Positions 1-64,000 of a DNA stretch of 64,000 nt are shown piece by piece. The position numbers were made by a program, and so were the translations under genes. The notes under the pieces were generated by a model. That model was given only the letters and a program-made list of their open reading frames with translations, searched no databases and was not told where the DNA came from. Origin of the DNA: SAR86 cluster bacterium (GTDB lineage Bacteria > Pseudomonadota > Gammaproteobacteria > Magnimaribacterales > D2472); assembly GCA_023703615.1 (NCBI GenBank), contig CP097971.1, positions 852,315 to 916,314 of the forward strand. Reading direction: 5' to 3'. Within the stretch, counting starts at the first letter, position 1. Every line of letters starts with the position of its first letter.

Positions 1-1
1 T

Positions 2-238
2 TACACAACTTTTAGTTTGCCACACATTAATCAAATTCATGTTTTCTATTTAGCTGATTTGTTGGATGATAATTATGGCCCAACTTTTGAGAGTATGGAT
101 GTTCAATTATTTGATAAAGATAAAATCTTATGGAACGAAATAGCTTTCCCCACTGTTGAAAAAACTCTTAAGTATTATTTAAATGATATTGAAAAAGACA
201 AATTTATTTATAGGGAAGAAGACATCAAGCTTTGGTGA
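2..238 (+). CDS. Nudix hydrolase, C-terminal part (gene cut by left window edge)
   Basis: The reading frame is open to the first bases, so this is the 3' end of a longer gene and the first ATG or TTG seen inside should not be taken as its start. The visible 79 residues contain the stretch LPHINQIHVFYLADL followed by ES..VQLFDKDKILWNEIAFPTV, which matches from memory the C-terminal part of small Nudix hydrolases that carry an N-terminal zinc ribbon and cleave nucleotide-sugar or dinucleotide pyrophosphates. The Nudix box itself lies outside the window, so substrate and catalytic residues cannot be judged. It runs tail to tail into purL with no spacer. Confidence 0.7.
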   Translation, partial: YTTFSLPHINQIHVFYLADLLDDNYGPTFESMDVQLFDKDKILWNEIAFPTVEKTLKYYLNDIEKDKFIYREEDIKLW

Positions 239-3200
239 TTAAACAATTTTTTTAGCATTAATAAATAATTGCATCCATGGTGAAAACTCTTCCCAATGCT
301 TTGGATGCCAACTCATTTGAATTTTTCTAAATACTCTCTCAGGATGTGGCATCATGATCGTGACCCTACCATCGTCTGACGTAACTCCAGTAACACCCTC
401 TTCAGAGCCATTTGGATTTATAGGATAAATTTCAGTTTTCTTACCATCAGAATTTACAAAATTAAGAGCTATTTGCGATGATTCATTTAATTTTTTTAAG
501 CTATCGTTTTCAAATCTTGCATAACCTTCTCCATGAGCTGATGCAACTGGTAGAGTCCATCCATCCATATTATCAAGCAATATTGAGTTAGTTTTTTGAA
601 TTTCAACTTGAACTAATCTTGCTTCAAATTGATCAGACAAATTTTTCTCAAAACTTGGCCAATTTATAGCGCCGGGAATTATTTCTTTTAATTTTGAAAT
701 CATTTGGCAACCATTACAAACGCCTAGTGTAAAAGTGTTTTTATTTGTGAAAAATTCTTCAAACTGATCTTTAACTATTTCATTATTTAATATTGTTTTT
801 GCCCAACCTCCTCCTGCACCTAAAACATCACCGTACGAAAATCCACCACATGCTGCCATGCCATTGAATGATTTCAAATTAATATTTTTATCAAGTAGGT
901 CTTGCATATGAACATCAACAGCATCAAAGCCAGCTAAAGTGAATGCTGCTGCCATTTCTAATTGTCCATTTACCCCTTGTTCTCTGAGAATCGCGACTTT
1001 TGGTTTTTTATCTTTTGTATTAAAAATTTGTAAATTTGGATTTTTAAATGATTCTCTTGAATTGAGTCCTTTATAGTTTGTATCTAATAAGTTTAATTCT
1101 GAATCTGCTGAAGATTTATTGTCTCTAAGAGACTGAATTGTGAAAGAAACATCCCTCCATTTCTTTTCAAGATAAATAATTGATTCTTCAAAAATTACTT
1201 TATTCTCATGTGATATTTGAACATTTTGACTTGAGTTTAATACTGCAACTTCTTCAGCAATAATATTTTTATTTTTTAAACTTCTGCTAATTTCATCAGC
1301 AAGCTTACTCTCAACTTGAATTACAAAACCAATTTCTTCTGCAAACAAAAAATTATTTAAGTTATCGGCTTGGATATTATTTAACAAAATATCAAAACCA
1401 ACTTTCTTAGTAAATGCCATCTCGAGCAGACTAACTATTAAACCTCCATCAGAAATATCATGAAGAGCTAAAATCTTATTTTCTTCTACAAGCTTTTGGA
1501 TAGTATTGAATAATATTTTAAATAAGGTCAAATCATCTACATCAGGTGAGTCTAAATAATTTGTATTAGTGATTTCACTAAATATTGAGCCCTGCAATCT
1601 TTTGGAATCGTTCAAAGAAATACATAATAATTTAGTATCTTTCCCTACCTGAATTTCAGGTGTTATTGATTTTCTAACATCATCAACCGGTGCCATGGCT
1701 GTAATTATTCCTGATAATGGACTTTTAACAGTCCTATCAACAGAATTTTCTTTCCAATTTGTTCGCATTGACAAAGAGTCTTTACCAACTGGCACCGATA
1801 TCCCTAGGTCTATACAAGATTTTGATAAAGATTCAACGCCATGCCTTAAATTCATATCTTCAATGTTTTCGCCAGTTGCAGCCATCCAATTTGCAGAAAC
1901 TTGAACAAAATCTAATCCTTTAATCACTACACCAGCCATATTTGTAAGTGACTCACACAAAGCCATTCTCATTGAAGCTTTGGGATTATTCGTAGCGATT
2001 GTTGGTTTTTCTCCAACTGATAAGACTTCCCCAGAATATGAGGTGTAAGATCTTAGAGTCATTGAATAATCTGATACTGGAACTTGGAATGGTCCAATTA
2101 ATTGATCTCTTGCAACTAAACCACTAACTGTTCTATCTCCAATAGTTATTAGAAATAATTTGCTTGCTACTGTTGGATGCTCTAATACTTTTATAAGAGA
2201 GTCCTCAAAACTATAATCATTTGCATTTGATTCATTGATAGAGGGTGATGGATAGTTTTGAATATTAATATCTGTAATAGGTAAGTCTCCAAATAACATT
2301 GACAAAGGAACATTAACTGGATAATTGTTGTTTTCTTTGTCAAAAAGTTTCACGTATTTTTCTTTTATAGTTTTTCCAACAAAAGCATATACGCACCTTT
2401 CTCGCTTACAAACTTCTTCAAATTTATTTTTGTTAACCGGGTGGATGGCTAAAACATATCTCTCTTGAGATTCATTCGACCAAATTTCCATGGGTGACAT
2501 AGACTGATCCGAATTTGGAATCTTATCCAACTCGACATATACACCTAGATTAGAATCTTTTGCGAGCTCTGGTATTGCATTTGATAGTCCCCCTGCACCA
2601 ACGTCATGAATAAACTCTATATAACTATTGTCTTGTGATGAGCAATAATTTATTACTTCTTGGCATCGTCTCTCCATTTCAGCGTTATCTCTTTGTACTG
2701 ACGCAAAATCTAATTCTTCATCAGTTTCTCCAGATGAAACAGAGGATGCAGCTCCACCACCTAAACCTATTAGCATTGCTGGTCCACCTAACACAACAAC
2801 TAAATAATCTTTCTTAATTTCTAATTTAAAATTATTTTTATCTCTAATTTCTCCTATACCGCCGGCTAGCATGATAGGTTTATGATATCCGTAAGAAACA
2901 TTATTAATAAAAGGAGTTTCAAATGATCTGAAATATCCTAGTGTTGAAGGTCTTCCAAACTCATTATTGAATGCAGCTGCTCCAATTGGAGCTTCCAACA
3001 TTATTTCTAATGGTGAAGCAATTCTATCTGGCTTGTACTGCTCAAATTCCCATTCTCTTTTTTTATTTGGAAGCCTCAAATTAGACACATTAAATCCAAC
3101 CATTCCTATTTTTGGTTTTGCGCCTCTTCCAGTTGCGCCCTCATCTCTTATTTCTCCACCTGATCCTGTTGAGGCTCCAGGATAAGGAGAAATAGCAGTT

Positions 3201-4072
3201 GGATGATTGTGAGTTTCTACTTTAATAGTTGAATTTAATTTATCTGCTTGAAAGCTATAATTTTGAGAATCATCAATATGCAATCTCTCAACAAGATCAC
3301 CTTCAATGATTGCAGCATTATCTTTGTAGGCACTTATAATTCCGTTTGGTGATTCTTTGCTTGTATCTTTAATTAAATCAAATAATGAACTATTTTTTGA
3401 TTTACCATTCTCGGTCCACTTTGCATTAAAAATTTTATGTCGACAATGTTCTGAATTTGCCTGAGCAAACATCATTAACTCAGCATCAGTGGGGTTTCTT
3501 TTTTCATTTGAGTAAAAATCGAATAAATATTGTATTTCTTGATCACTTAAAGCAAATCCAAAGGATTTATTGGCATTTTTGAGAGTTTTTATACCTCCCT
3601 CTGATATGTTAAAAAAATTGAGTGGTCTTTTTGAGCTTGTTTTTAAGAAATTTATGCACTCACCTTTGTCATCGTAGATTTTTTGTGTCATACGATCAAA
3701 AAATATATGAAGATTTAAATTTTTATTGTTATTGTATGATTCACAAATAAAGCCAAGGAATTTTTCAATTCTCATAACTTCGCTAATACCAACATTTTTA
3801 ATAATGTCATGAGTTTTAGATGACCATGGTGATATTGTCCCAGCTCGAGGTCCAACATAAAAAGAATACTCCTTAATTAGATCATCAGCATCGATAATGT
3901 TTTTTAATTTATCAATATCTAAATTATCATATGCAGATATAAGAAAAATTTCCGAGGATGATATTGCGTCATCTAGATTGTTTAATTTATTAAATGCAAT
4001 ATTAAGTTGGTTAAGTTTTGAATTTGAAAAACTTGATTTGCCTTGCAGTAAAAAGATTTTAATCTTTGACAC
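239..4072 (-). CDS. purL: Phosphoribosylformylglycinamidine synthase (single-chain PurL)
   Basis: Catalyses the ATP- and glutamine-dependent conversion of FGAR to FGAM in purine synthesis. At 1277 residues it is the long one-chain gammaproteobacterial form: an N-terminal PurS-like part, a linker with NSEHCRHKIFN, two AIR-synthase-like halves (ETHNHPTAISP, GRGAKPK, and later PVGKDSLSM) and a C-terminal class I glutaminase domain. The glutaminase nucleophile is Cys1119 in TLGVCNGCQM, with the histidine and glutamate in MPHPER. The start codon is GTG (4070-4072); the N-terminus SKIKIFLLQGKSSFS lines up with the usual PurL beginning and a weak purine run lies just upstream. It is divergent from the lytic transglycosylase across 62 bp. 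purF is also present, at 17.2 kb. Confidence 0.97.
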   Translation of the reverse strand: MSKIKIFLLQGKSSFSNSKLNQLNIAFNKLNNLDDAISSSEIFLISAYDNLDIDKLKNIIDADDLIKEYSFYVGPRAGTISPWSSKTHDIIKNVGISEVMRIEKFLGFICESYNNNKNLNLHIFFDRMTQKIYDDKGECINFLKTSSKRPLNFFNISEGGIKTLKNANKSFGFALSDQEIQYLFDFYSNEKRNPTDAELMMFAQANSEHCRHKIFNAKWTENGKSKNSSLFDLIKDTSKESPNGIISAYKDNAAIIEGDLVERLHIDDSQNYSFQADKLNSTIKVETHNHPTAISPYPGASTGSGGEIRDEGATGRGAKPKIGMVGFNVSNLRLPNKKREWEFEQYKPDRIASPLEIMLEAPIGAAAFNNEFGRPSTLGYFRSFETPFINNVSYGYHKPIMLAGGIGEIRDKNNFKLEIKKDYLVVVLGGPAMLIGLGGGAASSVSSGETDEELDFASVQRDNAEMERRCQEVINYCSSQDNSYIEFIHDVGAGGLSNAIPELAKDSNLGVYVELDKIPNSDQSMSPMEIWSNESQERYVLAIHPVNKNKFEEVCKRERCVYAFVGKTIKEKYVKLFDKENNNYPVNVPLSMLFGDLPITDINIQNYPSPSINESNANDYSFEDSLIKVLEHPTVASKLFLITIGDRTVSGLVARDQLIGPFQVPVSDYSMTLRSYTSYSGEVLSVGEKPTIATNNPKASMRMALCESLTNMAGVVIKGLDFVQVSANWMAATGENIEDMNLRHGVESLSKSCIDLGISVPVGKDSLSMRTNWKENSVDRTVKSPLSGIITAMAPVDDVRKSITPEIQVGKDTKLLCISLNDSKRLQGSIFSEITNTNYLDSPDVDDLTLFKILFNTIQKLVEENKILALHDISDGGLIVSLLEMAFTKKVGFDILLNNIQADNLNNFLFAEEIGFVIQVESKLADEISRSLKNKNIIAEEVAVLNSSQNVQISHENKVIFEESIIYLEKKWRDVSFTIQSLRDNKSSADSELNLLDTNYKGLNSRESFKNPNLQIFNTKDKKPKVAILREQGVNGQLEMAAAFTLAGFDAVDVHMQDLLDKNINLKSFNGMAACGGFSYGDVLGAGGGWAKTILNNEIVKDQFEEFFTNKNTFTLGVCNGCQMISKLKEIIPGAINWPSFEKNLSDQFEARLVQVEIQKTNSILLDNMDGWTLPVASAHGEGYARFENDSLKKLNESSQIALNFVNSDGKKTEIYPINPNGSEEGVTGVTSDDGRVTIMMPHPERVFRKIQMSWHPKHWEEFSPWMQLFINAKKIV

Positions 4073-4134
4073 TTCTTTAAGTCTGAAATATTGTATATAA
4101 CAATTATAAAGTCTTTTAAAGAAAATAATTAAAA

Positions 4135-4860
4135 ATGGGGAATAACTTTAACTTTTTTTTTAGCATCTTAATTTTATTTATTATAGGTGGTTGTGATATT
4201 TTTGATTCTAAAAAAAGAGAGGCAAAGTTATGTGAAGATAATTTAATCGAAGTATACAGAAACACCTCATTAAACAATTTTGAAAAAGAAAAATTTACAA
4301 CTCTGTATGAAAATCGTCTACCTCTTTATAAGCAAATGTTTGAGAACGCTGCTATGGAAACATCTTTAAATTCAGACCTGCTTGCTGCGATTTCATTTCA
4401 AGAATCACAATGGGATCCAAGAGCAAAATCTAATATGGGAGTAAGGGGAATGATGATGGTTACTCTTGAAACTGCAGCAATGGTGGGTGTCGAAAAGAGA
4501 CTTGATCCTGAGCAAAATATCAATGGTGGAGCAAGATACCTTGCTATATTAATAGATAAAAATAAATTTGGAAAAACAAGTGGAGATCAGCTATCTATAA
4601 CACTTGCAAGCTATAATATTGGGCCAACAAATATAATTAATATAGCAAAAACTATAAATAAAGAACCTACAGAAATAAGGTGGAGAGATATTGAAAAAAA
4701 ACTTGGAATGGTTACTGAAGAGGATATAAATATTAAAGATGTAAACGGCTATTCAAGAGGACAACAAGCCATTGATTATGTATATAGAGTTAAGGATTAT
4801 TATAAGTTGCTAGCAGCACATTCTTGCACGAAATCTAAAGATCAATTAATTTTCTTTTAA
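4135..4860 (+). CDS. Lipoprotein lytic murein transglycosylase, MltF catalytic-domain type
   Basis: Cleaves the MurNAc-GlcNAc bond of peptidoglycan with formation of a 1,6-anhydro product. The first 19 residues are a lipoprotein signal ending in IIGGC, making Cys20 the lipid-modified residue. The catalytic domain shows [15 protein letters not shown] with the catalytic Glu90, then [12 protein letters not shown] and GGARYL, all typical of the SLT domain of MltF. At 241 residues it lacks the N-terminal periplasmic substrate-binding-like domain of full MltF (about 500 residues), so it is a short form, not a broken one. The last 26 bp overlap the 3' end of uvrB tail to tail. It probably sits on the inner face of the outer membrane. 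Confidence 0.88.
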
Positions 4861-6844
4861 GGTGCTTTACCTTATCTCGACATAGAGCAGCTTTTTCAAA
4901 TTCCATATCTTTCGCGTATGCAAACATTTGGTTTTCAATTTTTTCAATACTATCACTAATATTTTCTACGGTATCGTCTTTAATTTTAAAGGATAAAGAT
5001 TTTTCAATATCTTCTTTTTTTGACTTTGATTTTCCTTTTACAATTCTTGCACCTTCCATAATATCTTTAACAGCTGTTTTTATAGATTTTGGTGTGATTT
5101 TATTTTTTTGATTATATTTTTCTTGAATTGATCTTCTTCTATCTGTCTCTGCAATTGCCCTTTCCATTGATCCAGTTATTTTGTCAGCGTATAAAATTGC
5201 TTTTCCTCTGAGATTTCTTGCAGCTCTTCCTATCGTTTGAATCATTGTAGTTTCTGATCTTAAAAAACCTTCTTTGTCTGCATCAAGAATTGCTACCAAG
5301 CTTACTTCTGGGATATCTAAACCCTCTCTTAACAAATTTATTCCAACTAAAACATCAAACTTTCCTAGTCTTAAATCACGAATAATCTCTACTCTTTCAA
5401 CAGTATCAGTGTCTGAATGCATATATCTTGCATTTATGCCGTTTTCACTCATGTAATCGGTTAAATCTTCAGCCATTCTTTTTGTAAGTGTTGTGACTAG
5501 TACTCTCTCCTTGATAGAAATTCGATCATTGCACTCGCCAATAAGATCATCAATTTGACTGCTTGCTGGTCTAATCTCAACATCAGGATCTGTTAAACCA
5601 GTTGGCCTAACTAAAAGCTCAACAAGATTATCCTGATGCTCATTTTCGTATCTGCTTGGTGTAGCTGATACATAAACTCTTTGAGGCGCCATTAACTCCC
5701 ATTCTTCAAATTTTAATGGTCTATTATCTATAGCTGAAGGCAATCTAAAGCCGTACTCCACCAGGGTTTCTTTTCTAGATCTGTCTCCTTTATACATTGC
5801 TCCAATTTGTGGAACTGATACATGTGATTCATCTATAAAAACTATTGCATTCTTTGGAATGTAATCAAAAAGACATGGTGGAGATTCTCCAGGCTTTCTT
5901 CCTGAGAGATATCTTGAATAATTTTCAACACCTTGGCAATATCCAAGCTCTCTGAGCATTTCAATATCATAGTTAGTTCTCTCTTCTAATCTTTGTGCCT
6001 CAACTAATTTATTTATTGATCTCAAGTATTCTAATCTTTCTTTTAGTTCACTTTTAATATCATCTATGCAACCTAAAACAGTTTCTTTTGGTGTGACATA
6101 GTGAGTTTTAGGAAAAATAGTCGCTCTTGGAACATCGTTAATAATCTCTCCAGTCAAAGGATCGAACCATGATAGTTTTTCAATTTCATCACCAAATAAT
6201 GAAACTCTCAATGCTTCACTATCAGAATCTGCAGGATAAACATCGATAGTATCTCCTCTTACTCTAAAAGTTGCACGTCTGAAATCTAAATCATTTCTAG
6301 TGTATTGCAAAGAGGATAGTCTTCTCAGCAAATCTCTTTGATTAATAGTGTCTCCTCTATCAAGATGAACTACCATTTTTAAATATGATTCTGGTGCACC
6401 CAAACCATAAATTGAAGAAACGGTAGCTATAACAACTGTATCTTTTCTTTCCAATAAAGCTTTTGTGGCTGACAGCCTCATCTGTTCGATATGTTCATTA
6501 ATTGAAGCATCTTTTGCAATATATGTATCCGAAGTAGGAACATATGCTTCAGGTTGATAATAATCGTAATAAGAAACAAAGTATTCAACAGAATTTTCTG
6601 GGAAAAAATCTCTGAATTCTCCATAAAGTTGTGCAGCTAAGGTTTTGTTGTGAGCCATTATAATTGCTGGTCTTTGTGTAGCTTCTATGACCTTCGCCAT
6701 AGTATAAGTTTTGCCAGAACCAGTCACACCCAAAAGAGTTTGATGCAGTAAACCATCACCTAAACCCTCAACCAAACTTTCAATAGCTTGAGGTTGAGAG
6801 CCTGCTGGTTCAAAATCAGATATAACCTTTAATTCTTTTGTCAT
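4835..6844 (-). CDS. uvrB: UvrABC excinuclease subunit B
   Basis: Damage-verifying helicase-like subunit of nucleotide excision repair; it takes over the lesion from UvrA and recruits UvrC. At 669 residues it has the family's usual length. Visible are the Walker A motif GVTGSGKT (residues 39-46), the DNA-clamping beta-hairpin around [12 protein letters not shown], the motif [11 protein letters not shown], helicase motifs near INLLREGLD and QTIGRAARN, and the C-terminal UVR domain around [16 protein letters not shown] that binds UvrA or UvrC. The start is ATG. No LexA box is seen in the short upstream region before tRNA-Asn, unlike umuDC and lexA in this window. Confidence 0.97.
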
Positions 6845-6888
6845 TTACTTATATATTAAAAACTAATTATAATGCTCAGCTATTACGT

Positions 6889-6963
6889 TCCTCAGTAGCT
6901 CAGCGGTAGAGCAGTTGACTGTTAATCAATTGGTCGTTGGTTCGATCCCAACCTGAGGAGCCA
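6889..6963 (+). tRNA. tRNA-Asn (anticodon GTT)
   Basis: A 75-nt cloverleaf. The acceptor stem TCCTCAG pairs with CTGAGGA, followed by discriminator G and an encoded CCA. The D arm contains AGCTCAGCGGTAGAGC. The anticodon stem GTTGA/TCAAT encloses the loop CTGTTAA, with GTT at 6921-6923. The T arm contains GGTTCGATCC. It closely resembles E. coli tRNA-Asn. It is divergent from uvrB and convergent with the arsC-type gene. Confidence 0.97.
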
Positions 6964-6985
6964 TTATCTAATTATCACAATGCGT

Positions 6986-7402
6986 TCATGAATTTTCAAC
7001 GTAAAATTTTTTTAATAACTTAAATATATTTTCTCTAGTTTTTTTAAATGCGATTTTTAATTGTGTCTCAGAATAGTTTTTGTTAGCAGGATCCACGTTT
7101 AACCAATGAAGTTTTCTTGCTTTACTTGGCAGGACTGGGCATATCTCTTCAGCACAGAGGGTTATGACGAAATCTAAATTGTCTAAAAAATTAGTATCAA
7201 GACTATCAATTGATTTAGATCTTTGATGAGATATATCGATACCAATTTCTTTCATTGTACAAATTGCGCTAGGATGAATATTACCAGTAGGATTTGAACC
7301 AGCACTTTGTATATTATGACTATTTCCAAACATCTCTTTTGCTAAGCCTTCAGCAATTTGACTTCTTGCAGAGTTTCCAACACATAAAAAAAGAATATTC
7401 AT
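6986..7402 (-). CDS. arsC: Arsenate reductase of the low-molecular-weight phosphatase fold
   Basis: Reduces arsenate to arsenite using a cysteine relay (family knowledge). At 138 residues, the N-terminal phosphate loop is C7-VGNSA-R13 (CX5R) followed by SQIAEGLA. A second cysteine pair, Cys84 and Cys89 in LCAEEICPVLP, matches the redox cysteines of thioredoxin- or glutathione-coupled ArsC and is absent from ordinary tyrosine phosphatases, which argues for arsenate reduction. RKLHWLNVDPA agrees. No arsR, arsB or acr3 is beside it, so it may act alone against background arsenate taken up as a phosphate mimic. A plain phosphatase is the alternative. Confidence 0.82.
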   Translation of the reverse strand: MNILFLCVGNSARSQIAEGLAKEMFGNSHNIQSAGSNPTGNIHPSAICTMKEIGIDISHQRSKSIDSLDTNFLDNLDFVITLCAEEICPVLPSKARKLHWLNVDPANKNYSETQLKIAFKKTRENIFKLLKKFYVENS

Positions 7403-7466
7403 AATTCAAAATTGTAGATTTTTTAATATCAATGTATCTTATATATTATAAGTAACTTTATAAGAG

Positions 7467-8582
7467 ATGAATAAAATTAGTATAAACAACATGCTTGGCA
7501 ATCTTGATGGCAATCTTGGTGAAGATGATTATTCTGAACCACTTGAAATACTAGTCAATTCAGCAAATAAAAATAATGAGTTTAATTTATTCGGTTCAAT
7601 AGCATTTAAAAATCAACTAAAAAATAGGCTTAAAATGCGATCTAAACTTTATGAATATATAAAAGATAAGGATTTGCCTGACATATCTGATCCTATTTTT
7701 GTCACTGGCTTACCAAGATCAGGTACTACATTTTTATTCAACCTACTTGCTTTAGATGAAAACCATAGATCACCAAAATATTGGGAAATAATGTCTCCTT
7801 TACCTTTGATAAAAAATAAGTTTGATATTACTAAACGGGAGTGGAAAATTAATGCAGAATTAAAATTTGCAAGAACAATTATTCCAAAATTAAAATCAAT
7901 GCATCATATTAGAGCGCAAAGTCCTGAAGAATGTGAACTCTTAGCAACTATTAATATACGAAGTTTTGTATACATGTGCATGGCTGACGTACCCGAGTAT
8001 ATTGAATATTTAAAAAATTGTAGCTTTGAAACAGTTTTTTTATGGCATAAAAGATTTTTTCAAGTGCTTGAATTATATGGCAAACCAAAAAGATGGTTAT
8101 TTAAAGATCCAAGTCATATTGCCCATATTCCAGAAATTATGCATGCATACCCAAATGCAAAATTTATTAACATTCATAGAAATCCTGAGGAATCTATTGG
8201 ATCTTTTTGCAGTCTTGTGAAAAACATCAGATCAGCCTTCACAAAAAATGCAGATTTCTCAAATATTGGCAAAGATGTTGCTGAATTTTGGTCAAATAAT
8301 TTAAATAAAGGAATGAATGACAGAAATCTTTTGGCATCAAGTCAAATTATTGACATTAGCTATTCAGATTTTATAAAAAATCCTTTAGTTGAAGTAAAAA
8401 GAATTTACACTTATTTAGATTTAGATTTTGATATAAAAACGGAAAACAAAATTCATGATTATTTAGTTATGCAAAAAAAAATCAAAAAAAATAAACATAA
8501 ATATGAACTAGAAGAATTTAAATTAGATGCCACGGAAATTAAAAAGCATTTTAAGAACTATATGCTTAATTTTAACTTTTAA
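7467..8582 (+). CDS. Sulfotransferase family protein
   Basis: Predicted to transfer sulfate from PAPS to a hydroxyl or amine acceptor. The 5'-phosphosulfate loop is VTGLPRSGTTFLFNLL near residue 80, and the 3'-phosphate-binding part is FKDPSHIAHIPEIMHAYP followed by FINIHRNPEES near residue 220. At 371 residues, with no signal peptide or membrane segment, it fits the cytosolic bacterial sulfotransferase group found in many marine bacteria. The acceptor cannot be inferred. Neighbours (arsC-type gene behind, cyclophilin and lpxH ahead) do not form a pathway with it, although a glycolipid acceptor is conceivable beside lpxH. The short AT-rich region before it has a small palindrome, CTTATA-TAT-TATAAG (7438-7452), of unknown use. 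Confidence 0.85.
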   Translation: MNKISINNMLGNLDGNLGEDDYSEPLEILVNSANKNNEFNLFGSIAFKNQLKNRLKMRSKLYEYIKDKDLPDISDPIFVTGLPRSGTTFLFNLLALDENHRSPKYWEIMSPLPLIKNKFDITKREWKINAELKFARTIIPKLKSMHHIRAQSPEECELLATINIRSFVYMCMADVPEYIEYLKNCSFETVFLWHKRFFQVLELYGKPKRWLFKDPSHIAHIPEIMHAYPNAKFINIHRNPEESIGSFCSLVKNIRSAFTKNADFSNIGKDVAEFWSNNLNKGMNDRNLLASSQIIDISYSDFIKNPLVEVKRIYTYLDLDFDIKTENKIHDYLVMQKKIKKNKHKYELEEFKLDATEIKKHFKNYMLNFNF

Positions 8583-8616
8583 TGATAAAATTAAACTTTA
8601 AATATAAGCTAAATTA

Positions 8617-9237
8617 GTGAAAATCTCTAAAGCATCCAAATTAATCACAAGCTATTTTGTTATTGCGCTTTTAATTAATTCTTGCACAAATCAAACTAAT
8701 GAAGCATCCGTTTCACAAAATAAGGAAGGCGATATGACAACAATTATTATCAATACATCACATGGAGATATAAAACTAGAGCTTAATAAAGAAAAAGCTC
8801 CTATTACTACTGAAAACTTTGTTGCAATTGCAAAATCAGGATATTATGAAGGAACGATTTTCCACAGAGTGATCAATGGTTTTATGATACAAGGTGGTGG
8901 CTTAAATGCTGATATGACTAACAAATCTAGTGGAACAGCACCAATACAAAATGAAGCTAATAACGGTCTTCCAAATGATAGAGGAACTGTTGCGATGGCT
9001 AGAACTATGGATCCACATTCGGCTACTAGTCAATTTTTTATCAATCACAAAGATAATAATTTTTTAAATCATACAGGCGAAAATCCACAAGGATGGGGTT
9101 ACGCCGTCTTCGGCAAAGTCACTGAAGGCATGGACGTTGTTGATAAAATTGCTGACGTTGCAACTGGGTCTTCTGGTGGTCATCAAGATGTTCCTGTAGA
9201 TCTAATTACTATAGAGTCAGTAACTGTTAGTGAATGA
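8617..9237 (+). CDS. Cyclophilin-type peptidyl-prolyl isomerase, possible lipoprotein
   Basis: Accelerates cis-trans isomerisation of proline peptide bonds. The cyclophilin domain fills residues 40 to about 205, with [26 protein letters not shown] and [15 protein letters not shown]. From the GTG at 8617 the protein has a lipoprotein-like signal ending INSC (Cys23), suggesting export and anchoring. A second in-frame start, ATG 8734 (Met40), lies right at the beginning of the domain and is preceded by the strong ribosome-binding sequence AAGGAAGG, so a cytosolic PpiB-like form may be made as well or instead. The stop overlaps the lpxH start as ATGA, so the two are coupled, as ppiB and lpxH often are in gammaproteobacteria. 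Confidence 0.9.
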
Positions 9238-9947
9238 AACCTCGCTTTATTTCAGATTTACACTTAAGTGAAAATAATCCCAAACTTGTTGAAGCTTTCT
9301 TAAAATTTCTACAAGAATCAAAGCAAGTTTGTACTCATTTTTATATTCTTGGTGATTTATTTGAAGCTTGGATTGGAGACGATGATGATTCACTCCTTTC
9401 AAATAAAGTTAAAAAAGCTTTGTATGAATTCACAAATGATGGTCCAAAAACATTTTTTATTCACGGTAATAGAGATTTCTTAATTGGTAATTCATTTGCC
9501 GAAGATACCGGCATAACAATTTTACCTGATCCGTATGTACTTGATATTAATAATCAAAATGTTGTCATTAGTCACGGAGATTTTTTATGTACTGATGATA
9601 AAGACTATATATCTTTTAGGAATGAAGTTCGAAGTGAAGAATGGCAGTCAAATTTTTTAAACAAAAGTCTTATTGAAAGAAAAGAAATTGCAAGTTCCAT
9701 GAGAGATGCAAGCCAAGAAGCAACTTCAGAAAAATCTAATGCTATCACTGATGTGAGTTCTTTAGCTGTTCAAGACTTTGTAAATGAACATACTCCTGAT
9801 CTTTTAATCCACGGTCATACTCACAGACCAAATATTCATAAGGTTAGTGATTCTATAAGAATTGTTCTTGGAGACTGGGGCGATTATGGATGGTTTTTAT
9901 CAATTAATGATAAAGATTATAAGTTAGAAAAATTTTCTATTTCCTAG
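9234..9947 (+). CDS. lpxH: UDP-2,3-diacylglucosamine diphosphatase
   Basis: Hydrolyses UDP-2,3-diacylglucosamine to lipid X and UMP, the fourth step of lipid A synthesis, at the cytoplasmic face of the inner membrane. Calcineurin-like metal-binding motifs are all present: [40 protein letters not shown] and [12 protein letters not shown]. The length of 237 residues is normal. It starts inside the stop of the cyclophilin gene (ATGA) and its last 11 bp overlap the convergent unknown membrane gene. Confidence 0.96.
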
Positions 9948-10578
9948 TTATTGGTCTTACAAGTAAACCAATTATTAACAATATAAAAGCTAAAACTATT
10001 CTTGGGTCACCCAAATAAAAACCAAGCTTTACTGGATACGCAATTGTTTTCTCTAAAGCAGCTACTTTAAACTTATGTTTTCTTTCAAAAATTGGATTAG
10101 TTGCTAATTCCATTAAGGCTCGCCTACTCTTATATCTTATTACTCCTACACTATCCCAAATTTCTGCATTTTCTATACCGATTATATCCATTGATCTATG
10201 TATAGAACTTCCCATAAATATTGGGTGAGATGCTCGCTTAAAAATTTCTGGAAATACATGATCTGTATACTTACCTAAAATTATTTCAGCCGAATCACCT
10301 TCTTGAATACCTTCAATAATTTCAGGATCTTCATCTAAATCTACATTATTAATCATAAAAAATTGTTTGCCGTCATCCTCTTCCATAAAAACTTTAATTC
10401 GGGCATAACGATCTTGATCTAACGAGTCTCCTATTTCTTCAGCATTTTGTTTTAACTTCTCTAAAAAGAATTTAATTTCGTTGTCATCTAAACTTCCGTT
10501 TAGGTTTGTATACCAAAGAAAAAAAGAACTATAAGTAATTCCTAACAATAACCAAAATTTCATGTATTTATAATACAT
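9937..10578 (-). CDS. Unknown membrane-anchored protein with a possible dimeric alpha-beta barrel domain
   Basis: No confident family. The 213-residue protein has a hydrophobic N-terminus (residues 7-24), an acidic middle part and a clear membrane segment near the C-terminus (about 193-209, VLAFILLIIGLL) followed by a basic tail RPITRK. The stretch IWDSVGVIRYKSRRALMELATNPIF resembles the core of DUF1330/EthD-like ferredoxin-fold proteins; this is my inference from a short match. The gene starts 39 bp from the LexA box it shares with umuD on the other strand, so damage control is possible but unproven. The 3' end overlaps lpxH convergently. Confidence 0.6.
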   Translation of the reverse strand: MYYKYMKFWLLLGITYSSFFLWYTNLNGSLDDNEIKFFLEKLKQNAEEIGDSLDQDRYARIKVFMEEDDGKQFFMINNVDLDEDPEIIEGIQEGDSAEIILGKYTDHVFPEIFKRASHPIFMGSSIHRSMDIIGIENAEIWDSVGVIRYKSRRALMELATNPIFERKHKFKVAALEKTIAYPVKLGFYLGDPRIVLAFILLIIGLLVRPITRK

Positions 10579-10617
10579 TTTTAGCTGGAAGCTTTACAAA
10601 TAATTATCTTGAAAATA

Positions 10618-10637
10618 TACTGTACATATATACAGTA
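10618..10637. promoter_or_regulatory. LexA (SOS) box upstream of umuDC
   Basis: TACTGTACATATATACAGTA is a 20-bp near-perfect palindrome matching the gammaproteobacterial LexA consensus CTG-N10-CAG with the favoured alternating TA core. It ends 14 bp before the umuD ATG and lies 39 bp from the start of the divergent membrane-protein gene. It matches the lexA-associated box at 35470 in all but two positions. Confidence 0.93.
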
Positions 10638-10651
10638 TTTAAAATATTCTC

Positions 10652-11080
10652 ATGAAAGTTAACTATATCGGAAAAATTTCTGAAGAAAATCTACCGGCAA
10701 TATTTGTGCCTTATTTTCTTGAATCTGTGCATGCAGGATTTCCTAGTCCTGCAAGCGACTATATAGAAAGCCCCATAGATCTAAATAAACACTTGATAAA
10801 AAATGGTGCAGCGACTTTTTTAGTAAGAGCTCAAGGTCAATCTATGGTTGGTTCTGGTATTACTGATCAAGCAGTTCTTGTAGTAGATAGAAGTATAAAA
10901 CCTACTCATGACAGTATAGTCGTTGCTTCCATTGATGGAGAATTTGTATGCAAACGATTAAAGCTCAAACCAAAGATGTGTTTAATGCCAGATAATCCAG
11001 AGTACCCTCCTATCTTTATTAATCACGGTCAAGATCTAGAAATAGTAGGAACAGTTACTGCTGCTATTAATAAATTTTAA
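10652..11080 (+). CDS. umuD: UmuD, LexA-like self-cleaving subunit of DNA polymerase V
   Basis: Processed on RecA filaments to UmuD', which joins UmuC in mutagenic translesion polymerase Pol V. The 142-residue protein has the expected cleavage bond at Ala28-Gly29 (HAGFPSPA), the catalytic Ser64 in RAQGQSMVGSGI and Lys101 in FVCKRLK. The Ser-Lys spacing of 37 is the same as in E. coli UmuD. Transcription is expected to be controlled by the LexA box just upstream. The stop shares one base with the umuC start (TAATG). Confidence 0.96.
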   Translation: MKVNYIGKISEENLPAIFVPYFLESVHAGFPSPASDYIESPIDLNKHLIKNGAATFLVRAQGQSMVGSGITDQAVLVVDRSIKPTHDSIVVASIDGEFVCKRLKLKPKMCLMPDNPEYPPIFINHGQDLEIVGTVTAAINKF

Positions 11081-12342
11081 TGTCTTTAGCTTTGGTCGAT
11101 TGTGAAAGCTTTTATGCTTCTTGTGAAAGGATTTTCCGTCCTGATTTAAAAAATGTTCCAATAGTAGTCTTATCTAATAATGACGGTTGCGTGATTGCAA
11201 GAAGTACTGAAGCAAAAAAAATGGGTATAGGTATGGGTGTTCCTTGGTTTAAAGTAAAAGATTCTTTTTTAGCCAAGGGTGGACAAGTTTTTTCCTCTAA
11301 CTTTGCTTTTTATGGAGATATGTCATCTAGAGTAATGAATATTTTGCAAGGCTTTGTTCCTAAGGTTGAAATTTATAGCATTGATGAGGCTTTTTTAGAA
11401 TTAGATTCGTTAAAGGAGCACTATGATCTATACGATTTTAGTTGCCATATTAGAGGCTTGGTTAAGCAGTGGACAGGAGTTCCAGTAAGAATAGGCATAG
11501 CATCAACAAAAACTCTAACCAAAATAGCCTTAAATGAAGCTAAAAGATTAAATGTATCAACCAATGTTTATCAAATATCTACAATAAAAGATATTAGAAA
11601 CGCTCTATTTCATACTCCAGTACATGAAGTTTGGGGAGTTGGTAGGAGACTCAGTGAACATCTCAATAAAGCAAAAATCATTAATGCTCTGCAATTAGCT
11701 GATGTTGATCCCAGATATATAAAAAGAAAATTTAGCGTAGTCTTAGAAAGAACGGTGAGAGAGCTTAGAGGACAAAGATGTCTCAACATAGAAAATAATA
11801 TTACAGCCAAAAAACAAATTGTTGTTAGCAGAAGTTTTGGTACAAAGATTACAGATTTAAAAGCTTTGAAGCCCATAGTAAGCAATTTCGCTGTGAGAGC
11901 TTCTGAAAAATTAAGAGATGAAAAACAAAAATGTTCTCAAGTATCTGTTTTTGTTCGAACAAGTGCTTTTAATAATCGCAAACCTCAACACACAGGCTAT
12001 AAAGCCATAGATCTATTTAATCCAACAAACGATACCAGGGATATTTTAATAGCAGCTAAAAAAGCCTTACTTCCTATTTATAAATCAGGATATGATTATG
12101 CAAAAGCAGGAATTCTTTTAAGCAAGTTTACAAATGAAACTTTAATGCAGCATTCTTTATTTAAAGATCCAGATGAACCAAAAGCAAATTCACAGTTCAT
12201 GAAATATGTGGACCAACTCAATGCTTATGAAACTCAAATTTATTATGCCTCGCAAAATACTAAAAAATGGTCACCAATGAAACAAAATATGACGTCACCA
12301 AAATATACAACGTGTTGGTATCAATTACCTATAGTTAATTAG
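11080..12342 (+). CDS. umuC: UmuC, Y-family catalytic subunit of DNA polymerase V
   Basis: Translesion DNA polymerase. The palm motifs are present: LALVDCESFYASCERIF with metal-binding Asp7, and YSIDEAFLEL with the second acidic pair. GIASTKTLTKIALNEAK and the helix-hairpin-helix region around VWGVGRRLSEHL also fit. The C-terminal end around YYASQNTKKWSPMKQ and TTCWYQLPIV is the DUF4113 tail typical of UmuC and absent from DinB. Length of 420 residues matches E. coli UmuC (422). Co-transcribed with umuD. Keeping a complete Pol V operon is notable in such a compact genome. Confidence 0.97.
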   Translation: MSLALVDCESFYASCERIFRPDLKNVPIVVLSNNDGCVIARSTEAKKMGIGMGVPWFKVKDSFLAKGGQVFSSNFAFYGDMSSRVMNILQGFVPKVEIYSIDEAFLELDSLKEHYDLYDFSCHIRGLVKQWTGVPVRIGIASTKTLTKIALNEAKRLNVSTNVYQISTIKDIRNALFHTPVHEVWGVGRRLSEHLNKAKIINALQLADVDPRYIKRKFSVVLERTVRELRGQRCLNIENNITAKKQIVVSRSFGTKITDLKALKPIVSNFAVRASEKLRDEKQKCSQVSVFVRTSAFNNRKPQHTGYKAIDLFNPTNDTRDILIAAKKALLPIYKSGYDYAKAGILLSKFTNETLMQHSLFKDPDEPKANSQFMKYVDQLNAYETQIYYASQNTKKWSPMKQNMTSPKYTTCWYQLPIVN

Positions 12343-12347
12343 ATACT

Positions 12348-12716
12348 TTAACTTAAATCTATCGCGTAACTTTTCAAAATCTCAATATCAATAATATTAG
12401 CTGCCTTTTTATGAGTTTTTTTTAAATAAACTTTGGGTGCAAAACCATGTTCATAGGCTTCTTTCCATCTTTCAGCACAAACGCACCAAGAATCACCTTC
12501 TTTTAGCCCCGGAAAATTAAATTCTGGCCTAGGAGTAGATAAATCATTACCTTTAGACTTGGAAAAAGCTAGAAATTCGTCATTTATTAGTGAACAAACT
12601 ACATGAAGACCTCTATCCATCTCATCCGTATGACAAAAACCATCTCTAAAATATCCTGTTATTGGATTAGAACAACATTCATCAATAAATTCATCGAAAA
12701 CATTAGTTTGTTTCAT
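12348..12716 (-). CDS. DUF2237 family protein
   Basis: Matches DUF2237 from memory: repeated cysteines in DECCSNPITGYFRDGFCHT, then DRGLHVVCSLINDEFLAFS, GNDLSTPRPEFNFPGL and GDSWCVCAERWKEA, ending near KKTHKKA. The cysteines and the CVCAERW motif are conserved across the family, which occurs in bacteria and plants, but no activity is established that I know of. At 122 residues it is full length. It is the last gene of a three-gene minus-strand run and starts within the stop of the small gene before it (ATGA). Confidence 0.85.
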   Translation of the reverse strand: MKQTNVFDEFIDECCSNPITGYFRDGFCHTDEMDRGLHVVCSLINDEFLAFSKSKGNDLSTPRPEFNFPGLKEGDSWCVCAERWKEAYEHGFAPKVYLKKTHKKAANIIDIEILKSYAIDLS

Positions 12717-12904
12717 TTTTGATCCTTTTCATTTTGTTTATACTTTTCATAGTCCTCCCAATCATGTGGGGTCCCAACATTTTGAATTCCTTTTTTTGCA
12801 CGATAAAGACTTTTTGTTCTTAACTTAGACATATCTTCTTCCTTGCCAAAAATTTTATTCCATCCCTCTTCAAAAAATTGTTTAAATTTATTTTCGTTAC
12901 TCAT
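12713..12904 (-). CDS. Small unknown protein (63 residues)
   Basis: Not recognised. I place the start at ATG 12904 (MSNENKFKQFFEEGW). A further upstream in-frame ATG at 12925 would add seven residues and deepen the overlap with the gene before it. The protein is highly charged and soluble, with no signal peptide, and contains RTKSLYRAKKGIQNVGTPHDWEDYEKYK. It overlaps both neighbours (8 bp and 4 bp), which supports a real coupled gene. Confidence 0.6.
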   Translation of the reverse strand: MSNENKFKQFFEEGWNKIFGKEEDMSKLRTKSLYRAKKGIQNVGTPHDWEDYEKYKQNEKDQK

Positions 12905-13148
12905 TTGTATCATTTTTAAATTCACAACTCATTTTTGCAACAACTTCACCTTGAACGTCTAAATTTAATTTAGCCCTTCCCTCCATAGTTCCAGTTACGA
13001 TACATTGTTCGATACTCTCTTCAACAATTTGGCGAACTATTTGTTTTAATTCATCAACACTTAATTCACTGACTTTTTTTTCAGTATCGATAACTTCAGC
13101 ATGTAAAAAACCAAAAAAAAGGAAAGTAAAAATAAATATAATTTTCAT
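12897..13148 (-). CDS. Small secreted protein of unknown function (83 residues)
   Basis: Not recognised. Residues 1-17 form a signal peptide (MKIIFIFTFLFFGFLHA) with a likely cut after Ala17. The mature part of about 66 residues begins EVIDTEKKVSELSVDELKQIV and ends with a hydrophilic tail. It has two cysteines, in EQCIVTG and KMSCEFK, spaced for a possible intramolecular disulfide. First gene of the run with the 63-residue gene and the DUF2237 gene. Confidence 0.65.
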   Translation of the reverse strand: MKIIFIFTFLFFGFLHAEVIDTEKKVSELSVDELKQIVRQIVEESIEQCIVTGTMEGRAKLNLDVQGEVVAKMSCEFKNDTNE

Positions 13149-13227
13149 GATTTGACCTCTTCAATTTTATTGAAAAATTATTCTTGTTAATAAACATAGT
13201 AACTAAAAAAATTGATAAAATAAATTC

Positions 13228-13557
13228 ATGAAAGATGGCAAAGTATTATTTAATGAAAAATGTTTTATTTGTAATATGGAAATAAAACATTATAAAAAAA
13301 GATCAAACTTAGAATTTGAAGACTGTAGTCAAATGGAAGATAAATATCTAAAAAAATTACATGTTGTATTTGCTGATGGCAAAAAATATGTTGGGGTTGA
13401 TGCTTTTATTTATGTTTGGCAAAAAACAAATGGCTACGAATGGTTAGCAAAAATAGTTAGCCTTCCAGGCATAAAACAAATTGCAATCATAGCATATTCA
13501 ATAATTGCATTTTTTTTATTTTGGCGCTTTAAATTATTTGGTCCATCTATAAGTTAA
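13228..13557 (+). CDS. DUF393 (DCC family) thiol-disulfide oxidoreductase-like membrane protein
   Basis: The N-terminus KVLFNEKCFICNMEIKHYKK matches the DCC family, in which a CxxC pair (here CFIC) lies at the front of a thioredoxin-like fold; the usual aspartates before it are partly replaced. The middle DGKKYVGVDAFIYVWQKTNGYEWLAKIVSLPGI is also typical of the family. A hydrophobic segment near residues 83-98 suggests membrane attachment. Substrate unknown. It precedes the bacterioferritin-like gene on the same strand, with 120 bp of regulatory-looking DNA between. Confidence 0.75.
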   Translation: MKDGKVLFNEKCFICNMEIKHYKKRSNLEFEDCSQMEDKYLKKLHVVFADGKKYVGVDAFIYVWQKTNGYEWLAKIVSLPGIKQIAIIAYSIIAFFLFWRFKLFGPSIS

Positions 13558-13576
13558 TAGTATTAAAAATAACTTA

Positions 13577-13607
13577 AATGCAAATGATTATCATAATGAT
13601 TTGCATT
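13577..13607. promoter_or_regulatory. Fur-box-like palindrome before the bacterioferritin-like gene
   Basis: A 31-bp palindrome with half-sites AATGCAAATGATTAT and ATAATGATTTGCATT around a central C. It deviates from perfect symmetry only at two paired positions and the centre. The core AAATGATTATCATAATGATTT resembles the Fur consensus of interlocking GATAAT hexamers. Placement 70 bp before the next start, a ferritin-family gene, fits iron control. Zur or another Fur-family protein is the alternative. Confidence 0.7.
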
Positions 13608-13637
13608 AAAAAAAAACCTTATATCAGTAGTTTACAA

Positions 13638-13670
13638 AATATAATAACTATCTTATATTGTTATTATATT
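13638..13670. repeat. 11-bp inverted repeat immediately upstream of the bacterioferritin-like start
   Basis: Perfect arms AATATAATAAC (13638-13648) and GTTATTATATT (13660-13670) around an 11-nt spacer, ending 7 bp before the ATG at 13678. It occupies the place where a ribosome-binding site should be, and none is visible there. It could be an operator for a second regulator or an RNA hairpin limiting translation. Confidence 0.6.
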
Positions 13671-13677
13671 AAAATAT

Positions 13678-14127
13678 ATGGAGTACATTAAATTGGACAA
13701 AATTAATACTGACGAGGTATGCGAGGTTTTAAATGAGATCATGGAATATGAGTTAGCAGGTGTTGTTCGCTATACTCATTCATCTATGATGGTTACAGGT
13801 CCTCATAGAATTCCAATTGTAAATTTTTTAAAAGAGCAAGCCAATGAATCATTGCTACATGCTCAAGGTGCTGGTGAAATTGTTGCTGGATTAGATGGGC
13901 ATCCAAGTCAGAAGATAGCAAAGATTGAGGAAACAAATCGTCATTCAATTAAAGATATACTTGAAGAAAGTTTAGAGCATGAATTGCATGCTCTTGGTCT
14001 TTACAACAGTTTATTAGATAAGGTTGAAAACAAGTCAATTTATTTAGAAGAGTACGCTCGAGGAATGATTGGTGAAGAAGAGGAACACTCTCTTGAATTA
14101 AAAAGAATGTTAAAAGATTTTGGCTAA
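13678..14127 (+). CDS. bfr: Bacterioferritin-like ferritin-fold protein
   Basis: Four-helix ferritin-like protein expected to store or detoxify iron. Candidate di-iron ligands are Glu25 (in MEYELAGVVRY), the ES..HA pair around 57-61, Glu100/His101 region (LEHELHAL) and Glu135-His136 (GEEEEHSLEL). The stretch LLHAQGAGEIVAGLDGHPS is typical of a bacterioferritin subgroup. No obvious haem-ligating methionine equivalent could be assigned by eye. The start is uncertain: ATG 13678 lacks a ribosome-binding site, whereas an in-frame TTG at 13693 is preceded by GGAG at good spacing. A Fur-like palindrome lies upstream. It ends 6 bp from the convergent DUF1289 gene. Confidence 0.82.
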   Translation: MEYIKLDKINTDEVCEVLNEIMEYELAGVVRYTHSSMMVTGPHRIPIVNFLKEQANESLLHAQGAGEIVAGLDGHPSQKIAKIEETNRHSIKDILEESLEHELHALGLYNSLLDKVENKSIYLEEYARGMIGEEEEHSLELKRMLKDFG

Positions 14128-14133
14128 AATTAT

Positions 14134-14571
14134 TTAAAGTTTTTTAAAATATCTTTCATGATGTGCTTCAGAAAGTTCTAACAGGGCATTATTAATTTCA
14201 TCTTTTATAGTTTTAAAATCACAAATTTGAATAGCCTTGATACCAAAATAATTTAACTCAAGTTCTTGTGTACCAGATGCTCTAAATAAATCATAGATCC
14301 AAGTCAATGGATCTAATGAGTTGTTATAAATAATTGCATTCTCTTTTAGTCTTAAAGCAAAAAGATCTTTATCAACAATAGTAAATTTTTCTTTAAGAAT
14401 GGTGATTTTAAATTTTTCTAGTCGATCATTTACAAGTGCCCTCTCATCATTTGAATATTTTGGCCAATTTATGACTTCATGAACAAATCTTTTGCATCCT
14501 TTGCATACATCGTCACCATATGTTGTCGAGCAAATCCCTAAGCATGGAGTAGTTGATCTATTTTTTTGCAT
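14134..14571 (-). CDS. DUF1289 domain protein
   Basis: The N-terminus TTPCLGICSTTYGDDVCKGCKRFVHEVINWPKYS is the cysteine-rich DUF1289 motif (C-x3-C-x8-C-x2-C), probably a small metal-binding knuckle. Most family members are 60-100 residues; this one, at 145, has a longer C-terminal part around LDPLTWIYDLFRASG that I do not recognise. Cytosolic, function unknown. Convergent with the bacterioferritin-like gene and divergent from acnB. Confidence 0.8.
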   Translation of the reverse strand: MQKNRSTTPCLGICSTTYGDDVCKGCKRFVHEVINWPKYSNDERALVNDRLEKFKITILKEKFTIVDKDLFALRLKENAIIYNNSLDPLTWIYDLFRASGTQELELNYFGIKAIQICDFKTIKDEINNALLELSEAHHERYFKKL

Positions 14572-14663
14572 AATTAGGAAAATAATAACTCATTTTTAAA
14601 TAAAAATTGATATTTAGTAGAAGCCTTTTACTGATAAGAGTAAAATACAAGTGGAGATTTCTA

Positions 14664-17246
14664 ATGTTAAATGAATATAAAGCACACGTTGACGAAAGAG
14701 CTAAGCAAAATATACCTCCACTTCCATTAAGTGCTGATCAAACTTCTGATTTAATTGAACTTTTAAAATCTGAAAATGACGAATCTGAGTATTTACTTAA
14801 TTTATTAAAAGAAAGAGTGCCTGCAGGTGTTGATCAATCTGCATACGTCAAAGCAGCGTTCCTTGCTGATATAACTTCAGGAAAGACTCTAAGTCCTTAC
14901 ATTAATAAAATAGAAGCTGTTCGTATTTTAGGTACGATGCTTGGTGGGTATAACATTGAACCTTTAATTAAATGCTTGAAGATTGATGAATTAGGAGATG
15001 AGGCAGCAAATGCTTTGAGTAACACCCTTTTAATTTTTGATGCATTCAATGAAATTTTAGAGTTATCTAAAGATAATAAATATGCAAAGAAAGTCATTAA
15101 TTCTTGGGCTGAAGGTGAATGGTTTACAAAAAAGACTGACATAGCAGAACAAATCAAACTTACAGTTTATAAAGTACCAGGAGAAATAAATACTGATGAT
15201 CTATCACCTGCCACTGATGCTTGGTCAAGACCAGATATTCCTCTTCATGCATTGGCAATGTTCAAAATGCCAAGGGAGGGACTTGATAGACCATTAGAAA
15301 TTATTGATGAATTAAAAGCAAAAGGTAATCCTTTAGTTTTTGTTGGAGATGTTGTTGGAACCGGATCATCAAGAAAATCTGCAACTAATTCTGTTCTATG
15401 GCATATGGGTGATGAGATTCCATGCATTCCAAATAAGAAAGAAGGTGGTTACTGTTTTGGAGGAAAAATTGCACCTATTTTCTTTAATACTCTTGAAGAT
15501 TCTGGAGCTTTTCCTATTGAACTTGATGTATCAAAAATGCAAATGGGACAAGAAATAATTCTTGAGCCCTATGAAGGAAAAGTCCTAGATGCAAATACGA
15601 ATGAAGTAATTAGTACTTTTGAATTAAAAACTGATGTCTTGCTTGATGAAGTAAGAGCTAATGGAAGAATCCCATTAATTATTGGAAGACAGTTAACAGA
15701 TAAAACACGAGAAACATTAGGATTAGAGCCTACAAATATTTTTAAGAGACCAACTCCAGATAAAACTTCAAAAGCAGGATTTACTTTGGCACAAAAAATG
15801 GTTGGTAAAGCATGTGGGGTAAACGGGATCAGGCCAGGCACTTACTGTGAACCAAGAATGACAACGGTAGGATCACAAGATACAACTGGACCAATGACAA
15901 GAGACGAATTAAAAGAACTTGCATGTTTAGGATTTTCTGCTGATCTTGTTATGCAATCTTTTTGTCATACGGCAGCCTATCCCAAACCTGTAGACATTGA
16001 AACACAACATAATTTACCAGATTTTATTATGAATCGAGGTGGAGTTTCCTTGAGACCAGGTGATGGAATAATTCATTCTTGGTTAAATAGAATGCTAATT
16101 CCAGATGGTGTTGGCACCGGAGGAGATAGTCATACAAGATTTCCAATAGGTATTAGTTTTCCAGCAGGATCTGGATTAGTAGCATTTGCTGCTACGCTTG
16201 GTGTGATGCCGCTAGATATGCCTGAATCTGTGTTAGTAAGATTTAAAGGAGAAATGCAACCAGGGATCACACTTAGAGATCTTGTGAATGCGATCCCGTA
16301 TGCTGCAATTCAAAAAGGCTTGTTAACAGTTGAAAAGAAAGGTAAGAAAAATATATTTTCAGGTAAATGTCTAGAAATTGAAGGATTACCAAATATGAAA
16401 GTAGAACAAGCTTTCGAGCTTTCAGATGCTTCTGCAGAAAGATCGGCTTCTGGCTGTACGGTTAGATTAAATAAGGAACCAATCATTGAATATTTAAACT
16501 CAAATATTGTTATGTTGCGTTGGATGATAGCAAGCGGTTATGGCGATGCTAAAACTTTAGAAAGAAGGGCCAAAGCAATGGAAGAATGGATTGAAAAACC
16601 TGAGCTTTTAAAACCAGATGACAATGCAGAATATGCTGAAATAATTGAAATAGACCTAAATGAAATTAAAGAACCTTTACTAGCATGTCCTAATGATCCA
16701 GATGATATTAAGCCTTTATCAGAAGTAGCAAATACTGAAATACAAGAAGTGTTCATTGGTTCATGTATGACCAATATCGGTCATTTTAGGGCAGCTGGAA
16801 CCCTATTAAAGAAATATAATGGTACTAAAGCAAGATTATGGGTTGTTCCTCCAACAAAAATGGATGAAAAACAGCTTATGGAGGAAGGTATTTATAATGT
16901 TTTTGGAGTATCAGGTGCAAGAACAGAAGTACCAGGTTGTTCATTATGCATGGGTAATCAGGCAAGAGTTTTAGCAAATTCAACAGTTGTTTCTACCTCA
17001 ACTAGAAATTTTCCAAACAGGCTTGGAGATGGTGCAGATGTTTTTCTAGCTTCAGCAGAACTTTCTGCCATTGCATCTGTTCTTGGAAAACTTCCAACTG
17101 TTGAGGAATATCATAAATATATGGAAGATATAAATCCTCTTGCTGATGATATTTATAGATATTTAAACTTTAATGAAATAGAAACTTATGTCAAAAGTGC
17201 TAATTCTGCAGAAATTCCAGCGATAAATATAGTAAATCCCAATTAA
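14664..17246 (+). CDS. acnB: Aconitate hydratase B (also candidate 2-methylisocitrate dehydratase)
   Basis: Interconverts citrate and isocitrate in the TCA cycle; AcnB-type enzymes can also hydrate 2-methylaconitate in the methylcitrate cycle. The start at ATG 14664 ([20 protein letters not shown]) gives 860 residues, close to E. coli AcnB (865), and has GTGGAG upstream; a longer reading from 14607 has no support. The N-terminal HEAT-like region, the swivel domain ([25 protein letters not shown]) and the cluster-binding cysteines Cys701 (GSCMTN), Cys759 and Cys762 (PGCSLCMG) are all visible. It ends in a 4-bp TTAA shared with the purF stop. No acnD or prpF is seen beside the prp genes at 30-33 kb. 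Confidence 0.96.
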
Positions 17247-18727
17247 GCTTTTTTCTTTTCTCTTTGCTGTTTTACTTCATCCTGTCTTGATGCCTCTAGT
17301 TCTTCTAGATAATTTTCAGCCAAAGGAGTTATGTAATGACCTGTAAAAATTGAGGTTTCAAATTCTTTTATTTCAGGATTGCCAGTCTGAACCGAACTTA
17401 TTAAATCCTCAAGAGTTTGATAAATAAGCCAATCAGCTCCAATTTCATTTGCAACCTCTTCATCTGATTTATTTGATGCAATCAATTCTCCAATTGCTGG
17501 CATATCAATTCCATATAAATTTTGAAATTTTATAGCTGGAGCTGCTGATGCAAAATATACTTTTCTTGCTCCAGCCTCTTTTGCCATTTCAATAATTTTT
17601 TTACTGGTGGTGCCTCTTACAATTGAATCATCTACTAATAATACATTCTTATCTTTAAATTCAAGATCAAGAATATTTAATTTTCTTCTTACAGATTTTT
17701 TTCTTTCATCTTGGTATGGCATGATGAATGTTCTTCCTATGTATCTATTTTTAACAAAGCCTTCTCTGTAAGGAACCTTTAAATCTACTGCTAATTGAAG
17801 TGCAGCAGTCGATGAGCTATCCGGTATCGGAATTACAACATCAATATCATGCTCAGGGTTAGCACGCTGAATATTTTCTGCAAGTTTAGAACCCATTCTC
17901 ATTCTAGATTTATAAACTGAAATATCATCCATGCTTGAGTCAGGTCTTGAGAAGTATACATATTCAAATATACATGGAATTTTTCTAGGATTTTCTGAAC
18001 ATTGTTGTGAAAATAAATTACCTTTTTTATCAATAAAAATAGCCTCGCCGGGCTCTATATCTCTTAATTTTTCAAAACCTTGAGATGTAAATAACGCATC
18101 CTCTGATGCAATCATATATTCGTCTCTTGATTCTCCTTTTCTAATCCCTAATGTCAGTGGCCTTATTCCATTCTCATCTCTAAAAGCAAGCAATCCAAAA
18201 CCTGTTATAAGAGCTATTACAGCATATGCTCCATCACATCTTCTATGAGTTTTAGTTACAGCTTTAAAAATATGTTGAGCTGATGGATATATTTCTCTTT
18301 GCTTTCCAAGCTCATGAGCAAAAATATTTAAGAGAACTTCAGAATCAGAATCGGTATTTAAATGCCGCATTTCTGCATGAAATAATTGACTTGCTAGGAG
18401 CTTTGAATTTGTAAGATTACCGTTATGGGCAAGACTAATGCCATATGGTGAGTTAACATACATTGGTTGAGCAAATTCCTTCCCTGCACCACCTGCAGTT
18501 GGGTACCTAACATGCCCAATGCCATAGTTACCAGAGAGTTTGTTCATATGATTTTGTTGGAAGACATCCCTAACATAGCCCATTGATTTTCTGCTATGCA
18601 GTCTATCATTTTTGTCACATACAACCATTCCAGCTGCATCTTGACCACGATGCTGTAGCATCAAAAGAGAGTCGTAAATCTCAGCAGCTACGTTTGTTTC
18701 TGCAGAAATGCCAACAATTCCACACAT
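17243..18727 (-). CDS. purF: Amidophosphoribosyltransferase
   Basis: First committed step of purine synthesis: PRPP plus glutamine to phosphoribosylamine. Met removal would expose the N-terminal nucleophile Cys2 ([10 protein letters not shown]). The glutaminase domain has [10 protein letters not shown] and SLAHNGNL, and the phosphoribosyltransferase domain has [16 protein letters not shown] and the PRPP loop [14 protein letters not shown]. At 494 residues it is close to E. coli PurF (505). It starts 1 bp inside the cvpA stop, preserving the dedD-cvpA-purF order of gammaproteobacteria. Confidence 0.97.
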
Positions 18728-19311
18728 TAAGAGTCCTCACTAATATTTTTAACTTCTTCAGAAGCTGGAGTTAAGTTTTCTATAACAGGATCAATTAACT
18801 CTTTAGCATCCTCTACAATATCTTTATTATCTATCAAATTTCTGAAATATGCTTCTATTTGTGGTGCATATTCTTCAATTAATGGTGTTATTTTTGATTT
18901 GCTAATAAGATCAGTCGTTTTAACGCTACTAGGCAACAATAAAAAAATAACAAATAGAACTATAAGTCCCCTGCTCAATCCAAATAAAACACCAAGAAAC
19001 TTATCAAATCCAGAAGCTCCGGACCATTTGATAACTTTAACTATAAATTTTATTAGAAATCCTCCAAGAACAATACAAATCATAAAGACAACAATATAAG
19101 AAACAATCTTTGATATTTCTTCATTTCCAATATATTCATTTATTTTAGGAGTAGCTAAATACTCTAAACTTACTGCCGCAATAAAAGCAATTAACCAAAG
19201 AAATAATGATAAAAATTCTTTTGTAAATCCTCTTGCTAAAGAAATTAAACCTGAGGCTGTCAAAACTATAATTATGAACCAATCTGCAATATTTAACCCT
19301 ATAGCTTCCAT
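18727..19311 (-). CDS. cvpA: CvpA family membrane protein
   Basis: Named for colicin V production; in current work linked to envelope homeostasis. The first part begins NIADWFIIIVLTASGLISLARGFTKEF and contains about four hydrophobic helices up to residue 130 (including IVVFMICIVLGGFLIKF and GLIVLFVIFLLL). The hydrophilic, acidic C-terminal tail of about 60 residues ends KNISEDS. At 194 residues it is slightly longer than E. coli CvpA (162). The position before purF is diagnostic. Confidence 0.93.
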   Translation of the reverse strand: MEAIGLNIADWFIIIVLTASGLISLARGFTKEFLSLFLWLIAFIAAVSLEYLATPKINEYIGNEEISKIVSYIVVFMICIVLGGFLIKFIVKVIKWSGASGFDKFLGVLFGLSRGLIVLFVIFLLLPSSVKTTDLISKSKITPLIEEYAPQIEAYFRNLIDNKDIVEDAKELIDPVIENLTPASEEVKNISEDS

Positions 19312-19784
19312 CTAGAAATTTCTCCTTTAGATGTATCAGATGCTTCATAAATTTGTTTTAGATTTTTTTCAATATCATTCTTTTCAATAAATGGTCCTAC
19401 ATATACAGCAAATAAATTTTGTTCTTTTCCAAATGGCTCTATAAAAGCAGGGAAACCTGAATTGTTTATTTTTACGACTATTTTTTCAGCACCCTCCAAA
19501 GAGGATAAGACATGAACTCTAATTACAAATAGATCAAATTCTGATAAATCAAGTTCTAACTTTTCTTTATCAACAGAAGAGATATTTAGATCTTGATTAT
19601 CCTTTACAGGATTTTCTGATATTGTAATTTCTGGGCTGTTATCTGATATATTCTCTTGTAATAAAGGTTTTTCTAAAATTTTTTGATCCTGTTGATAGTC
19701 TATTTGAGGAGATAGGACAAATAAAAAAACAATGATTAAAATACCAAAAGTAAAAGTAAACCCTATTAGCCGCTCTAGACCCAT
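19299..19784 (-). CDS. dedD: DedD-like SPOR-domain protein
   Basis: Single-pass inner-membrane protein expected to bind denuded septal peptidoglycan. It has one N-terminal membrane segment (about residues 7-25, IGFTFTFGILIIVFLFVL), a hydrophilic linker, and a SPOR domain over about residues 85-160 (FVIRVHVLSSLEGAEKIVVKI, FAVYVGPFIEKNDIEKNLKQI). E. coli DedD is 220 residues; this one is shorter, at 161. It overlaps cvpA by 13 bp and heads the dedD-cvpA-purF run. Confidence 0.85.
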   Translation of the reverse strand: MGLERLIGFTFTFGILIIVFLFVLSPQIDYQQDQKILEKPLLQENISDNSPEITISENPVKDNQDLNISSVDKEKLELDLSEFDLFVIRVHVLSSLEGAEKIVVKINNSGFPAFIEPFGKEQNLFAVYVGPFIEKNDIEKNLKQIYEASDTSKGEISRWKL

Positions 19785-19799
19785 TTACTGGTGCTCCAT

Positions 19800-19814
19800 G
19801 GTACATACTGTACC
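19800..19814. repeat. Short inverted repeat upstream of dedD
   Basis: GGTAC-ATACT-GTACC, five-base arms with a five-base loop, followed on the plus strand by TTATTTTT. On the plus strand it looks like a small terminator, but no plus-strand gene ends here. On the minus strand it lies 15 bp before the dedD start, where it could be an operator. Function unresolved. Confidence 0.35.
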
Positions 19815-19869
19815 TTATTTTTACGATTTGAGGTTGATTTTGATATTACTATGAAGCTATTAAAGCTTG

Positions 19870-20655
19870 TCATGATATAGCAGTTTTTATTTCTCTAATA
19901 TAATCTTTTATTTCATTAAACTCTTTTGATTCAGATTTTTCCTCTATCATTTTGACTATCGATGAACCAATTATTACTCCGTCCGAACAGCTTGCTAGAT
20001 TTTTTGCATCATCAGCTGTTTTTATTCCAAATCCAGCGAGTGTTGGTAGGTCAGAAAAACTTTTAATATTTTCAATGTTTCGTTTAATTTCATCTATATT
20101 TAAATTTGAGGAACCAGTTACACCTCTCAAAGTCACGTAATAAATAAATCCCGAACTATTTTGTGCAATCTTACTAACTCTGTCGTCTTTAGTAGTTGGA
20201 GAAATCAATGAAATAACGTTTATATTAGGATTATCAATTCCGTAGTCATTTAGTTTGAGTTCTCCTGGTACATCAACAACCAAGATTGCATCAACTCCAT
20301 CTATATCAGACTTCTGAATTAAATCAATATGTGAAATGAAATTGTTTAGATAACCCATAAGAATTACAGGAGTTTCTTTATCTTTTTTTCTAAATAATTT
20401 AACCATGTCTATGATATTTGATAAAGAAATAGAATTTTTTAGCGCCCTATCATGAGCTTTTTGAATGACTGGTCCTTCTGCAATTGGATCTGTAAATGGC
20501 ACGCCAACTTCAATAATATCAACGCCTGCATCTACAAATGAATGCATTAGTTCTAACGTGGTTGATATATCAGGATCTCCAGCAACAAGATAGGCTGCAA
20601 GAGCTTTTTTATTGGCAGACTTTAGTGACGATAGTTTTTCTTCAAGTTTATTCAA
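19870..20655 (-). CDS. trpA: Tryptophan synthase alpha chain
   Basis: Cleaves indole-3-glycerol phosphate to indole and glyceraldehyde 3-phosphate and channels indole to TrpB. The barrel shows AYLVAGDPD and [21 protein letters not shown]. Glu49 matches the E. coli catalytic glutamate, but the position of E. coli Asp60 carries glutamate (Glu60). The start appears to be TTG at 20655, forming a TTGA overlap with the trpB stop; [13 protein letters not shown] is a normal TrpA beginning. Length of 261 residues is usual. Last gene of the long biosynthetic run. Confidence 0.95.
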
Positions 20656-21857
20656 AACTTAATTCCATCAATTTCTGCAACTGTATTAATATCTTTATCT
20701 CCTCTTCCAGAAACATTAACAACAACGTTTGCTGTTGCTTCTAATTCAGGCATCAATGTATCCAAATATGCAAATGCATGAGCTGTTTCAAGAGCTGGAA
20801 TAATTCCCTCTAATTCTGAAACGTCATGAAAAGCTTTTAGAGCTGCATCATCATCAACTGCTACATATTCTGCTCTACCTAAATCTTTTAAAAGTGAATG
20901 CTCTGGGCCAACACCAGGATAATCCAATCCAGCAGAAACTGATTTAGTATCTTTTACTTGACCTGATTCATCTTGCATTAAATAACTTCTGGCACCATGA
21001 AGAACTCCAGGCTCACCATCATTTAGTGGAGCAGCATGCTCTCCAGTCATAACTCCTTTTCCACCAGCTTCAACTCCAATTAATCGAGTTTGATTCATTT
21101 CAATAAAAGGATAAAAGATTCCCATTGCATTAGAACCACCTCCAACACATGCAACAATAGCATCTGGCATAGAATCAAAGAATTGTTTTGACTGATCAAT
21201 AAGTTCTCTGCCCACAATAGCATTAAAATCTCTGACAATCATTGGATATGGATGAGGACCAGTAACACTTCCAATAATATAATATGTGTCATCAACATTT
21301 GTTACCCAATCCCTTAATGCTTCATTCAATGCATCTTTTAATGTTGCAGAACCCGAATCTACTGGATGAACGTGTGCTCCCAATAATTTTATTCTATAAA
21401 CATTTAGAGCTTGTCTTTTAACATCTTCAGTACCCATGTATATATGGCATTCGAGTCCCAATCTTGCAGCAACTGTAGCAGTAGCAACTCCATGTTGACC
21501 AGCTCCTGTTTCAGCAATAATTCTCTTTTTTCCCATATATTTTGCGAGCAATATTTGCCCAACAGTATTATTTATTTTATGAGCACCTGTATGATTAAGG
21601 TCTTCTCTTTTAAGCCAAATTTTTCCGGTACCGTATTGATTTGTTAAGCGTTCTGCATAGTAGAGTGGCGAGGGCCTTCCAACAAAATTTACTAAATCTT
21701 CATCTATTTCTTTAAGAAAAGATTTGTCCTTTGATAATTTTTTATAAGTTGATTCAAGTTGCTCTAATGCATACATTAAAGTTTCAGGGACAAATTTGCC
21801 ACCATACTCACCAAAAAAACCATCATTGTTAGGAAAATCGTAATTATTAGAGTCCAT
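20652..21857 (-). CDS. trpB: Tryptophan synthase beta chain
   Basis: PLP enzyme joining indole and serine. The PLP-binding lysine is Lys94 in GAHKINN, the phosphate-binding glycines are [10 protein letters not shown], and the N-terminal [12 protein letters not shown] is diagnostic for TrpB1. At 401 residues it is normal. It overlaps trpF by 11 bp and trpA by 4 bp. In Pseudomonas trpBA lies elsewhere with its own activator; here it is part of the leu-asd-truA-trpF chain. Confidence 0.97.
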
Positions 21858-22467
21858 AGTTCTTTATTTTATTTAAAATTTCTTCGATCAACTTAAGGTC
21901 TTTTATGCCAATACTATATTCAACTCCTGAGTTGATATCTATGCACCAAGTCCCTTTACTTAATGCATTATCGACATTTTTAGAATTAATTCCACCAGAA
22001 AGTATTAAATTTTGTTTTATATTTATTTTGTCTATTACTGTCCAATCAAAAGCTTCGCCGGTACCGCCATATAAATTTGGATTATAATTTTCAAGTAATA
22101 TGGCATTCGCTGATTTATAGCGATCTATCATTCCAAGATCATTTTCATTTTTTATTGCTACAGTTTTCCAAAAATCTCTTCGGAATGATTTACAAAAGTT
22201 CTCTTCTTCATCTCCATGAAATTGTAATATTGGATTTACAAAAATAGAATCTATCTCATTAATATATTCCTCATCAGAATTTACAAAAACACACACCGGC
22301 CTAGTTTTTTTAAAATTAAAGTTTTTAAGTTTTCTTTGAAGCTCTTTATTAACGAATCTAGGACTTTTTTCATAAAAGATAAATCCAACAAAATCAACGT
22401 TAAGATCTATAATGTTTTCTAGAATATCTAGATCTGTTATTCCACAAATTTTAATATTTGGTTTCAT
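21847..22467 (-). CDS. trpF: Phosphoribosylanthranilate isomerase
   Basis: Converts phosphoribosylanthranilate to CdRP in tryptophan synthesis. The catalytic cysteine is Cys8 in [29 protein letters not shown] and [10 protein letters not shown] give the expected barrel motifs, and the GTGEAFDW stretch carries the general-acid aspartate. It is the monofunctional form (206 residues), not fused to trpC. It starts in the truA stop (ATGA). Confidence 0.95.
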
Positions 22468-23249
22468 ACCTTAAATCTTTCGAATAAATCTTTAAAAGGA
22501 CTGGAAATTTTTAGCTTAGATTCATATTTAGGTCCTAGAAAAAATAAACCTTGAGGACTTAAAGTTCTTCCAGATTCGTTTCTATTTTTTGCACTTAAGA
22601 TATCAATAACAGAGTCTTTTATTTCTCCCTTAGCTATATCTAATAATGTACCAACAATAATCCGCACCATATTATGAAGAAAAGCATTCGCAGTAATCGA
22701 GATAATTATAAACTTTCCCGAAACATTTATATCAATTTTAGTTATCTTTTTGTTAGGATTTTTTGAATTACAACTCGAGCTCCTAAAAGAGCTAAAATCA
22801 TGGTTTCCTAAAAAATGTTTCGCTTCTTTTTTTAACAGGCTTAAATCAATCTCTTTACTCTCCCAAAAACAAAATCTATTAAAAAATAATGGTTTATTTT
22901 TAGAGTTATATATCACATATGAGTACGAACGCTCCTTTGCCGAGAATCTAGAATGAAAATCATCAGATACTAGTGAAATATTTTTAATATTTATTGATTT
23001 TGGAAGATTTGAATTTAGACCATCAAGCCAATTTTTAGAATCTCTATTAATAGATGTCTCAAAATCAAAAACTTGAGAAAGTGCATGAACTCCAGCATCA
23101 GTTCTGCCAGAATAATTAATAGGTATTTTTTTCTGTGTTACCTGTTGTAATGCAACCTCTATGCATTCTTGAATACTTTTAGCATTAAGTTGTCTTTGAA
23201 ATCCTGAAAAATTAGTTCCATCATACTCGGTTACGCAAGCATATCTCAC
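22464..23249 (-). CDS. truA: tRNA pseudouridine(38-40) synthase
   Basis: Makes pseudouridine at positions 38-40 of the anticodon stem. The catalytic Asp51 is in YSGRTDAGVHALSQV; EYDGTNFSGFQRQ, NAFLHNMVRIIVGTLLDI and RNESGRTLSPQGLFF are family landmarks. The start is GTG 23249, overlapping the fimV stop as GTGA. The position between fimV and trpF is the Pseudomonas order. Confidence 0.96.
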   Translation of the reverse strand: MRYACVTEYDGTNFSGFQRQLNAKSIQECIEVALQQVTQKKIPINYSGRTDAGVHALSQVFDFETSINRDSKNWLDGLNSNLPKSINIKNISLVSDDFHSRFSAKERSYSYVIYNSKNKPLFFNRFCFWESKEIDLSLLKKEAKHFLGNHDFSSFRSSSCNSKNPNKKITKIDINVSGKFIIISITANAFLHNMVRIIVGTLLDIAKGEIKDSVIDILSAKNRNESGRTLSPQGLFFLGPKYESKLKISSPFKDLFERFKV

Positions 23250-24547
23250 TTTTGAATCATAGCTAAAAGTTCTTCAGCTTTAGTTTTAATGCTAGTTATT
23301 TTTGAGTTTTTAATTATTTGGTTCAAAATTTTTACAGCATCTTCATAATTTCCCATTTCATAATATGTGTAAGCTAGGTCGATCTGTTGCTCGTCGTGAT
23401 TATTTTCAATACTTAAGCCTTTTGGTAGTCCATCTATTTTGGAATCATTATCTGCTGCTTCTATAAAATCATATTTTATTTTATTGTCTTTCTTTGATTT
23501 TAATTGAATATATATCAATGCTATTAAAATTCCAGATAAGACAGAAATAATTGCTACAAATAATAAATCAAATCTACTTAGGCCTGTATCAGAAATTTCA
23601 TTAGGCTTATTTTTAGATTCTTCAATTAAATTTGATATTGGATCATTTTCAAGATCCATAACAAGGGTCTTTGTATTTTTTTCAATAAAACTTTTTGCAT
23701 CAACAGCATTTTCTTGGGAAAGATCTATTTTAATTTTTTCATCTTGTTTTTCATTTGTATTTATTTTTACATTTTGACTTTGTATCTTTGGAGCCGTTAA
23801 AACTAAAAGAGATTTTGCAGCTGGAGCAAAATCAATTGAAAAACTTTTATTCATTTTTAAAATTGATGATCTGGCCTCATCATCAGAAACTGAAGTCATT
23901 TGTGAAGAGGTTGGTATGATGATATCAATATCGTTTCTTATTAAATTAATGTTGCCTTTAATAAAAGCATTTTTATTACCTAAATATATAGACCACATAA
24001 TTTGATAAATTGAAGCATTTGTTTCTTCTTTAAATTGAGAAGCTAGACTCCACATTGTTGTAATTTCGTCTGCATTAATTATTTGCTCAGCATCTTTTGT
24101 TGGTTCTTCAGATATTTCTGGGATTAATTTTTTTTCGTAAACTAATTGCGAAGAGTTTTTTTCAATTATGTTTTTTGTAACTTTTTGTTCTGAATCTATT
24201 AATCTTGATGGTAAAAAAACAAATATATCTTTTGAAACTTCATTAGAAATCTCAATTCTAAAACTAAAATAGTTCTCTTCGAATTTGTTATCTATAATAA
24301 TTTCAAGGATTTGGTAATCCTCATAATTTTTTAAAATTAGATATGCGAAATCTTGATACTCTAAAATATCATCAGATTTATATGCCTTTATAACAATATC
24401 GTCATCTTGAATTTTTTCATCATTAATTCTAAATTCAATAATTCGCTCATCTTGATTATTAAATTTAAGCTTAGGTGATGAAATGGAAATATCAGCGTGA
24501 GCATTAAAAATTAAAAATCCTGATATAAAGAAAAGTATTCTTATCAC
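23246..24547 (-). CDS. fimV: Short FimV-like inner-membrane peptidoglycan-binding protein
   Basis: Pseudomonas FimV is a pole-organising protein with a periplasmic LysM domain and a cytoplasmic TPR end. This 433-residue version keeps the layout: a signal or anchor at residues 1-18, a LysM-related part around TTMWSLASQFKEETNASIYQIMW and NINLIRNDIDIIIP, a membrane segment near residues 325-345 (LFVAIISVLSGILIALI) and a C-terminal TPR-like end (IDLAYTYYEMGNYEDAVKILNQII). It is about half the size of P. aeruginosa FimV (about 920), with a short middle. The start is GTG 24547 (GTGA with asd). The position between asd and truA is diagnostic. Confidence 0.85.
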   Translation of the reverse strand: MIRILFFISGFLIFNAHADISISSPKLKFNNQDERIIEFRINDEKIQDDDIVIKAYKSDDILEYQDFAYLILKNYEDYQILEIIIDNKFEENYFSFRIEISNEVSKDIFVFLPSRLIDSEQKVTKNIIEKNSSQLVYEKKLIPEISEEPTKDAEQIINADEITTMWSLASQFKEETNASIYQIMWSIYLGNKNAFIKGNINLIRNDIDIIIPTSSQMTSVSDDEARSSILKMNKSFSIDFAPAAKSLLVLTAPKIQSQNVKINTNEKQDEKIKIDLSQENAVDAKSFIEKNTKTLVMDLENDPISNLIEESKNKPNEISDTGLSRFDLLFVAIISVLSGILIALIYIQLKSKKDNKIKYDFIEAADNDSKIDGLPKGLSIENNHDEQQIDLAYTYYEMGNYEDAVKILNQIIKNSKITSIKTKAEELLAMIQK

Positions 24548-25560
24548 AGCTTATTATTAGTTATAAGTAAATCTAAAATTTGAACAGCATTTAAAGCAGC
24601 GCCTTTACCATAAACATTATCAGCTACTATCCATAGAGCAATCCACGTTTCATTAAGAACTTTCTGAGATCTTATTCTGCCAACATATACATCTTTAGTA
24701 TCATGAGCGTTTTCAATTGGATTAGGATATTCTTGAGTAGTTGGATTATCTATAATTGAGACGCCTTTGATACCTGTTAATGAATCAATAACATCCTCTT
24801 TGGATGCATCTATTTTTGTTCTAAGGAATACTGCTTCAGAATGACCATTAAAAACAGGAACTCTTGCACAAGTGGCCTGCACTTCTATATTAGGATCAAG
24901 AATTTTTTTTGTTTCCCATACGAGCTTCATTTCCTCTTTAGTGAATGCATTTTCTAAAAAAACATCACATTGTGGCAGCACGTTAAATGCTATTTGTTTT
25001 GGATAAATTTTTGGAGTTACATTATCTGGATCTATGCTTTGTTGTTTCAGTTCATCAACAGCTGCTTTGCCAGTGCCAGAAACTGCCTGATACGTTGCTA
25101 TGTTTACAAATTCTATTTCAAATTTTTTATGAATTGGTTGCAAAATCATCAATAGCTGTGAAGTTGAGCAATTTGGATTAGCTATTATCGAGGGCTTATT
25201 GAGGTTACTAATTAAATTTCCATTTACTTCAGGAATAATAAGTAATTTGTCATCGTCGTAACGAAATTCTGAAGATAAATCAATGACATAGCCTCCTGAG
25301 TCAATAAAAGATTGAGCAAATTTTTTTGCAACAGATGATCCAGCTGAAAAGATTGAAACATCAACATTTGATGGATCAAATGATTCTAAGTCTTGTATTT
25401 TAAATTTTTCATTGTTAAAAAAAATATCTTTTCCAACTGATGAGCTACCAAGAAAAAAAACTTCACCGATATCTAATGCCATCTCCTCTAAAAGTTGGAT
25501 TATCTTTTGACCAACAACTCCAGATGCTCCAACTATTGCTAATTTAAAATTATTTTTCAT
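24544..25560 (-). CDS. asd: Aspartate-semialdehyde dehydrogenase
   Basis: Reduces aspartyl phosphate to aspartate semialdehyde for lysine/DAP, threonine and methionine synthesis. The Rossmann loop is GASGVVGQKI, and the catalytic cysteine is Cys131 in ANPNCSTSQLL. GTGKAAVDEL, VPVFNGHSEAV and the terminal DNVYGKGAALNAVQIL are family features. Its 338 residues and sequence character fit the Asd2/Usg-like short subgroup found next to leuB. It overlaps leuB by 11 bp and the fimV start by 4 bp. Confidence 0.95.
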   Translation of the reverse strand: MKNNFKLAIVGASGVVGQKIIQLLEEMALDIGEVFFLGSSSVGKDIFFNNEKFKIQDLESFDPSNVDVSIFSAGSSVAKKFAQSFIDSGGYVIDLSSEFRYDDDKLLIIPEVNGNLISNLNKPSIIANPNCSTSQLLMILQPIHKKFEIEFVNIATYQAVSGTGKAAVDELKQQSIDPDNVTPKIYPKQIAFNVLPQCDVFLENAFTKEEMKLVWETKKILDPNIEVQATCARVPVFNGHSEAVFLRTKIDASKEDVIDSLTGIKGVSIIDNPTTQEYPNPIENAHDTKDVYVGRIRSQKVLNETWIALWIVADNVYGKGAALNAVQILDLLITNNKL

Positions 25561-26629
25561 TTTTTAGAATATCTATTATTTTAGAACTTACTTCAGATGT
25601 TAATAAATATTCATCTGAAGTACTTATATCTTTTGTTCTGTTACCTTGCGATACATATTTCATTATTGAATTATCAAGCATTTTTGCAATATTTTCTTGA
25701 TCTAAAGAGTGCCTTAATGCCATTGATAAAGATGCAATCATCGCAATTGGATTTGCTATATTTTTACCAGCAATGTCAGGCGCACTTCCATGACATGGCT
25801 CATACATTCCTTTTGAAGAACTATTTAGTGAAGCGGAAGGTAACATTCCAATTGAACCAGATAATGTAGCAGCAATATCAGAAAGTATATCTCCAAAAAG
25901 GTTACTTGAAACAATCACATCAAACTGGTTCGGATTTAGCACTAATTGCATGGCCGCATTATCTGCAAGCTGGTGAGATAACTCGACATCAGGATAATCT
26001 TTTGACATATCTGTAACAATTTCTCGCCAAAACTTTGAAACCTCTAATACGTTAGCCTTGTCAACAGAACATAGTTTATTATTTCTTTTCTGTGCTGATT
26101 CAAAACCAATTTTAGCAATTCTTTTGATTTCATCTTCGTTATAAATCATGGTATTAAAGGCATATTTTGGATTTTCTGATTCAACTAAACCCCTAGGCTC
26201 TCCAAAATATATACCACTTGTAAGCTCTCTAACAATAAGTATGTCTAGATCTTTTATAATTTCATTTTTAATCGGCGATGCTGATGCCAACTCATTGAAT
26301 AAAAATGCAGGCCTAAGATTTGCGAATAGTTCCAAATCTTTTCTTAATTTTAAAAGTGCATATTCTGGTCTTAAATCCCATTCAAGATTATCCCATTCAG
26401 GTCCACCTACTGCCCCAAATAGAATAGCATCAGATCTTTTTGCTTCATGTAAAACTTCTTCTGGCAAAGGGGATCCAAACTCATCATATGCAGCACCACC
26501 TACTTTCATAGTATTTATTTCAAAATCAATATCATAATTATCAATAATAAAATCTAATACCTCTTTTGCCGAAGAAGTGACTTCCTCTCCTATACCATCT
26601 CCTGGAAGAATTAATATTTTTTTAGTCAT
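25550..26629 (-). CDS. leuB: 3-isopropylmalate dehydrogenase
   Basis: Oxidative decarboxylation of 3-isopropylmalate in leucine synthesis, NAD-dependent. Motifs: LPGDGIGEEV, GAVGGPEWDNL, the ANLRP arginine, RELTSGIYFGEPRG, and the NAD-binding end CHGSAPDIAGKNIANPIA. Length of 359 residues is normal. It overlaps leuD by 8 bp. Confidence 0.97.
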   Translation of the reverse strand: MTKKILILPGDGIGEEVTSSAKEVLDFIIDNYDIDFEINTMKVGGAAYDEFGSPLPEEVLHEAKRSDAILFGAVGGPEWDNLEWDLRPEYALLKLRKDLELFANLRPAFLFNELASASPIKNEIIKDLDILIVRELTSGIYFGEPRGLVESENPKYAFNTMIYNEDEIKRIAKIGFESAQKRNNKLCSVDKANVLEVSKFWREIVTDMSKDYPDVELSHQLADNAAMQLVLNPNQFDVIVSSNLFGDILSDIAATLSGSIGMLPSASLNSSSKGMYEPCHGSAPDIAGKNIANPIAMIASLSMALRHSLDQENIAKMLDNSIMKYVSQGNRTKDISTSDEYLLTSEVSSKIIDILKNEK

Positions 26630-27269
26630 TTACAAATATCCATGGTTTTTCTTTTATTCTTTGAGATTCAAATTTTTTTATGACATCTTTTTTTTGCATA
26701 GTAATATCTATGTCATCTAGTTTATATATGATTCTTTCAAGCAGACTCTCTTTTACTTCAAAAGTAAACTCAAAATCATTTAAAGAAACTTTCATATTGT
26801 CTAAACTAATATTAATTTCACAAGGACTCTTTGAACAACTGGTGAATAAATTATCTATTTCATTTTTTTGCAATCTAATAGGTAGAACGTTGTTTTTAAA
26901 ACAATTATTATAAAAAATATCACCAAAAGAGGATGCTATTACTGCTTTTATACCAAAGTCTCTTAAAGCCCAAACAGCATGCTCTCGTGACGAACCACAC
27001 CCGAAATTGCTTCTAGACAACAAAATTTTTGATTCATCAAAAGGCGGGATATTTAAAATAAAATCTTTATTAATTTTTCTTTGGTCTTTAGTTAATCCAA
27101 GGATGCCATTATCTAAATATCTCCATCCATCAAAAAGATAATCCTCAAAACCAAATTTCTTTATAGATTTTAGATATTCAGTAGGAATAATTTGATCAGT
27201 ATCAACATTGTCTCTGTCGATATACGCTGTGATACCCTCAATAATGAACTCGTTGCCTTTTAATTTCAT
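26622..27269 (-). CDS. leuD: 3-isopropylmalate dehydratase small subunit
   Basis: Swivel-domain partner of LeuC in isopropylmalate isomerase. AYIDRDNVDTDQIIPTEYL and RSNFGCGSSREHAVWAL, with AVIASSFGDIFYNNCF, are diagnostic. Length of 215 residues is close to E. coli LeuD (201). Start and leuC stop share one base. Confidence 0.96.
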   Translation of the reverse strand: MKLKGNEFIIEGITAYIDRDNVDTDQIIPTEYLKSIKKFGFEDYLFDGWRYLDNGILGLTKDQRKINKDFILNIPPFDESKILLSRSNFGCGSSREHAVWALRDFGIKAVIASSFGDIFYNNCFKNNVLPIRLQKNEIDNLFTSCSKSPCEINISLDNMKVSLNDFEFTFEVKESLLERIIYKLDDIDITMQKKDVIKKFESQRIKEKPWIFVND

Positions 27270-28663
27270 TATAAGTTTCCTATTTTTCCTTTAAGTGCTG
27301 TTTTTGCTGCCATCCTCGGACTCATTAAATGAGTTCTACCTAAATTACCTTGCCTACCTTCAAAGTTTCTATTTGATGTTGAAGCACATCTTTCGTATGG
27401 TTTAAGTTGATCAGGATTCATCCCAAGACACATTGAACAACCAGGGTCTCGCCATATGAATCCAGCTTGAGTAAAAATTTTATCAAGCCCCTCTTCTTCA
27501 GCCATTTTTTTTACCAATCCTGATCCTGGTACAACAATTGCTTCGAGTATCTTTTCAGATATTTTTTTTCCTTCTACTATCTTTGCTGCATCTCTTAAAT
27601 CTTCTATTCTTGAATTAGTGCATGATCCTATAAAAACTTTGTCGAACTTAAGTTCAGAAAGTTTTTGTTCTTCATCAATTCCCATATACTTTTTTGCCAA
27701 TTCAATGCTCTTTCTTTTATCAGTTGGAAAATCTGAAGTACTAGGAATACTATCGTCAAAATCAATTACCATTTCAGGAGAAGTGCCCCATGAAACTTGA
27801 GGTTTTATTTTTGAAACATCTATTGTTATTTCCTTTTCAAAAGTTGCATTGCTATCAGTATTTAATTGCATCCAATATTCTTTTGCCTCATTCAATTTAT
27901 CAGCAGTTAATTTTGAGTGTTTTTCAACATAGTCTATTGTCGTTTCATCAGGTGCTATTAATCCAACCTTTGCTCCAGCTTCAATTGACATGTTACATAT
28001 TGTCATTCTAGCTTCCATAGAAATACTTTTTATATAAGATCCCGAGAATTCTATAGCGTGTTCATTTCCTCCTGCTGTTCCAATTTTCCTAATAAGATAT
28101 AAGACTATATCTTTGGATGTAATCTCTTCATTAGGACTGCCTTCAAAACATACTCGCATGTTCTTAAGCTTTGTTGTTTTTAATGTTTGAGTTGCTAGAA
28201 CATGTTCAACCTCAGAAGTACCAATACCCATAGCCAAACAACCAAAAGCACCGTGAGTTGAGGTATGAGAATCACCACATACTATAGTCATTCCAGGAAG
28301 TGTATATCCTAGTTCAGGTCCAATAACATGAACAATACCCTGATTTTCGGAAGTAATATCAAATTGTTTGATGCCAAATTTACTACAATTTTTGTCGAGT
28401 TCTACTACCTGAATTTTTGATATGTTGTCATCAATTTGATCAACGTCAAAGGTTTTACCTCTAATTGTTGGAACATTATGATCTGGAGTAGCAATATTTG
28501 CATTTAATCTCCATGGTGCAAGATTTTTTTTCTCTAAACCCTCGAAAGCTTGAGGAGACGTGACTTCATGTAAATAATGTCTGTCAATATATAAAAGAGA
28601 CTCACCAGAATCTAGTTGTATTACGTGATGCTCTTCCCAGAGTTTGTCGTACAAAGTTTTCAT
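27269..28663 (-). CDS. leuC: 3-isopropylmalate dehydratase large subunit
   Basis: Iron-sulfur isomerase of 2- and 3-isopropylmalate. The 4Fe-4S ligands are the cysteine in [14 protein letters not shown] and the pair in [13 protein letters not shown]. The N-terminus [12 protein letters not shown] and [20 protein letters not shown] are diagnostic for LeuC rather than aconitase. Length of 464 residues is normal. It follows aroC after 5 bp. Confidence 0.97.
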
Positions 28664-28668
28664 TATTT

Positions 28669-29751
28669 CTATTCCGTAAATGGTAAATTTTGTTCAACAT
28701 TTGCGCATTGTGCTTTGTTAATTAATAAATGATCGACTAAAACAAGACTTACCATTGCCTCAGCAATAGGCACTGCTCTAATGCCAACACAGGGATCATG
28801 TCTTCCTGTAACCTCGATTTTAATCTCCTCGCCTTTTTTATTTATCGTATTTCCTTCTGTTTTAATGCTTGAAGTTGGTTTTATAATAAAACTTAAACTT
28901 ATATCATCTCCATTTGATATTCCTCCAAGAATTCCTCCTGAATTATTTGAAGAATAGCCCGATGAAGTAATTTCATCTCTCGCTTCAGAACCTTTTAAAT
29001 ATAAAAGCTCATCAGCATTACCTATAGAGACTGATTTGACAGCATTTATCGTCATAATTGCTTTTGCCAAGTTTGCATCTAATTTTTCAAATACTGGATC
29101 GCCAAGCCCAACTGGACAATTCTCAACAATAACACCTAATTTAGCACCAACAGAATTACCCTCTTCAATTAAATCATGAAACATTGAATCTAAATTTGAA
29201 AGCTTAGAATCATCACAAAAGAAATATTTATTATTGATTTCTTTATGATTAATTACGTCAGCTTTAACTGTACCTATTTCAGAGACAAATCCATTTACCG
29301 ACACTCCCTCTTTTTGAAGTATTTTTTTTGCAATTGATCCAGCAGCAACCCAATTAACCGTCTCTCTTGCACTAGCTCTTCCACCACCCCTATAATCTCT
29401 ATGACCATATTTCGCTTGATACGTGATATCAGCATGATTAGGTCTGAAGAGATCTTTTATATTTGAATAATCCTTAGATTTTTGATCCTTATTGTAAATT
29501 ATCATACCAATTGGCGTACCAAGTGTTTTCCCTTCAAATACTCCTGATAATATTTCTACTAAATCGTCTTCTTTTCTTTGTGTAGTTACATCAGATTGGC
29601 CAGGCTTTCTTCTATTTAATTCTAATTGAATATCTTCATTGCTGAGACTTATATTAGGTGGACAACCATCCAATATGCAGCCCATAGCAAGTCCATGACT
29701 TTCACCAAAAGTCGTAATTTTAAATATTTTTCCAAACGTATTGCCTGACAT
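28669..29751 (-). CDS. aroC: Chorismate synthase
   Basis: Converts EPSP to chorismate using reduced FMN. Signatures: [18 protein letters not shown] at the N-terminus, [17 protein letters not shown] in the middle and the C-terminal [16 protein letters not shown]. Length of 360 residues matches E. coli AroC (361). It heads the run aroC-leuCDB-asd-fimV-truA-trpFBA, in which every junction is 5 bp apart or overlapping. The aroC promoter must lie in the 53 bp before it or further upstream. Confidence 0.97.
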
Positions 29752-29770
29752 GGCGATAATTATAGTCCAA

Positions 29771-29787
29771 AAAGCTAAAAAAGCTTT
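29771..29787 (-). terminator. Weak hairpin terminator candidate between prpD and aroC
   Basis: AAAGCT-AAAAA-AGCTTT, a six-base stem, followed in the prpD direction by a short T run on the minus strand. The stem is AT-rich and the T tract brief, so full termination is doubtful. If it leaks, the prp run and the aroC run would form one transcript. Confidence 0.35.
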
Positions 29788-29804
29788 ATTTTTAGGGTTT
29801 TTTA

Positions 29805-31262
29805 CTAGTTTTGAGTTTTCTTAGACAAAAGAGATTGAAAATCCAACACTGAAGTCTCCTCTAGTTTTCTTTGATCCATACAGAGTTTAAATATTTTATT
29901 TGCTACTTCTTCTGTATATGTAATATTTAAATTATTCATAAATTTTTTCTCTAATACCGGTATGCCTTCTTCTCGTCTTCTCATGTGGCCTATTGGATAC
30001 TCAACCTCGCAATTCTCAGTTGATGTTCCATCATTAAAATGAATTTGTATGCTGTTAGCAATCGATCTTTTATCTGCTTCAAGATATTCTTTTGAGTACC
30101 TTTTATCTTCATTGACTATCATTTTTCCTCTTAGTACATCAATTCTTGGATCTTTAGCAACAGAATCTTCATAATCTTCTGCTACTAAATTACCTTTTAA
30201 CAAAGCAATTGCAACCATATATTGTAAGCAATGATCTCTATCTGCTGGATTATTTAAGGATCCAACTTTTGAAATAATTCTAATAGCAGATTCATGAGTG
30301 GTTATATTAATTGATTTGATTTGATCAACTTTATCTTTAATCTCACTATGAAGTTTTACTGCTGCTTCTACTGCTGTTTGAGCATGAAATTCAGCTGGAA
30401 AACTAATCTTAAAAAGAATATTTTCCATAACATATGTTTCAAAAGGCTGCGGCAAGGACAATTTATTACCATCGAAGGAAACATCTTCAAATCCCCAAAT
30501 AGGAGCAGAAAGAACACCTGGATAACCCATTTCACCTGACAAAGTTATCATCGCTAATCTTACAGCCCTGCTGGTTGCATCACCTGCTGCCCAACTTTTT
30601 CTTGAACCAGCATTTGGAGCATGCCTGTAAGTTCTTAAACTTTGGCCGTCTAACCATGCTTGACTTACAGCATTTTTAATTTGATCTAATGATCCACCAA
30701 GTAATTTTGTTACAACAGCAGTTGATGCAACTTTTACTAATATTACATGATCGAGACCAACTTTATTGAAACTATTTTCAAGTGCTAGGACTCCTTGTAT
30801 TTCATGTGCCATGATCATTGACTCCAATAAAGCACGCATGGATAAAGGTTCCTTTCCAATAGAAATATTTTGCTGAGATACAAAATCACAAACAGCTAAT
30901 ATTGCACCTAAATTATCCGATGGATGGCCCCATTCCTCAGCAAGCCATGTATCATTGTAATCAAGCCATCTAACAATACAACCAATATCAAATGCGCCTT
31001 TAATAGGATCCAACTGATAATCTGTTCCTGGAACTCTTACACCAAAAGGGACATGTGTATCTTTAACAATAGGGCCAAGCATCTTTGTGCAAGCAGGGAA
31101 TTTAAGTGCAAGCAGACCGCATCCGATTGTATCTATTAAACAGTTTCTAGCAGTATCTAATGCTAAGTCAGATTTAATTTCATATGAATAAACATAATTT
31201 GCTATTTTAGATATTAATTCATCAAAATCTGGTCTGACATTCAGATCAAAATTCGATGACAT
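29805..31262 (-). CDS. prpD: 2-methylcitrate dehydratase
   Basis: Dehydrates 2-methylcitrate in the methylcitrate cycle of propionyl-CoA disposal. MmgE/PrpD family; the stretches [24 protein letters not shown] and [28 protein letters not shown] are typical of true PrpD rather than the wider family. Length of 485 residues matches E. coli PrpD (483). It starts 3 bp after prpC. PrpD is cluster-free and makes the cis-aconitate analogue, which AcnB at 14.7 kb could rehydrate. Confidence 0.94.
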
Positions 31263-31265
31263 TTT

Positions 31266-32387
31266 TTAAGACCTATCAGAAATATCAACCCAATCTGATG
31301 ATACAACTCCAGTATATTCAGCACTTGGTCTAATAATTCTATTATTTCCTCTTTGCTCCATACAATGAGCAGTCCATCCTGATACTCTCGACATTACAAA
31401 TATTGGAGTGAATAATTTTGTTGGTATGCCCATATAGAAATAGGCTGGAGCATGGAAAAAATCAGCATTAGCGAACATATTCTTCTCATCGGCCATAACT
31501 TTTTCAACTTCTTCTGCAACTTGATAAAGAGAATCGTTATCTGAAATTTCGGATAGTTGTTTTGCATATTCTTTTATGACAGCATTTCTTGGATCTTTTA
31601 TAGAATAAACTGCATGACCAAATCCCATTATTTTTTCTTTCTTATTTAACATTTCAATAATATTAGATTTGGCTTCTTCTTTTGATGTCCAGTTTTCAAT
31701 TAATTCCATTGCTTTCTCATTGGCTCCTCCGTGAAGAGGACCTCTTAAAGATCCAATTGCTGCAACAACACATGAATGAATATCTGACATTGTTGATGCG
31801 CATACTCTTGCTGTAAAAGTAGATGCATTAAATTCGTGTTCAGCATACAAAATCAGGGATACATCCATGACTTTCTTATGAAGATCAGAAGGTTCTTTAT
31901 CGTGAAGTATATGAAGAAAATGTCCCGCCATGCTGTCCTCATCATTAACTAAATCAATATCTAATCCCTCATGAGAAAATTTATACCAATATGTAACAAT
32001 TGAGGGCATAGTTGCAATCATTCTGTTTATTGAATTAAGTTGATTAGAAAAATCTCCTTCGGGTTCAATGTTGCCTAGCATGGATGTTCCAGTTCTCATT
32101 ACATCCATTGGATGAGCGCTAGCTGGTATTTTTTGAAGTACTTCTTTTAATGAATTAGGGAGGTCTCTGTTCTGCTTAAGTAATGATTTATATTCATCTA
32201 ATTCTGCTTGATTAGGAAGTTTATCGTATAGCAAAAGGTAAGCTGTTTCTTCGAAGGTTGATTTTTCTGCAAGCAACTCAATCTTATGACCTCTGTATGC
32301 AAGGCCCTCAATTTGACCAACTGTGGAAAGAGATGTTTCACCTGCAACTTGTCCTCTTAGACCGGCTCCTTCTAATTTTTTTGTCAT
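31266..32387 (-). CDS. prpC: 2-methylcitrate synthase
   Basis: Condenses propionyl-CoA with oxaloacetate. Citrate synthase fold with GLRGQVAGETSLSTVG at the start, the histidine in RGPLHGGANEKAMELI, the second in GFGHAVYSIKDPRN and a C-terminal arginine region SRVSGWTAHCMEQRGNNRIIRP. Length of 373 residues and placement between prpB and prpD favour PrpC over GltA. No separate gltA is in this window. It starts inside the prpB stop (ATGA). Confidence 0.94.
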   Translation of the reverse strand: MTKKLEGAGLRGQVAGETSLSTVGQIEGLAYRGHKIELLAEKSTFEETAYLLLYDKLPNQAELDEYKSLLKQNRDLPNSLKEVLQKIPASAHPMDVMRTGTSMLGNIEPEGDFSNQLNSINRMIATMPSIVTYWYKFSHEGLDIDLVNDEDSMAGHFLHILHDKEPSDLHKKVMDVSLILYAEHEFNASTFTARVCASTMSDIHSCVVAAIGSLRGPLHGGANEKAMELIENWTSKEEAKSNIIEMLNKKEKIMGFGHAVYSIKDPRNAVIKEYAKQLSEISDNDSLYQVAEEVEKVMADEKNMFANADFFHAPAYFYMGIPTKLFTPIFVMSRVSGWTAHCMEQRGNNRIIRPSAEYTGVVSSDWVDISDRS

Positions 32388-33259
32388 TTTTTTTCCTTAT
32401 TCAACATTTTGTTGTCAAGTTGCTTTTCAAAATAATAGTAATCTAATACTTCATACAATTCTTCTCGGGTTTGCATTATATCTAAGAGGGGCTTCTGTGT
32501 CCCGTCTTTAATAATTGATTTATAAATTTTTTCTGCGGATAAACTCATAGCTCTAAATGCTGTTAGTGGATATAAGACCATATCAACTCCAACTTTTTGC
32601 AATTCATCTTGAGTAAATAAAGGAGTTTTTCCAAATTCAGTGATGTTTGCAAGTATTGGAATATCAAAATTTTCTTTAAAAATTTTGTATTGATCTATTG
32701 AAGTCACAGCTTCAAGGAAGATGCCATCAGCTCCCTCCTCGATATATTCTCTACATCTATCAATCGCACTATCAATACCCTCAGTTGCAATCGAATCAGT
32801 TCTGGCCATCACAAAAAATGATTCATGTTTTTTGGCATCTAAAGCAGCATTTAGTCTAGCTCTCATTTTTGTTTTTGAAACCAATTTTTTATTAGGTCTA
32901 TGTCCACATCTTTTATCAAAAATTTGATCTTCAATATGAACAGCCGCACAACCAGCTTTTTCCATTTCAACAATTGTTTTTGATATTTCTTTTACATCAC
33001 CCCAACCAGTGTCTATATCGACAAGAAGTGGTAATGATGAAGCACTAGTTATTCTTTTTACATCAATTAAAACATCTTGCATTGAAGTAAAACCAAGATC
33101 AGGTAAGCCATATGAAGCAGCAGCAACTCCACTTCCTGAAAGATATATTGCTTTATGACCTGCCATCTCTGCTAACTTTGCAGAATAAGCATTTATTGTT
33201 CCAGGAATAATTAAAGGAATGTGTTGTCTTAACGATTCTCTAAATAAAACACCTGGCAA
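32384..33259 (-). CDS. prpB: 2-methylisocitrate lyase
   Basis: Splits 2-methylisocitrate to pyruvate and succinate. ICL/PEP mutase fold: PGTINAYSAKLAEMAGHKAIYLSG, DIDTGWGD and the active-site KRCGH (in IFDKRCGHRPNKK), then EEGADGIFLEA and NITEFGKTP. The reading starts at TTG 33259, four bases after the queH stop. An in-frame stop lies just upstream and the next ATG would delete conserved residues, so a non-ATG start is forced. Length of 291 residues is normal. Confidence 0.94.
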   Translation of the reverse strand: MPGVLFRESLRQHIPLIIPGTINAYSAKLAEMAGHKAIYLSGSGVAAASYGLPDLGFTSMQDVLIDVKRITSASSLPLLVDIDTGWGDVKEISKTIVEMEKAGCAAVHIEDQIFDKRCGHRPNKKLVSKTKMRARLNAALDAKKHESFFVMARTDSIATEGIDSAIDRCREYIEEGADGIFLEAVTSIDQYKIFKENFDIPILANITEFGKTPLFTQDELQKVGVDMVLYPLTAFRAMSLSAEKIYKSIIKDGTQKPLLDIMQTREELYEVLDYYYFEKQLDNKMLNKEKK

Positions 33260-33263
33260 AATA

Positions 33264-33923
33264 TTAATAAAATTTTACTCCTCTAATAATCCTATCTCTA
33301 TTATTTTTTCTTCTCCATTTATTGGTATCTCTCAAGCTGTAAACACATCCACAATATTCTTGTTGATAGAAATGTTCTCTTTTTGAAATTTCTATCATTC
33401 TTGAAGAACCTCCTTCTTTTCTCCAATTAAAATCCCAATATTTAACTTCATCATATCTTGATGCAGCTCTTAAACCAGCTTCGTTAATTTGATTCATATC
33501 TTTCCATCTAGAAATTCCCAACGTCGTTGCAAAAACTTTAAAAGAATTTTCTTTAGCGTAAAGTGCTGATCTTTCAAAACGAATATCAAAGCATTTTGTG
33601 CACCGTTTTCCTCTTTCTGGTTCATTTTCTAATCCTTTGACTCGCTTAAACCAATTATCCTTATCATAATCTGCATCAATAAACTCAAAACCAAGCTTGT
33701 CACAGAATCTTTTATTTTCATCTTTCCTAATTTCATATTCTTCTATAGGGTGTATGTTTGGATTATAAAAATATATGCTTGTTTTAATTTCAGATACAGA
33801 TAAGGCTTCCATAATTTCTCCAGCACATGGCGCGCAACAGCTATGAAGTAGTAATCTATTTTCACCATTAGGTATTTGAAGCTTTGGTCTTTCAAAATTT
33901 TTTAATTTTAAATGTTCATTCAT
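33264..33923 (-). CDS. queH: Epoxyqueuosine reductase QueH
   Basis: Reduces epoxyqueuosine to queuosine in tRNA; QueH is the non-homologous substitute for cobalamin-dependent QueG. The cysteine motifs [14 protein letters not shown] near residue 25 and [13 protein letters not shown] near residue 188, and [30 protein letters not shown], identify the family (formerly DUF208). QueH's use of a cluster-bound mechanism without B12 fits an organism with limited cobalamin. It overlaps thrH by 8 bp. Confidence 0.93.
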
Positions 33924-34527
33924 GATTAAAATTTGAATTATCTGTTAATGCTTTTTCAAGATCATTATAATCATGAAATGATGGAATATTAGGGTAAGTG
34001 TCCGAAATTTTTTTTGGAGCATTCATAAAAAATCCTTTATCAGCTATCTCAAACATTTGAATATCATTATATGAATCCCCTGTTGCAAAACATTTGTACC
34101 CAAGAGATTGAAAATTCTTAATTGCTAATTTTTTTGTCTTAGTGTCTCTTAAATTATATGAAATAATTTTATTGTTTTTTAATTCTAAGGTATGACATAT
34201 GATCATAGGAAAGCCAAGTTTTTTCATTAATGGTTTAGCAATTTCATGGAAAGTATCTGACAAAATAACTATCTGGAATTTCTCCCTTAACCTATCTAAA
34301 AATTCTTTTGCTCCAGGTAAAGGATCAAGCTGAGACGCAGCTTTTTGTATATCCAGAATATTCATATTATTTTTATTCATTAAATCCAACCTAAAATCCA
34401 TTAAATCTGAATAATTAGGTATATCTCTTGTGGTTTTATTAAAATCATCTATTCCTGAATTTTTTGCTACTTGCTCCCATATCTCAGGAGTTAATGTCCC
34501 TTCCATATCAAAACATAAAATTTCCAT
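33916..34527 (-). CDS. thrH: ThrH, phosphoserine phosphatase/phosphoserine:homoserine phosphotransferase
   Basis: HAD enzyme known in Pseudomonas to hydrolyse phosphoserine and transfer its phosphate to homoserine. [21 protein letters not shown] (nucleophile Asp7), ILSDTF and [16 protein letters not shown] give HAD motifs I, II and IV. The start sequence with glutamate after the first aspartate pair (DMEGTL) is the ThrH pattern rather than SerB. Length of 203 residues matches. It starts 2 bp after the 5'-nucleotidase gene. Confidence 0.9.
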
Positions 34528-34529
34528 TT

Positions 34530-35438
34530 TTATTGTCCTTTATTTTTTATTCCGTATGGAACATGACCTGAAGGTGTATCTTTTGAAATTTCGATAATAT
34601 TATTTTTTTGATCATCAAAAAATATATCTGCTTCAAAAGATTTTAAAAAATCTTTTTTAGGCAATCCTCCAAGAAAAAGAGATTCATCAATTCTTACACC
34701 CCATTCCCTTAAAGTTTTTATAACTCTTTTATCAGATGGTGCGGATCTTGCGGTCACTAAAGCAGTCCTAATTGGGCAATCAGATTCATCAAATTCTTTT
34801 TGGATTTTATTTAATTCAATTAAAAAAGATTTAAAAGGTCCTTCTTTTAAGATAGTTTTAGCTTTTTTTTCATTTTTTATAAAAGCGTCCAAACCTTTTT
34901 TATGATAAATAATCTCAGACTCATCTGAAAATATTACTGCATCTCCATCAAAAGCAATTTTAAGTTGGTTATTAGATTTCTTTGCAGAAAAATTTTTTTT
35001 TGTTGAAATAATTGTTGCTGCTGCAACATTACTATCTATTGCTAGTGAAACATCCTCAAGGCTGCTAGATAAGAAAAGATGAACTCCAAAATCTTTTACA
35101 TATTTATGCGGACTTTCTCCTCCGCAAAATGCAGCTCTACTAATATTTAAGTCATGTGCCTCTATAGAATTTCTAATTCTTAGACCTGTATCTGATGTAT
35201 TTCTTGAGAGAAGAATAACTTCAATTCTCTCTTTATTTTTATAAAAATTATTAATTTTTAGTATTTTTTTTACAAGATCAAAAGCTTCTCCAGGATCGAG
35301 AATATTTTCTTCGTTATCAATTTGGTATTTTCTATATGATTCTAATCCTTCTTTTTCATAGATTTCATGACTTTCATCTAAATTAAACAAAGCTCTTGAT
35401 GAAATACCAATAATTAATTTCGAATCTTCTTTTTTCAT
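34530..35438 (-). CDS. 5'-nucleotidase family protein (cN-I-like)
   Basis: Predicted nucleoside monophosphate phosphatase of the bacterial 5'-nucleotidase family (Pfam 5_nucleotid, from memory). KLIIGISSRALFNLDESHEIY at the N-terminus, LLSRNTSDTGLRIRNSIEAH, IAFDGDAVIFSDE (HAD-like aspartates), TARSAPSDKRVIKTLREWGV and the end LFLGGLPKKDFLKSFEADIFFDDQ are all characteristic. At 302 residues it is close to the family's usual 310-320. It is the first gene of the minus-strand run leading through thrH and queH to prpBCD and begins 31 bp from the LexA box shared with lexA. SOS control of a nucleotidase is plausible but inferred. Confidence 0.85.
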   Translation of the reverse strand: MKKEDSKLIIGISSRALFNLDESHEIYEKEGLESYRKYQIDNEENILDPGEAFDLVKKILKINNFYKNKERIEVILLSRNTSDTGLRIRNSIEAHDLNISRAAFCGGESPHKYVKDFGVHLFLSSSLEDVSLAIDSNVAAATIISTKKNFSAKKSNNQLKIAFDGDAVIFSDESEIIYHKKGLDAFIKNEKKAKTILKEGPFKSFLIELNKIQKEFDESDCPIRTALVTARSAPSDKRVIKTLREWGVRIDESLFLGGLPKKDFLKSFEADIFFDDQKNNIIEISKDTPSGHVPYGIKNKGQ

Positions 35439-35469
35439 ATTTCTTGAAATCTTATGTATATTTATATTA

Positions 35470-35489
35470 TACTGTATATATATTCAGTA
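35470..35489. promoter_or_regulatory. LexA (SOS) box between lexA and the 5'-nucleotidase gene
   Basis: TACTGTATATATATTCAGTA has CTG-N10-CAG with an alternating TA core and only one asymmetric position. It lies 13 bp before the lexA ATG, consistent with autorepression, and 31 bp from the divergent 5'-nucleotidase start. Confidence 0.93.
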
Positions 35490-35502
35490 TAATTAACATA
35501 TT

Positions 35503-36117
35503 ATGAAAGATATAACTCCACAACAAAATAAAGTACTTGATTGTATAAAAATTTACATTAATAAGACAGGTTTTCCGCCTACAAGAGCAGATATTTGCAG
35601 TGAACTTGGTTTTAAATCACCAAATTCTGCAGAAACGCATCTTCGAGCTTTAGAAAAAAAAGGATTTATATCAATTGAAAGTGGTGCATCGCGCGGAATT
35701 TCTGTAATTAACAATGATTCCAACACAGAGCCTGATGCATATCCTATTATTGGTTTGGTTGCAGCTGGCTCTCCAACCTTGGCAACAGAGAATATTGAAA
35801 AGTTTGTAAATTGTTCCAAAAGTATTTTTAACAAAAAATTTGACTATTTTCTTAGAGTAAAAGGTTTAAGCATGAAAGATGCTGGCATTATGGAAGATGA
35901 TCTTATAGCTGTTCACAAAACTTCAGAGGTAAGAAATGGTGATATTGTAATTGCAAGATATGATGATGAGGTTACTGTAAAATTTTTTGAAAAACTCTCT
36001 GATAAAAAAATTAGACTTATCCCAGCAAATTCTGACTTTAAAAATTTAGAAATTAATCTAGAGGAAACAGAATTACATATTGAAGGTAAAAGTGTTGGAT
36101 TGATAAGAGAAAACTAG
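35503..36117 (+). CDS. lexA: LexA repressor
   Basis: SOS repressor, self-cleaved on RecA filaments. The N-terminal winged helix spans residues 1-68 (GFPPTRADICSELGFKSPNSAETHLRAL). The cleavage bond is Ala88-Gly89 (LVAAGSPT), and the catalytic dyad is Ser123 (GLSMKDAGI) and Lys160 (VTVKFFEK), spaced 37 apart as in UmuD. Length of 204 residues is normal (E. coli 202). Its own box lies just upstream. The end overlaps the convergent small gene by 4 bp. Confidence 0.97.
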   Translation: MKDITPQQNKVLDCIKIYINKTGFPPTRADICSELGFKSPNSAETHLRALEKKGFISIESGASRGISVINNDSNTEPDAYPIIGLVAAGSPTLATENIEKFVNCSKSIFNKKFDYFLRVKGLSMKDAGIMEDDLIAVHKTSEVRNGDIVIARYDDEVTVKFFEKLSDKKIRLIPANSDFKNLEINLEETELHIEGKSVGLIREN

Positions 36118-36368
36118 TGAAGAGTAACTGGTTTTTTGTTAATGCCTTTTTGATTTTCTAGAAATTCGTCAAGATCACTTACATTTCCACTAACACTTTC
36201 AATACCAGCTTTAATCATTTCTTTTGCGACTGCTAATTCTTGACCTTGCAAAAAATCTTTTGATTCATTAGAAAAACTTATTTTTACAATTGGATTATCA
36301 TGATCATCAGAACGTCTAAGAACTATAGTTCCATCAGGTAGTTGAGCGAGCTCTAAATAATTTGTCAT
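36114..36368 (-). CDS. Small conserved protein between lexA and topA
   Basis: An 84-residue soluble, acidic protein with no signal peptide: NYLELAQLPDGTIVLRRSDD then PIVKISFSNESKDFLQG and ELAVAKEMIKAGIESV. From memory Pseudomonas has a protein of this character at the same place between lexA/sulA and topA, so it is conserved gammaproteobacterial but of unknown function. It is the last gene of the minus-strand topA run. Confidence 0.7.
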   Translation of the reverse strand: MTNYLELAQLPDGTIVLRRSDDHDNPIVKISFSNESKDFLQGQELAVAKEMIKAGIESVSGNVSDLDEFLENQKGINKKPVTLH

Positions 36369-36391
36369 AAATTCTCCATGTATGAATTAGC

Positions 36392-36847
36392 TTAGCATTC
36401 TATTAAGGATTTGCGAAGTAATGAACAAAACCTATTGTACTTATTTAGTGTTGAGTGCAAATTATTCAAGTCATTTGATGCACTAGAGGCAATAATGTTT
36501 AAATCTGGGACCTGTAGGAGATTTTTTTTTGAATTTTCTAAATCAAATAAAAAGCCTCCTGAATTAATTTCTGATTGAATTATATTTTTTATAGAATCAG
36601 AATTTTGAAGTAATTTACATTTTTCTGAAAAATTAAAATTATCAAAATCTTTTATACTTAGATCTAGTTCATTATGAATTGCATCACAAAAATAGCTAAT
36701 ACTTTCTTCAATTGATAAATAAAAAAGGGAATACAAATTTTTATCTGTGTTATCAATTTCTATTTTTTTTAAAATATCACACGCTATATCCTGATAATGA
36801 TTTGCAAGTTCGAATTCTTCCACTAGCTTTTTAAACTCTCTTTCCAT
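36392..36847 (-). CDS. Conserved hypothetical protein downstream of topA (DUF6586-like)
   Basis: A 151-residue helical protein (EFELANHYQDIACDIL, LFYLSIEESISYFCDAIHNEL) with no signal or membrane segment. Its position directly after topA, with a 25-bp overlap, matches the Pseudomonas gene I associate with DUF6586; the family name is a tentative recollection. Function unknown. Confidence 0.65.
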   Translation of the reverse strand: MEREFKKLVEEFELANHYQDIACDILKKIEIDNTDKNLYSLFYLSIEESISYFCDAIHNELDLSIKDFDNFNFSEKCKLLQNSDSIKNIIQSEINSGGFLFDLENSKKNLLQVPDLNIIASSASNDLNNLHSTLNKYNRFCSLLRKSLIEC

Positions 36848-39441
36848 TCCCCTTTATTAAAAGAAGCGGTCCATTTTGTTTTCTTTCCATCTTTTTCTGA
36901 CGCAACATAATGGATATCATCTGTCCTGTTATATCTTATAACGTATGGATTTCCATCCTTGTCTTTTACAGGAGCGTTCAAAAGATAAAGGTGTTTGTCT
37001 TTATCAGGCAAAAATCTGCATGAATAAGAAAATTCATCCTTGAGATTATTAATCTCAGATACTTTTGGTGCACGCGTTTCTCTATTTTTAGGATATTGGC
37101 TTGCTGCCAAAAATAAACCTTTCATACTATCTCTGAGCAAATAATGATCATCACATTTTATGCATTTTAAATCAGGCAGATCTATTGGCTCCATAGTTAA
37201 AGGCTTAGGCTCTCCATTTCTTTGTAATGCTCTTGTGGCACCACAATTATCGTTAAGACATCCAAAATATTTTCCAAAACGTCCTGTTTTTAATTGCATA
37301 TCAGATCCGCATTTATGACATTCTAATGTTGGTCCGTCATAACCTTTAATTTTAAATTGGCCATCTTCAATAAGATAACCATCACAATCAGGATTTTTAC
37401 CACAAACATGAAGTTTACGATTTTCATCTATTAAATAATTATCCATGCTCGTATCGCACTTTGGACATCTTTTCTTAATAAGGAGGTTTTGAGCTTCTTC
37501 GGTATCATCAATACTTATCGCCTCATCACCTGAAATGAGATTTAAAGTTTTTTTGCATTTTTCATCTCCAGTATTTTCATATCCAGAGCAACCCAGGAAA
37601 ACTCCATTTGATGAATTCCTAATAACCATATTAGTTTTTCCACATGGGCAAGTAATATCTGTTGAGGTTGGTTGATTTGTTTTCATCCCATCCTCACTTG
37701 AGGCTGAAATTAAATCTCTTTTAAATGCATCATAAAAATCATCGAGAACTTTTTTCCACTCTAACTCTCCATCAGCAACCCTATCAAGATTATTTTCAAA
37801 ATTTGCTGTGAAGTCGTAATCCATAATTTTATCAAAGTTTTCAACTAATCTTTCAGTAACAATATGACCAATTTTTTTTACAAATAATCTCCTGTTTTGA
37901 ATCTCAACATAGCCTCTTTCCTGGATAGTTGAAATAATTGCTGCATATGTCGAAGGTCTTCCAATGCCTTTTTTTTCGAGCTCTTTTACAAGTGCAGCTT
38001 CAGAAAATCTCGCAGGAGGTTTAGTGAATTTTTTATCAAGATTTAATTTATTTAAGTTTAGAATTTCATTTTCATCTAAGGATGGGAGTATTTCTTCGTC
38101 TTTGTCTTTACCTGAAGAATTCATTATTTTTGAATATCCATCAAAAACAATTTCTCTTCCAGTAGCAGAAAATGTGTACTGACCTAAATTAATTTTTACT
38201 GAAGTAGATAAATATTCTGCATCAGGCATTTGCGAAGCAATATACTGTTGCCAAATCAGATCATAAAGTTTTTGTTCCTCTTCAGAAATTCCAATTAAAT
38301 CAGATGCTTTTAAGAAAGCATTTGTAGGTCTTACAGCTTCATGAGCCTCCTGAGCATTTTCCGTGCTTGAATATATTCTTGGTGCATTAGTAAGATACTT
38401 TTCACCAATATTTTGAGATATGAAATTCCGAGCATCTTGAATTGAATCTTTGCTTAAGCTGGGAGCATCAGTTCTCATATAAGTAATGAAGCCAGCTTCA
38501 TATAATTTTTGTGCCACTCGCATTGTTCTTTTTACATTAAATCCAAGTCTGGTTGAGGCTGATTGTTGTAATGTTGATGTAATAAAAGGCGGTCTTGGTT
38601 TTGTTCTGGTAGGTTTTTTAACTATTTCATCAATTTTCAAAGATGATTCTTTTATTAATGATTCTATTTCAAGTGCCTCTTTTTCTTTTAATAATGGATC
38701 TGATTTCTTTCTTGAAAGTTTGAAATTAATTACCTGCTTACTATCATTTTCTAGAATCATGGAAATCTCCCAAAATTCTTCTGGAATAAATTCTTGAATA
38801 AGGCCTTCTCTTTCAGCTAAAAGTCTTAAAGCAACCGATTGAACTCTTCCAGCTGACAGGCCTCTTGCAATTTTTTTCCATAATAGCGGAGACAATTCAA
38901 AACCCACTACTCTGTCTAAAAATCTTCTGGCTTGCTGAGCTTTTACCAAATCAAGATCAATTTCCTGTGGATCAGAAAAAGAATCTAATATTGCTGTTTT
39001 CGTTATTTGATTGAATCTTACCCTAGAATAAGAATGCTTATTTCCTAATGCTTCTTTCAAATGCCAAGCTATTGCCTCACCTTCTCTATCCAGATCTGTA
39101 GCTAAATATATATGATCAACATTTTTTGCTGCTTTTTTTAAATCTTTTATTACCTTTTCTTTTTCTGGAATAATTTGATACTCAACAGACCAAGCATTAT
39201 CAGGATCAACACCCATTCTTCTGATTAACCTATCTCTTTCTTGTTTAACTTTTAGCTCTTTTTTTTCTTCTAGAGAAATATTTTTTGGTAAAGTAATTCT
39301 TTTTGCTACATTTTTTGATTTGCCTTTTGGTAAATCTCTTATGTGGCCAACGCTAGATTTGACAATATATTCATTGCCCAAATACTTAGATATAGTTTTG
39401 GCTTTTGCTGGTGATTCAACAATTACAAGTGAGGTAGTCAT
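36823..39441 (-). CDS. topA: DNA topoisomerase I
   Basis: Type IA enzyme relaxing negative supercoils. Toprim domain at the N-terminus (LVIVESPAKAKTISKYLG, LATDLDREGEAIAWHL), catalytic Tyr321 in AGFITYMRTDAPS, GRPSTYA region, then C-terminal zinc ribbons: CPCGKTNMV...CSGYE..C, CPKCDTS...CGKNPDC, CHKCGSD...CLNDNC, followed by a CIKCDDHY repeat and a basic tail. Length of 872 residues matches E. coli TopA (865). Start is ATG with no LexA box nearby. Confidence 0.97.
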   Translation of the reverse strand: MTTSLVIVESPAKAKTISKYLGNEYIVKSSVGHIRDLPKGKSKNVAKRITLPKNISLEEKKELKVKQERDRLIRRMGVDPDNAWSVEYQIIPEKEKVIKDLKKAAKNVDHIYLATDLDREGEAIAWHLKEALGNKHSYSRVRFNQITKTAILDSFSDPQEIDLDLVKAQQARRFLDRVVGFELSPLLWKKIARGLSAGRVQSVALRLLAEREGLIQEFIPEEFWEISMILENDSKQVINFKLSRKKSDPLLKEKEALEIESLIKESSLKIDEIVKKPTRTKPRPPFITSTLQQSASTRLGFNVKRTMRVAQKLYEAGFITYMRTDAPSLSKDSIQDARNFISQNIGEKYLTNAPRIYSSTENAQEAHEAVRPTNAFLKASDLIGISEEEQKLYDLIWQQYIASQMPDAEYLSTSVKINLGQYTFSATGREIVFDGYSKIMNSSGKDKDEEILPSLDENEILNLNKLNLDKKFTKPPARFSEAALVKELEKKGIGRPSTYAAIISTIQERGYVEIQNRRLFVKKIGHIVTERLVENFDKIMDYDFTANFENNLDRVADGELEWKKVLDDFYDAFKRDLISASSEDGMKTNQPTSTDITCPCGKTNMVIRNSSNGVFLGCSGYENTGDEKCKKTLNLISGDEAISIDDTEEAQNLLIKKRCPKCDTSMDNYLIDENRKLHVCGKNPDCDGYLIEDGQFKIKGYDGPTLECHKCGSDMQLKTGRFGKYFGCLNDNCGATRALQRNGEPKPLTMEPIDLPDLKCIKCDDHYLLRDSMKGLFLAASQYPKNRETRAPKVSEINNLKDEFSYSCRFLPDKDKHLYLLNAPVKDKDGNPYVIRYNRTDDIHYVASEKDGKKTKWTASFNKGEWKESLKS

Positions 39442-39505
39442 AGTTATAAAAGCATTCTCCTTTTTTTATGAATAACATTAAATGAGTACCTTTGACAAGT
39501 AGAAT

Positions 39506-39940
39506 TTAAATTAATTTTATTTCGTTAACTATTTTTTTTAGCTCATCAAGTCCTAAAAACTCTTTCCATAAAAAGGAAATTGTGGAATGAGTATATATAA
39601 TTTCTTTTATAGAATCTGGAAAAAATTGAACGCTTTTATTTATATTCTCATACTCATTTGAGTATTTTAATTTAACAGGAGAATACAGAATAAATAATGA
39701 TTTGTCTCTAATAAAATGAGCGTCTTTTAAATTTGTTGTATTTTTTATTTGGTAGCATATTAAAGTTGGATCATTTTTTTTAAATTTAATTCTGGAGTGA
39801 GAAAGAGAAACTACCTTACAACCAATCTTTGATGCTTCCATTCGTAATTTTGATATTTTCTTTGCAGATTTAGTTGGAAGCGCAAGACTAATTGAACCAA
39901 TAAGAAAAGTGATAATAATAATTATTATTACCAACTCCAT
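39506..39940 (-). CDS. Unknown membrane-anchored protein downstream of pyrD
   Basis: A 144-residue protein with one N-terminal membrane segment (residues 2-20, ELVIIIIIITFLIGSISLA) followed by a basic stretch (KSAKKISKLRMEASKIG), so the rest probably faces the cytoplasm. The layout of anchor, basic patch and small soluble domain resembles an uncharacterised gammaproteobacterial family, but I cannot name it. It starts 2 bp after pyrD and closes the nadK-rhomboid-galU-pyrD run. Confidence 0.6.
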   Translation of the reverse strand: MELVIIIIIITFLIGSISLALPTKSAKKISKLRMEASKIGCKVVSLSHSRIKFKKNDPTLICYQIKNTTNLKDAHFIRDKSLFILYSPVKLKYSNEYENINKSVQFFPDSIKEIIYTHSTISFLWKEFLGLDELKKIVNEIKLI

Positions 39941-39942
39941 GG

Positions 39943-40923
39943 TTATTGCAAAATCTCATTTACTATTTTTGGACCTTTTATAATAAATCCAGAATAAATT
40001 TGAACAAGAGATGCGCCAAACTCAATTTTTTTTAGAAAATCATCTTTTTTTAAAACTCCACCAACTCCAATTATTGGCATAGAGGGATGTTTTGTACTTA
40101 TTTTTTTTATCATTTCCGTTGACTTCTTCATTAAAGGTGCGCCTGAGAGTCCGCCCTCAAAATTTTTTTTACTTTTATTCAATGAACTTTTATCAAGAGT
40201 TGTATTTGATACTATAAGACCAGATAGTGACGATAATTCAATTAGATTAGAAATGTTCTCAATAGTTTCATTTGATTCATCTGGTGATATTTTTAAAAAA
40301 ATTGGTTTGAAAGTACCTAGTTTTTGAGATTCATTTTTAATAGCATCAAGCAATTCTCTAATATTATCATCAGAATGAAGATCTCTTAATTGCGGTGTAT
40401 TAGGTGAAGAAATATTTACGGCTATGTAATCACAATGATTAAAAACTTTTCTTAAACAAATAAGATAGTCCTCAATTCTTTTGTTACCAGTCGATGATTT
40501 ATTAGCACCAATATTTACGCCAATAATGCCTGTATAGATTCTTTTTTTTAATCTATTAACTAAATAATCTACTCCCTTATTATTGAATCCCAGTTTATTT
40601 ATAATTGCATTGTCTTCAAAAGCTCTGAACATTCGTGGCTTAGAATTGCCAGCTTGTGGTAATGGTGTAACTGTTCCAACCTCAATAAAACCAAAACCCA
40701 AGCTACCAAGACTATCAATATAGTCACCATTTTTGTCTAAACCTGCTGCAACTCCAAGTTTGTTCTTAAAATTTAATCCTAATAAATTAAAATCATGGGT
40801 TTTAACTGGTTTATAAAAAAGTTTTAATAAATTAGTTCTGTATAGAATATTCAATGATTTTAAAGCCAAGGTATGAGCAACCTCGGGCGGAAATAATTTA
40901 AATATATTTAAAAAAAAGTTCAA
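39943..40923 (-). CDS. pyrD: Dihydroorotate dehydrogenase, class 2 (quinone)
   Basis: Oxidises dihydroorotate to orotate at the membrane with ubiquinone. The N-terminal helical extension FLNIFKLFPPEVAHTLAL is the class 2 membrane-binding part. VAAGLDKNGDYIDSLGSLGFGFIEVGTVTP binds FMN, the catalytic serine lies in VNISSPNTPQLRDL, and VGGVLKKDDFLKKIEFGASLVQIYSG closes the barrel. The start appears to be TTG 40923 in a TTGA overlap with the galU stop. Length of 326 residues is normal (E. coli 336). Confidence 0.95.
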   Translation of the reverse strand: MNFFLNIFKLFPPEVAHTLALKSLNILYRTNLLKLFYKPVKTHDFNLLGLNFKNKLGVAAGLDKNGDYIDSLGSLGFGFIEVGTVTPLPQAGNSKPRMFRAFEDNAIINKLGFNNKGVDYLVNRLKKRIYTGIIGVNIGANKSSTGNKRIEDYLICLRKVFNHCDYIAVNISSPNTPQLRDLHSDDNIRELLDAIKNESQKLGTFKPIFLKISPDESNETIENISNLIELSSLSGLIVSNTTLDKSSLNKSKKNFEGGLSGAPLMKKSTEMIKKISTKHPSMPIIGVGGVLKKDDFLKKIEFGASLVQIYSGFIIKGPKIVNEILQ

Positions 40924-41786
40924 TCTATGCTCTTAATAAATTTTTTAATATCTTCTTTGATTTCATTATCACTCAAGGCATAAGAGATAATTGCTTGGAC
41001 GTATCCAAGCTTGCTGCCACAGTCAAATTTTTTACCAGAATAAAGTAATGCTGAAATAGGTTCTTCTTTAGCCATTAATCTTATAGCATCTGTTAATTGT
41101 ATCTCGCCTGATTTATCTTCTTTGACAAGTTTTAAAAAGTCAAAGATATCTGGAGTTAATATGTATCTTCCACAAACCGCGATATCAGATGGAGCATTGT
41201 TCTTATTTGGTTTTTCTACAATATCATCTATTTCTATTAAATTTTTGTTGATTTTTCCTGGCTTTATTACTCCATATTTATGAATTTGATTAGAATCAAT
41301 TTTATTTACTGCTACAACAGAATTTTTGGTTTGAAAATATGCTTCACTTAATTCCTTTATGCATGGAACTTCTGAAACAAATAAATCATCGGGCAGGATA
41401 ACTGCAAAGGGTTCATCTATTACGTAATCAGCAGCTAAAGAAATTGCATGCCCTAAGCCAATTTGTTCCTCTTGAGTAATAAAATGAAATTCTATTGAGT
41501 TATATTTGTTGGGATTAATTTTTTCAACTAAATTAGATTTTCCCTTTTTTAATAGTTTATTCTCTAAAGATTCAGATCTTTCAAAATGAGTTTTTATTGA
41601 ATATTTGTCTGGACTAGTAACAAATATTATTTCATCAACTCCAATAGAAATAGCTTCATCAACAGCATATTCAATAAGAGGCATATCAACAATTGGCAAC
41701 ATTTCTTTTGGAATAGCTTTTGTTGCAGGTAAGAATCTTGTACCTAATCCTGCCACTGGTAAAATTGCTTTCTTAATCTGTGTCAT
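40920..41786 (-). CDS. galU: UTP-glucose-1-phosphate uridylyltransferase
   Basis: Makes UDP-glucose. AILPVAGLGTRFLPATKAIPKEMLPIVD is the nucleotide-binding start, then EQIGLGHAISLA, FAVILPDDLF, IVEKPNKNNAPSD and KFDCGSKLGYVQA, all diagnostic for GalU rather than RfbA. Length of 288 residues is normal. It overlaps the rhomboid gene (ATGA) and pyrD (TTGA). Confidence 0.95.
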   Translation of the reverse strand: MTQIKKAILPVAGLGTRFLPATKAIPKEMLPIVDMPLIEYAVDEAISIGVDEIIFVTSPDKYSIKTHFERSESLENKLLKKGKSNLVEKINPNKYNSIEFHFITQEEQIGLGHAISLAADYVIDEPFAVILPDDLFVSEVPCIKELSEAYFQTKNSVVAVNKIDSNQIHKYGVIKPGKINKNLIEIDDIVEKPNKNNAPSDIAVCGRYILTPDIFDFLKLVKEDKSGEIQLTDAIRLMAKEEPISALLYSGKKFDCGSKLGYVQAIISYALSDNEIKEDIKKFIKSID

Positions 41787-42406
41787 ATTTTTTTAGTAGG
41801 TATTATTAGATACATCATAGCAAAAATTATTCCAGAAATAAGGCCACCAAGATGAGCAAAATTTGCTACTGATCCAAATCCAAAAAGATCCAGCACTCCT
41901 GAAAATCCAAGAAAAAGCCAAATTATCATAAACAAATATAAAGCTGGTGGCATTTCGTATATGTTTTTGCTTGCTTCGAACTCTCTGATCATACAAAAAC
42001 CAATCAATCCATAAACTACTCCTGACAAACCCCCAAAAAAGGCACTTTCGCTGAAGAAATACTGCGCAATATTTGAAAGTATCGAGGAAAAGATTACCAA
42101 TGATAGAAAAATAATTTTTCCATCAATTTCTTCGATTCTTAATCCCAATATATAAATCCATAAGCAATTAAATGCTAAATGTGTAAAAGAAAAATGCAGC
42201 AACATTGGAGTAAGGAGCCTCCACCACTCATTATAAATATAATAAGTTTCACTAAATGAGTAGGTTCCAATATTTTTATATGATGTAATCTCGAATTTTA
42301 AGAATGTTAAGTAAGAAATAATTTCAGCATTTGAACCAAAATTTGAAATAAAACTAACAATTATCGATATGAATATAATTTGAATTGATAAATTTTTTAT
42401 TATCAA
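41783..42406 (-). CDS. Rhomboid family intramembrane serine protease
   Basis: Intramembrane protease with about six membrane helices in 207 residues. NEWWRLLTPMLLHFSFTHLAFN is the loop-1 signature with the oxyanion His/Asn. The catalytic serine is Ser128 in FFGGLSGVVYGLIGF and the partner His185 in VANFAHLGGLISG. No cytosolic N-terminal domain like that of GlpG is present. The start appears to be TTG 42406, 2 bp after the nadK stop. Substrates unknown. Confidence 0.92.
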   Translation of the reverse strand: MIIKNLSIQIIFISIIVSFISNFGSNAEIISYLTFLKFEITSYKNIGTYSFSETYYIYNEWWRLLTPMLLHFSFTHLAFNCLWIYILGLRIEEIDGKIIFLSLVIFSSILSNIAQYFFSESAFFGGLSGVVYGLIGFCMIREFEASKNIYEMPPALYLFMIIWLFLGFSGVLDLFGFGSVANFAHLGGLISGIIFAMMYLIIPTKKI

Positions 42407-42408
42407 AA

Positions 42409-43281
42409 CTATAATTTATGGTTTTGTGAAATATCTAAACTCCAACCAAGTTTTTCTCTGCAAGCCTCGAAAAAATCATTACTTTTTGGATGAACTAAAT
42501 TAAGGTTTTTATCCAATTTCTCTATAAAAATTTTTGTATTATATTTTACAGGTACATCATCTTGACCATCTGCACATATTCTCGCAACTTTATTTGGTCC
42601 ATCTAAGATTTCAATAAAAATTTCCTCATTAGATGATATTACAAAAGGTCTTGATGAAAGACTTTGAGGAAGCATTGGTAGTATTGTCCACACATCTAGC
42701 TTTGGATGAATAATAGGGCCTCCAGCAGATAGCGCATAAGCAGTAGAACCTGTCGGTGTAGCTATGATTAATCCGTCTGATCTTTGTTCATAAACAATTT
42801 TTCCATTAACAGTGAGTCTATATCGCATAAGTTGCGCATAAGATCCTGAGTGAATAGTAATTTCATTAAGGCCGTATAAATTTTTATCTTCAAAAGTAGC
42901 TTTAACTAGATTTCTTTTTTCTACATCGTAACTACCATCTAATATTTCCTTAATTGCGTTCTCAAAATTTTTTATATTTATATCAGTCAAAAAACCTACT
43001 TTACCCATGTTAATTCCAAGTATTGGGATATTGCTATTTATATATTTTCTTGATGAATTTAAAAGTGTTCCATCTCCACCAAAAACAATAATTAAATCAA
43101 CTTTAGCAATGAAGTCATCGTGAAATAATTCCTCACAAAATTTATTTGTGTATCCAAGACCCTTTTCAATAAAAATTTCTGGTCGCAATTTAACCAAAGC
43201 AGACAAAAGAGAATCTAAAATTTTTACATCAAGTGCAGGGAAATTTTTTTCTCTGACATAAACACCGATACTAGTAAACAT
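42409..43281 (-). CDS. nadK: NAD kinase
   Basis: Phosphorylates NAD to NADP. LIIVFGGDGTLLNSSR is the GGDG motif, SDGLIIATPTGSTAYALSAGGPI the substrate-binding loop, and CADGQDDVPV lies in the C-terminal beta domain. Length of 290 residues matches E. coli NadK (292). It is first in the nadK-rhomboid-galU-pyrD run and divergent from the acyl-CoA dehydrogenase pair. Confidence 0.96.
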   Translation of the reverse strand: MFTSIGVYVREKNFPALDVKILDSLLSALVKLRPEIFIEKGLGYTNKFCEELFHDDFIAKVDLIIVFGGDGTLLNSSRKYINSNIPILGINMGKVGFLTDINIKNFENAIKEILDGSYDVEKRNLVKATFEDKNLYGLNEITIHSGSYAQLMRYRLTVNGKIVYEQRSDGLIIATPTGSTAYALSAGGPIIHPKLDVWTILPMLPQSLSSRPFVISSNEEIFIEILDGPNKVARICADGQDDVPVKYNTKIFIEKLDKNLNLVHPKSNDFFEACREKLGWSLDISQNHKL

Positions 43282-43320
43282 TGCAGCATTATACTCTTTC
43301 AGCTATGTGAATAAATATTG

Positions 43321-43370
43321 ATAAGGATTTTTTTTTCTTTCATCCTCGAAAAAAAATTTTTTATCCTTAT
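43321..43370. repeat. Inverted repeat between nadK and the acyl-CoA dehydrogenase pair
   Basis: Perfect arms ATAAGGAT (43321-43328) and ATCCTTAT (43363-43370) around 34 nt rich in T and A runs, in the 127-bp divergent region. It could fold as a long hairpin through the T and A runs or be two half-sites for a regulator of the dehydrogenase genes. Confidence 0.45.
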
Positions 43371-43408
43371 AATAAATAAATGTTAATACACACATTTTTT
43401 AACTCAAG

Positions 43409-44602
43409 ATGGATAATCTAGAAAAATTTAGACAGGAAACAAAAGAATGGTTAGATACTAACTGCCCCAAATCAATGAGAACTGGTGCAGATCCAAAAAC
43501 TCCAATTGATGAGGTGTGGGGTGGCAGAAAAGCTGTGTACAAAAACCCAGAATCCAAAATTTGGTTAGACAGAATGGGCGCTAAAGGTTGGACTATGCCT
43601 ACAGTCCCAAAAGAATACGGAGGCGGAGGATTGTCCGCTGATGAGGTAAAAATTTTAAATCAAGAAATGTTCATGATTGGAGCAAAATCACCCCTACTGA
43701 GTTTTGGTATTTGGATGCTTGCTCCAGTACTTCTAGAGTATGGAACTGAAGAACAAAAAAAAGAACACCTTCCAAAAATAATCAAAGGTGAAATTAGATG
43801 GTGTCAAGGTTATAGCGAACCTGGCTCTGGCTCGGATTTAGCTAGTTTGTCAACAAAAGCTGATGATGTTGGTAATAATTTTTGTGTAAATGGTCAAAAA
43901 GTTTGGACATCATATGCAGATAAAGCTGATTGGATTTTCGCACTGGTTAGAACAGGCCCTAAGGAACCAAAACATGACGGAATAAGCTTCTTGCTAATTG
44001 ATATGGAAAGTAAAGGTGTATCGACAAAACCAATAACTCTTATCAGTGGGAAATCACCCTTTTGCGAGACTTTTTTTGATGATGTTGAGGTACCTAAAAA
44101 AAATTTAGTTGGAGAGCTAAATGCTGGATGGACTATTGCAAAAGCATTACTTCAACATGAAAGAGCTTTCATATCAAACTTTGGTCTTGCATCTGCTATG
44201 GGTAGTGGGAAGGACCTAGTTTCAATTGCTAAAAAACATGTTGGTGAAGAAAATGGAAAAATAAAAAATAATTTTTATAGATCTCAAATTGCATCTCACA
44301 AAATTAAAGAACATGCATTTGGCCTAACGCTTAAAAGAGCTGGTGATGAGGGCGGTAAAGCAAGCGCTACTGCATCAATGTTTAAACTTTATGGAACAGA
44401 ACATAACAAAAAAAGACACGAGCTTATGGTTTCTGCGATGGGAACTGATGGAGTTGCTTGGGATGGTGATGAGTTTGATAAAGAAGACAAAAACTTAACT
44501 CGAGCTTGGTTAAGAACAAAAGGTAACTCTTTGGAAGGCGGAACTTCTGAGGTGCAATTAAATGTTATTTCTAAAAGAGTATTAGGATTGCCAACTAATT
44601 AG
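43409..44602 (+). CDS. Acyl-CoA dehydrogenase, catalytic-type (alpha-like) subunit
   Basis: FAD enzyme introducing a C2=C3 double bond in an acyl-CoA. FAD- and substrate-binding signatures are complete: WCQGYSEPGSGSDLA and VNGQKVWTSYADKADWIF around residues 130-175, and the C-terminal LEGGTSEVQLNVISKRVLGLP. Length of 397 residues is normal. The next gene, 9 bp on, encodes a second dehydrogenase lacking the C-terminal motif, suggesting a heteromeric alpha/beta enzyme as in mycobacterial steroid side-chain FadE pairs. Substrate unknown; homology to such pairs suggests bulky or branched acyl-CoAs. Confidence 0.88.
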   Translation: MDNLEKFRQETKEWLDTNCPKSMRTGADPKTPIDEVWGGRKAVYKNPESKIWLDRMGAKGWTMPTVPKEYGGGGLSADEVKILNQEMFMIGAKSPLLSFGIWMLAPVLLEYGTEEQKKEHLPKIIKGEIRWCQGYSEPGSGSDLASLSTKADDVGNNFCVNGQKVWTSYADKADWIFALVRTGPKEPKHDGISFLLIDMESKGVSTKPITLISGKSPFCETFFDDVEVPKKNLVGELNAGWTIAKALLQHERAFISNFGLASAMGSGKDLVSIAKKHVGEENGKIKNNFYRSQIASHKIKEHAFGLTLKRAGDEGGKASATASMFKLYGTEHNKKRHELMVSAMGTDGVAWDGDEFDKEDKNLTRAWLRTKGNSLEGGTSEVQLNVISKRVLGLPTN

Positions 44603-44611
44603 TAAAAAAGT

Positions 44612-45751
44612 ATGAAACTAATTCTCACTGAAGAGCAACAGTTTTTAAAAGATACTGCTTCAGATTTTGCATCAGAAAAAACACCAATTTCGCATTTTAG
44701 AAATTTGAGAGATTCAAATGATCCACAACTATGGGATAGCGAAGTGTGGAAAGAAATGGTCGCTCTAGGTTGGGCAGGAATTTTGATACCAGAGGAATTT
44801 GGAGGATCTGATTTTGGTGTTACTGGAATAAGCGTTATCTTACAAGAATGTGCAAAAACTTTGACGCCGTCTCCACTTTTTGCAACAGGTGTACTAGGTG
44901 CTTATGCCATTACAAATTTTGGCAATCAAGAACAAAAAGAAAAATACTTACCTAGAATAATTTCTGGAGAGATCACAACAGCCTTGGCTATAGACGAGTC
45001 CAGTCATCATGATCCTCGTAATATTTCAATGACTGCAACATTGAAAAAAAATTCATATGTTCTAAACGGTAAAAAATCTTTTGTTGTAGATGGATCAAGC
45101 GCTGATACATTGATTATTGTTGCCAGAACTTCTGGAAACAAAGGAGATGATACTGGTTTAACAATTTTCATAACAGATGCAGACAATGAGGGAATTAAAA
45201 AAGTCAAAACTGATATGGCAGATTCAAGAAATTATGCAAACATTTATTTTGATAACGTTTTGATACCTGCAGAGAATATACTCGGTAGTTTAGAAACTGG
45301 TGGTGAATCTATTGAAAGAATTCTTGATATTGGAAGAATAGCAATATCTGCAGAAATGTTAGGGAATGCAGAAGCTGCATTTGAAACAACAATTGATTAT
45401 CTAAAACAAAGGAAGCAATTTGGTGTATTAATAGGTACATTTCAAGCCCTTCAACATAGAGCAGCTCAAATGTTTTGCGAACTTGAATTAACTAAATCAT
45501 CGGTCATGGCTGCCAGTCATGGAGCAGATGAAAATTCAAATGAATTGCAACGCCTATCTAGTCTCGCAAAAACTGTTGCAGGAGAAACCTTACATTTAGT
45601 TTCAAACGAGGCCATCCAAATGCATGGTGGGATTGGAGTTACAGATGAATATGATATTGGTTTCTATTTAAAAAGAAGTAGAGTTATTGAAAATATATTT
45701 GGTAATTCTATATTTCATACAGAAAGATATGCTAATTTAACTGGCTTTTGA
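44612..45751 (+). CDS. Acyl-CoA dehydrogenase, degenerate (beta-like) subunit
   Basis: Acyl-CoA dehydrogenase fold of 379 residues: FLKDTASDFASEK at the start, VALGWAGILIPEEFGGS, a C-terminal helical domain with QRKQFGVLIGTFQALQHRAAQM and QMHGGIGVTDEYDIGFYLKRS. The FAD-site motif QGYSEP..GSDLA is replaced by ALAIDESSHHDPRN and the terminal E-G-T-S-E motif is absent (IENIFGNSIFH instead). It is therefore likely to be the partner subunit of the gene 9 bp upstream rather than an independent enzyme. Confidence 0.85.
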   Translation: MKLILTEEQQFLKDTASDFASEKTPISHFRNLRDSNDPQLWDSEVWKEMVALGWAGILIPEEFGGSDFGVTGISVILQECAKTLTPSPLFATGVLGAYAITNFGNQEQKEKYLPRIISGEITTALAIDESSHHDPRNISMTATLKKNSYVLNGKKSFVVDGSSADTLIIVARTSGNKGDDTGLTIFITDADNEGIKKVKTDMADSRNYANIYFDNVLIPAENILGSLETGGESIERILDIGRIAISAEMLGNAEAAFETTIDYLKQRKQFGVLIGTFQALQHRAAQMFCELELTKSSVMAASHGADENSNELQRLSSLAKTVAGETLHLVSNEAIQMHGGIGVTDEYDIGFYLKRSRVIENIFGNSIFHTERYANLTGF

Positions 45752-45766
45752 TATTAATAAATAAAA

Positions 45767-46651
45767 ATGAAATTAATCAAATCAAGTATTACAGGCTTGG
45801 TATTTTTTCTACTTTTAATTGTTGAATTAACCATAGGATTTTCAAGCCTGACTATTGCAAACATTCCAAGAATGCTTTTGCCAATCAAATCTATAAAAAA
45901 ATCTTTAGCTAAGTTCTCCAATATTATTGGAGATCTAACTGTTATTGGTTTCAAATATATTATGATATTGATTCATGGAAATAAAATTCAGATTATTAAT
46001 AATGAAACTTTAAGTACAAAAGATTGGTATTTAGGAATATCTAATCATCAATCATGGGCAGATATCTTTATCATTCTTGCCTCTGCAAACTATAAAATTC
46101 CTCTTATTAGGTTTTTTATGAAAAAGGAACTCAAATGGGTCCCCTTTGTATATCTTGCAAATAAATGTTTAAACATGCCATTTGTAAATAGACACTCAAA
46201 AGAAGACATTGAAAAAAATCCTGATTTACAATTTCAAGATTATAAAAATACAATTGCAGAATGCAAAAGACTTACAAGAGCCCCTGCTACAATTTTTAGT
46301 TATGCTGAAGGCACAAGAAATACTAAAGAAAAACATGCAATTCAACAGTCACCATATAAAAATCTTTTAAAGCCAAAAATCGGTGGTATTGCAACGGCAT
46401 TATCTGCTGTTACAGAAATAGAATATCTTCTAGATTTTTCATTAATTTATAAATCTGACAAAAGAAATTCTTGGTCTTTTCTTAATGGTGATATGAGAGA
46501 TGTAAAAGTGCTAATTAAAAAATATAAAATTCCAGAAAATCTTAAAAATAAAAATTATTTTTCTGATCAAGAGTATAGAGAAAATTTTAAAAATTGGATC
46601 GAAGAGATTTGGGCTGAAAAAGACTTAAATATCGAAAAGTTAAAATTTTAA
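45767..46651 (+). CDS. PlsC-family acyltransferase, YihG-like
   Basis: Predicted lysophospholipid acyltransferase. The N-terminus has a membrane segment (residues 8-30), then the HxxxxD motif in ISNHQSWADIFI, the glycerophosphate-binding FSYAEGTRNTKEKH, and SPYKNLLKPKIGGIATAL. The last two stretches and 294-residue length match the YihG/LCLAT1 branch rather than PlsC. It follows the dehydrogenase pair after 15 bp and is probably co-transcribed. The 3' end overlaps the convergent rraA-like gene by 12 bp. Confidence 0.88.
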   Translation: MKLIKSSITGLVFFLLLIVELTIGFSSLTIANIPRMLLPIKSIKKSLAKFSNIIGDLTVIGFKYIMILIHGNKIQIINNETLSTKDWYLGISNHQSWADIFIILASANYKIPLIRFFMKKELKWVPFVYLANKCLNMPFVNRHSKEDIEKNPDLQFQDYKNTIAECKRLTRAPATIFSYAEGTRNTKEKHAIQQSPYKNLLKPKIGGIATALSAVTEIEYLLDFSLIYKSDKRNSWSFLNGDMRDVKVLIKKYKIPENLKNKNYFSDQEYRENFKNWIEEIWAEKDLNIEKLKF

Positions 46652-47131
46652 TTCAGAACTACTCACAACCCATCCATTAGCATCAACATAAATCCAATCA
46701 TCAGGATTAATATTTATAGAACCAAAAGTTACAGGAACATTTATAATTCCAACACCTCTACTTTTATCAGTTTTCAATGGAAATGAATTTTTTGCATATA
46801 CACCAATATCGATGTCTTTAATTATTTCAATATCTCGAATATGTCCATTAGTAATAATCCCATTCCATTTATTGTCAAATGCTTGGTTGACTATCTGATC
46901 ACCAACCATAGAACATAACTTCGAGCCTGTATGCTCTATCAATAAAACTTTTCCCTTTCCATTTTCTTTTACAATATCTTTTACAACGCTATTTGAGTGT
47001 TCACATTTTGCAGTGATAATTTGTCCATAAAATTTTTCATTACCGCCATAAGAATTTAAAAATAGGTCCCCTATTTTAAGATCATCGAAAGTATCGCATA
47101 TGTCAGGAACTGTAAAACTCAACATATGCAC
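46640..47131 (-). CDS. rraA: RraA-family protein (RNase E inhibitor type)
   Basis: E. coli RraA binds RNase E and dampens mRNA decay; distant relatives are metal-dependent aldolases. PDICDTFDDLKIGD, FYGQIITAKCEHSNSVVKDIVKENGKGKVLLIE, GDQIVNQAFDNKWNGIITNGHIRD and the end DDWIYVDANGWVVS follow the RraA pattern closely. Length of 163 residues matches E. coli RraA (161). The start may be Met1 or Met3. The RraA call rests on overall resemblance; aldolase activity cannot be excluded. Confidence 0.8.
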   Translation of the reverse strand: MHMLSFTVPDICDTFDDLKIGDLFLNSYGGNEKFYGQIITAKCEHSNSVVKDIVKENGKGKVLLIEHTGSKLCSMVGDQIVNQAFDNKWNGIITNGHIRDIEIIKDIDIGVYAKNSFPLKTDKSRGVGIINVPVTFGSININPDDWIYVDANGWVVSSSELKF

Positions 47132-47197
47132 ATTCTAATTCATTCAAAATTTAAAGTAAGTAATATAGAATAAGATTAAATTTATAATAAAGAAATT

Positions 47198-48352
47198 ATG
47201 GAATCACAAATTTGTAAAATACTTGATATAGAATTCCCATTAGTAGCGTTTAGTCACTGTAGAGATGTTGTAGCAGCTGTTTCAAAAGCCGGTGGTATTG
47301 GTGTTCTTGGTGCAGTTGGGCTTTCACCAGAAAAATTAGAAATTGAGTTAAATTGGATTGATCAACACATTGACGGCAAGCCTTATGGAGTTGATGTTCT
47401 AGTCCCAAATTCATATGTTGGAAAAGGGGAAAATCTTACAAGTAATGATTTGAGATCTATGATACCTCAAGAACATCGCGAATTTCGTGCTGATGTATTA
47501 GAGCAATATGATATTGATGCTAATGATTTGAGAAGCATTAAAGATTCAGAAAAAATAGAACAAAACTCTAATGAAGTTCTTGGAGCTGGACTAGATGGCG
47601 CAAAAGAAGTCTTAGAAGTTGCTTTCTCACATCGCATAAGTCTTGTAGCAAATGCGTTGGGGGTTCCACCAAAATGGATGTTAGAAATGGGCAAACAGAA
47701 TAATGTACCAGTCGCAGCTCTTGTTGGAGCTAAACAACATGCTATTAAACAAGCTGAGGCCGGAGTTGATATTATTGTCGTTTCAGGAACAGAGGGCGGT
47801 GGGCATTGTGGGAGTGTTTCTACAATGGTTCTTGTACCAGAAGTAAGAAGAGCGCTTAAACCCTATGGAAATGTTCCAATACTTGCTGCTGGAGGAATCT
47901 GTACTGGAGAACAAATGGCAGGCATCATGGCTATGGGTGCTGATGGAGTATGGTGTGCATCTGTTTTTCTTCCAACCACAGAAGCTGAGACGTCTGATAA
48001 CATAAAGGAAAAATTAGTTGCTGCATCATCAAGTCATACAGTGAGATCAAAAAGTCGAACAGGTAAACATTCAAGGCAACTTTCTTCACCATGGGTTGAA
48101 GCATGGGAGGATAAAAATGCTCCAGAGCCCTTGCCAATGCCACTTCAAACAATGGTTAGTGAGCCTGCTTTAAAAAAGATATCTGATCAGGCAGCCATTG
48201 GTCATGATGGCGCAAAACAACTTGAAACTTATTGGGTTGGTCAAGGTATTGGACTCGTGAATGAGTCAATCTCTGCTGGACAGACTGTTCAAAAGTTTAA
48301 AGAAGAATTCTTAAATTCTTATGAGAGAATTAATGAATTTCTATCAGAGTAA
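47198..48352 (+). CDS. Nitronate monooxygenase-like FMN protein
   Basis: FMN barrel of the 2-nitropropane dioxygenase/nitronate monooxygenase family. VVAAVSKAGGIGVLGAVG at the N-terminus, ALVGAKQHAIKQAEAGVDIIVVSGTEGGGHCG and VPILAAGGICTGEQMAGIMAMGADGVW form the FMN- and phosphate-binding core. At 384 residues it is longer than typical enzymes (320-360), with an insert at about residues 70-135 rich in acidic residues. Physiological role in this genome is unclear: propionate-3-nitronate detoxification is the default expectation, but related proteins act as CoA-ester reductases in steroid catabolism. Confidence 0.78.
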   Translation: MESQICKILDIEFPLVAFSHCRDVVAAVSKAGGIGVLGAVGLSPEKLEIELNWIDQHIDGKPYGVDVLVPNSYVGKGENLTSNDLRSMIPQEHREFRADVLEQYDIDANDLRSIKDSEKIEQNSNEVLGAGLDGAKEVLEVAFSHRISLVANALGVPPKWMLEMGKQNNVPVAALVGAKQHAIKQAEAGVDIIVVSGTEGGGHCGSVSTMVLVPEVRRALKPYGNVPILAAGGICTGEQMAGIMAMGADGVWCASVFLPTTEAETSDNIKEKLVAASSSHTVRSKSRTGKHSRQLSSPWVEAWEDKNAPEPLPMPLQTMVSEPALKKISDQAAIGHDGAKQLETYWVGQGIGLVNESISAGQTVQKFKEEFLNSYERINEFLSE

Positions 48353-48358
48353 AAAAGT

Positions 48359-48739
48359 CTATCCAAACTTGCAAAAAGTAAGCTTATTACCATCAAGATC
48401 TCTAACATAACCTCCATAAAAACCTGTAGCTCTTTGACCAGGAGCACCAGCATCTGTTGCACCTAATGATATAGCTTTTTCATATAAAGTATTCACATCT
48501 TTTTCTGTTTTCATTGTAAAACCTGTCATGCTTCCGTTACCCACAGATGCTTCCTCACCATCATATGGAACAAAGACTGCAAACATAGTGTCATCTCCAG
48601 GAATAGTCCAAAAATAACTTCTTTCGTTTGGCTTGAAACTTTTAACTTCCATTTCACTAAATAATTCGTCATAAAAAATTTTTGCTCTTTCAAGGTCATT
48701 AGTTCCAATGGTTATGTAACTAGCTATTTTTCCTTTCAT
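48359..48739 (-). CDS. VOC (glyoxalase/bleomycin-resistance) family protein
   Basis: Vicinal-oxygen-chelate fold: IASYITIGTNDLERAKIFYDELF at the start, FAVFVPYDGEEASVGNGSMTGFTM in the middle and GFYGGYVRDLDGNKLTF at the end. At 126 residues it is a single-domain member. Metal ligands are not fully clear. It starts inside the msrAB stop (ATGA), so it belongs to the GST-msrAB-VOC run, which looks like a small detoxification or oxidative-stress unit. Confidence 0.85.
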   Translation of the reverse strand: MKGKIASYITIGTNDLERAKIFYDELFSEMEVKSFKPNERSYFWTIPGDDTMFAVFVPYDGEEASVGNGSMTGFTMKTEKDVNTLYEKAISLGATDAGAPGQRATGFYGGYVRDLDGNKLTFCKFG

Positions 48740-50019
48740 GCACTCTCCTTTATTTTTACATTAGTAATCTCATCTCTCGTCTTAAATTCAAGAACCGTGG
48801 CATTTATACAATATCTTGGCATTCCATTTGGACCATCATCAAAAACATGTCCTAGATGTATATTCGAGGAAACTGATCTTATTTCAGTCCTTTTCATACC
48901 ATAACTATTATCAGGTAATTCATATACAGACCCCTCAACAGGTTTTGTGAAAGATAACCATCCTGACCTTGAGACAAATCTATTTTTTGTATCAAATAGA
49001 GGTTCTCCGCTTAGTTTGTCTATAAATAAACCATCCGGTGTATTTTTAAAAATTTGATATTCTTTGCAAAAGCGCTCATCAGTTCCTTTGTTAAATGCCA
49101 CGTTATATGCTTCAGAATCTCCTAATTTAAATTTACCTAATAGTTGATAAAAATCTTTTTGATTTATATAGCCTTGATGTGAAAAAACTTCTTTTCCATT
49201 TTCTAGAAAAATTAATGATGGTGTAGCCCAAGTTGGAGATGAAATTTCAAGGCCATGCAATTGATCTGAGGTTCTGTAACTAAGTGGGATGCTTCCTTTA
49301 TAACCACTAGTCACATCATGCTTAAATTTCTCACAATAAGGACAATAATTTTGTGAGTCTAAAACTAAAATTTGCTTTGCAGTAAGGAGATATTCATTAT
49401 CTAAGAAGTTTTTTTCTTTATTATTAAATACAATTCCTGTGGATAGATCAGGACAATAACCATTGGGATTCTTTTTTAAATAGTCCTGATGATATTCTTC
49501 GGCAAGATAGAAATTATCTAAAGGTTCCAGCTTAGTTCTAATTTTTCCATAATCTCCCTCAATCAAAAGTTCTTGGTATTCTGCCATAACTTTCTCTGCG
49601 AGTTCTTTTTGATATTCATTTTGAAAAAGAATTGTTGATCTGTATTGTGTGCCTATATCATTGCCTTGCCTATTCAGTTGAGTCGGGTCATGAGTTTCAA
49701 AAAAGTGTTTTAAAATATTTTCAAGGGAAACAGCATTACTGTTAAAAGTGATTTTTACAACTTCAACAAAATTATTATCGTTATACTTATTTTTAAACTG
49801 AGTTATTGATCTGTAATTTGGTGAAATGCCATACCCATTTGCATAGCCAGATTCTGCATTAATGACTCCATCCATTAATTCATAACCCTTTTCAGCTCCC
49901 CAAAAGCAACCAGAGCCAAGATATATTGTTTTGACATGTGAGGTTTTGCTTGCATCTAGATATGGAATGGCAAATAAGACTAGTAATAAGTAATTTAAAA
50001 TTTTAGTTTTTAAGTTCAT
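48736..50019 (-). CDS. msrAB: Exported MsrA-thioredoxin-MsrB fusion (methionine sulfoxide reductase)
   Basis: Reduces both S- and R-methionine sulfoxide. An N-terminal signal peptide (about residues 1-23) is followed by MsrA (28-200; catalytic Cys38 in GSGCFWGAE, candidate resolving Cys189 in NGYCPD), a thioredoxin-like middle domain (about 205-300; Cys226-PY-Cys229 and the cis-proline stretch ATPSLIFLENG), and MsrB (about 310-415; Cys404 in PRYCINATV). MsrB lacks the usual zinc cysteine pairs (DKLSGEPLF) and the resolving cysteine of SGCGWPS (here SRSGWLS). Neisseria PilB has the same three activities, but with thioredoxin first; here it lies between. Probably periplasmic. Confidence 0.92.
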   Translation of the reverse strand: MNLKTKILNYLLLVLFAIPYLDASKTSHVKTIYLGSGCFWGAEKGYELMDGVINAESGYANGYGISPNYRSITQFKNKYNDNNFVEVVKITFNSNAVSLENILKHFFETHDPTQLNRQGNDIGTQYRSTILFQNEYQKELAEKVMAEYQELLIEGDYGKIRTKLEPLDNFYLAEEYHQDYLKKNPNGYCPDLSTGIVFNNKEKNFLDNEYLLTAKQILVLDSQNYCPYCEKFKHDVTSGYKGSIPLSYRTSDQLHGLEISSPTWATPSLIFLENGKEVFSHQGYINQKDFYQLLGKFKLGDSEAYNVAFNKGTDERFCKEYQIFKNTPDGLFIDKLSGEPLFDTKNRFVSRSGWLSFTKPVEGSVYELPDNSYGMKRTEIRSVSSNIHLGHVFDDGPNGMPRYCINATVLEFKTRDEITNVKIKESA

Positions 50020-50623
50020 ATTTATAACTCTTACTTTTAATAAAAGCAGGTCTTGAGAATAAATTATCAGACCACCTCTTTATGTTTGGTTTAAATGCTT
50101 GCTCAATACCAAGCGCTTCAGCAAGATTTATTGCATAACTTACACAAATATCTGCCAATGTGAAACGGTTTGAACATAAGTAATCTTTATTATCTAAGGA
50201 TTTTTCAAGAAGTTTCAACCTTGAAACAAACCATCTGCTATATCCTTCAACAGCAGCATCAGCAACTCCTGGCTCTTGAAATTTATATCTAAGAACAACT
50301 GTTTGTGGAAACGTCAATGTAGCATCAGAGTGAAATAACCAATTTAGATATAATGGGTAATCGTCTTCATTTGGTAATACTTGAAGATCAGTTGGGCCGT
50401 ACTTTTCTACTAAATATTGAGAAATTCCAACAGATTCTGTCATTTTAATGTCGCCATCAATCATATATGGAACTGTTCCAAGCATATTAATATCTAAATA
50501 TTCTTTCATAAATACCCTTGGAGGAAATGGCATCATTACTAATTCATAATCTAATCCCATTTCTTCTGCAGTCCATATTGGTCGCATTGCTCTAGAATTT
50601 TCTGTGCCGTATATTTTTATCAT
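50003..50623 (-). CDS. Glutathione S-transferase family protein
   Basis: A 206-residue GST: thioredoxin-like N-terminal half starting IKIYGTENSRAMRPIWTAEEM with a serine near position 10 as the likely catalytic residue, the glutathione-binding TVPYMIDGDIKMTESVGISQYLVEKYG, and the helical C-terminal half with NRFTLADICVSYAINLAEAL. Cytosolic. First gene of the GST-msrAB-VOC run, overlapping msrAB by 17 bp. Substrate unknown. Confidence 0.9.
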   Translation of the reverse strand: MIKIYGTENSRAMRPIWTAEEMGLDYELVMMPFPPRVFMKEYLDINMLGTVPYMIDGDIKMTESVGISQYLVEKYGPTDLQVLPNEDDYPLYLNWLFHSDATLTFPQTVVLRYKFQEPGVADAAVEGYSRWFVSRLKLLEKSLDNKDYLCSNRFTLADICVSYAINLAEALGIEQAFKPNIKRWSDNLFSRPAFIKSKSYKYELKN

Positions 50624-50660
50624 AAATAGAATTACAAATAATTATTTTACAACTAATTAG

Positions 50661-50688
50661 TGGTAATATTACATATATTATATTACCA
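50661..50688. promoter_or_regulatory. Inverted repeat (candidate operator) before the carboxylase cluster
   Basis: Perfect nine-base arms TGGTAATAT (50661-50669) and ATATTACCA (50680-50688) around ten bases; the symmetry extends outward another four bases (ATTA/TAAT) with one mismatch. It lies 26 bp before the carboxyltransferase start in the 91-bp region shared with the divergent GST gene. Spacing and symmetry suit a TetR-family dimer, and a TetR gene lies in the same cluster at 54300. Confidence 0.6.
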
Positions 50689-50714
50689 TTAATATCTAAT
50701 TAAGGCTTATTATT

Positions 50715-52373
50715 ATGAAAAAAGAAAATATTTCTCCAGAAATTAAGACAAATCTAGACACTAAATCAGAACAATATCTCAAAAATAAAGAAGTGATGCT
50801 TGAAAAGCTAAAATTTTTAGATGGTCTTCTTGATTTAGCCGAAATCGGGGGAGGTATTCATCATCATGAACGTTTAGCAAAACGAGGAAAAATGCCAGTT
50901 AGACAAAGAGTCTTGAATGTTCTTGATCAAGACAGTCCTTTTTTAGAAATTCAACCCTTTGCGGCCTATGGAACCAACAATTACAATGTAGGCGGTGGAT
51001 GTGTTTCTGGTGTTGGCATTATTTCTGGAATAGAGTGTGTAATTTTTGCTAATGATCCAACTGTTAAAGCAGGGGCTATGACTGTTTATGTTGGTGAAAA
51101 ATGGAAAAGGGCTAAAGAAATTGCAAGAGAAAATAGAATACCATTTATAAGTTTTGTTGAATCAGCTGGTGGTGATTTAAGCATACCAAACAATAGTGGT
51201 GATTCGCCGCCAATTGCACCAACCCTTCAACAAGGACACTTTGCATCCACAGGTAGATTTTTCTATGAAATGACTGAATTATCAAAATTAAGAATTCCTG
51301 TGATTTCGGTTGTTTTTGGTTCCTCTACAGCTGGTGGAGCATATCAACCAGGAATGTCTGATTACAATATATTTATTAAGGACCAATCAAAAGCTTTTCT
51401 TGCAGGTCCACCTTTAGTGAAAATGGCAACTGGAGAAGAATCAGACGATGAAACACTTGGTGGAGCTCAAATGCACTCTGAGGTTTCTGGACTTTCTGAT
51501 TATTTAGCTGAAGATGAAATGGATGCTTTAAGAATATGTAGAGAGGTTGTATCTCATTTGAACTGGTCAAAAAAAGGTCCTGAACCAAAAATTTTATCTG
51601 AAGAACCAAAATATGATAAAGAAGAGTTATTGGGTATTCTTAGCGAAGATCTAAAATCTGCAGTTGATATAAAAGAAATTATTGCCAGATTTGCTGATGG
51701 TTCAAAATTTGAAGAATTCAAACCTTTATATGGCTCATCTTTGGTGTGTGGTTGGGCTTCAGTTCATGGATATCAGATTGGAATTATTGGTAATAATGGG
51801 CCGATATACCCTGAATCTGCTGAAAAAGGTGCAAGTTTTATTCAATTGTGCAATAAAAGAGATATTCCACTTATATTTCTTCACAATGTAACTGGTTTTC
51901 TGGTAGGTAAAGATTTTGAAAGGCAAGGTATTATTAAAAAAGGCTCTCAGCTTATAAATGCTGTTTCAAATTCAATGGTGCCGCATATAACATTTATTGT
52001 GGGAGCATCTTATGGAGCTGGGACTTATGCAATGTCCGGAAAGGCATTTAATAATAGATTCACATTCCTATGGCCAACAGCCAAAATTGCAGTCATGGGA
52101 CCAGAACAAATGGCAGGAGTAATGTCTATTGTTAGAAAAGCAAAAGCCAAAAGAGACGGTAAAAAGTTTGATGAAAAAGCCGATGAACAACTTAAAGCAA
52201 TGGTAATTGACTACCTTGAAAAATTATCTCATGGACTAGTTGCAAGCAGTATGCTTACTGATGATGGGATCATTGATCCAAGAGATACAAGAGATGTAAT
52301 TGGATTTTGCCTTTCAATTGTTAGTAATAACGTTATTGAAGGAGCAAGAGAATATGGAGTATTTAGATTATGA
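50715..52373 (+). CDS. Acyl-CoA carboxylase, carboxyltransferase (beta) subunit, AtuC/LiuB-like
   Basis: Transfers carboxyl from carboxybiotin to an acyl-CoA. The crotonase-fold halves are clear: KMPVRQRVLNVLDQDSPFLEI, VVFGSSTAGGAYQPGMSDY and AGPPLVKMATGEE in the first half, and GFLVGKDFERQGIIKKG, GASYGAGTYAMSGKAF and MGPEQMAGVM in the second. The TGEE..D..LGGAQMH pattern resembles methylcrotonyl- and geranyl-CoA carboxylase beta chains rather than propionyl-CoA carboxylase. At 552 residues it is slightly longer than Pseudomonas LiuB/AtuC (about 535). It is the first gene of the cluster, and its stop overlaps the alpha subunit as ATGA. Choice of substrate needs an alignment of the acyl pocket. 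Confidence 0.85.
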   Translation: MKKENISPEIKTNLDTKSEQYLKNKEVMLEKLKFLDGLLDLAEIGGGIHHHERLAKRGKMPVRQRVLNVLDQDSPFLEIQPFAAYGTNNYNVGGGCVSGVGIISGIECVIFANDPTVKAGAMTVYVGEKWKRAKEIARENRIPFISFVESAGGDLSIPNNSGDSPPIAPTLQQGHFASTGRFFYEMTELSKLRIPVISVVFGSSTAGGAYQPGMSDYNIFIKDQSKAFLAGPPLVKMATGEESDDETLGGAQMHSEVSGLSDYLAEDEMDALRICREVVSHLNWSKKGPEPKILSEEPKYDKEELLGILSEDLKSAVDIKEIIARFADGSKFEEFKPLYGSSLVCGWASVHGYQIGIIGNNGPIYPESAEKGASFIQLCNKRDIPLIFLHNVTGFLVGKDFERQGIIKKGSQLINAVSNSMVPHITFIVGASYGAGTYAMSGKAFNNRFTFLWPTAKIAVMGPEQMAGVMSIVRKAKAKRDGKKFDEKADEQLKAMVIDYLEKLSHGLVASSMLTDDGIIDPRDTRDVIGFCLSIVSNNVIEGAREYGVFRL

Positions 52374-54292
52374 TATTTAATTCAATACTTATTGCCAATA
52401 GAGGCGAAATTTCATGCAGAATTATTAAAACTGCAAAAGAAATGGGAATAAGATCTATTGCTGTATATGTTGATGCTGACAGGGATTCGCTATTTGTTAA
52501 ACAAGCCGATGAATCAATTAGATTGGAAGATGGAGGATATCTTGATGGAGATCAAATAATTGAAGCTGCTAAAACATCTGGTGCTCAAGCAATTCATCCT
52601 GGGTATGGATTTTTATCAGAAAATGCTTCTTTCGCAAAAAAAGTAAGAAAAGAAAAATTAATTTGGGTTGGTCCCTCCCCGCATGTTATCTCAGTGATGG
52701 GAGATAAATTAAAAGCAAAGGAATTAGCAATTAAAGCTGATGTTCCTACCCTACCAATGACATCAAAGCCTAGCGAAGCAAAAAAAATTGGGTACCCTCT
52801 TCTTATTAAAGCAGCTGCTGGTGGTGGTGGAAAAGGAATGAGGATTGTGAATCAAGAAAGGGATTTAAAGGAATCTATTGTAAGTGCACAAAGAGAAGCT
52901 AAAAGTGGATTCAATGACGAAAGAATCTTTATTGAAAGATATGTAAAAAAATCTAGACATATTGAAATTCAAATTTTAGGTGACTTTAAAGGTAATGTTG
53001 TTCACTTAGGTGAACGAGAATGCTCAATTCAAAGAAGGCATCAAAAAATAATCGAAGAGTCCCCATCTCCAAGAATTTCTGATGAAGTAAGAAATAAAAT
53101 GGGTGAAGCAGCCGTCAAACTTGCAAAAAAAATTAAATATGAATCTGCTGGTACAGTAGAGTTTCTATTTGATGATAAAACCGAAGAGTTTTGGTTTTTA
53201 GAGGTTAATACAAGGCTTCAAGTTGAACATCCAGTAACAGAGGAAGTTACAGGAGTAGATTTGGTATGCGAACAACTTAAAATTGCTAGAGGTGAATCTA
53301 TTGAATTTGATCAAAAAGATATAACTTGGACTGGATCATCTATCGAGGCAAGACTATATGCTGAGGATCCAAATAATGACTTTCTTCCAGAAATAGGGAC
53401 TTTAATCGCTTTCGAAGAAAATAATTCTGCAGAGGCAAGATGGGATACAGGTGTTCAGAAAGGCACTATAGTAGGAACGGATTTTGATCCCATGCTCGCA
53501 AAAATAATTTCGTATGCTCCAAACAGAACTGATGCTGCAGTTAAACTAGCAAAAGCTCTTGAGTCAGCTCATATTGGAGGTGTAAAAACTAATAGAGATT
53601 TTTTAATAAATTGTCTTAAAACTAAGGAATTTTTAGACGGAGATACTACCTCAGATTTTATTGAAAGAGTAAAGCCCAGCAGGAAGCTTGAAATCAATCA
53701 ATCAGAAATAGAGCATGTTTCAGCTATTGCAGCAATGTGGATGCAACAACAAAACAGAAACAATTCGAATACAGCAAAATTTATGCCTTCAGGCTGGACA
53801 AACGGAAGATTACCAAATCAAAAGATAACTTTTGAATTTGAAGCTACTGAATATGATATTGAATATAAACAACAACGAGACAGAAAATTTCTTTTTTCAA
53901 ATAATAAGGAAGCATATATTTATTCATGCGATGAAGATGGAATAGATCTTCTCTTTGATGGCAAGAGACACTATTCCAGAGTTACGGTATCAAAAAATAA
54001 AATATTAGTTCATATGCCGTTTGGTGATGTGATGCTGCAATTGAAGCCGAGATTTAAGATACCAGGTACAGAAGTTACTGCTGGCGGGCTTGTAGCCCCT
54101 ATGCCTGGAAAAGTCATTGATGTAAAAGTGAAAAAAGGTAAAAAAGTAAAGGCTGGCGATACCTTGGTTATTCTTGAAGCAATGAAAATGGAACACTCGA
54201 TTAAAGCTGTCGAAGATGGCACTGTTTCAGAGCTATTAATATCTTTAAATGATCAAGTTGAAAATGGTGCTTTATTGATGGTAGTCAAATAA
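52370..54292 (+). CDS. Acyl-CoA carboxylase, biotin carboxylase plus biotin carrier (alpha) subunit, AtuF/LiuD-like
   Basis: ATP-dependent carboxylation of its own biotin. Biotin carboxylase domain over about residues 1-445: LIANRGEISCRIIKTAKEMG, IHPGYGFLSENA, ATP loop AAAGGGGKGMRIV, HLGERECSIQRRHQKIIEE and LEVNTRLQVEHPVTE. A middle linker of beta type is followed by a C-terminal biotinyl domain (about 570-640) with biotin on Lys606 in EAMKMEHS. Length of 640 residues is within the range for MCC/GCC alpha chains (about 650-665). Obligate partner of the beta subunit directly upstream. Confidence 0.93.
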   Translation: MIFNSILIANRGEISCRIIKTAKEMGIRSIAVYVDADRDSLFVKQADESIRLEDGGYLDGDQIIEAAKTSGAQAIHPGYGFLSENASFAKKVRKEKLIWVGPSPHVISVMGDKLKAKELAIKADVPTLPMTSKPSEAKKIGYPLLIKAAAGGGGKGMRIVNQERDLKESIVSAQREAKSGFNDERIFIERYVKKSRHIEIQILGDFKGNVVHLGERECSIQRRHQKIIEESPSPRISDEVRNKMGEAAVKLAKKIKYESAGTVEFLFDDKTEEFWFLEVNTRLQVEHPVTEEVTGVDLVCEQLKIARGESIEFDQKDITWTGSSIEARLYAEDPNNDFLPEIGTLIAFEENNSAEARWDTGVQKGTIVGTDFDPMLAKIISYAPNRTDAAVKLAKALESAHIGGVKTNRDFLINCLKTKEFLDGDTTSDFIERVKPSRKLEINQSEIEHVSAIAAMWMQQQNRNNSNTAKFMPSGWTNGRLPNQKITFEFEATEYDIEYKQQRDRKFLFSNNKEAYIYSCDEDGIDLLFDGKRHYSRVTVSKNKILVHMPFGDVMLQLKPRFKIPGTEVTAGGLVAPMPGKVIDVKVKKGKKVKAGDTLVILEAMKMEHSIKAVEDGTVSELLISLNDQVENGALLMVVK

Positions 54293-54299
54293 TTAGTTA

Positions 54300-54914
54300 A
54301 TGCATAATTTAGAATATAAAAATAACTCTCTGGGCAATAAAAATTCAAGAATCTATACAAAAAGACACTATGAAATTATAGATGCTTTAGAAAGATTACT
54401 GGAACAAGGTGTTCCAGACCTTACAATGTCTGAAATAGCTACGAAACTTAAAATTTCTCTACGAACGCTATACGAAATTGCTCCAAGCAGAGATAAATTG
54501 ATTTTAATGACAATGGACAATATTCTAAAAAAATTAGGTAAATTTGCAATGGATTCTGTTAATGAAATTGATTCGCCAATAAATAAATTAGAGCAATACC
54601 TTTTTATAGTTAATCAAGCTGTTGGCCCAAAGTTTGATAGATTTTTAATAGATATGGAAAAAATTAATGGGTCAAAAACAACAGCTGATTATCATGAAAA
54701 CTTTATAAAAAATTATATTAAAAGGCTCTTAGAAGAAGCTATTGAAAGAAAAGAAATTAAATTAATTGATGTCAAAGCTTTCGCAATACTTCTAGGAGGA
54801 ATAGGTAGAGAATTTTTTAAAGAGGAAAATAAAAATTCAATTAATTTAACACCTGAAGAATCTGCAAATTCAATTACAAGCATAATTTTGAATGGAATTA
54901 AATTAGAAAACTAA
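54300..54914 (+). CDS. TetR family transcriptional regulator
   Basis: The N-terminal helix-turn-helix covers about residues 24-70 (IIDALERLLEQGVPDLTMSEIATKLKISLRTLYEIAPSRDKLIL), followed by a helical ligand domain. It lies inside the catabolic cluster, 7 bp after the carboxylase alpha gene, and its stop shares one base with the AtuA-like start. Unlike Pseudomonas atuR or liuR, which precede their operons, it is embedded and would be co-transcribed. The inverted repeat at 50661-50688 is a candidate binding site. Confidence 0.87.
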   Translation: MHNLEYKNNSLGNKNSRIYTKRHYEIIDALERLLEQGVPDLTMSEIATKLKISLRTLYEIAPSRDKLILMTMDNILKKLGKFAMDSVNEIDSPINKLEQYLFIVNQAVGPKFDRFLIDMEKINGSKTTADYHENFIKNYIKRLLEEAIERKEIKLIDVKAFAILLGGIGREFFKEENKNSINLTPEESANSITSIILNGIKLEN

Positions 54915-56689
54915 TGAATAAAGACTATATAAAAATTGCTAATTGCAGTGGATTTTATGGGGATAAATTATCTGCCGCAAAAGATTTAGTAGATGGAGGC
55001 CCTATTGATGTTCTGACTGGTGACTATCTTGCTGAATTAACCATGGCAATTCTCTTTGGTCAAAAAATGCAAAGAGGAGAAGATAAAGGCTATGTAGGAA
55101 CCTTTTTGAAACAAATCAATCAAATTGCAAAGTCATGCATGGAAAAGAATATCAAGATTGTAAGTAATGCTGGTGGATTAAATCCAAAGTCTATGGCCAA
55201 TGAGATTGAGAAAATTTTAAAGCAACAGTCAATAAATATGAAAGTAGCCTATATAGATGGTGATGATTTAATGCCAATAATTCCTGAATTAAGTGAATTG
55301 GGAGAAGAGTTTAAGAATATTGATAAAGATATCAAATTAAACGAATCGGATTATTCACCATTGACAGCAAATGCTTATCTCGGTGCTTGGGGTATAAAAG
55401 AGGCTCTAGATAAAGGTGCTGATATTGTCGTCTGTCCAAGAGTGACAGATGCAGCCGTGGTAATTGGGCCAGCTGCATGGAAGTTTAATTGGGAAAGAGA
55501 TAACTATGATTCTTTAGCAGGAGCACTTGCAGCAGGTCATATTATTGAATGTGGGTGTCAGGCAACTGGTGGCAATTATGCTTTTTTTAAAGAAGTTAAA
55601 AGTTTTGATAATATTGGTTATCCGATTGCTGAAATATATGAAGACGGCAGTTTTTTCATTACAAAACATCCTAATACTGGAGGTTTGGTTTCCTGTGGAA
55701 CGGTAACTGCTCAACTATTATATGAAATAAATTCGCCAGCCTACGTTAATCCAGATGTAATAGCTCATTTTGATACATTAAAAATTGAAGAGGTAGAAGA
55801 GGATAGAGTCTATGTGTCTGGTTGCAGAGGTAGTTCACCACCAAATAAACATAAAGTATGTATAAATCTTGCAGGAGGTTTTAGAAATGGAATGGAAATT
55901 ATTCTGACTGGTTTAGATATAGAAGCCAAAGCAAAAGTTTTTACAGATGCGTTATTTAATTCAGTTGGTGGTAAAAAACAATTCGATGAAGTTTCCATTC
56001 AGCTTCATCGTACAGATAAAGAAAATCCAATCACTAACGAAGAAGCAATGGCATCACTTTTAGTTTCAGTTAAATCAAAAGATCAAAACTTAGTTGGCAG
56101 ACTATTTAGCGCAAAAATAATTGAATTAGCTTTAGCAAATATCCCAGGTTTTTTTGCACAAGGCGGCGTTAAACCTAGTGGACCAGTGATTGTTTACTGG
56201 CCCTCTTTGGTGAATAGTAAACATATTAAAGAAAAAGTTCATATTGATGGCAAAGAAATAGAAGTTATACCAACGAGTCAATTAGAATTGGATGAAATTT
56301 ATTATCAGAAAGAGCCCATTAAAGTTAAAAAGATTAAAAAAGAAGATGAAAAACAAATCTACTTTGGTGAAATTTATGGAACAAGATCTGGTGACAAAGG
56401 AGGATGCGCAAATCTTGGCGTTTGGGCCAAAAATTCAGACTCATTTGCTTTTCTTCATAATTTTTTAACAGTGAAAAAGCTTAAAGAATTATTGCCAGAT
56501 TTAAATCAATTTAAAGTTGAACGATTTGAATTAGCCAATATAAACTCTCTTAATTTTTATATTCATGACATATTACAAGATGGAATTTCATCAAATGACA
56601 AAAAAGATGGACAAGCTAAATCTTTAGGTGAATATTTAAGAGCAAAAAAAATCAAAGTTCCACAAAGTATTATTGGAGAAATCAGATGA
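54914..56689 (+). CDS. AtuA-type acyclic terpene utilisation protein (DUF1446 plus C-terminal ferredoxin-fold domain)
   Basis: Homologous by motif to AtuA of citronellol/geraniol catabolism, whose reaction is unknown. The large DUF1446 domain runs over about residues 5-450: IANCSGFYGDKLSAAKDLVDGGPIDVLTGDYLAELTM, NAGGLNPKSMA, CPRVTDAAVVIGPAAWKF and HIIECGCQATGGNY. The small C-terminal domain (about 480-590) has YGTRSGDKGGCANLGVWAK. The 591-residue fusion of the two domains is the usual form. This protein is the best marker that the cluster handles isoprenoid-like acyl-CoAs. It overlaps the enoyl-CoA hydratase start as ATGA. Confidence 0.88.
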   Translation: MNKDYIKIANCSGFYGDKLSAAKDLVDGGPIDVLTGDYLAELTMAILFGQKMQRGEDKGYVGTFLKQINQIAKSCMEKNIKIVSNAGGLNPKSMANEIEKILKQQSINMKVAYIDGDDLMPIIPELSELGEEFKNIDKDIKLNESDYSPLTANAYLGAWGIKEALDKGADIVVCPRVTDAAVVIGPAAWKFNWERDNYDSLAGALAAGHIIECGCQATGGNYAFFKEVKSFDNIGYPIAEIYEDGSFFITKHPNTGGLVSCGTVTAQLLYEINSPAYVNPDVIAHFDTLKIEEVEEDRVYVSGCRGSSPPNKHKVCINLAGGFRNGMEIILTGLDIEAKAKVFTDALFNSVGGKKQFDEVSIQLHRTDKENPITNEEAMASLLVSVKSKDQNLVGRLFSAKIIELALANIPGFFAQGGVKPSGPVIVYWPSLVNSKHIKEKVHIDGKEIEVIPTSQLELDEIYYQKEPIKVKKIKKEDEKQIYFGEIYGTRSGDKGGCANLGVWAKNSDSFAFLHNFLTVKKLKELLPDLNQFKVERFELANINSLNFYIHDILQDGISSNDKKDGQAKSLGEYLRAKKIKVPQSIIGEIR

Positions 56690-57471
56690 AAAAATTATCT
56701 TTAGATGGTCTCATATTTAAAGCAACTGAATTAGATATAAAAAATAATATCATGAGCATCATGCTCAATAGGCCTGAAAAAAAGAATGCTCTAAATAATG
56801 TAATGATGAATGAAATTAATTATGCTTTAGCATATGCAAAACAAGAAAAATCTATAAGAGTAGTAATTATAGCTGCAAAGGGTGATATTTTTTGTGCTGG
56901 TGCAGATCTATCAAGAAGCAAATCTGAATCAAATGTACCAAAATTAGAAGATGCTGATGATATAAGCTTATCCTTAAGGCATTTATACAAACCTGTTATT
57001 TGTAAAATTCAAGGTTCGGTCTTAGCTGGTGCTCTCTTGATTGTATCTAATTCGACTCATGCAATTGCGGTCAATGAAGCAACCTTCTCAGCACCTGAGA
57101 TTCATAGAGGATTATGGCCTTTTATGGTGATGGCTGGTTTATTTCGAGTTATGCCTAAAAGAGCTGGCCTTGATTTTATAATGCGAGGCAAGCCAATTGA
57201 TTCAAAAAAAGCAGAGGACTGGGGTTTGATAAATGAATCTGTAAAAAAAGAAGAACTTAACGAAAAAGTTGATAAACTAGCTAATGAGCTTGCAAGTTTA
57301 GCGCCAGAAACAATGAAATTTGGCCTAGAGGCATATGAGAAACAAGACGCAAAAAGTTTCGATGATGCCCTTCCATACTTAAAGGAACAAATAGAAAAAT
57401 GCTTCAAAGGCGAAGATGCTAAAGAAGGTATAAGTGCCTTTCTAGAAAAAAGAAAACCAAATTGGGATTAA
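56686..57471 (+). CDS. Enoyl-CoA hydratase/isomerase family protein, AtuE/LiuC-like position
   Basis: Crotonase-fold enzyme expected to hydrate the carboxylated glutaconyl-type CoA. MLNRPEKKNALNNVMMNEI, GDIFCAGADLSRS (oxyanion hole) and ICKIQGSVLAGALLIVSNSTHAIAVNEATFSAPEIHRGLWPF are visible. The position of rat hydratase Glu144 is occupied by leucine (LAGALLI), while the Glu164 equivalent is kept (APEI). Loss of the first glutamate occurs in several crotonase subfamilies, so chemistry other than simple hydration is possible. Length of 261 residues is normal. Confidence 0.88.
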   Translation: MKKLSLDGLIFKATELDIKNNIMSIMLNRPEKKNALNNVMMNEINYALAYAKQEKSIRVVIIAAKGDIFCAGADLSRSKSESNVPKLEDADDISLSLRHLYKPVICKIQGSVLAGALLIVSNSTHAIAVNEATFSAPEIHRGLWPFMVMAGLFRVMPKRAGLDFIMRGKPIDSKKAEDWGLINESVKKEELNEKVDKLANELASLAPETMKFGLEAYEKQDAKSFDDALPYLKEQIEKCFKGEDAKEGISAFLEKRKPNWD

Positions 57472-57483
57472 AAAGGAATTGTT

Positions 57484-58710
57484 GTGGATTTAAATTTTGG
57501 AACAAAATATAAAGATTTTAAAAAAGAAATAAAAGAGTTTTGTAAAAAATATAAAGGAGTGCATTTTACAGACTCATCTAAGGTGCCTCTATCTGATTCA
57601 TTTAAATCAGGTGAAATTAAAATGACAAGATCAGATTGGCAAAAAAAACTTATTGAAAAAGGTTATTTTGCAAGATCGATACCAGTGGCATATGGGGGCT
57701 ATGGTGGAGAGAGTGATATTGTTAAAAGCAGAATAATTGCAGAAGAGTTTGCAAAGGCAAAAATACCGCCACCAATGGGTGGTCAAGGAATTGATATGCT
57801 TGTTCCAACTCTTTTAGAACTTGGAACTGAAGAACAAAAACAAAAATATATAAAACCTACATTACATGGAGAAATCATATGGTGTCAGGGTTACTCAGAA
57901 CCTAATGCTGGGAGTGATTTAGCAAATTTGCAAACAAAAGGCGAGTTAATTGATGGTAATTGGGTAATAAATGGGCAAAAAATTTGGACTAGTACCGCTC
58001 AGTTTTCACAAATGATGTTTTGCCTGGTGAGAACAGAGATCAGTGCTACAAAACATGCCGGAATAAGTTATTTGTTAATCCCAATGGATACTCCAGGAAT
58101 TGAGATCAGGCCATTGGTTGATATGACTTTAAATGCTGGATTTAACGAAGTATTCTTTACGGATGTCACAATTCCTGAAAAAAATATTGTTGGTAAACGA
58201 GGTGAAGGTTGGGCGGTTGCAAATGCAACATTAAGCCATGAAAGGGGATCACTTTCAGATCCAAATGCAATGATGAACAGATTAAATTCACTTATTGAAA
58301 GAATGAAACAAGAATCTGTTAACGGTGAAAAAGTTATTAATAATCCAGTTTACAGAGATAAACTTATGAAAATTCAAGGAAAAGTAATTGCTTTTCAATC
58401 AAACTCGCTTAGAGTTTTATCTGCTAAGGTAAATAAAAATCAAGATGTAAAGATTGCTGGCATGATTCAGAAGCTTGTTGGGACAGAGTTAAGGCATGAA
58501 CTTGAAGGTTTTGCCATAGATGTTATGGGTGAGCTAGGAACACTGTATGAAAATAGTCCTAATATTAGAGATGGTGGATCATGGCAAGTTGCATACATGT
58601 ATTTTCTTGGATTAATAATTGGTGGAGGAACAAGCCAAATTCAAAAAAACATTATCTCAGAGAGAGGCCTTGGCATGCCAAGAGAGCCAAAGGTTCAACA
58701 AGGAGCGTAA
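57484..58710 (+). CDS. Acyl-CoA dehydrogenase, alpha-like subunit, AtuD/FadE-like
   Basis: FAD acyl-CoA dehydrogenase of 408 residues. WCQGYSEPNAGSDLANLQT and INGQKIWTSTAQFSQMMFC form the FAD/acyl region; the C-terminal stretch IIGGGTSQIQKNIISERGLGMPRE matches sterol-type dehydrogenase alpha chains, with glycine before GGTS. The start is GTG 57484 with AAGGAA five bases upstream. It is very similar in layout to the alpha subunit at 43409. The next gene, one base on, encodes a degenerate partner. Confidence 0.9.
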   Translation: MDLNFGTKYKDFKKEIKEFCKKYKGVHFTDSSKVPLSDSFKSGEIKMTRSDWQKKLIEKGYFARSIPVAYGGYGGESDIVKSRIIAEEFAKAKIPPPMGGQGIDMLVPTLLELGTEEQKQKYIKPTLHGEIIWCQGYSEPNAGSDLANLQTKGELIDGNWVINGQKIWTSTAQFSQMMFCLVRTEISATKHAGISYLLIPMDTPGIEIRPLVDMTLNAGFNEVFFTDVTIPEKNIVGKRGEGWAVANATLSHERGSLSDPNAMMNRLNSLIERMKQESVNGEKVINNPVYRDKLMKIQGKVIAFQSNSLRVLSAKVNKNQDVKIAGMIQKLVGTELRHELEGFAIDVMGELGTLYENSPNIRDGGSWQVAYMYFLGLIIGGGTSQIQKNIISERGLGMPREPKVQQGA

Positions 58711-58711
58711 T

Positions 58712-59800
58712 ATGTATTTTGGATTATCTGAAGATCAGATATTTTTTCAAGACAATGTAAAAAAATTTCTTGAAGATAATGGGCCTTTGGATATCGTCAG
58801 AAAGATTGCGAATAATGATGATATGACAACCAAAGAGGATCTCCATAAAGGAATTATAACTTTGGGTATCAATAACATTTTAATTCCTGAAGAAAATGGC
58901 GGGCTTGGATTAGATCTACTTTTTGCAACTGCAATTTCACAAAGTCTTGGAGAAAGTATTGCTACCCTTCCCTTTACGGGCTCGTATGTAATGGCTCCAA
59001 TAGCAATGAAATATGGTGCTAATAAAAAACAAAGAAATTTCTATTTAAATGAGATGTCAAAAAATAATATTAATTTTAGTGTAGGTTTTTCAGAATTTTT
59101 TGGATCGAGAAATGAATCAAATCTTGAGTTTTCAAACAATAAAATAAGCGGTAAAACATTTTTTGTGATAGATTCTGATTATGCAACACATCTAATGGTA
59201 TCTGATAAAAATGGTCAATTAGGTATAGTCTCTATGGAGTCTAGTGAAATTGAAATTATTAATTTAATTACGGTTGATAAAACTAGAGTCTTTCAAGAAA
59301 TACTTTTTAATAATGCTGAAATAGATATTTTAGAAAGTACTTCAAATTCTATTGAGGCAGTAAATAATGCTATTGATGCAGGAAGAATAACAATAGCTGC
59401 TGACTCATTGGGTGCATCAAAAGCCATGCTAAATAAAGCAATAGAGTACTCGAAAGAAAGAAAGCAATTTAATAGAGCTATTGGATCATTTCAGGCTGTC
59501 AAACATATGTGTGCAGAGATGGCTTCAGAACTAGAACCATGTTATTCACTTTTATGGCATGCTGCTCATTCCTTTGACAATAATGAGAAAAACAAAAAAA
59601 TTATGGCCTGTCATGCAAAATCACATATCTCAGATGTTTCTAAGATGATTTCAAAAAAAGCGACAGAAGTTCATGGCGGTATGGGCTTTACAGATTTATT
59701 AGGTTTACATTTTTGGTTTAAGAGAATTGGTGTAAATAGACAGTTATTAGGTGCACCAGAAATTATTCGAGAAGAAGCTGCGTTATTTCAAGGCTTTTAA
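58712..59800 (+). CDS. Acyl-CoA dehydrogenase, degenerate beta-like subunit
   Basis: The start at ATG 58712 (MYFGLSEDQIFFQDN) is chosen because AGGAG lies six bases upstream and an upstream reading would lie inside the previous gene; 362 residues. Dehydrogenase fold with LIPEENGGLGLDLLFA, ERKQFNRAIGSFQAVKHMCAEM and EVHGGMGFTDLLGLHFWFKR. The FAD-site QGYSEP..GSDLA is replaced by VGFSEFFGSRNE and the terminal GTSE motif is missing, as in the beta-like subunit at 44612. Probably forms a heteromer with the gene before it. Confidence 0.86.
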   Translation: MYFGLSEDQIFFQDNVKKFLEDNGPLDIVRKIANNDDMTTKEDLHKGIITLGINNILIPEENGGLGLDLLFATAISQSLGESIATLPFTGSYVMAPIAMKYGANKKQRNFYLNEMSKNNINFSVGFSEFFGSRNESNLEFSNNKISGKTFFVIDSDYATHLMVSDKNGQLGIVSMESSEIEIINLITVDKTRVFQEILFNNAEIDILESTSNSIEAVNNAIDAGRITIAADSLGASKAMLNKAIEYSKERKQFNRAIGSFQAVKHMCAEMASELEPCYSLLWHAAHSFDNNEKNKKIMACHAKSHISDVSKMISKKATEVHGGMGFTDLLGLHFWFKRIGVNRQLLGAPEIIREEAALFQGF

Positions 59801-59805
59801 AAAAA

Positions 59806-61869
59806 ATGAGTATAAGTTTTATAAATAAAAATTTAGTAATTTTTGCCTTATTAAGCTCTTTTCTTAGTTCGGAAAGTTATGATTTTAAAGAAATAGATCT
59901 AAGTGATGAAAAAATGAATTTAAGCAAAGAAATATTTAGAAAACTCGAAAGAAATCATTTTCTTAAAAATAAATACTTAGTGGATTTTAATCAAAATTAT
60001 ATAGAGTCACTTATAGATAAATTAGATGAAAACAAAATGTACTTCACTGAGGACGAAGTTTTCAATTTTATAAATCTATCAAATTCTGAAATTAAAGTTA
60101 ATTATGATTTAGAGCTTGCTTATAAAATTATTAATTTGTATTTTTCCAGAATCGTTGAATACTCAAATTATCAAATTAATTTAATTAATCAGATAGAGTT
60201 TGATTTTGAAAAGAAAGACTTTATGGACATTTATTATGAGGATAATTTATGGCCAATAGATAAAAAAAGTCTAAAGGAAATATGGAAGTTATCAACAAAG
60301 AATGATCTTTTGGTTTTAAAACTTACAGAAGAAGCTTCATTAGATCCAAAAAAAGATTTGGTTAAAAGGTATAACAATAGAATAAAAAGAATTTCTCAAC
60401 AAAAAGAAGAGGATATTTTTTCGCTAGCTATAAATATTTTAACTAATCAGTTTGACCCTCATTCATCATACCTTTCTCCAAGATCAGCAGAAGATTTTGA
60501 TATGGATATGAGTCTAAGTCTTGAGGGTATTGGTGCGCTTCTTGGAACAGATGATGACTACACAAGAATAGTTAGCCTGGTCCCAGGTGGGCCAGCCGAA
60601 AAATCTGGAAAGATATCTCCTGATGATAAAATCACAAGAATAAGACAAACAGATTCCGAAAATTTTGTTGACGTTGTCGGATGGAGAATTGATGAAGTTG
60701 TTAGGCTTATTAGAGGCGATTCGGGTACAAAGGTAGAAATTGAATTAATCTCTTCAGAAACTGGAAATGGCGCTGACAGAAAAAAAGTTATTCTTCAACG
60801 AGAGGAAATTAAACTAGAGGATAGAGCAGCAAAATCAAAAATATATGAATCTGACGATGGTTACAAAATTGGGATTGTAGACTTACCCAGTTTTTATATT
60901 GATTTTAATTCTTATCAAGATAGAGATTTAAATTACAGAAGTAGCAGCAAAGATGTAAAAAAAATATTAGAGCAGTTTAATGAAAATAATGTTGACGCTG
61001 TTGTTTTAGATTTAAGAAATAATGGTGGCGGCGCTCTAATGGAAGCAAATAGAATTATTGGATTATTTGTTTCATCTGGACCAACGGTACAAATAAAATA
61101 TAGTGCTGGTTATATTCAACCATGGGGAAGTTCAAGAGCAGTACAAATTTGGAAAAAACCTGTGATTGTTTTAGTTAACAGATATTCTGCATCAGCCTCA
61201 GAGATAGTTGCTGCAGCAATTCAAGATTATAATCGCGGAATAGTAGTTGGTCATAGAACTTTTGGAAAAGGTACTGTGCAAAGCTTAGAAAATCTTTCAA
61301 GTGGGCAAATAAAAGTTACTGAATCTAAATATTATAGAATTGATGGAACAAGTACCCAAAATAAAGGCGTTCTTCCAGATATTATTCTTCCATCAACTTG
61401 GGATACAGAATCAGTTGGAGAGAGTTCTTATTCTACTTCCTTGTCATGGGATACGATAAGACCTTATAAACACAAAAAATTCTATCTTCCTGACGAATTT
61501 ATAAATGTAATTAAGTTAGAGCATTCAAAAAGATTGGAAAATGAGCCTAACTTAAAATATATTTCACAACTAAAAGAAAGGTATGATTTAAATAAAAATA
61601 AAAAGGTTCTATCTTTAAATTTAGATGAAAGAAACATACAAAAAAGTTTAAGAAGGTCTTGGTTACTTCAGATAGAAAATGAAAGGAGAATTAATCTTGG
61701 ATATGAGCCTTTTAAAAGTTATGAAGATTATGACAATACAAATAATGATCCTTCAATATTAGAGAATGAAATTGATTTAAAAAAAGATTTTCTTTTAATT
61801 GAATCTACTAATATAGCCATAGATTTTTTAAACTTAAGTAAATCCTTTATGGTAAGTATGAATAACTAG
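59806..61869 (+). CDS. prc: Carboxy-terminal processing (tail-specific) protease
   Basis: Periplasmic S41 protease that trims C-termini and controls peptidoglycan hydrolases such as MepS in E. coli. Signal peptide at residues 1-22, an N-terminal helical domain, a PDZ domain around LEGIGALLGTDDDYTRIVSLVPGGPAEKSGKI (about residues 240-320) and the catalytic Ser463 (RYSASASEI) and Lys488 (TFGKGTVQS), 25 apart as in E. coli Prc. Length of 687 residues matches E. coli (682). It follows the dehydrogenase after 5 bp, which may be only packing. Confidence 0.95.
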   Translation: MSISFINKNLVIFALLSSFLSSESYDFKEIDLSDEKMNLSKEIFRKLERNHFLKNKYLVDFNQNYIESLIDKLDENKMYFTEDEVFNFINLSNSEIKVNYDLELAYKIINLYFSRIVEYSNYQINLINQIEFDFEKKDFMDIYYEDNLWPIDKKSLKEIWKLSTKNDLLVLKLTEEASLDPKKDLVKRYNNRIKRISQQKEEDIFSLAINILTNQFDPHSSYLSPRSAEDFDMDMSLSLEGIGALLGTDDDYTRIVSLVPGGPAEKSGKISPDDKITRIRQTDSENFVDVVGWRIDEVVRLIRGDSGTKVEIELISSETGNGADRKKVILQREEIKLEDRAAKSKIYESDDGYKIGIVDLPSFYIDFNSYQDRDLNYRSSSKDVKKILEQFNENNVDAVVLDLRNNGGGALMEANRIIGLFVSSGPTVQIKYSAGYIQPWGSSRAVQIWKKPVIVLVNRYSASASEIVAAAIQDYNRGIVVGHRTFGKGTVQSLENLSSGQIKVTESKYYRIDGTSTQNKGVLPDIILPSTWDTESVGESSYSTSLSWDTIRPYKHKKFYLPDEFINVIKLEHSKRLENEPNLKYISQLKERYDLNKNKKVLSLNLDERNIQKSLRRSWLLQIENERRINLGYEPFKSYEDYDNTNNDPSILENEIDLKKDFLLIESTNIAIDFLNLSKSFMVSMNN

Positions 61870-61871
61870 CT

Positions 61872-62687
61872 ATGAAAATTGTATCCTTTAACATTAATAG
61901 TATAAGAGCAAGGCCGCATCAACTAATTCATCTGAGAGACACAATTGATCCAGATGTAATTGGATTGCAAGAAACAAAAGTAAATGATCCAGATTTTCCC
62001 ATAGAAGTTATTGAAGAAATTGGATATCACCCAGAGTACTGGGGGCAAAAAGGTCACTATGGTGTTGCCATATTAAGCAAACTAAAACCAACTAAAACTA
62101 TCAAAGGTTTTAAAGATGACATTGATGAAGATCAAAAAAGGTTTATTCAATGCACCTATGCTGTTAATAATTCAGAAATTACAATTATGAATGGTTACTT
62201 TCCACAAGGAGAAAATATTCATCATGAAACAAAATTCCCAAAAAAAATTAAATATTATGAAGATCTAAAAAAACATATTGAAGTTTTGAAAAAATCAAAA
62301 GAAAATTTAATTGTAATGGGCGATTTTAATGTTGCACCTAAAGATATTGATATAGGAATCGGTTCAGAAAATGTAAAAAGATGGTTAAGGGATGGAAAAA
62401 CTTCTTTCCAACCTCAAGAAAGAGAAATGTGGAATAGTATTCAGAATTTAGGGTTTGTTGATTCTTGGAGAAAAAAATATCCAGAAGATTCATCTACATA
62501 TTCATGGTTTGATTACAGGTCTAGAATGTTTGATGATAATCCTAAAAGAGGCTTAAGAATAGACCATATAATGATTTCAAATAATCTTGCTGATGCGATT
62601 TCTAATGTTGGTATAGATTATGATGCAAGAGCGATGGAAAAACCATCTGATCATTGCCCTGTTTGGGTTGAATTAAAAATACCTTAA
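61872..62687 (+). CDS. xthA: Exonuclease III
   Basis: AP endonuclease and 3'-exonuclease of base excision repair. FNINSIRARPHQL, GLQETKVNDPDFP, NGYFPQGENI, VMGDFNVAPKDIDIG, GLRIDHIMISN and the final SDHCPVWVEL carry the metal-binding and catalytic Asn, Glu, Asp and His. Length of 271 residues matches E. coli XthA (268). Start 2 bp after prc. Confidence 0.96.
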   Translation: MKIVSFNINSIRARPHQLIHLRDTIDPDVIGLQETKVNDPDFPIEVIEEIGYHPEYWGQKGHYGVAILSKLKPTKTIKGFKDDIDEDQKRFIQCTYAVNNSEITIMNGYFPQGENIHHETKFPKKIKYYEDLKKHIEVLKKSKENLIVMGDFNVAPKDIDIGIGSENVKRWLRDGKTSFQPQEREMWNSIQNLGFVDSWRKKYPEDSSTYSWFDYRSRMFDDNPKRGLRIDHIMISNNLADAISNVGIDYDARAMEKPSDHCPVWVELKIP

Positions 62688-63130
62688 TGAAGAATAATTT
62701 TGAGATAAGATCTCCCTCAACAAAAGAAGAATGGAAAAATTATGAAAACTTTAGATGGGAGGTATTGAGAAAGCCACTAAAAATGTCGCATATACCTTTA
62801 CAAGATAATTTCGAAGAAATTAGCATTCATCTTATGGGCATCACATTAAAGCAGAAGGTAATAGCATGTGGAAGATTTCACTTAAATAATCCAAACCAAG
62901 GGCAAATAAGATATATGGGTGTATCTAAAAATTATAGAAGGCTTGGTATAGGATCAAAAATAATAAAAGAGTTAGAAAGATTAGCTATGAATCATGGAGC
63001 AAATCATATTTTGCTAAATGCAAGAAATAATATTGTAGATTTTTATAGATCACTCAATTATGAAGTAGTTGGTCCCTACACTTCAAACATACAAATTCCA
63101 CATAGTACAATGAAAAAGGATTTATCTTAA
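62687..63130 (+). CDS. GNAT family N-acetyltransferase
   Basis: A 147-residue GNAT: the acetyl-CoA loop is in RRLGIGSKIIKEL, preceded by QIRYMGVSKNYR and followed by NHILLNARNNIVDFYRSLNYEVVG. The N-terminal FRWEVLRKPLKMS is seen in small single-domain GNATs of marine gammaproteobacteria. Acceptor unknown. Overlaps the xthA stop by one base and ends adjacent to the convergent tadA. Confidence 0.87.
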   Translation: MKNNFEIRSPSTKEEWKNYENFRWEVLRKPLKMSHIPLQDNFEEISIHLMGITLKQKVIACGRFHLNNPNQGQIRYMGVSKNYRRLGIGSKIIKELERLAMNHGANHILLNARNNIVDFYRSLNYEVVGPYTSNIQIPHSTMKKDLS

Positions 63131-63586
63131 TTACCTTCTATCTTTAAAAAAGTCCTTTAGTAATTTTTCGCTCTTTTCTTTCATTAAGCCATATCGAAAG
63201 TAAACCTTATGATTTAACTTGATTCTATCAAGAAAATTGTCAATTGAAATTATGCTGCCAGTTTTAGGCTCAAGTGTTGCAAAAATAACTTCATCAATTC
63301 TTGCATCAATCATTGCTTTTAAGCACATGTGACAAGGCTCAAGTGTGACATACATAGTTGATCTATTTAATCTATAGTTCTTAATTTTTTTTGATGCGTC
63401 TGTTATTGCCTCTATTTCCGCATGAGATGAAACATTTTGATTTTCAATTACTCTATTTCTTCCTTTACCAATTACTTTATTGTCTTTCACTATTATTGCA
63501 CCGACAGGTACCTCATTATTTTGATATGCTGCTTTGGCTTGATCCATTGCAAGGCTCATGAAAGAGCTTTCTGCGCTTGAAAACAT
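63131..63586 (-). CDS. tadA: tRNA-specific adenosine deaminase
   Basis: Converts A34 to inosine in tRNA-Arg(ACG). Zinc site His55-Ala-Glu57 (SSHAEIEA) and Cys85/Cys88 (LEPCHMCLKAM), with VPVGAIIV and the active-site ATLEPKTGS region. Length of 151 residues is usual. The start at ATG 63586 is likely, though Met10 or Met14 are possible. It follows the CIA30 gene after 3 bp. Confidence 0.93.
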   Translation of the reverse strand: MFSSAESSFMSLAMDQAKAAYQNNEVPVGAIIVKDNKVIGKGRNRVIENQNVSSHAEIEAITDASKKIKNYRLNRSTMYVTLEPCHMCLKAMIDARIDEVIFATLEPKTGSIISIDNFLDRIKLNHKVYFRYGLMKEKSEKLLKDFFKDRR

Positions 63587-63589
63587 ATT

Positions 63590-64000
63590 TTAATATAGCT
63601 CTATATTAGCTATATCTAGTTTTGCTTCAAAGTCCTTACCATACGCAGCAAAAGCAATTGTCCTAATTTTAGATAAATTAATTTTTCTTGGCATATAAAA
63701 ATTCGATTTTTTTAAAGATGAAAATGGTATTTCAATAATACTCCAGTCTTCGTTGGGTTTAAACGAAGCTATGTATCTATCCCATGGAAATCTGCTTGCA
63801 GGTGTTCTCAACCATAAATAATAGTCATCATTTGTTCCTCTGACTGTAAATCGAACACCTTTAAAGTTGTTGGCATCAACAGGAAACTTTATGACTGACT
63901 GAATAAAACCACCGTTATTTTTAGTACTAACATTCCCTTCTAATCTGTAAAATTTTTCCTTACCATCTGTAAATTCTGAAAAAGTAACTTCTGAAATGCC
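63590..64000 (-). CDS. CIA30-domain protein, C-terminal part (gene cut by right window edge)
   Basis: The minus-strand frame stays open from 63592 to the window end, giving 136 visible residues, so the gene begins outside. My translation reads GGFIQSVIKFP, GVRFTVRGTNDDYYLWLRTP, then SFKPNEDWSIIEIPFSSL and KIRTIAFAAYGKDFEAKLDIANIELY, the jelly-roll pattern of the CIA30/NDUFAF1 domain. In mitochondria this family assists complex I assembly; in bacteria it is often an uncharacterised carbohydrate-binding-like domain. Whether a signal peptide precedes it cannot be seen. Confidence 0.75.
   Translation of the reverse strand, partial: GISEVTFSEFTDGKEKFYRLEGNVSTKNNGGFIQSVIKFPVDANNFKGVRFTVRGTNDDYYLWLRTPASRFPWDRYIASFKPNEDWSIIEIPFSSLKKSNFYMPRKINLSKIRTIAFAAYGKDFEAKLDIANIELY

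Follow-up and report, generated by a model that had tools for sequence, protein, structure and literature searches.

A probable heteromeric acyl-CoA dehydrogenase encoded beside carboxylase and AtuA genes in a SAR86 genome

Described relatives of the gene pair

Heteromeric acyl-CoA dehydrogenases (ACADs) have been described for steroid degradation, in the excerpts of PMC8399759, PMC6678751 and PMC11153573 used here. According to the first of these excerpts, they carry one FAD at each alpha-beta interface; in the ChsE4 type, according to the last, the alpha subunit binds the isoalloxazine ring and holds the catalytic Glu, while the beta subunit contacts the ADP-ribose part. The original prediction for the locus described here linked such alpha/beta enzymes to mycobacterial steroid side chains, where they are indeed known, but this was too narrow, as the proteobacterial Scd1AB, Scd2AB and ScdC1C2 have also been published (excerpts of PMC8399759 and PMC6678751). 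The latter resemble our gene pair (pair A) as heteromeric ACADs of proteobacteria, a likeness of description rather than of sequence, and differ from it in belonging to bile acid and testosterone pathways.

Two solved alpha2beta2 enzymes are closer points of reference. ChsE4-ChsE5 (FadE26-FadE27) of Mycobacterium tuberculosis (PDB 4X28) shares with pair A the position of the catalytic Glu, the GGGT motif, the loss of the adenine-side block from the alpha subunit and the same division of labour, with residues 1-401 of our alpha aligning to 4x28_A. Unlike pair A, it acts on the cholesterol side chain, its identity is low (18% between our beta model and 4x28_C), and a carboxylase and AtuA adjoin pair A. 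Tcur3481-Tcur3483 of Thermomonospora curvata (PDB 6WY8) provides the second-best solved match to our alpha (6wy8_B) and the first, if tied, to our beta model (6wy8_A), although its substrate is a steroid and the beta identity is 22%. The large and small subunits of pimeloyl-CoA dehydrogenase, PimC and PimD, are a looser comparison: pimC_large is the best NCBIfam model for our alpha, whereas pimD is not the best for our beta, and pair A falls far below both curated equivalog cut-offs (210.2 against 623.85 bits for TIGR03204, and 82.3 against 652.7 bits for TIGR03203).

The second frame of reference is the acyclic terpene utilisation (Atu) pathway of Pseudomonas (AtuA, AtuC/F, AtuE and AtuD), in which carboxylation is followed by hydration and then by the AtuA-dependent release of acetate (excerpt of PMC4847356). 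Here, as there, an AtuA family gene, a carboxylase gene pair and a hydratase gene are clustered with an ACAD. However, AtuD, the citronellyl-CoA dehydrogenase, is encoded by one gene rather than as a two-gene heteromer, a comparison of gene number; AtuB, AtuG and AtuH do not adjoin pair A, as judged from its neighbours; and the gene order differs. The enzyme design is thus already known, and best studied in steroid degraders, whereas the genomic context is unusual. A literature search covering titles and the starts of abstracts, with subscription journals mostly outside its scope, returned no paper on an ACAD of this two-subunit type from SAR86 or from an AtuA cluster.

SAR86, to which the nearest named relatives belong, is an abundant ocean lineage, and the host genome is a streamlined one: a single contig of 1,229,821 bases (1.23 Mb), 95.2% complete. 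The window, meaning the whole stretch of 64,000 nucleotides that was analysed, spans bases 852315-916314 of this contig, and its relevant features are collected in Table 1. Between the flavoprotein gene and the carboxyltransferase gene, at 48736-50019, there is also an apparent MsrA-thioredoxin-like-MsrB fusion of 427 aa, recognised by visual inspection of its translated sequence.

Table 1. Positions of pair A, its neighbours and the other ACAD pairs of the host genome (window coordinates unless a locus is named)
Feature	Position	Strand	Remarks
Alpha of pair B	43409-44602	+	same half-site division as pair A
Beta of pair B	44612-45751	+	same half-site division as pair A
Nitronate-monooxygenase-family flavoprotein	47198-48352	+	PF03060
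Acyl-CoA carboxylase carboxyltransferase subunit (AtuC-like)	50715-52373	+	PF01039
Biotin carboxylase / biotin carrier subunit (AtuF-like)	52370-54292	+	domain search
TetR-like regulator	54300-54914	+	PF00440, 21.6 bits, under the 24-bit cut-off
AtuA family protein	54914-56689	+	PF07287, 526.5 bits (cut-off 22.8)
Enoyl-CoA hydratase family protein (AtuE-like pathway place)	56686-57471	+	domain search
Alpha of pair A	57484-58710	+	408 aa; GTG start, TAA 58708-58710; putative flavin- and substrate-side ACAD subunit
Shine-Dalgarno-like AAGGAG for beta	58700-58705	+	within alpha 3' end, six bases before beta ATG; read from the sequence
Beta of pair A	58712-59800	+	362 aa; ATG start; full ACAD fold without the catalytic Glu, adenine-side FAD block kept
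Pair C	L036 4065-6408		beta first
Pair D	L033 7830-10105	-	overlapping ends

Division of the FAD site between the two genes

Pair A consists of two full-length ACAD paralogues encoded by two adjacent genes. In Pfam searches the alpha matches all three ACAD domains (N-terminal, middle and C-terminal) and the beta the first and last of them, with no match to the middle domain PF02770, and the predicted model of the beta (pLDDT 78.9, pTM 0.83) has the complete ACAD fold. To call the gene "split", as was originally done, is therefore a misnomer. The one-base distance originally noted is confirmed by the open reading frame listing and the sequence, a single T separating the alpha stop from the beta start, and this gap, together with the AAGGAG site, suggests that the two genes may be translationally coupled.

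The two proteins keep opposite halves of the cofactor site. The genome's ten ACADs were aligned with five solved chains (4x28_A, 6wy8_B, 6wy8_A, 1ukw and 4o5m). In this alignment the alpha retains WCQGYSEP (133-140), WTS (168-170), GGTSQIQ (381-387) and the catalytic Glu253 within LSHER, which aligns with the HER Glu of 4x28_A itself. As the original prediction stated, WCQGYSEP and GGTSQIQ are lost in the beta, which has VGFSEFF and LLGAPEI in the same columns; Phe replaces the flavin-side Trp, Gly replaces the catalytic Glu, and GGT..Q is absent. The complementary half had been missed: the beta keeps all three of the motifs ERKQF, GSFQ and EVHGGMGF, none of which is found in the alpha. These columns, which by analogy with MCAD structures we take to be the adenine half of the FAD site, comprise R250, F253, Q261 and H321-G325 of the beta (motifs ERKQF...GSFQ and EVHGGMGF).

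This partition is invariant across relatives. Among 80 named loci, 75 have a complete alpha and beta and 78 a complete beta; the alpha is incomplete in L037, L093, L101, L106 and L114, and the beta also in L106 and L114. In an alignment that kept the columns of the 15 base sequences throughout, all 75 alphas share the S, E, P, W, S, E, R, G, G, T and Q columns and lack the adenine-side R, F, Q, H and second Gly. Conversely, R, F, Q, H, G, G and G are invariant in all 78 betas, every one of which has Phe at the Trp column and Gly or Ala at the catalytic Glu column; at the alternative C-terminal catalytic columns, no Glu was tabulated in any of the 78. Where both genes are complete, their spacing is -1 to 15 bases in 74/75 loci (273 in L102), and a further count found them adjacent in 30/30. 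Because the spacing is so tight and the residue partition invariant, the pairing is not a matter of chance. The one odd case is a Pseudomonadales chromosome with a pair-A beta orthologue (L101 10001-11083), where no alpha match was found across the 21 kb locus.

The controls divide as they should. The same partition of residues is found in the host's other three pairs, and its two singleton ACADs each retain the two halves, although single_2 has Lys at the Arg column and Gly at the Gln column. In the homotetramers 1ukw and 4o5m the adenine half is retained together with the SEP, Trp and Ser-Thr positions, while 4x28_A, 6wy8_B and 6wy8_A are divided as expected, 6wy8_B having Phe at the Trp column. 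In total, Pfam searches found 10 ACAD genes in the genome, eight in four adjacent alpha/beta pairs and two alone; hence the heteromeric type accounts for four of its six ACAD enzymes. Pair B lies about 12 kb upstream of pair A, and its best NCBIfam models are pimC for the alpha and pimD for the beta, both well under the cut-off.

Comparison with solved structures points the same way for the alpha: its best PDB matches, 4x28_A (2e-50) and then 6wy8_B (2.7e-42), both come from alpha2beta2 enzymes, in which they are the alpha subunits. The beta is less discriminating: its best PDB sequence match is the homotetramer 4l1f, with 6wy8_A fifth, and its predicted model has 6wy8_A as the top chain in VIA-align (Z 37.0, rmsd 2.8, 342 residues aligned), with homomeric ACADs tied within Z 1 and 4x28_C at Z 36.1. 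The predicted model of the alpha is poor (pLDDT 52.0, pTM 0.43), its input alignment being shallow with very similar rows.

Since the reciprocal half-site partition is that of the solved alpha2beta2 enzymes, pair A very probably encodes a heteromeric ACAD in which one composite FAD is bound per heterodimer. The assembly would most likely be alpha2beta2, with one active site for each FAD: the alpha would hold the isoalloxazine ring, the acyl-CoA and the catalytic Glu (E253, at the HER position), and the beta, having no catalytic base, would form the pocket into which the ADP half of that FAD fits. The heteromer with one FAD per heterodimer, as originally predicted, is thus strongly supported by the conserved residues and by the alpha's best solved relatives.

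Association with the AtuA genes and the likely substrate

Our favoured reading is that in this genome the ACAD probably desaturates, at the alpha,beta position, an isoprenoid-like acyl-CoA with a methyl branch on its beta carbon. The products of the genes immediately upstream would take over from there: the carboxylase would act on the methyl branch, the hydratase would add water, and AtuA would release acetate. We infer this role in the AtuA pathway of the genome with slightly more confidence than doubt. Taken as a whole, and weighted to the heteromer, the statement that pair A encodes the alpha and beta of one heteromeric ACAD for a beta-branched acyl-CoA, with a role in the AtuA route, is likely to be correct.

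The strongest competitor, a substantial minority possibility, is that the heteromer is real but unrelated to the AtuA genes, being a mere neighbour of them that acts on branched or long acyl-CoAs. The distribution of the genes bears on this in both directions. In a survey of 101 genomes (that of the host and those of 100 relatives from its order), AtuA was found in 81 and a close pair-A beta (E <= 1e-100) in 72. In family f1 each was found in 50/61 genomes, and one seldom occurs without the other, which argues against a chance neighbourhood. The counts for AtuA and the beta were 12/14 and 11/14 in f2, 13/13 and 11/13 in f3, and 6/13 and 0/13 in f4, two of whose six AtuA genomes are 95% and 97% complete. 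In the f2 and f3 regions examined the AtuA quartet is separate from the pair, and in f4 the quartet occurs without the pair, as expected of mere neighbours: no ACAD was found beside the carboxylase-AtuA-hydratase genes in the f2, f3 and f4 AtuA regions examined (L117-L126), nor AtuA near the pair in two f2 regions and one f3 region (L128-L130), where an amidohydrolase-like gene lies nearby. Against this, the same seven-gene order (carboxyltransferase, biotin carboxylase, TetR, AtuA, hydratase, alpha, beta) is common to f1 SAR86 and five loci of another gammaproteobacterial group, and in an alphaproteobacterium (L115) the pair stands beside AtuA in a different gene order, with a GCC-type carboxylase.

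The named loci give a similar picture. When they were divided by title and identity into 60 SAR86-like and 20 others, AtuA was present in 34/60 and 6/20 respectively. A tree of 79 pairs, rooted with the host's three other pairs as the outgroup, has 41 of its 76 pair-A rows linked to AtuA and 35 unlinked, among the latter L057, whose 5.6 kb contig does not extend far enough to decide. On this tree four parsimony changes are required for the linked label. The linkage probably has at least two origins, L115 being a separate instance. The coupling to the carboxylase and AtuA that was originally emphasised is therefore real in this SAR86 family, and recurrent, but not obligate, as the two parts are dissociable elsewhere.

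Several other features of these neighbourhoods were observed. Among the SAR86 loci with an unlinked pair (L062-L091, L103, L114 and L130) the amidohydrolase-like gene (PF04909 in L130) recurs; it occurs in 23/60 SAR86-like loci, those without AtuA. The PF03060 flavoprotein is a recurrent neighbour of the AtuA genes, seen in f1, in the four f4 regions inspected (L117-L120) and in L115 (6786-7922), and may belong to the same pathway as them. In two relatives, G035 and G047, AtuA matches in two pieces with an in-frame stop, and there are stops in the G035 carboxyltransferase, reflecting either gene decay or assembly error. A phmmer search found no solved structure related to AtuA.

It is unlikely that the carboxylase instead serves a leucine/isovalerate (MCC-like) route, with the ACAD as an isovaleryl-CoA dehydrogenase. 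The carboxyltransferase does score slightly higher against MCC than against GCC among PDB entries (474 against 450 bits), an overall score that is uninformative between the two, and the host genome has no other carboxyltransferase at E <= 1e-30, but AtuA lies in the cluster, and the motifs disagree with such a route: the GCC motif AGGAYQPG[ML]SDY is present in 45/46 carboxyltransferases and the MCC motif AGGAYVPA in 0/46. Pocket size is set by Gly162 in GCC and Phe191 in MCC (excerpt of PMC4673880). In the Phe191 register, the residue before GR is Thr in 32/46, including that of the window, Ser in 13/46 and Gly in L115 only. Thr at this size gate argues against a pure MCC, yet GCC has Gly there. 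The window's carboxyltransferase also carries HN.TGF.VG...ERQG, another GCC-like motif, which is present in only 11/46 overall, and the insertion upstream of the size-gate residue is longer in the window's protein than in either MCC or GCC. In a tree with four reference chains, rooted on the MCC side, the L115 carboxyltransferase groups with GCC.

The alpha subunit offers a second view of substrate size. In ChsE4, Pro89 and Pro91 are tied to a large cavity (excerpt of PMC11153573), and the corresponding loop is partly kept here. The argument for a large cavity is weakened because Pro97 is kept in only 28/75 alphas, as against 66/75 for Pro95. A beta-methyl-branched, bulky, isoprenoid-like acyl-CoA is our best guess at the substrate, judged from these residues and the neighbouring genes. 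The bulky cyclic or long isoprenoid compound originally proposed is one that we continue to infer, with the absence of Phe at the MCC size gate and the partly kept Pro loop in its favour; a steroid-ring route has no support in this genome. A literature search pairing SAR86 with terpenes, judged by its listing, returned nothing useful.

Steroids, branched lipids and the biology of SAR86

Steroids have to be considered in their own right, as the nearest solved alphas are steroid ACADs, and the excerpt of PMC4810484 reports a testosterone/cholate pathway in three SAR86 draft genomes. Genes resembling Ltp2 (thiolase-fold) and ChsH2 accompany pair-A orthologues in 4/20 of the non-SAR86 loci, L110, L112, L094 and L095, which come from Phenylobacterium, another alphaproteobacterium and two Pseudomonadales, and P450s are present in L094, L095 and L112. 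However, these genes were found in 0/60 SAR86-like loci, and no locus has them together with AtuA. KshA_C (PF19298), the single marker family searched, has no match in the host genome and is found in 20/101 genomes, all in genera g7, g9, g10 and g11, a far narrower distribution than that of the pair-A beta. It is quite improbable, then, that pair A is a steroid side-chain or ring ACAD like those of Mycobacterium, Pseudomonas Chol1 and Comamonas. Steroid-ring degradation by the aerobic 9,10-seco route in the host genome was itself rejected, KshA, the one marker family, being missing.

That the alpha is an active stand-alone ACAD and the beta a decaying duplicate is hardly credible: the beta is the less conserved (mean column identity of 74% against 84%) and has lost the catalytic Glu and flavin motif, but in 78 complete orthologues, at identities as low as ~44%, it remains intact with its adenine-side block invariant, while the alpha, having lost that block in 75/75, would on its own be missing half an FAD site, and the two are still adjacent in 74/75.

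A broader reading of the pair-A clade can be offered tentatively. Its members may be heteromeric ACADs specialised for beta-carbon-branched acyl-CoAs of any skeleton, feeding either carboxylation and AtuA or a retro-aldol route of the Ltp2/ChsH2 type. On this speculative scheme, the former route would be that of f1 SAR86, the other gammaproteobacterial group and L115, and the latter that of the four loci with Ltp2- and ChsH2-like genes.

If this broader reading is true, the known range of alpha2beta2 ACADs would grow from steroids to include isoprenoids, in a lineage that is abundant in the ocean. The host genome combines four pairs among six ACAD enzymes, one of them beside AtuA, with no match to KshA, which suggests that enzymes of the two-subunit design also act on bulky or branched lipids of other kinds. 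The same combination gives a clue to the diet of SAR86 cells that can be put to the test.
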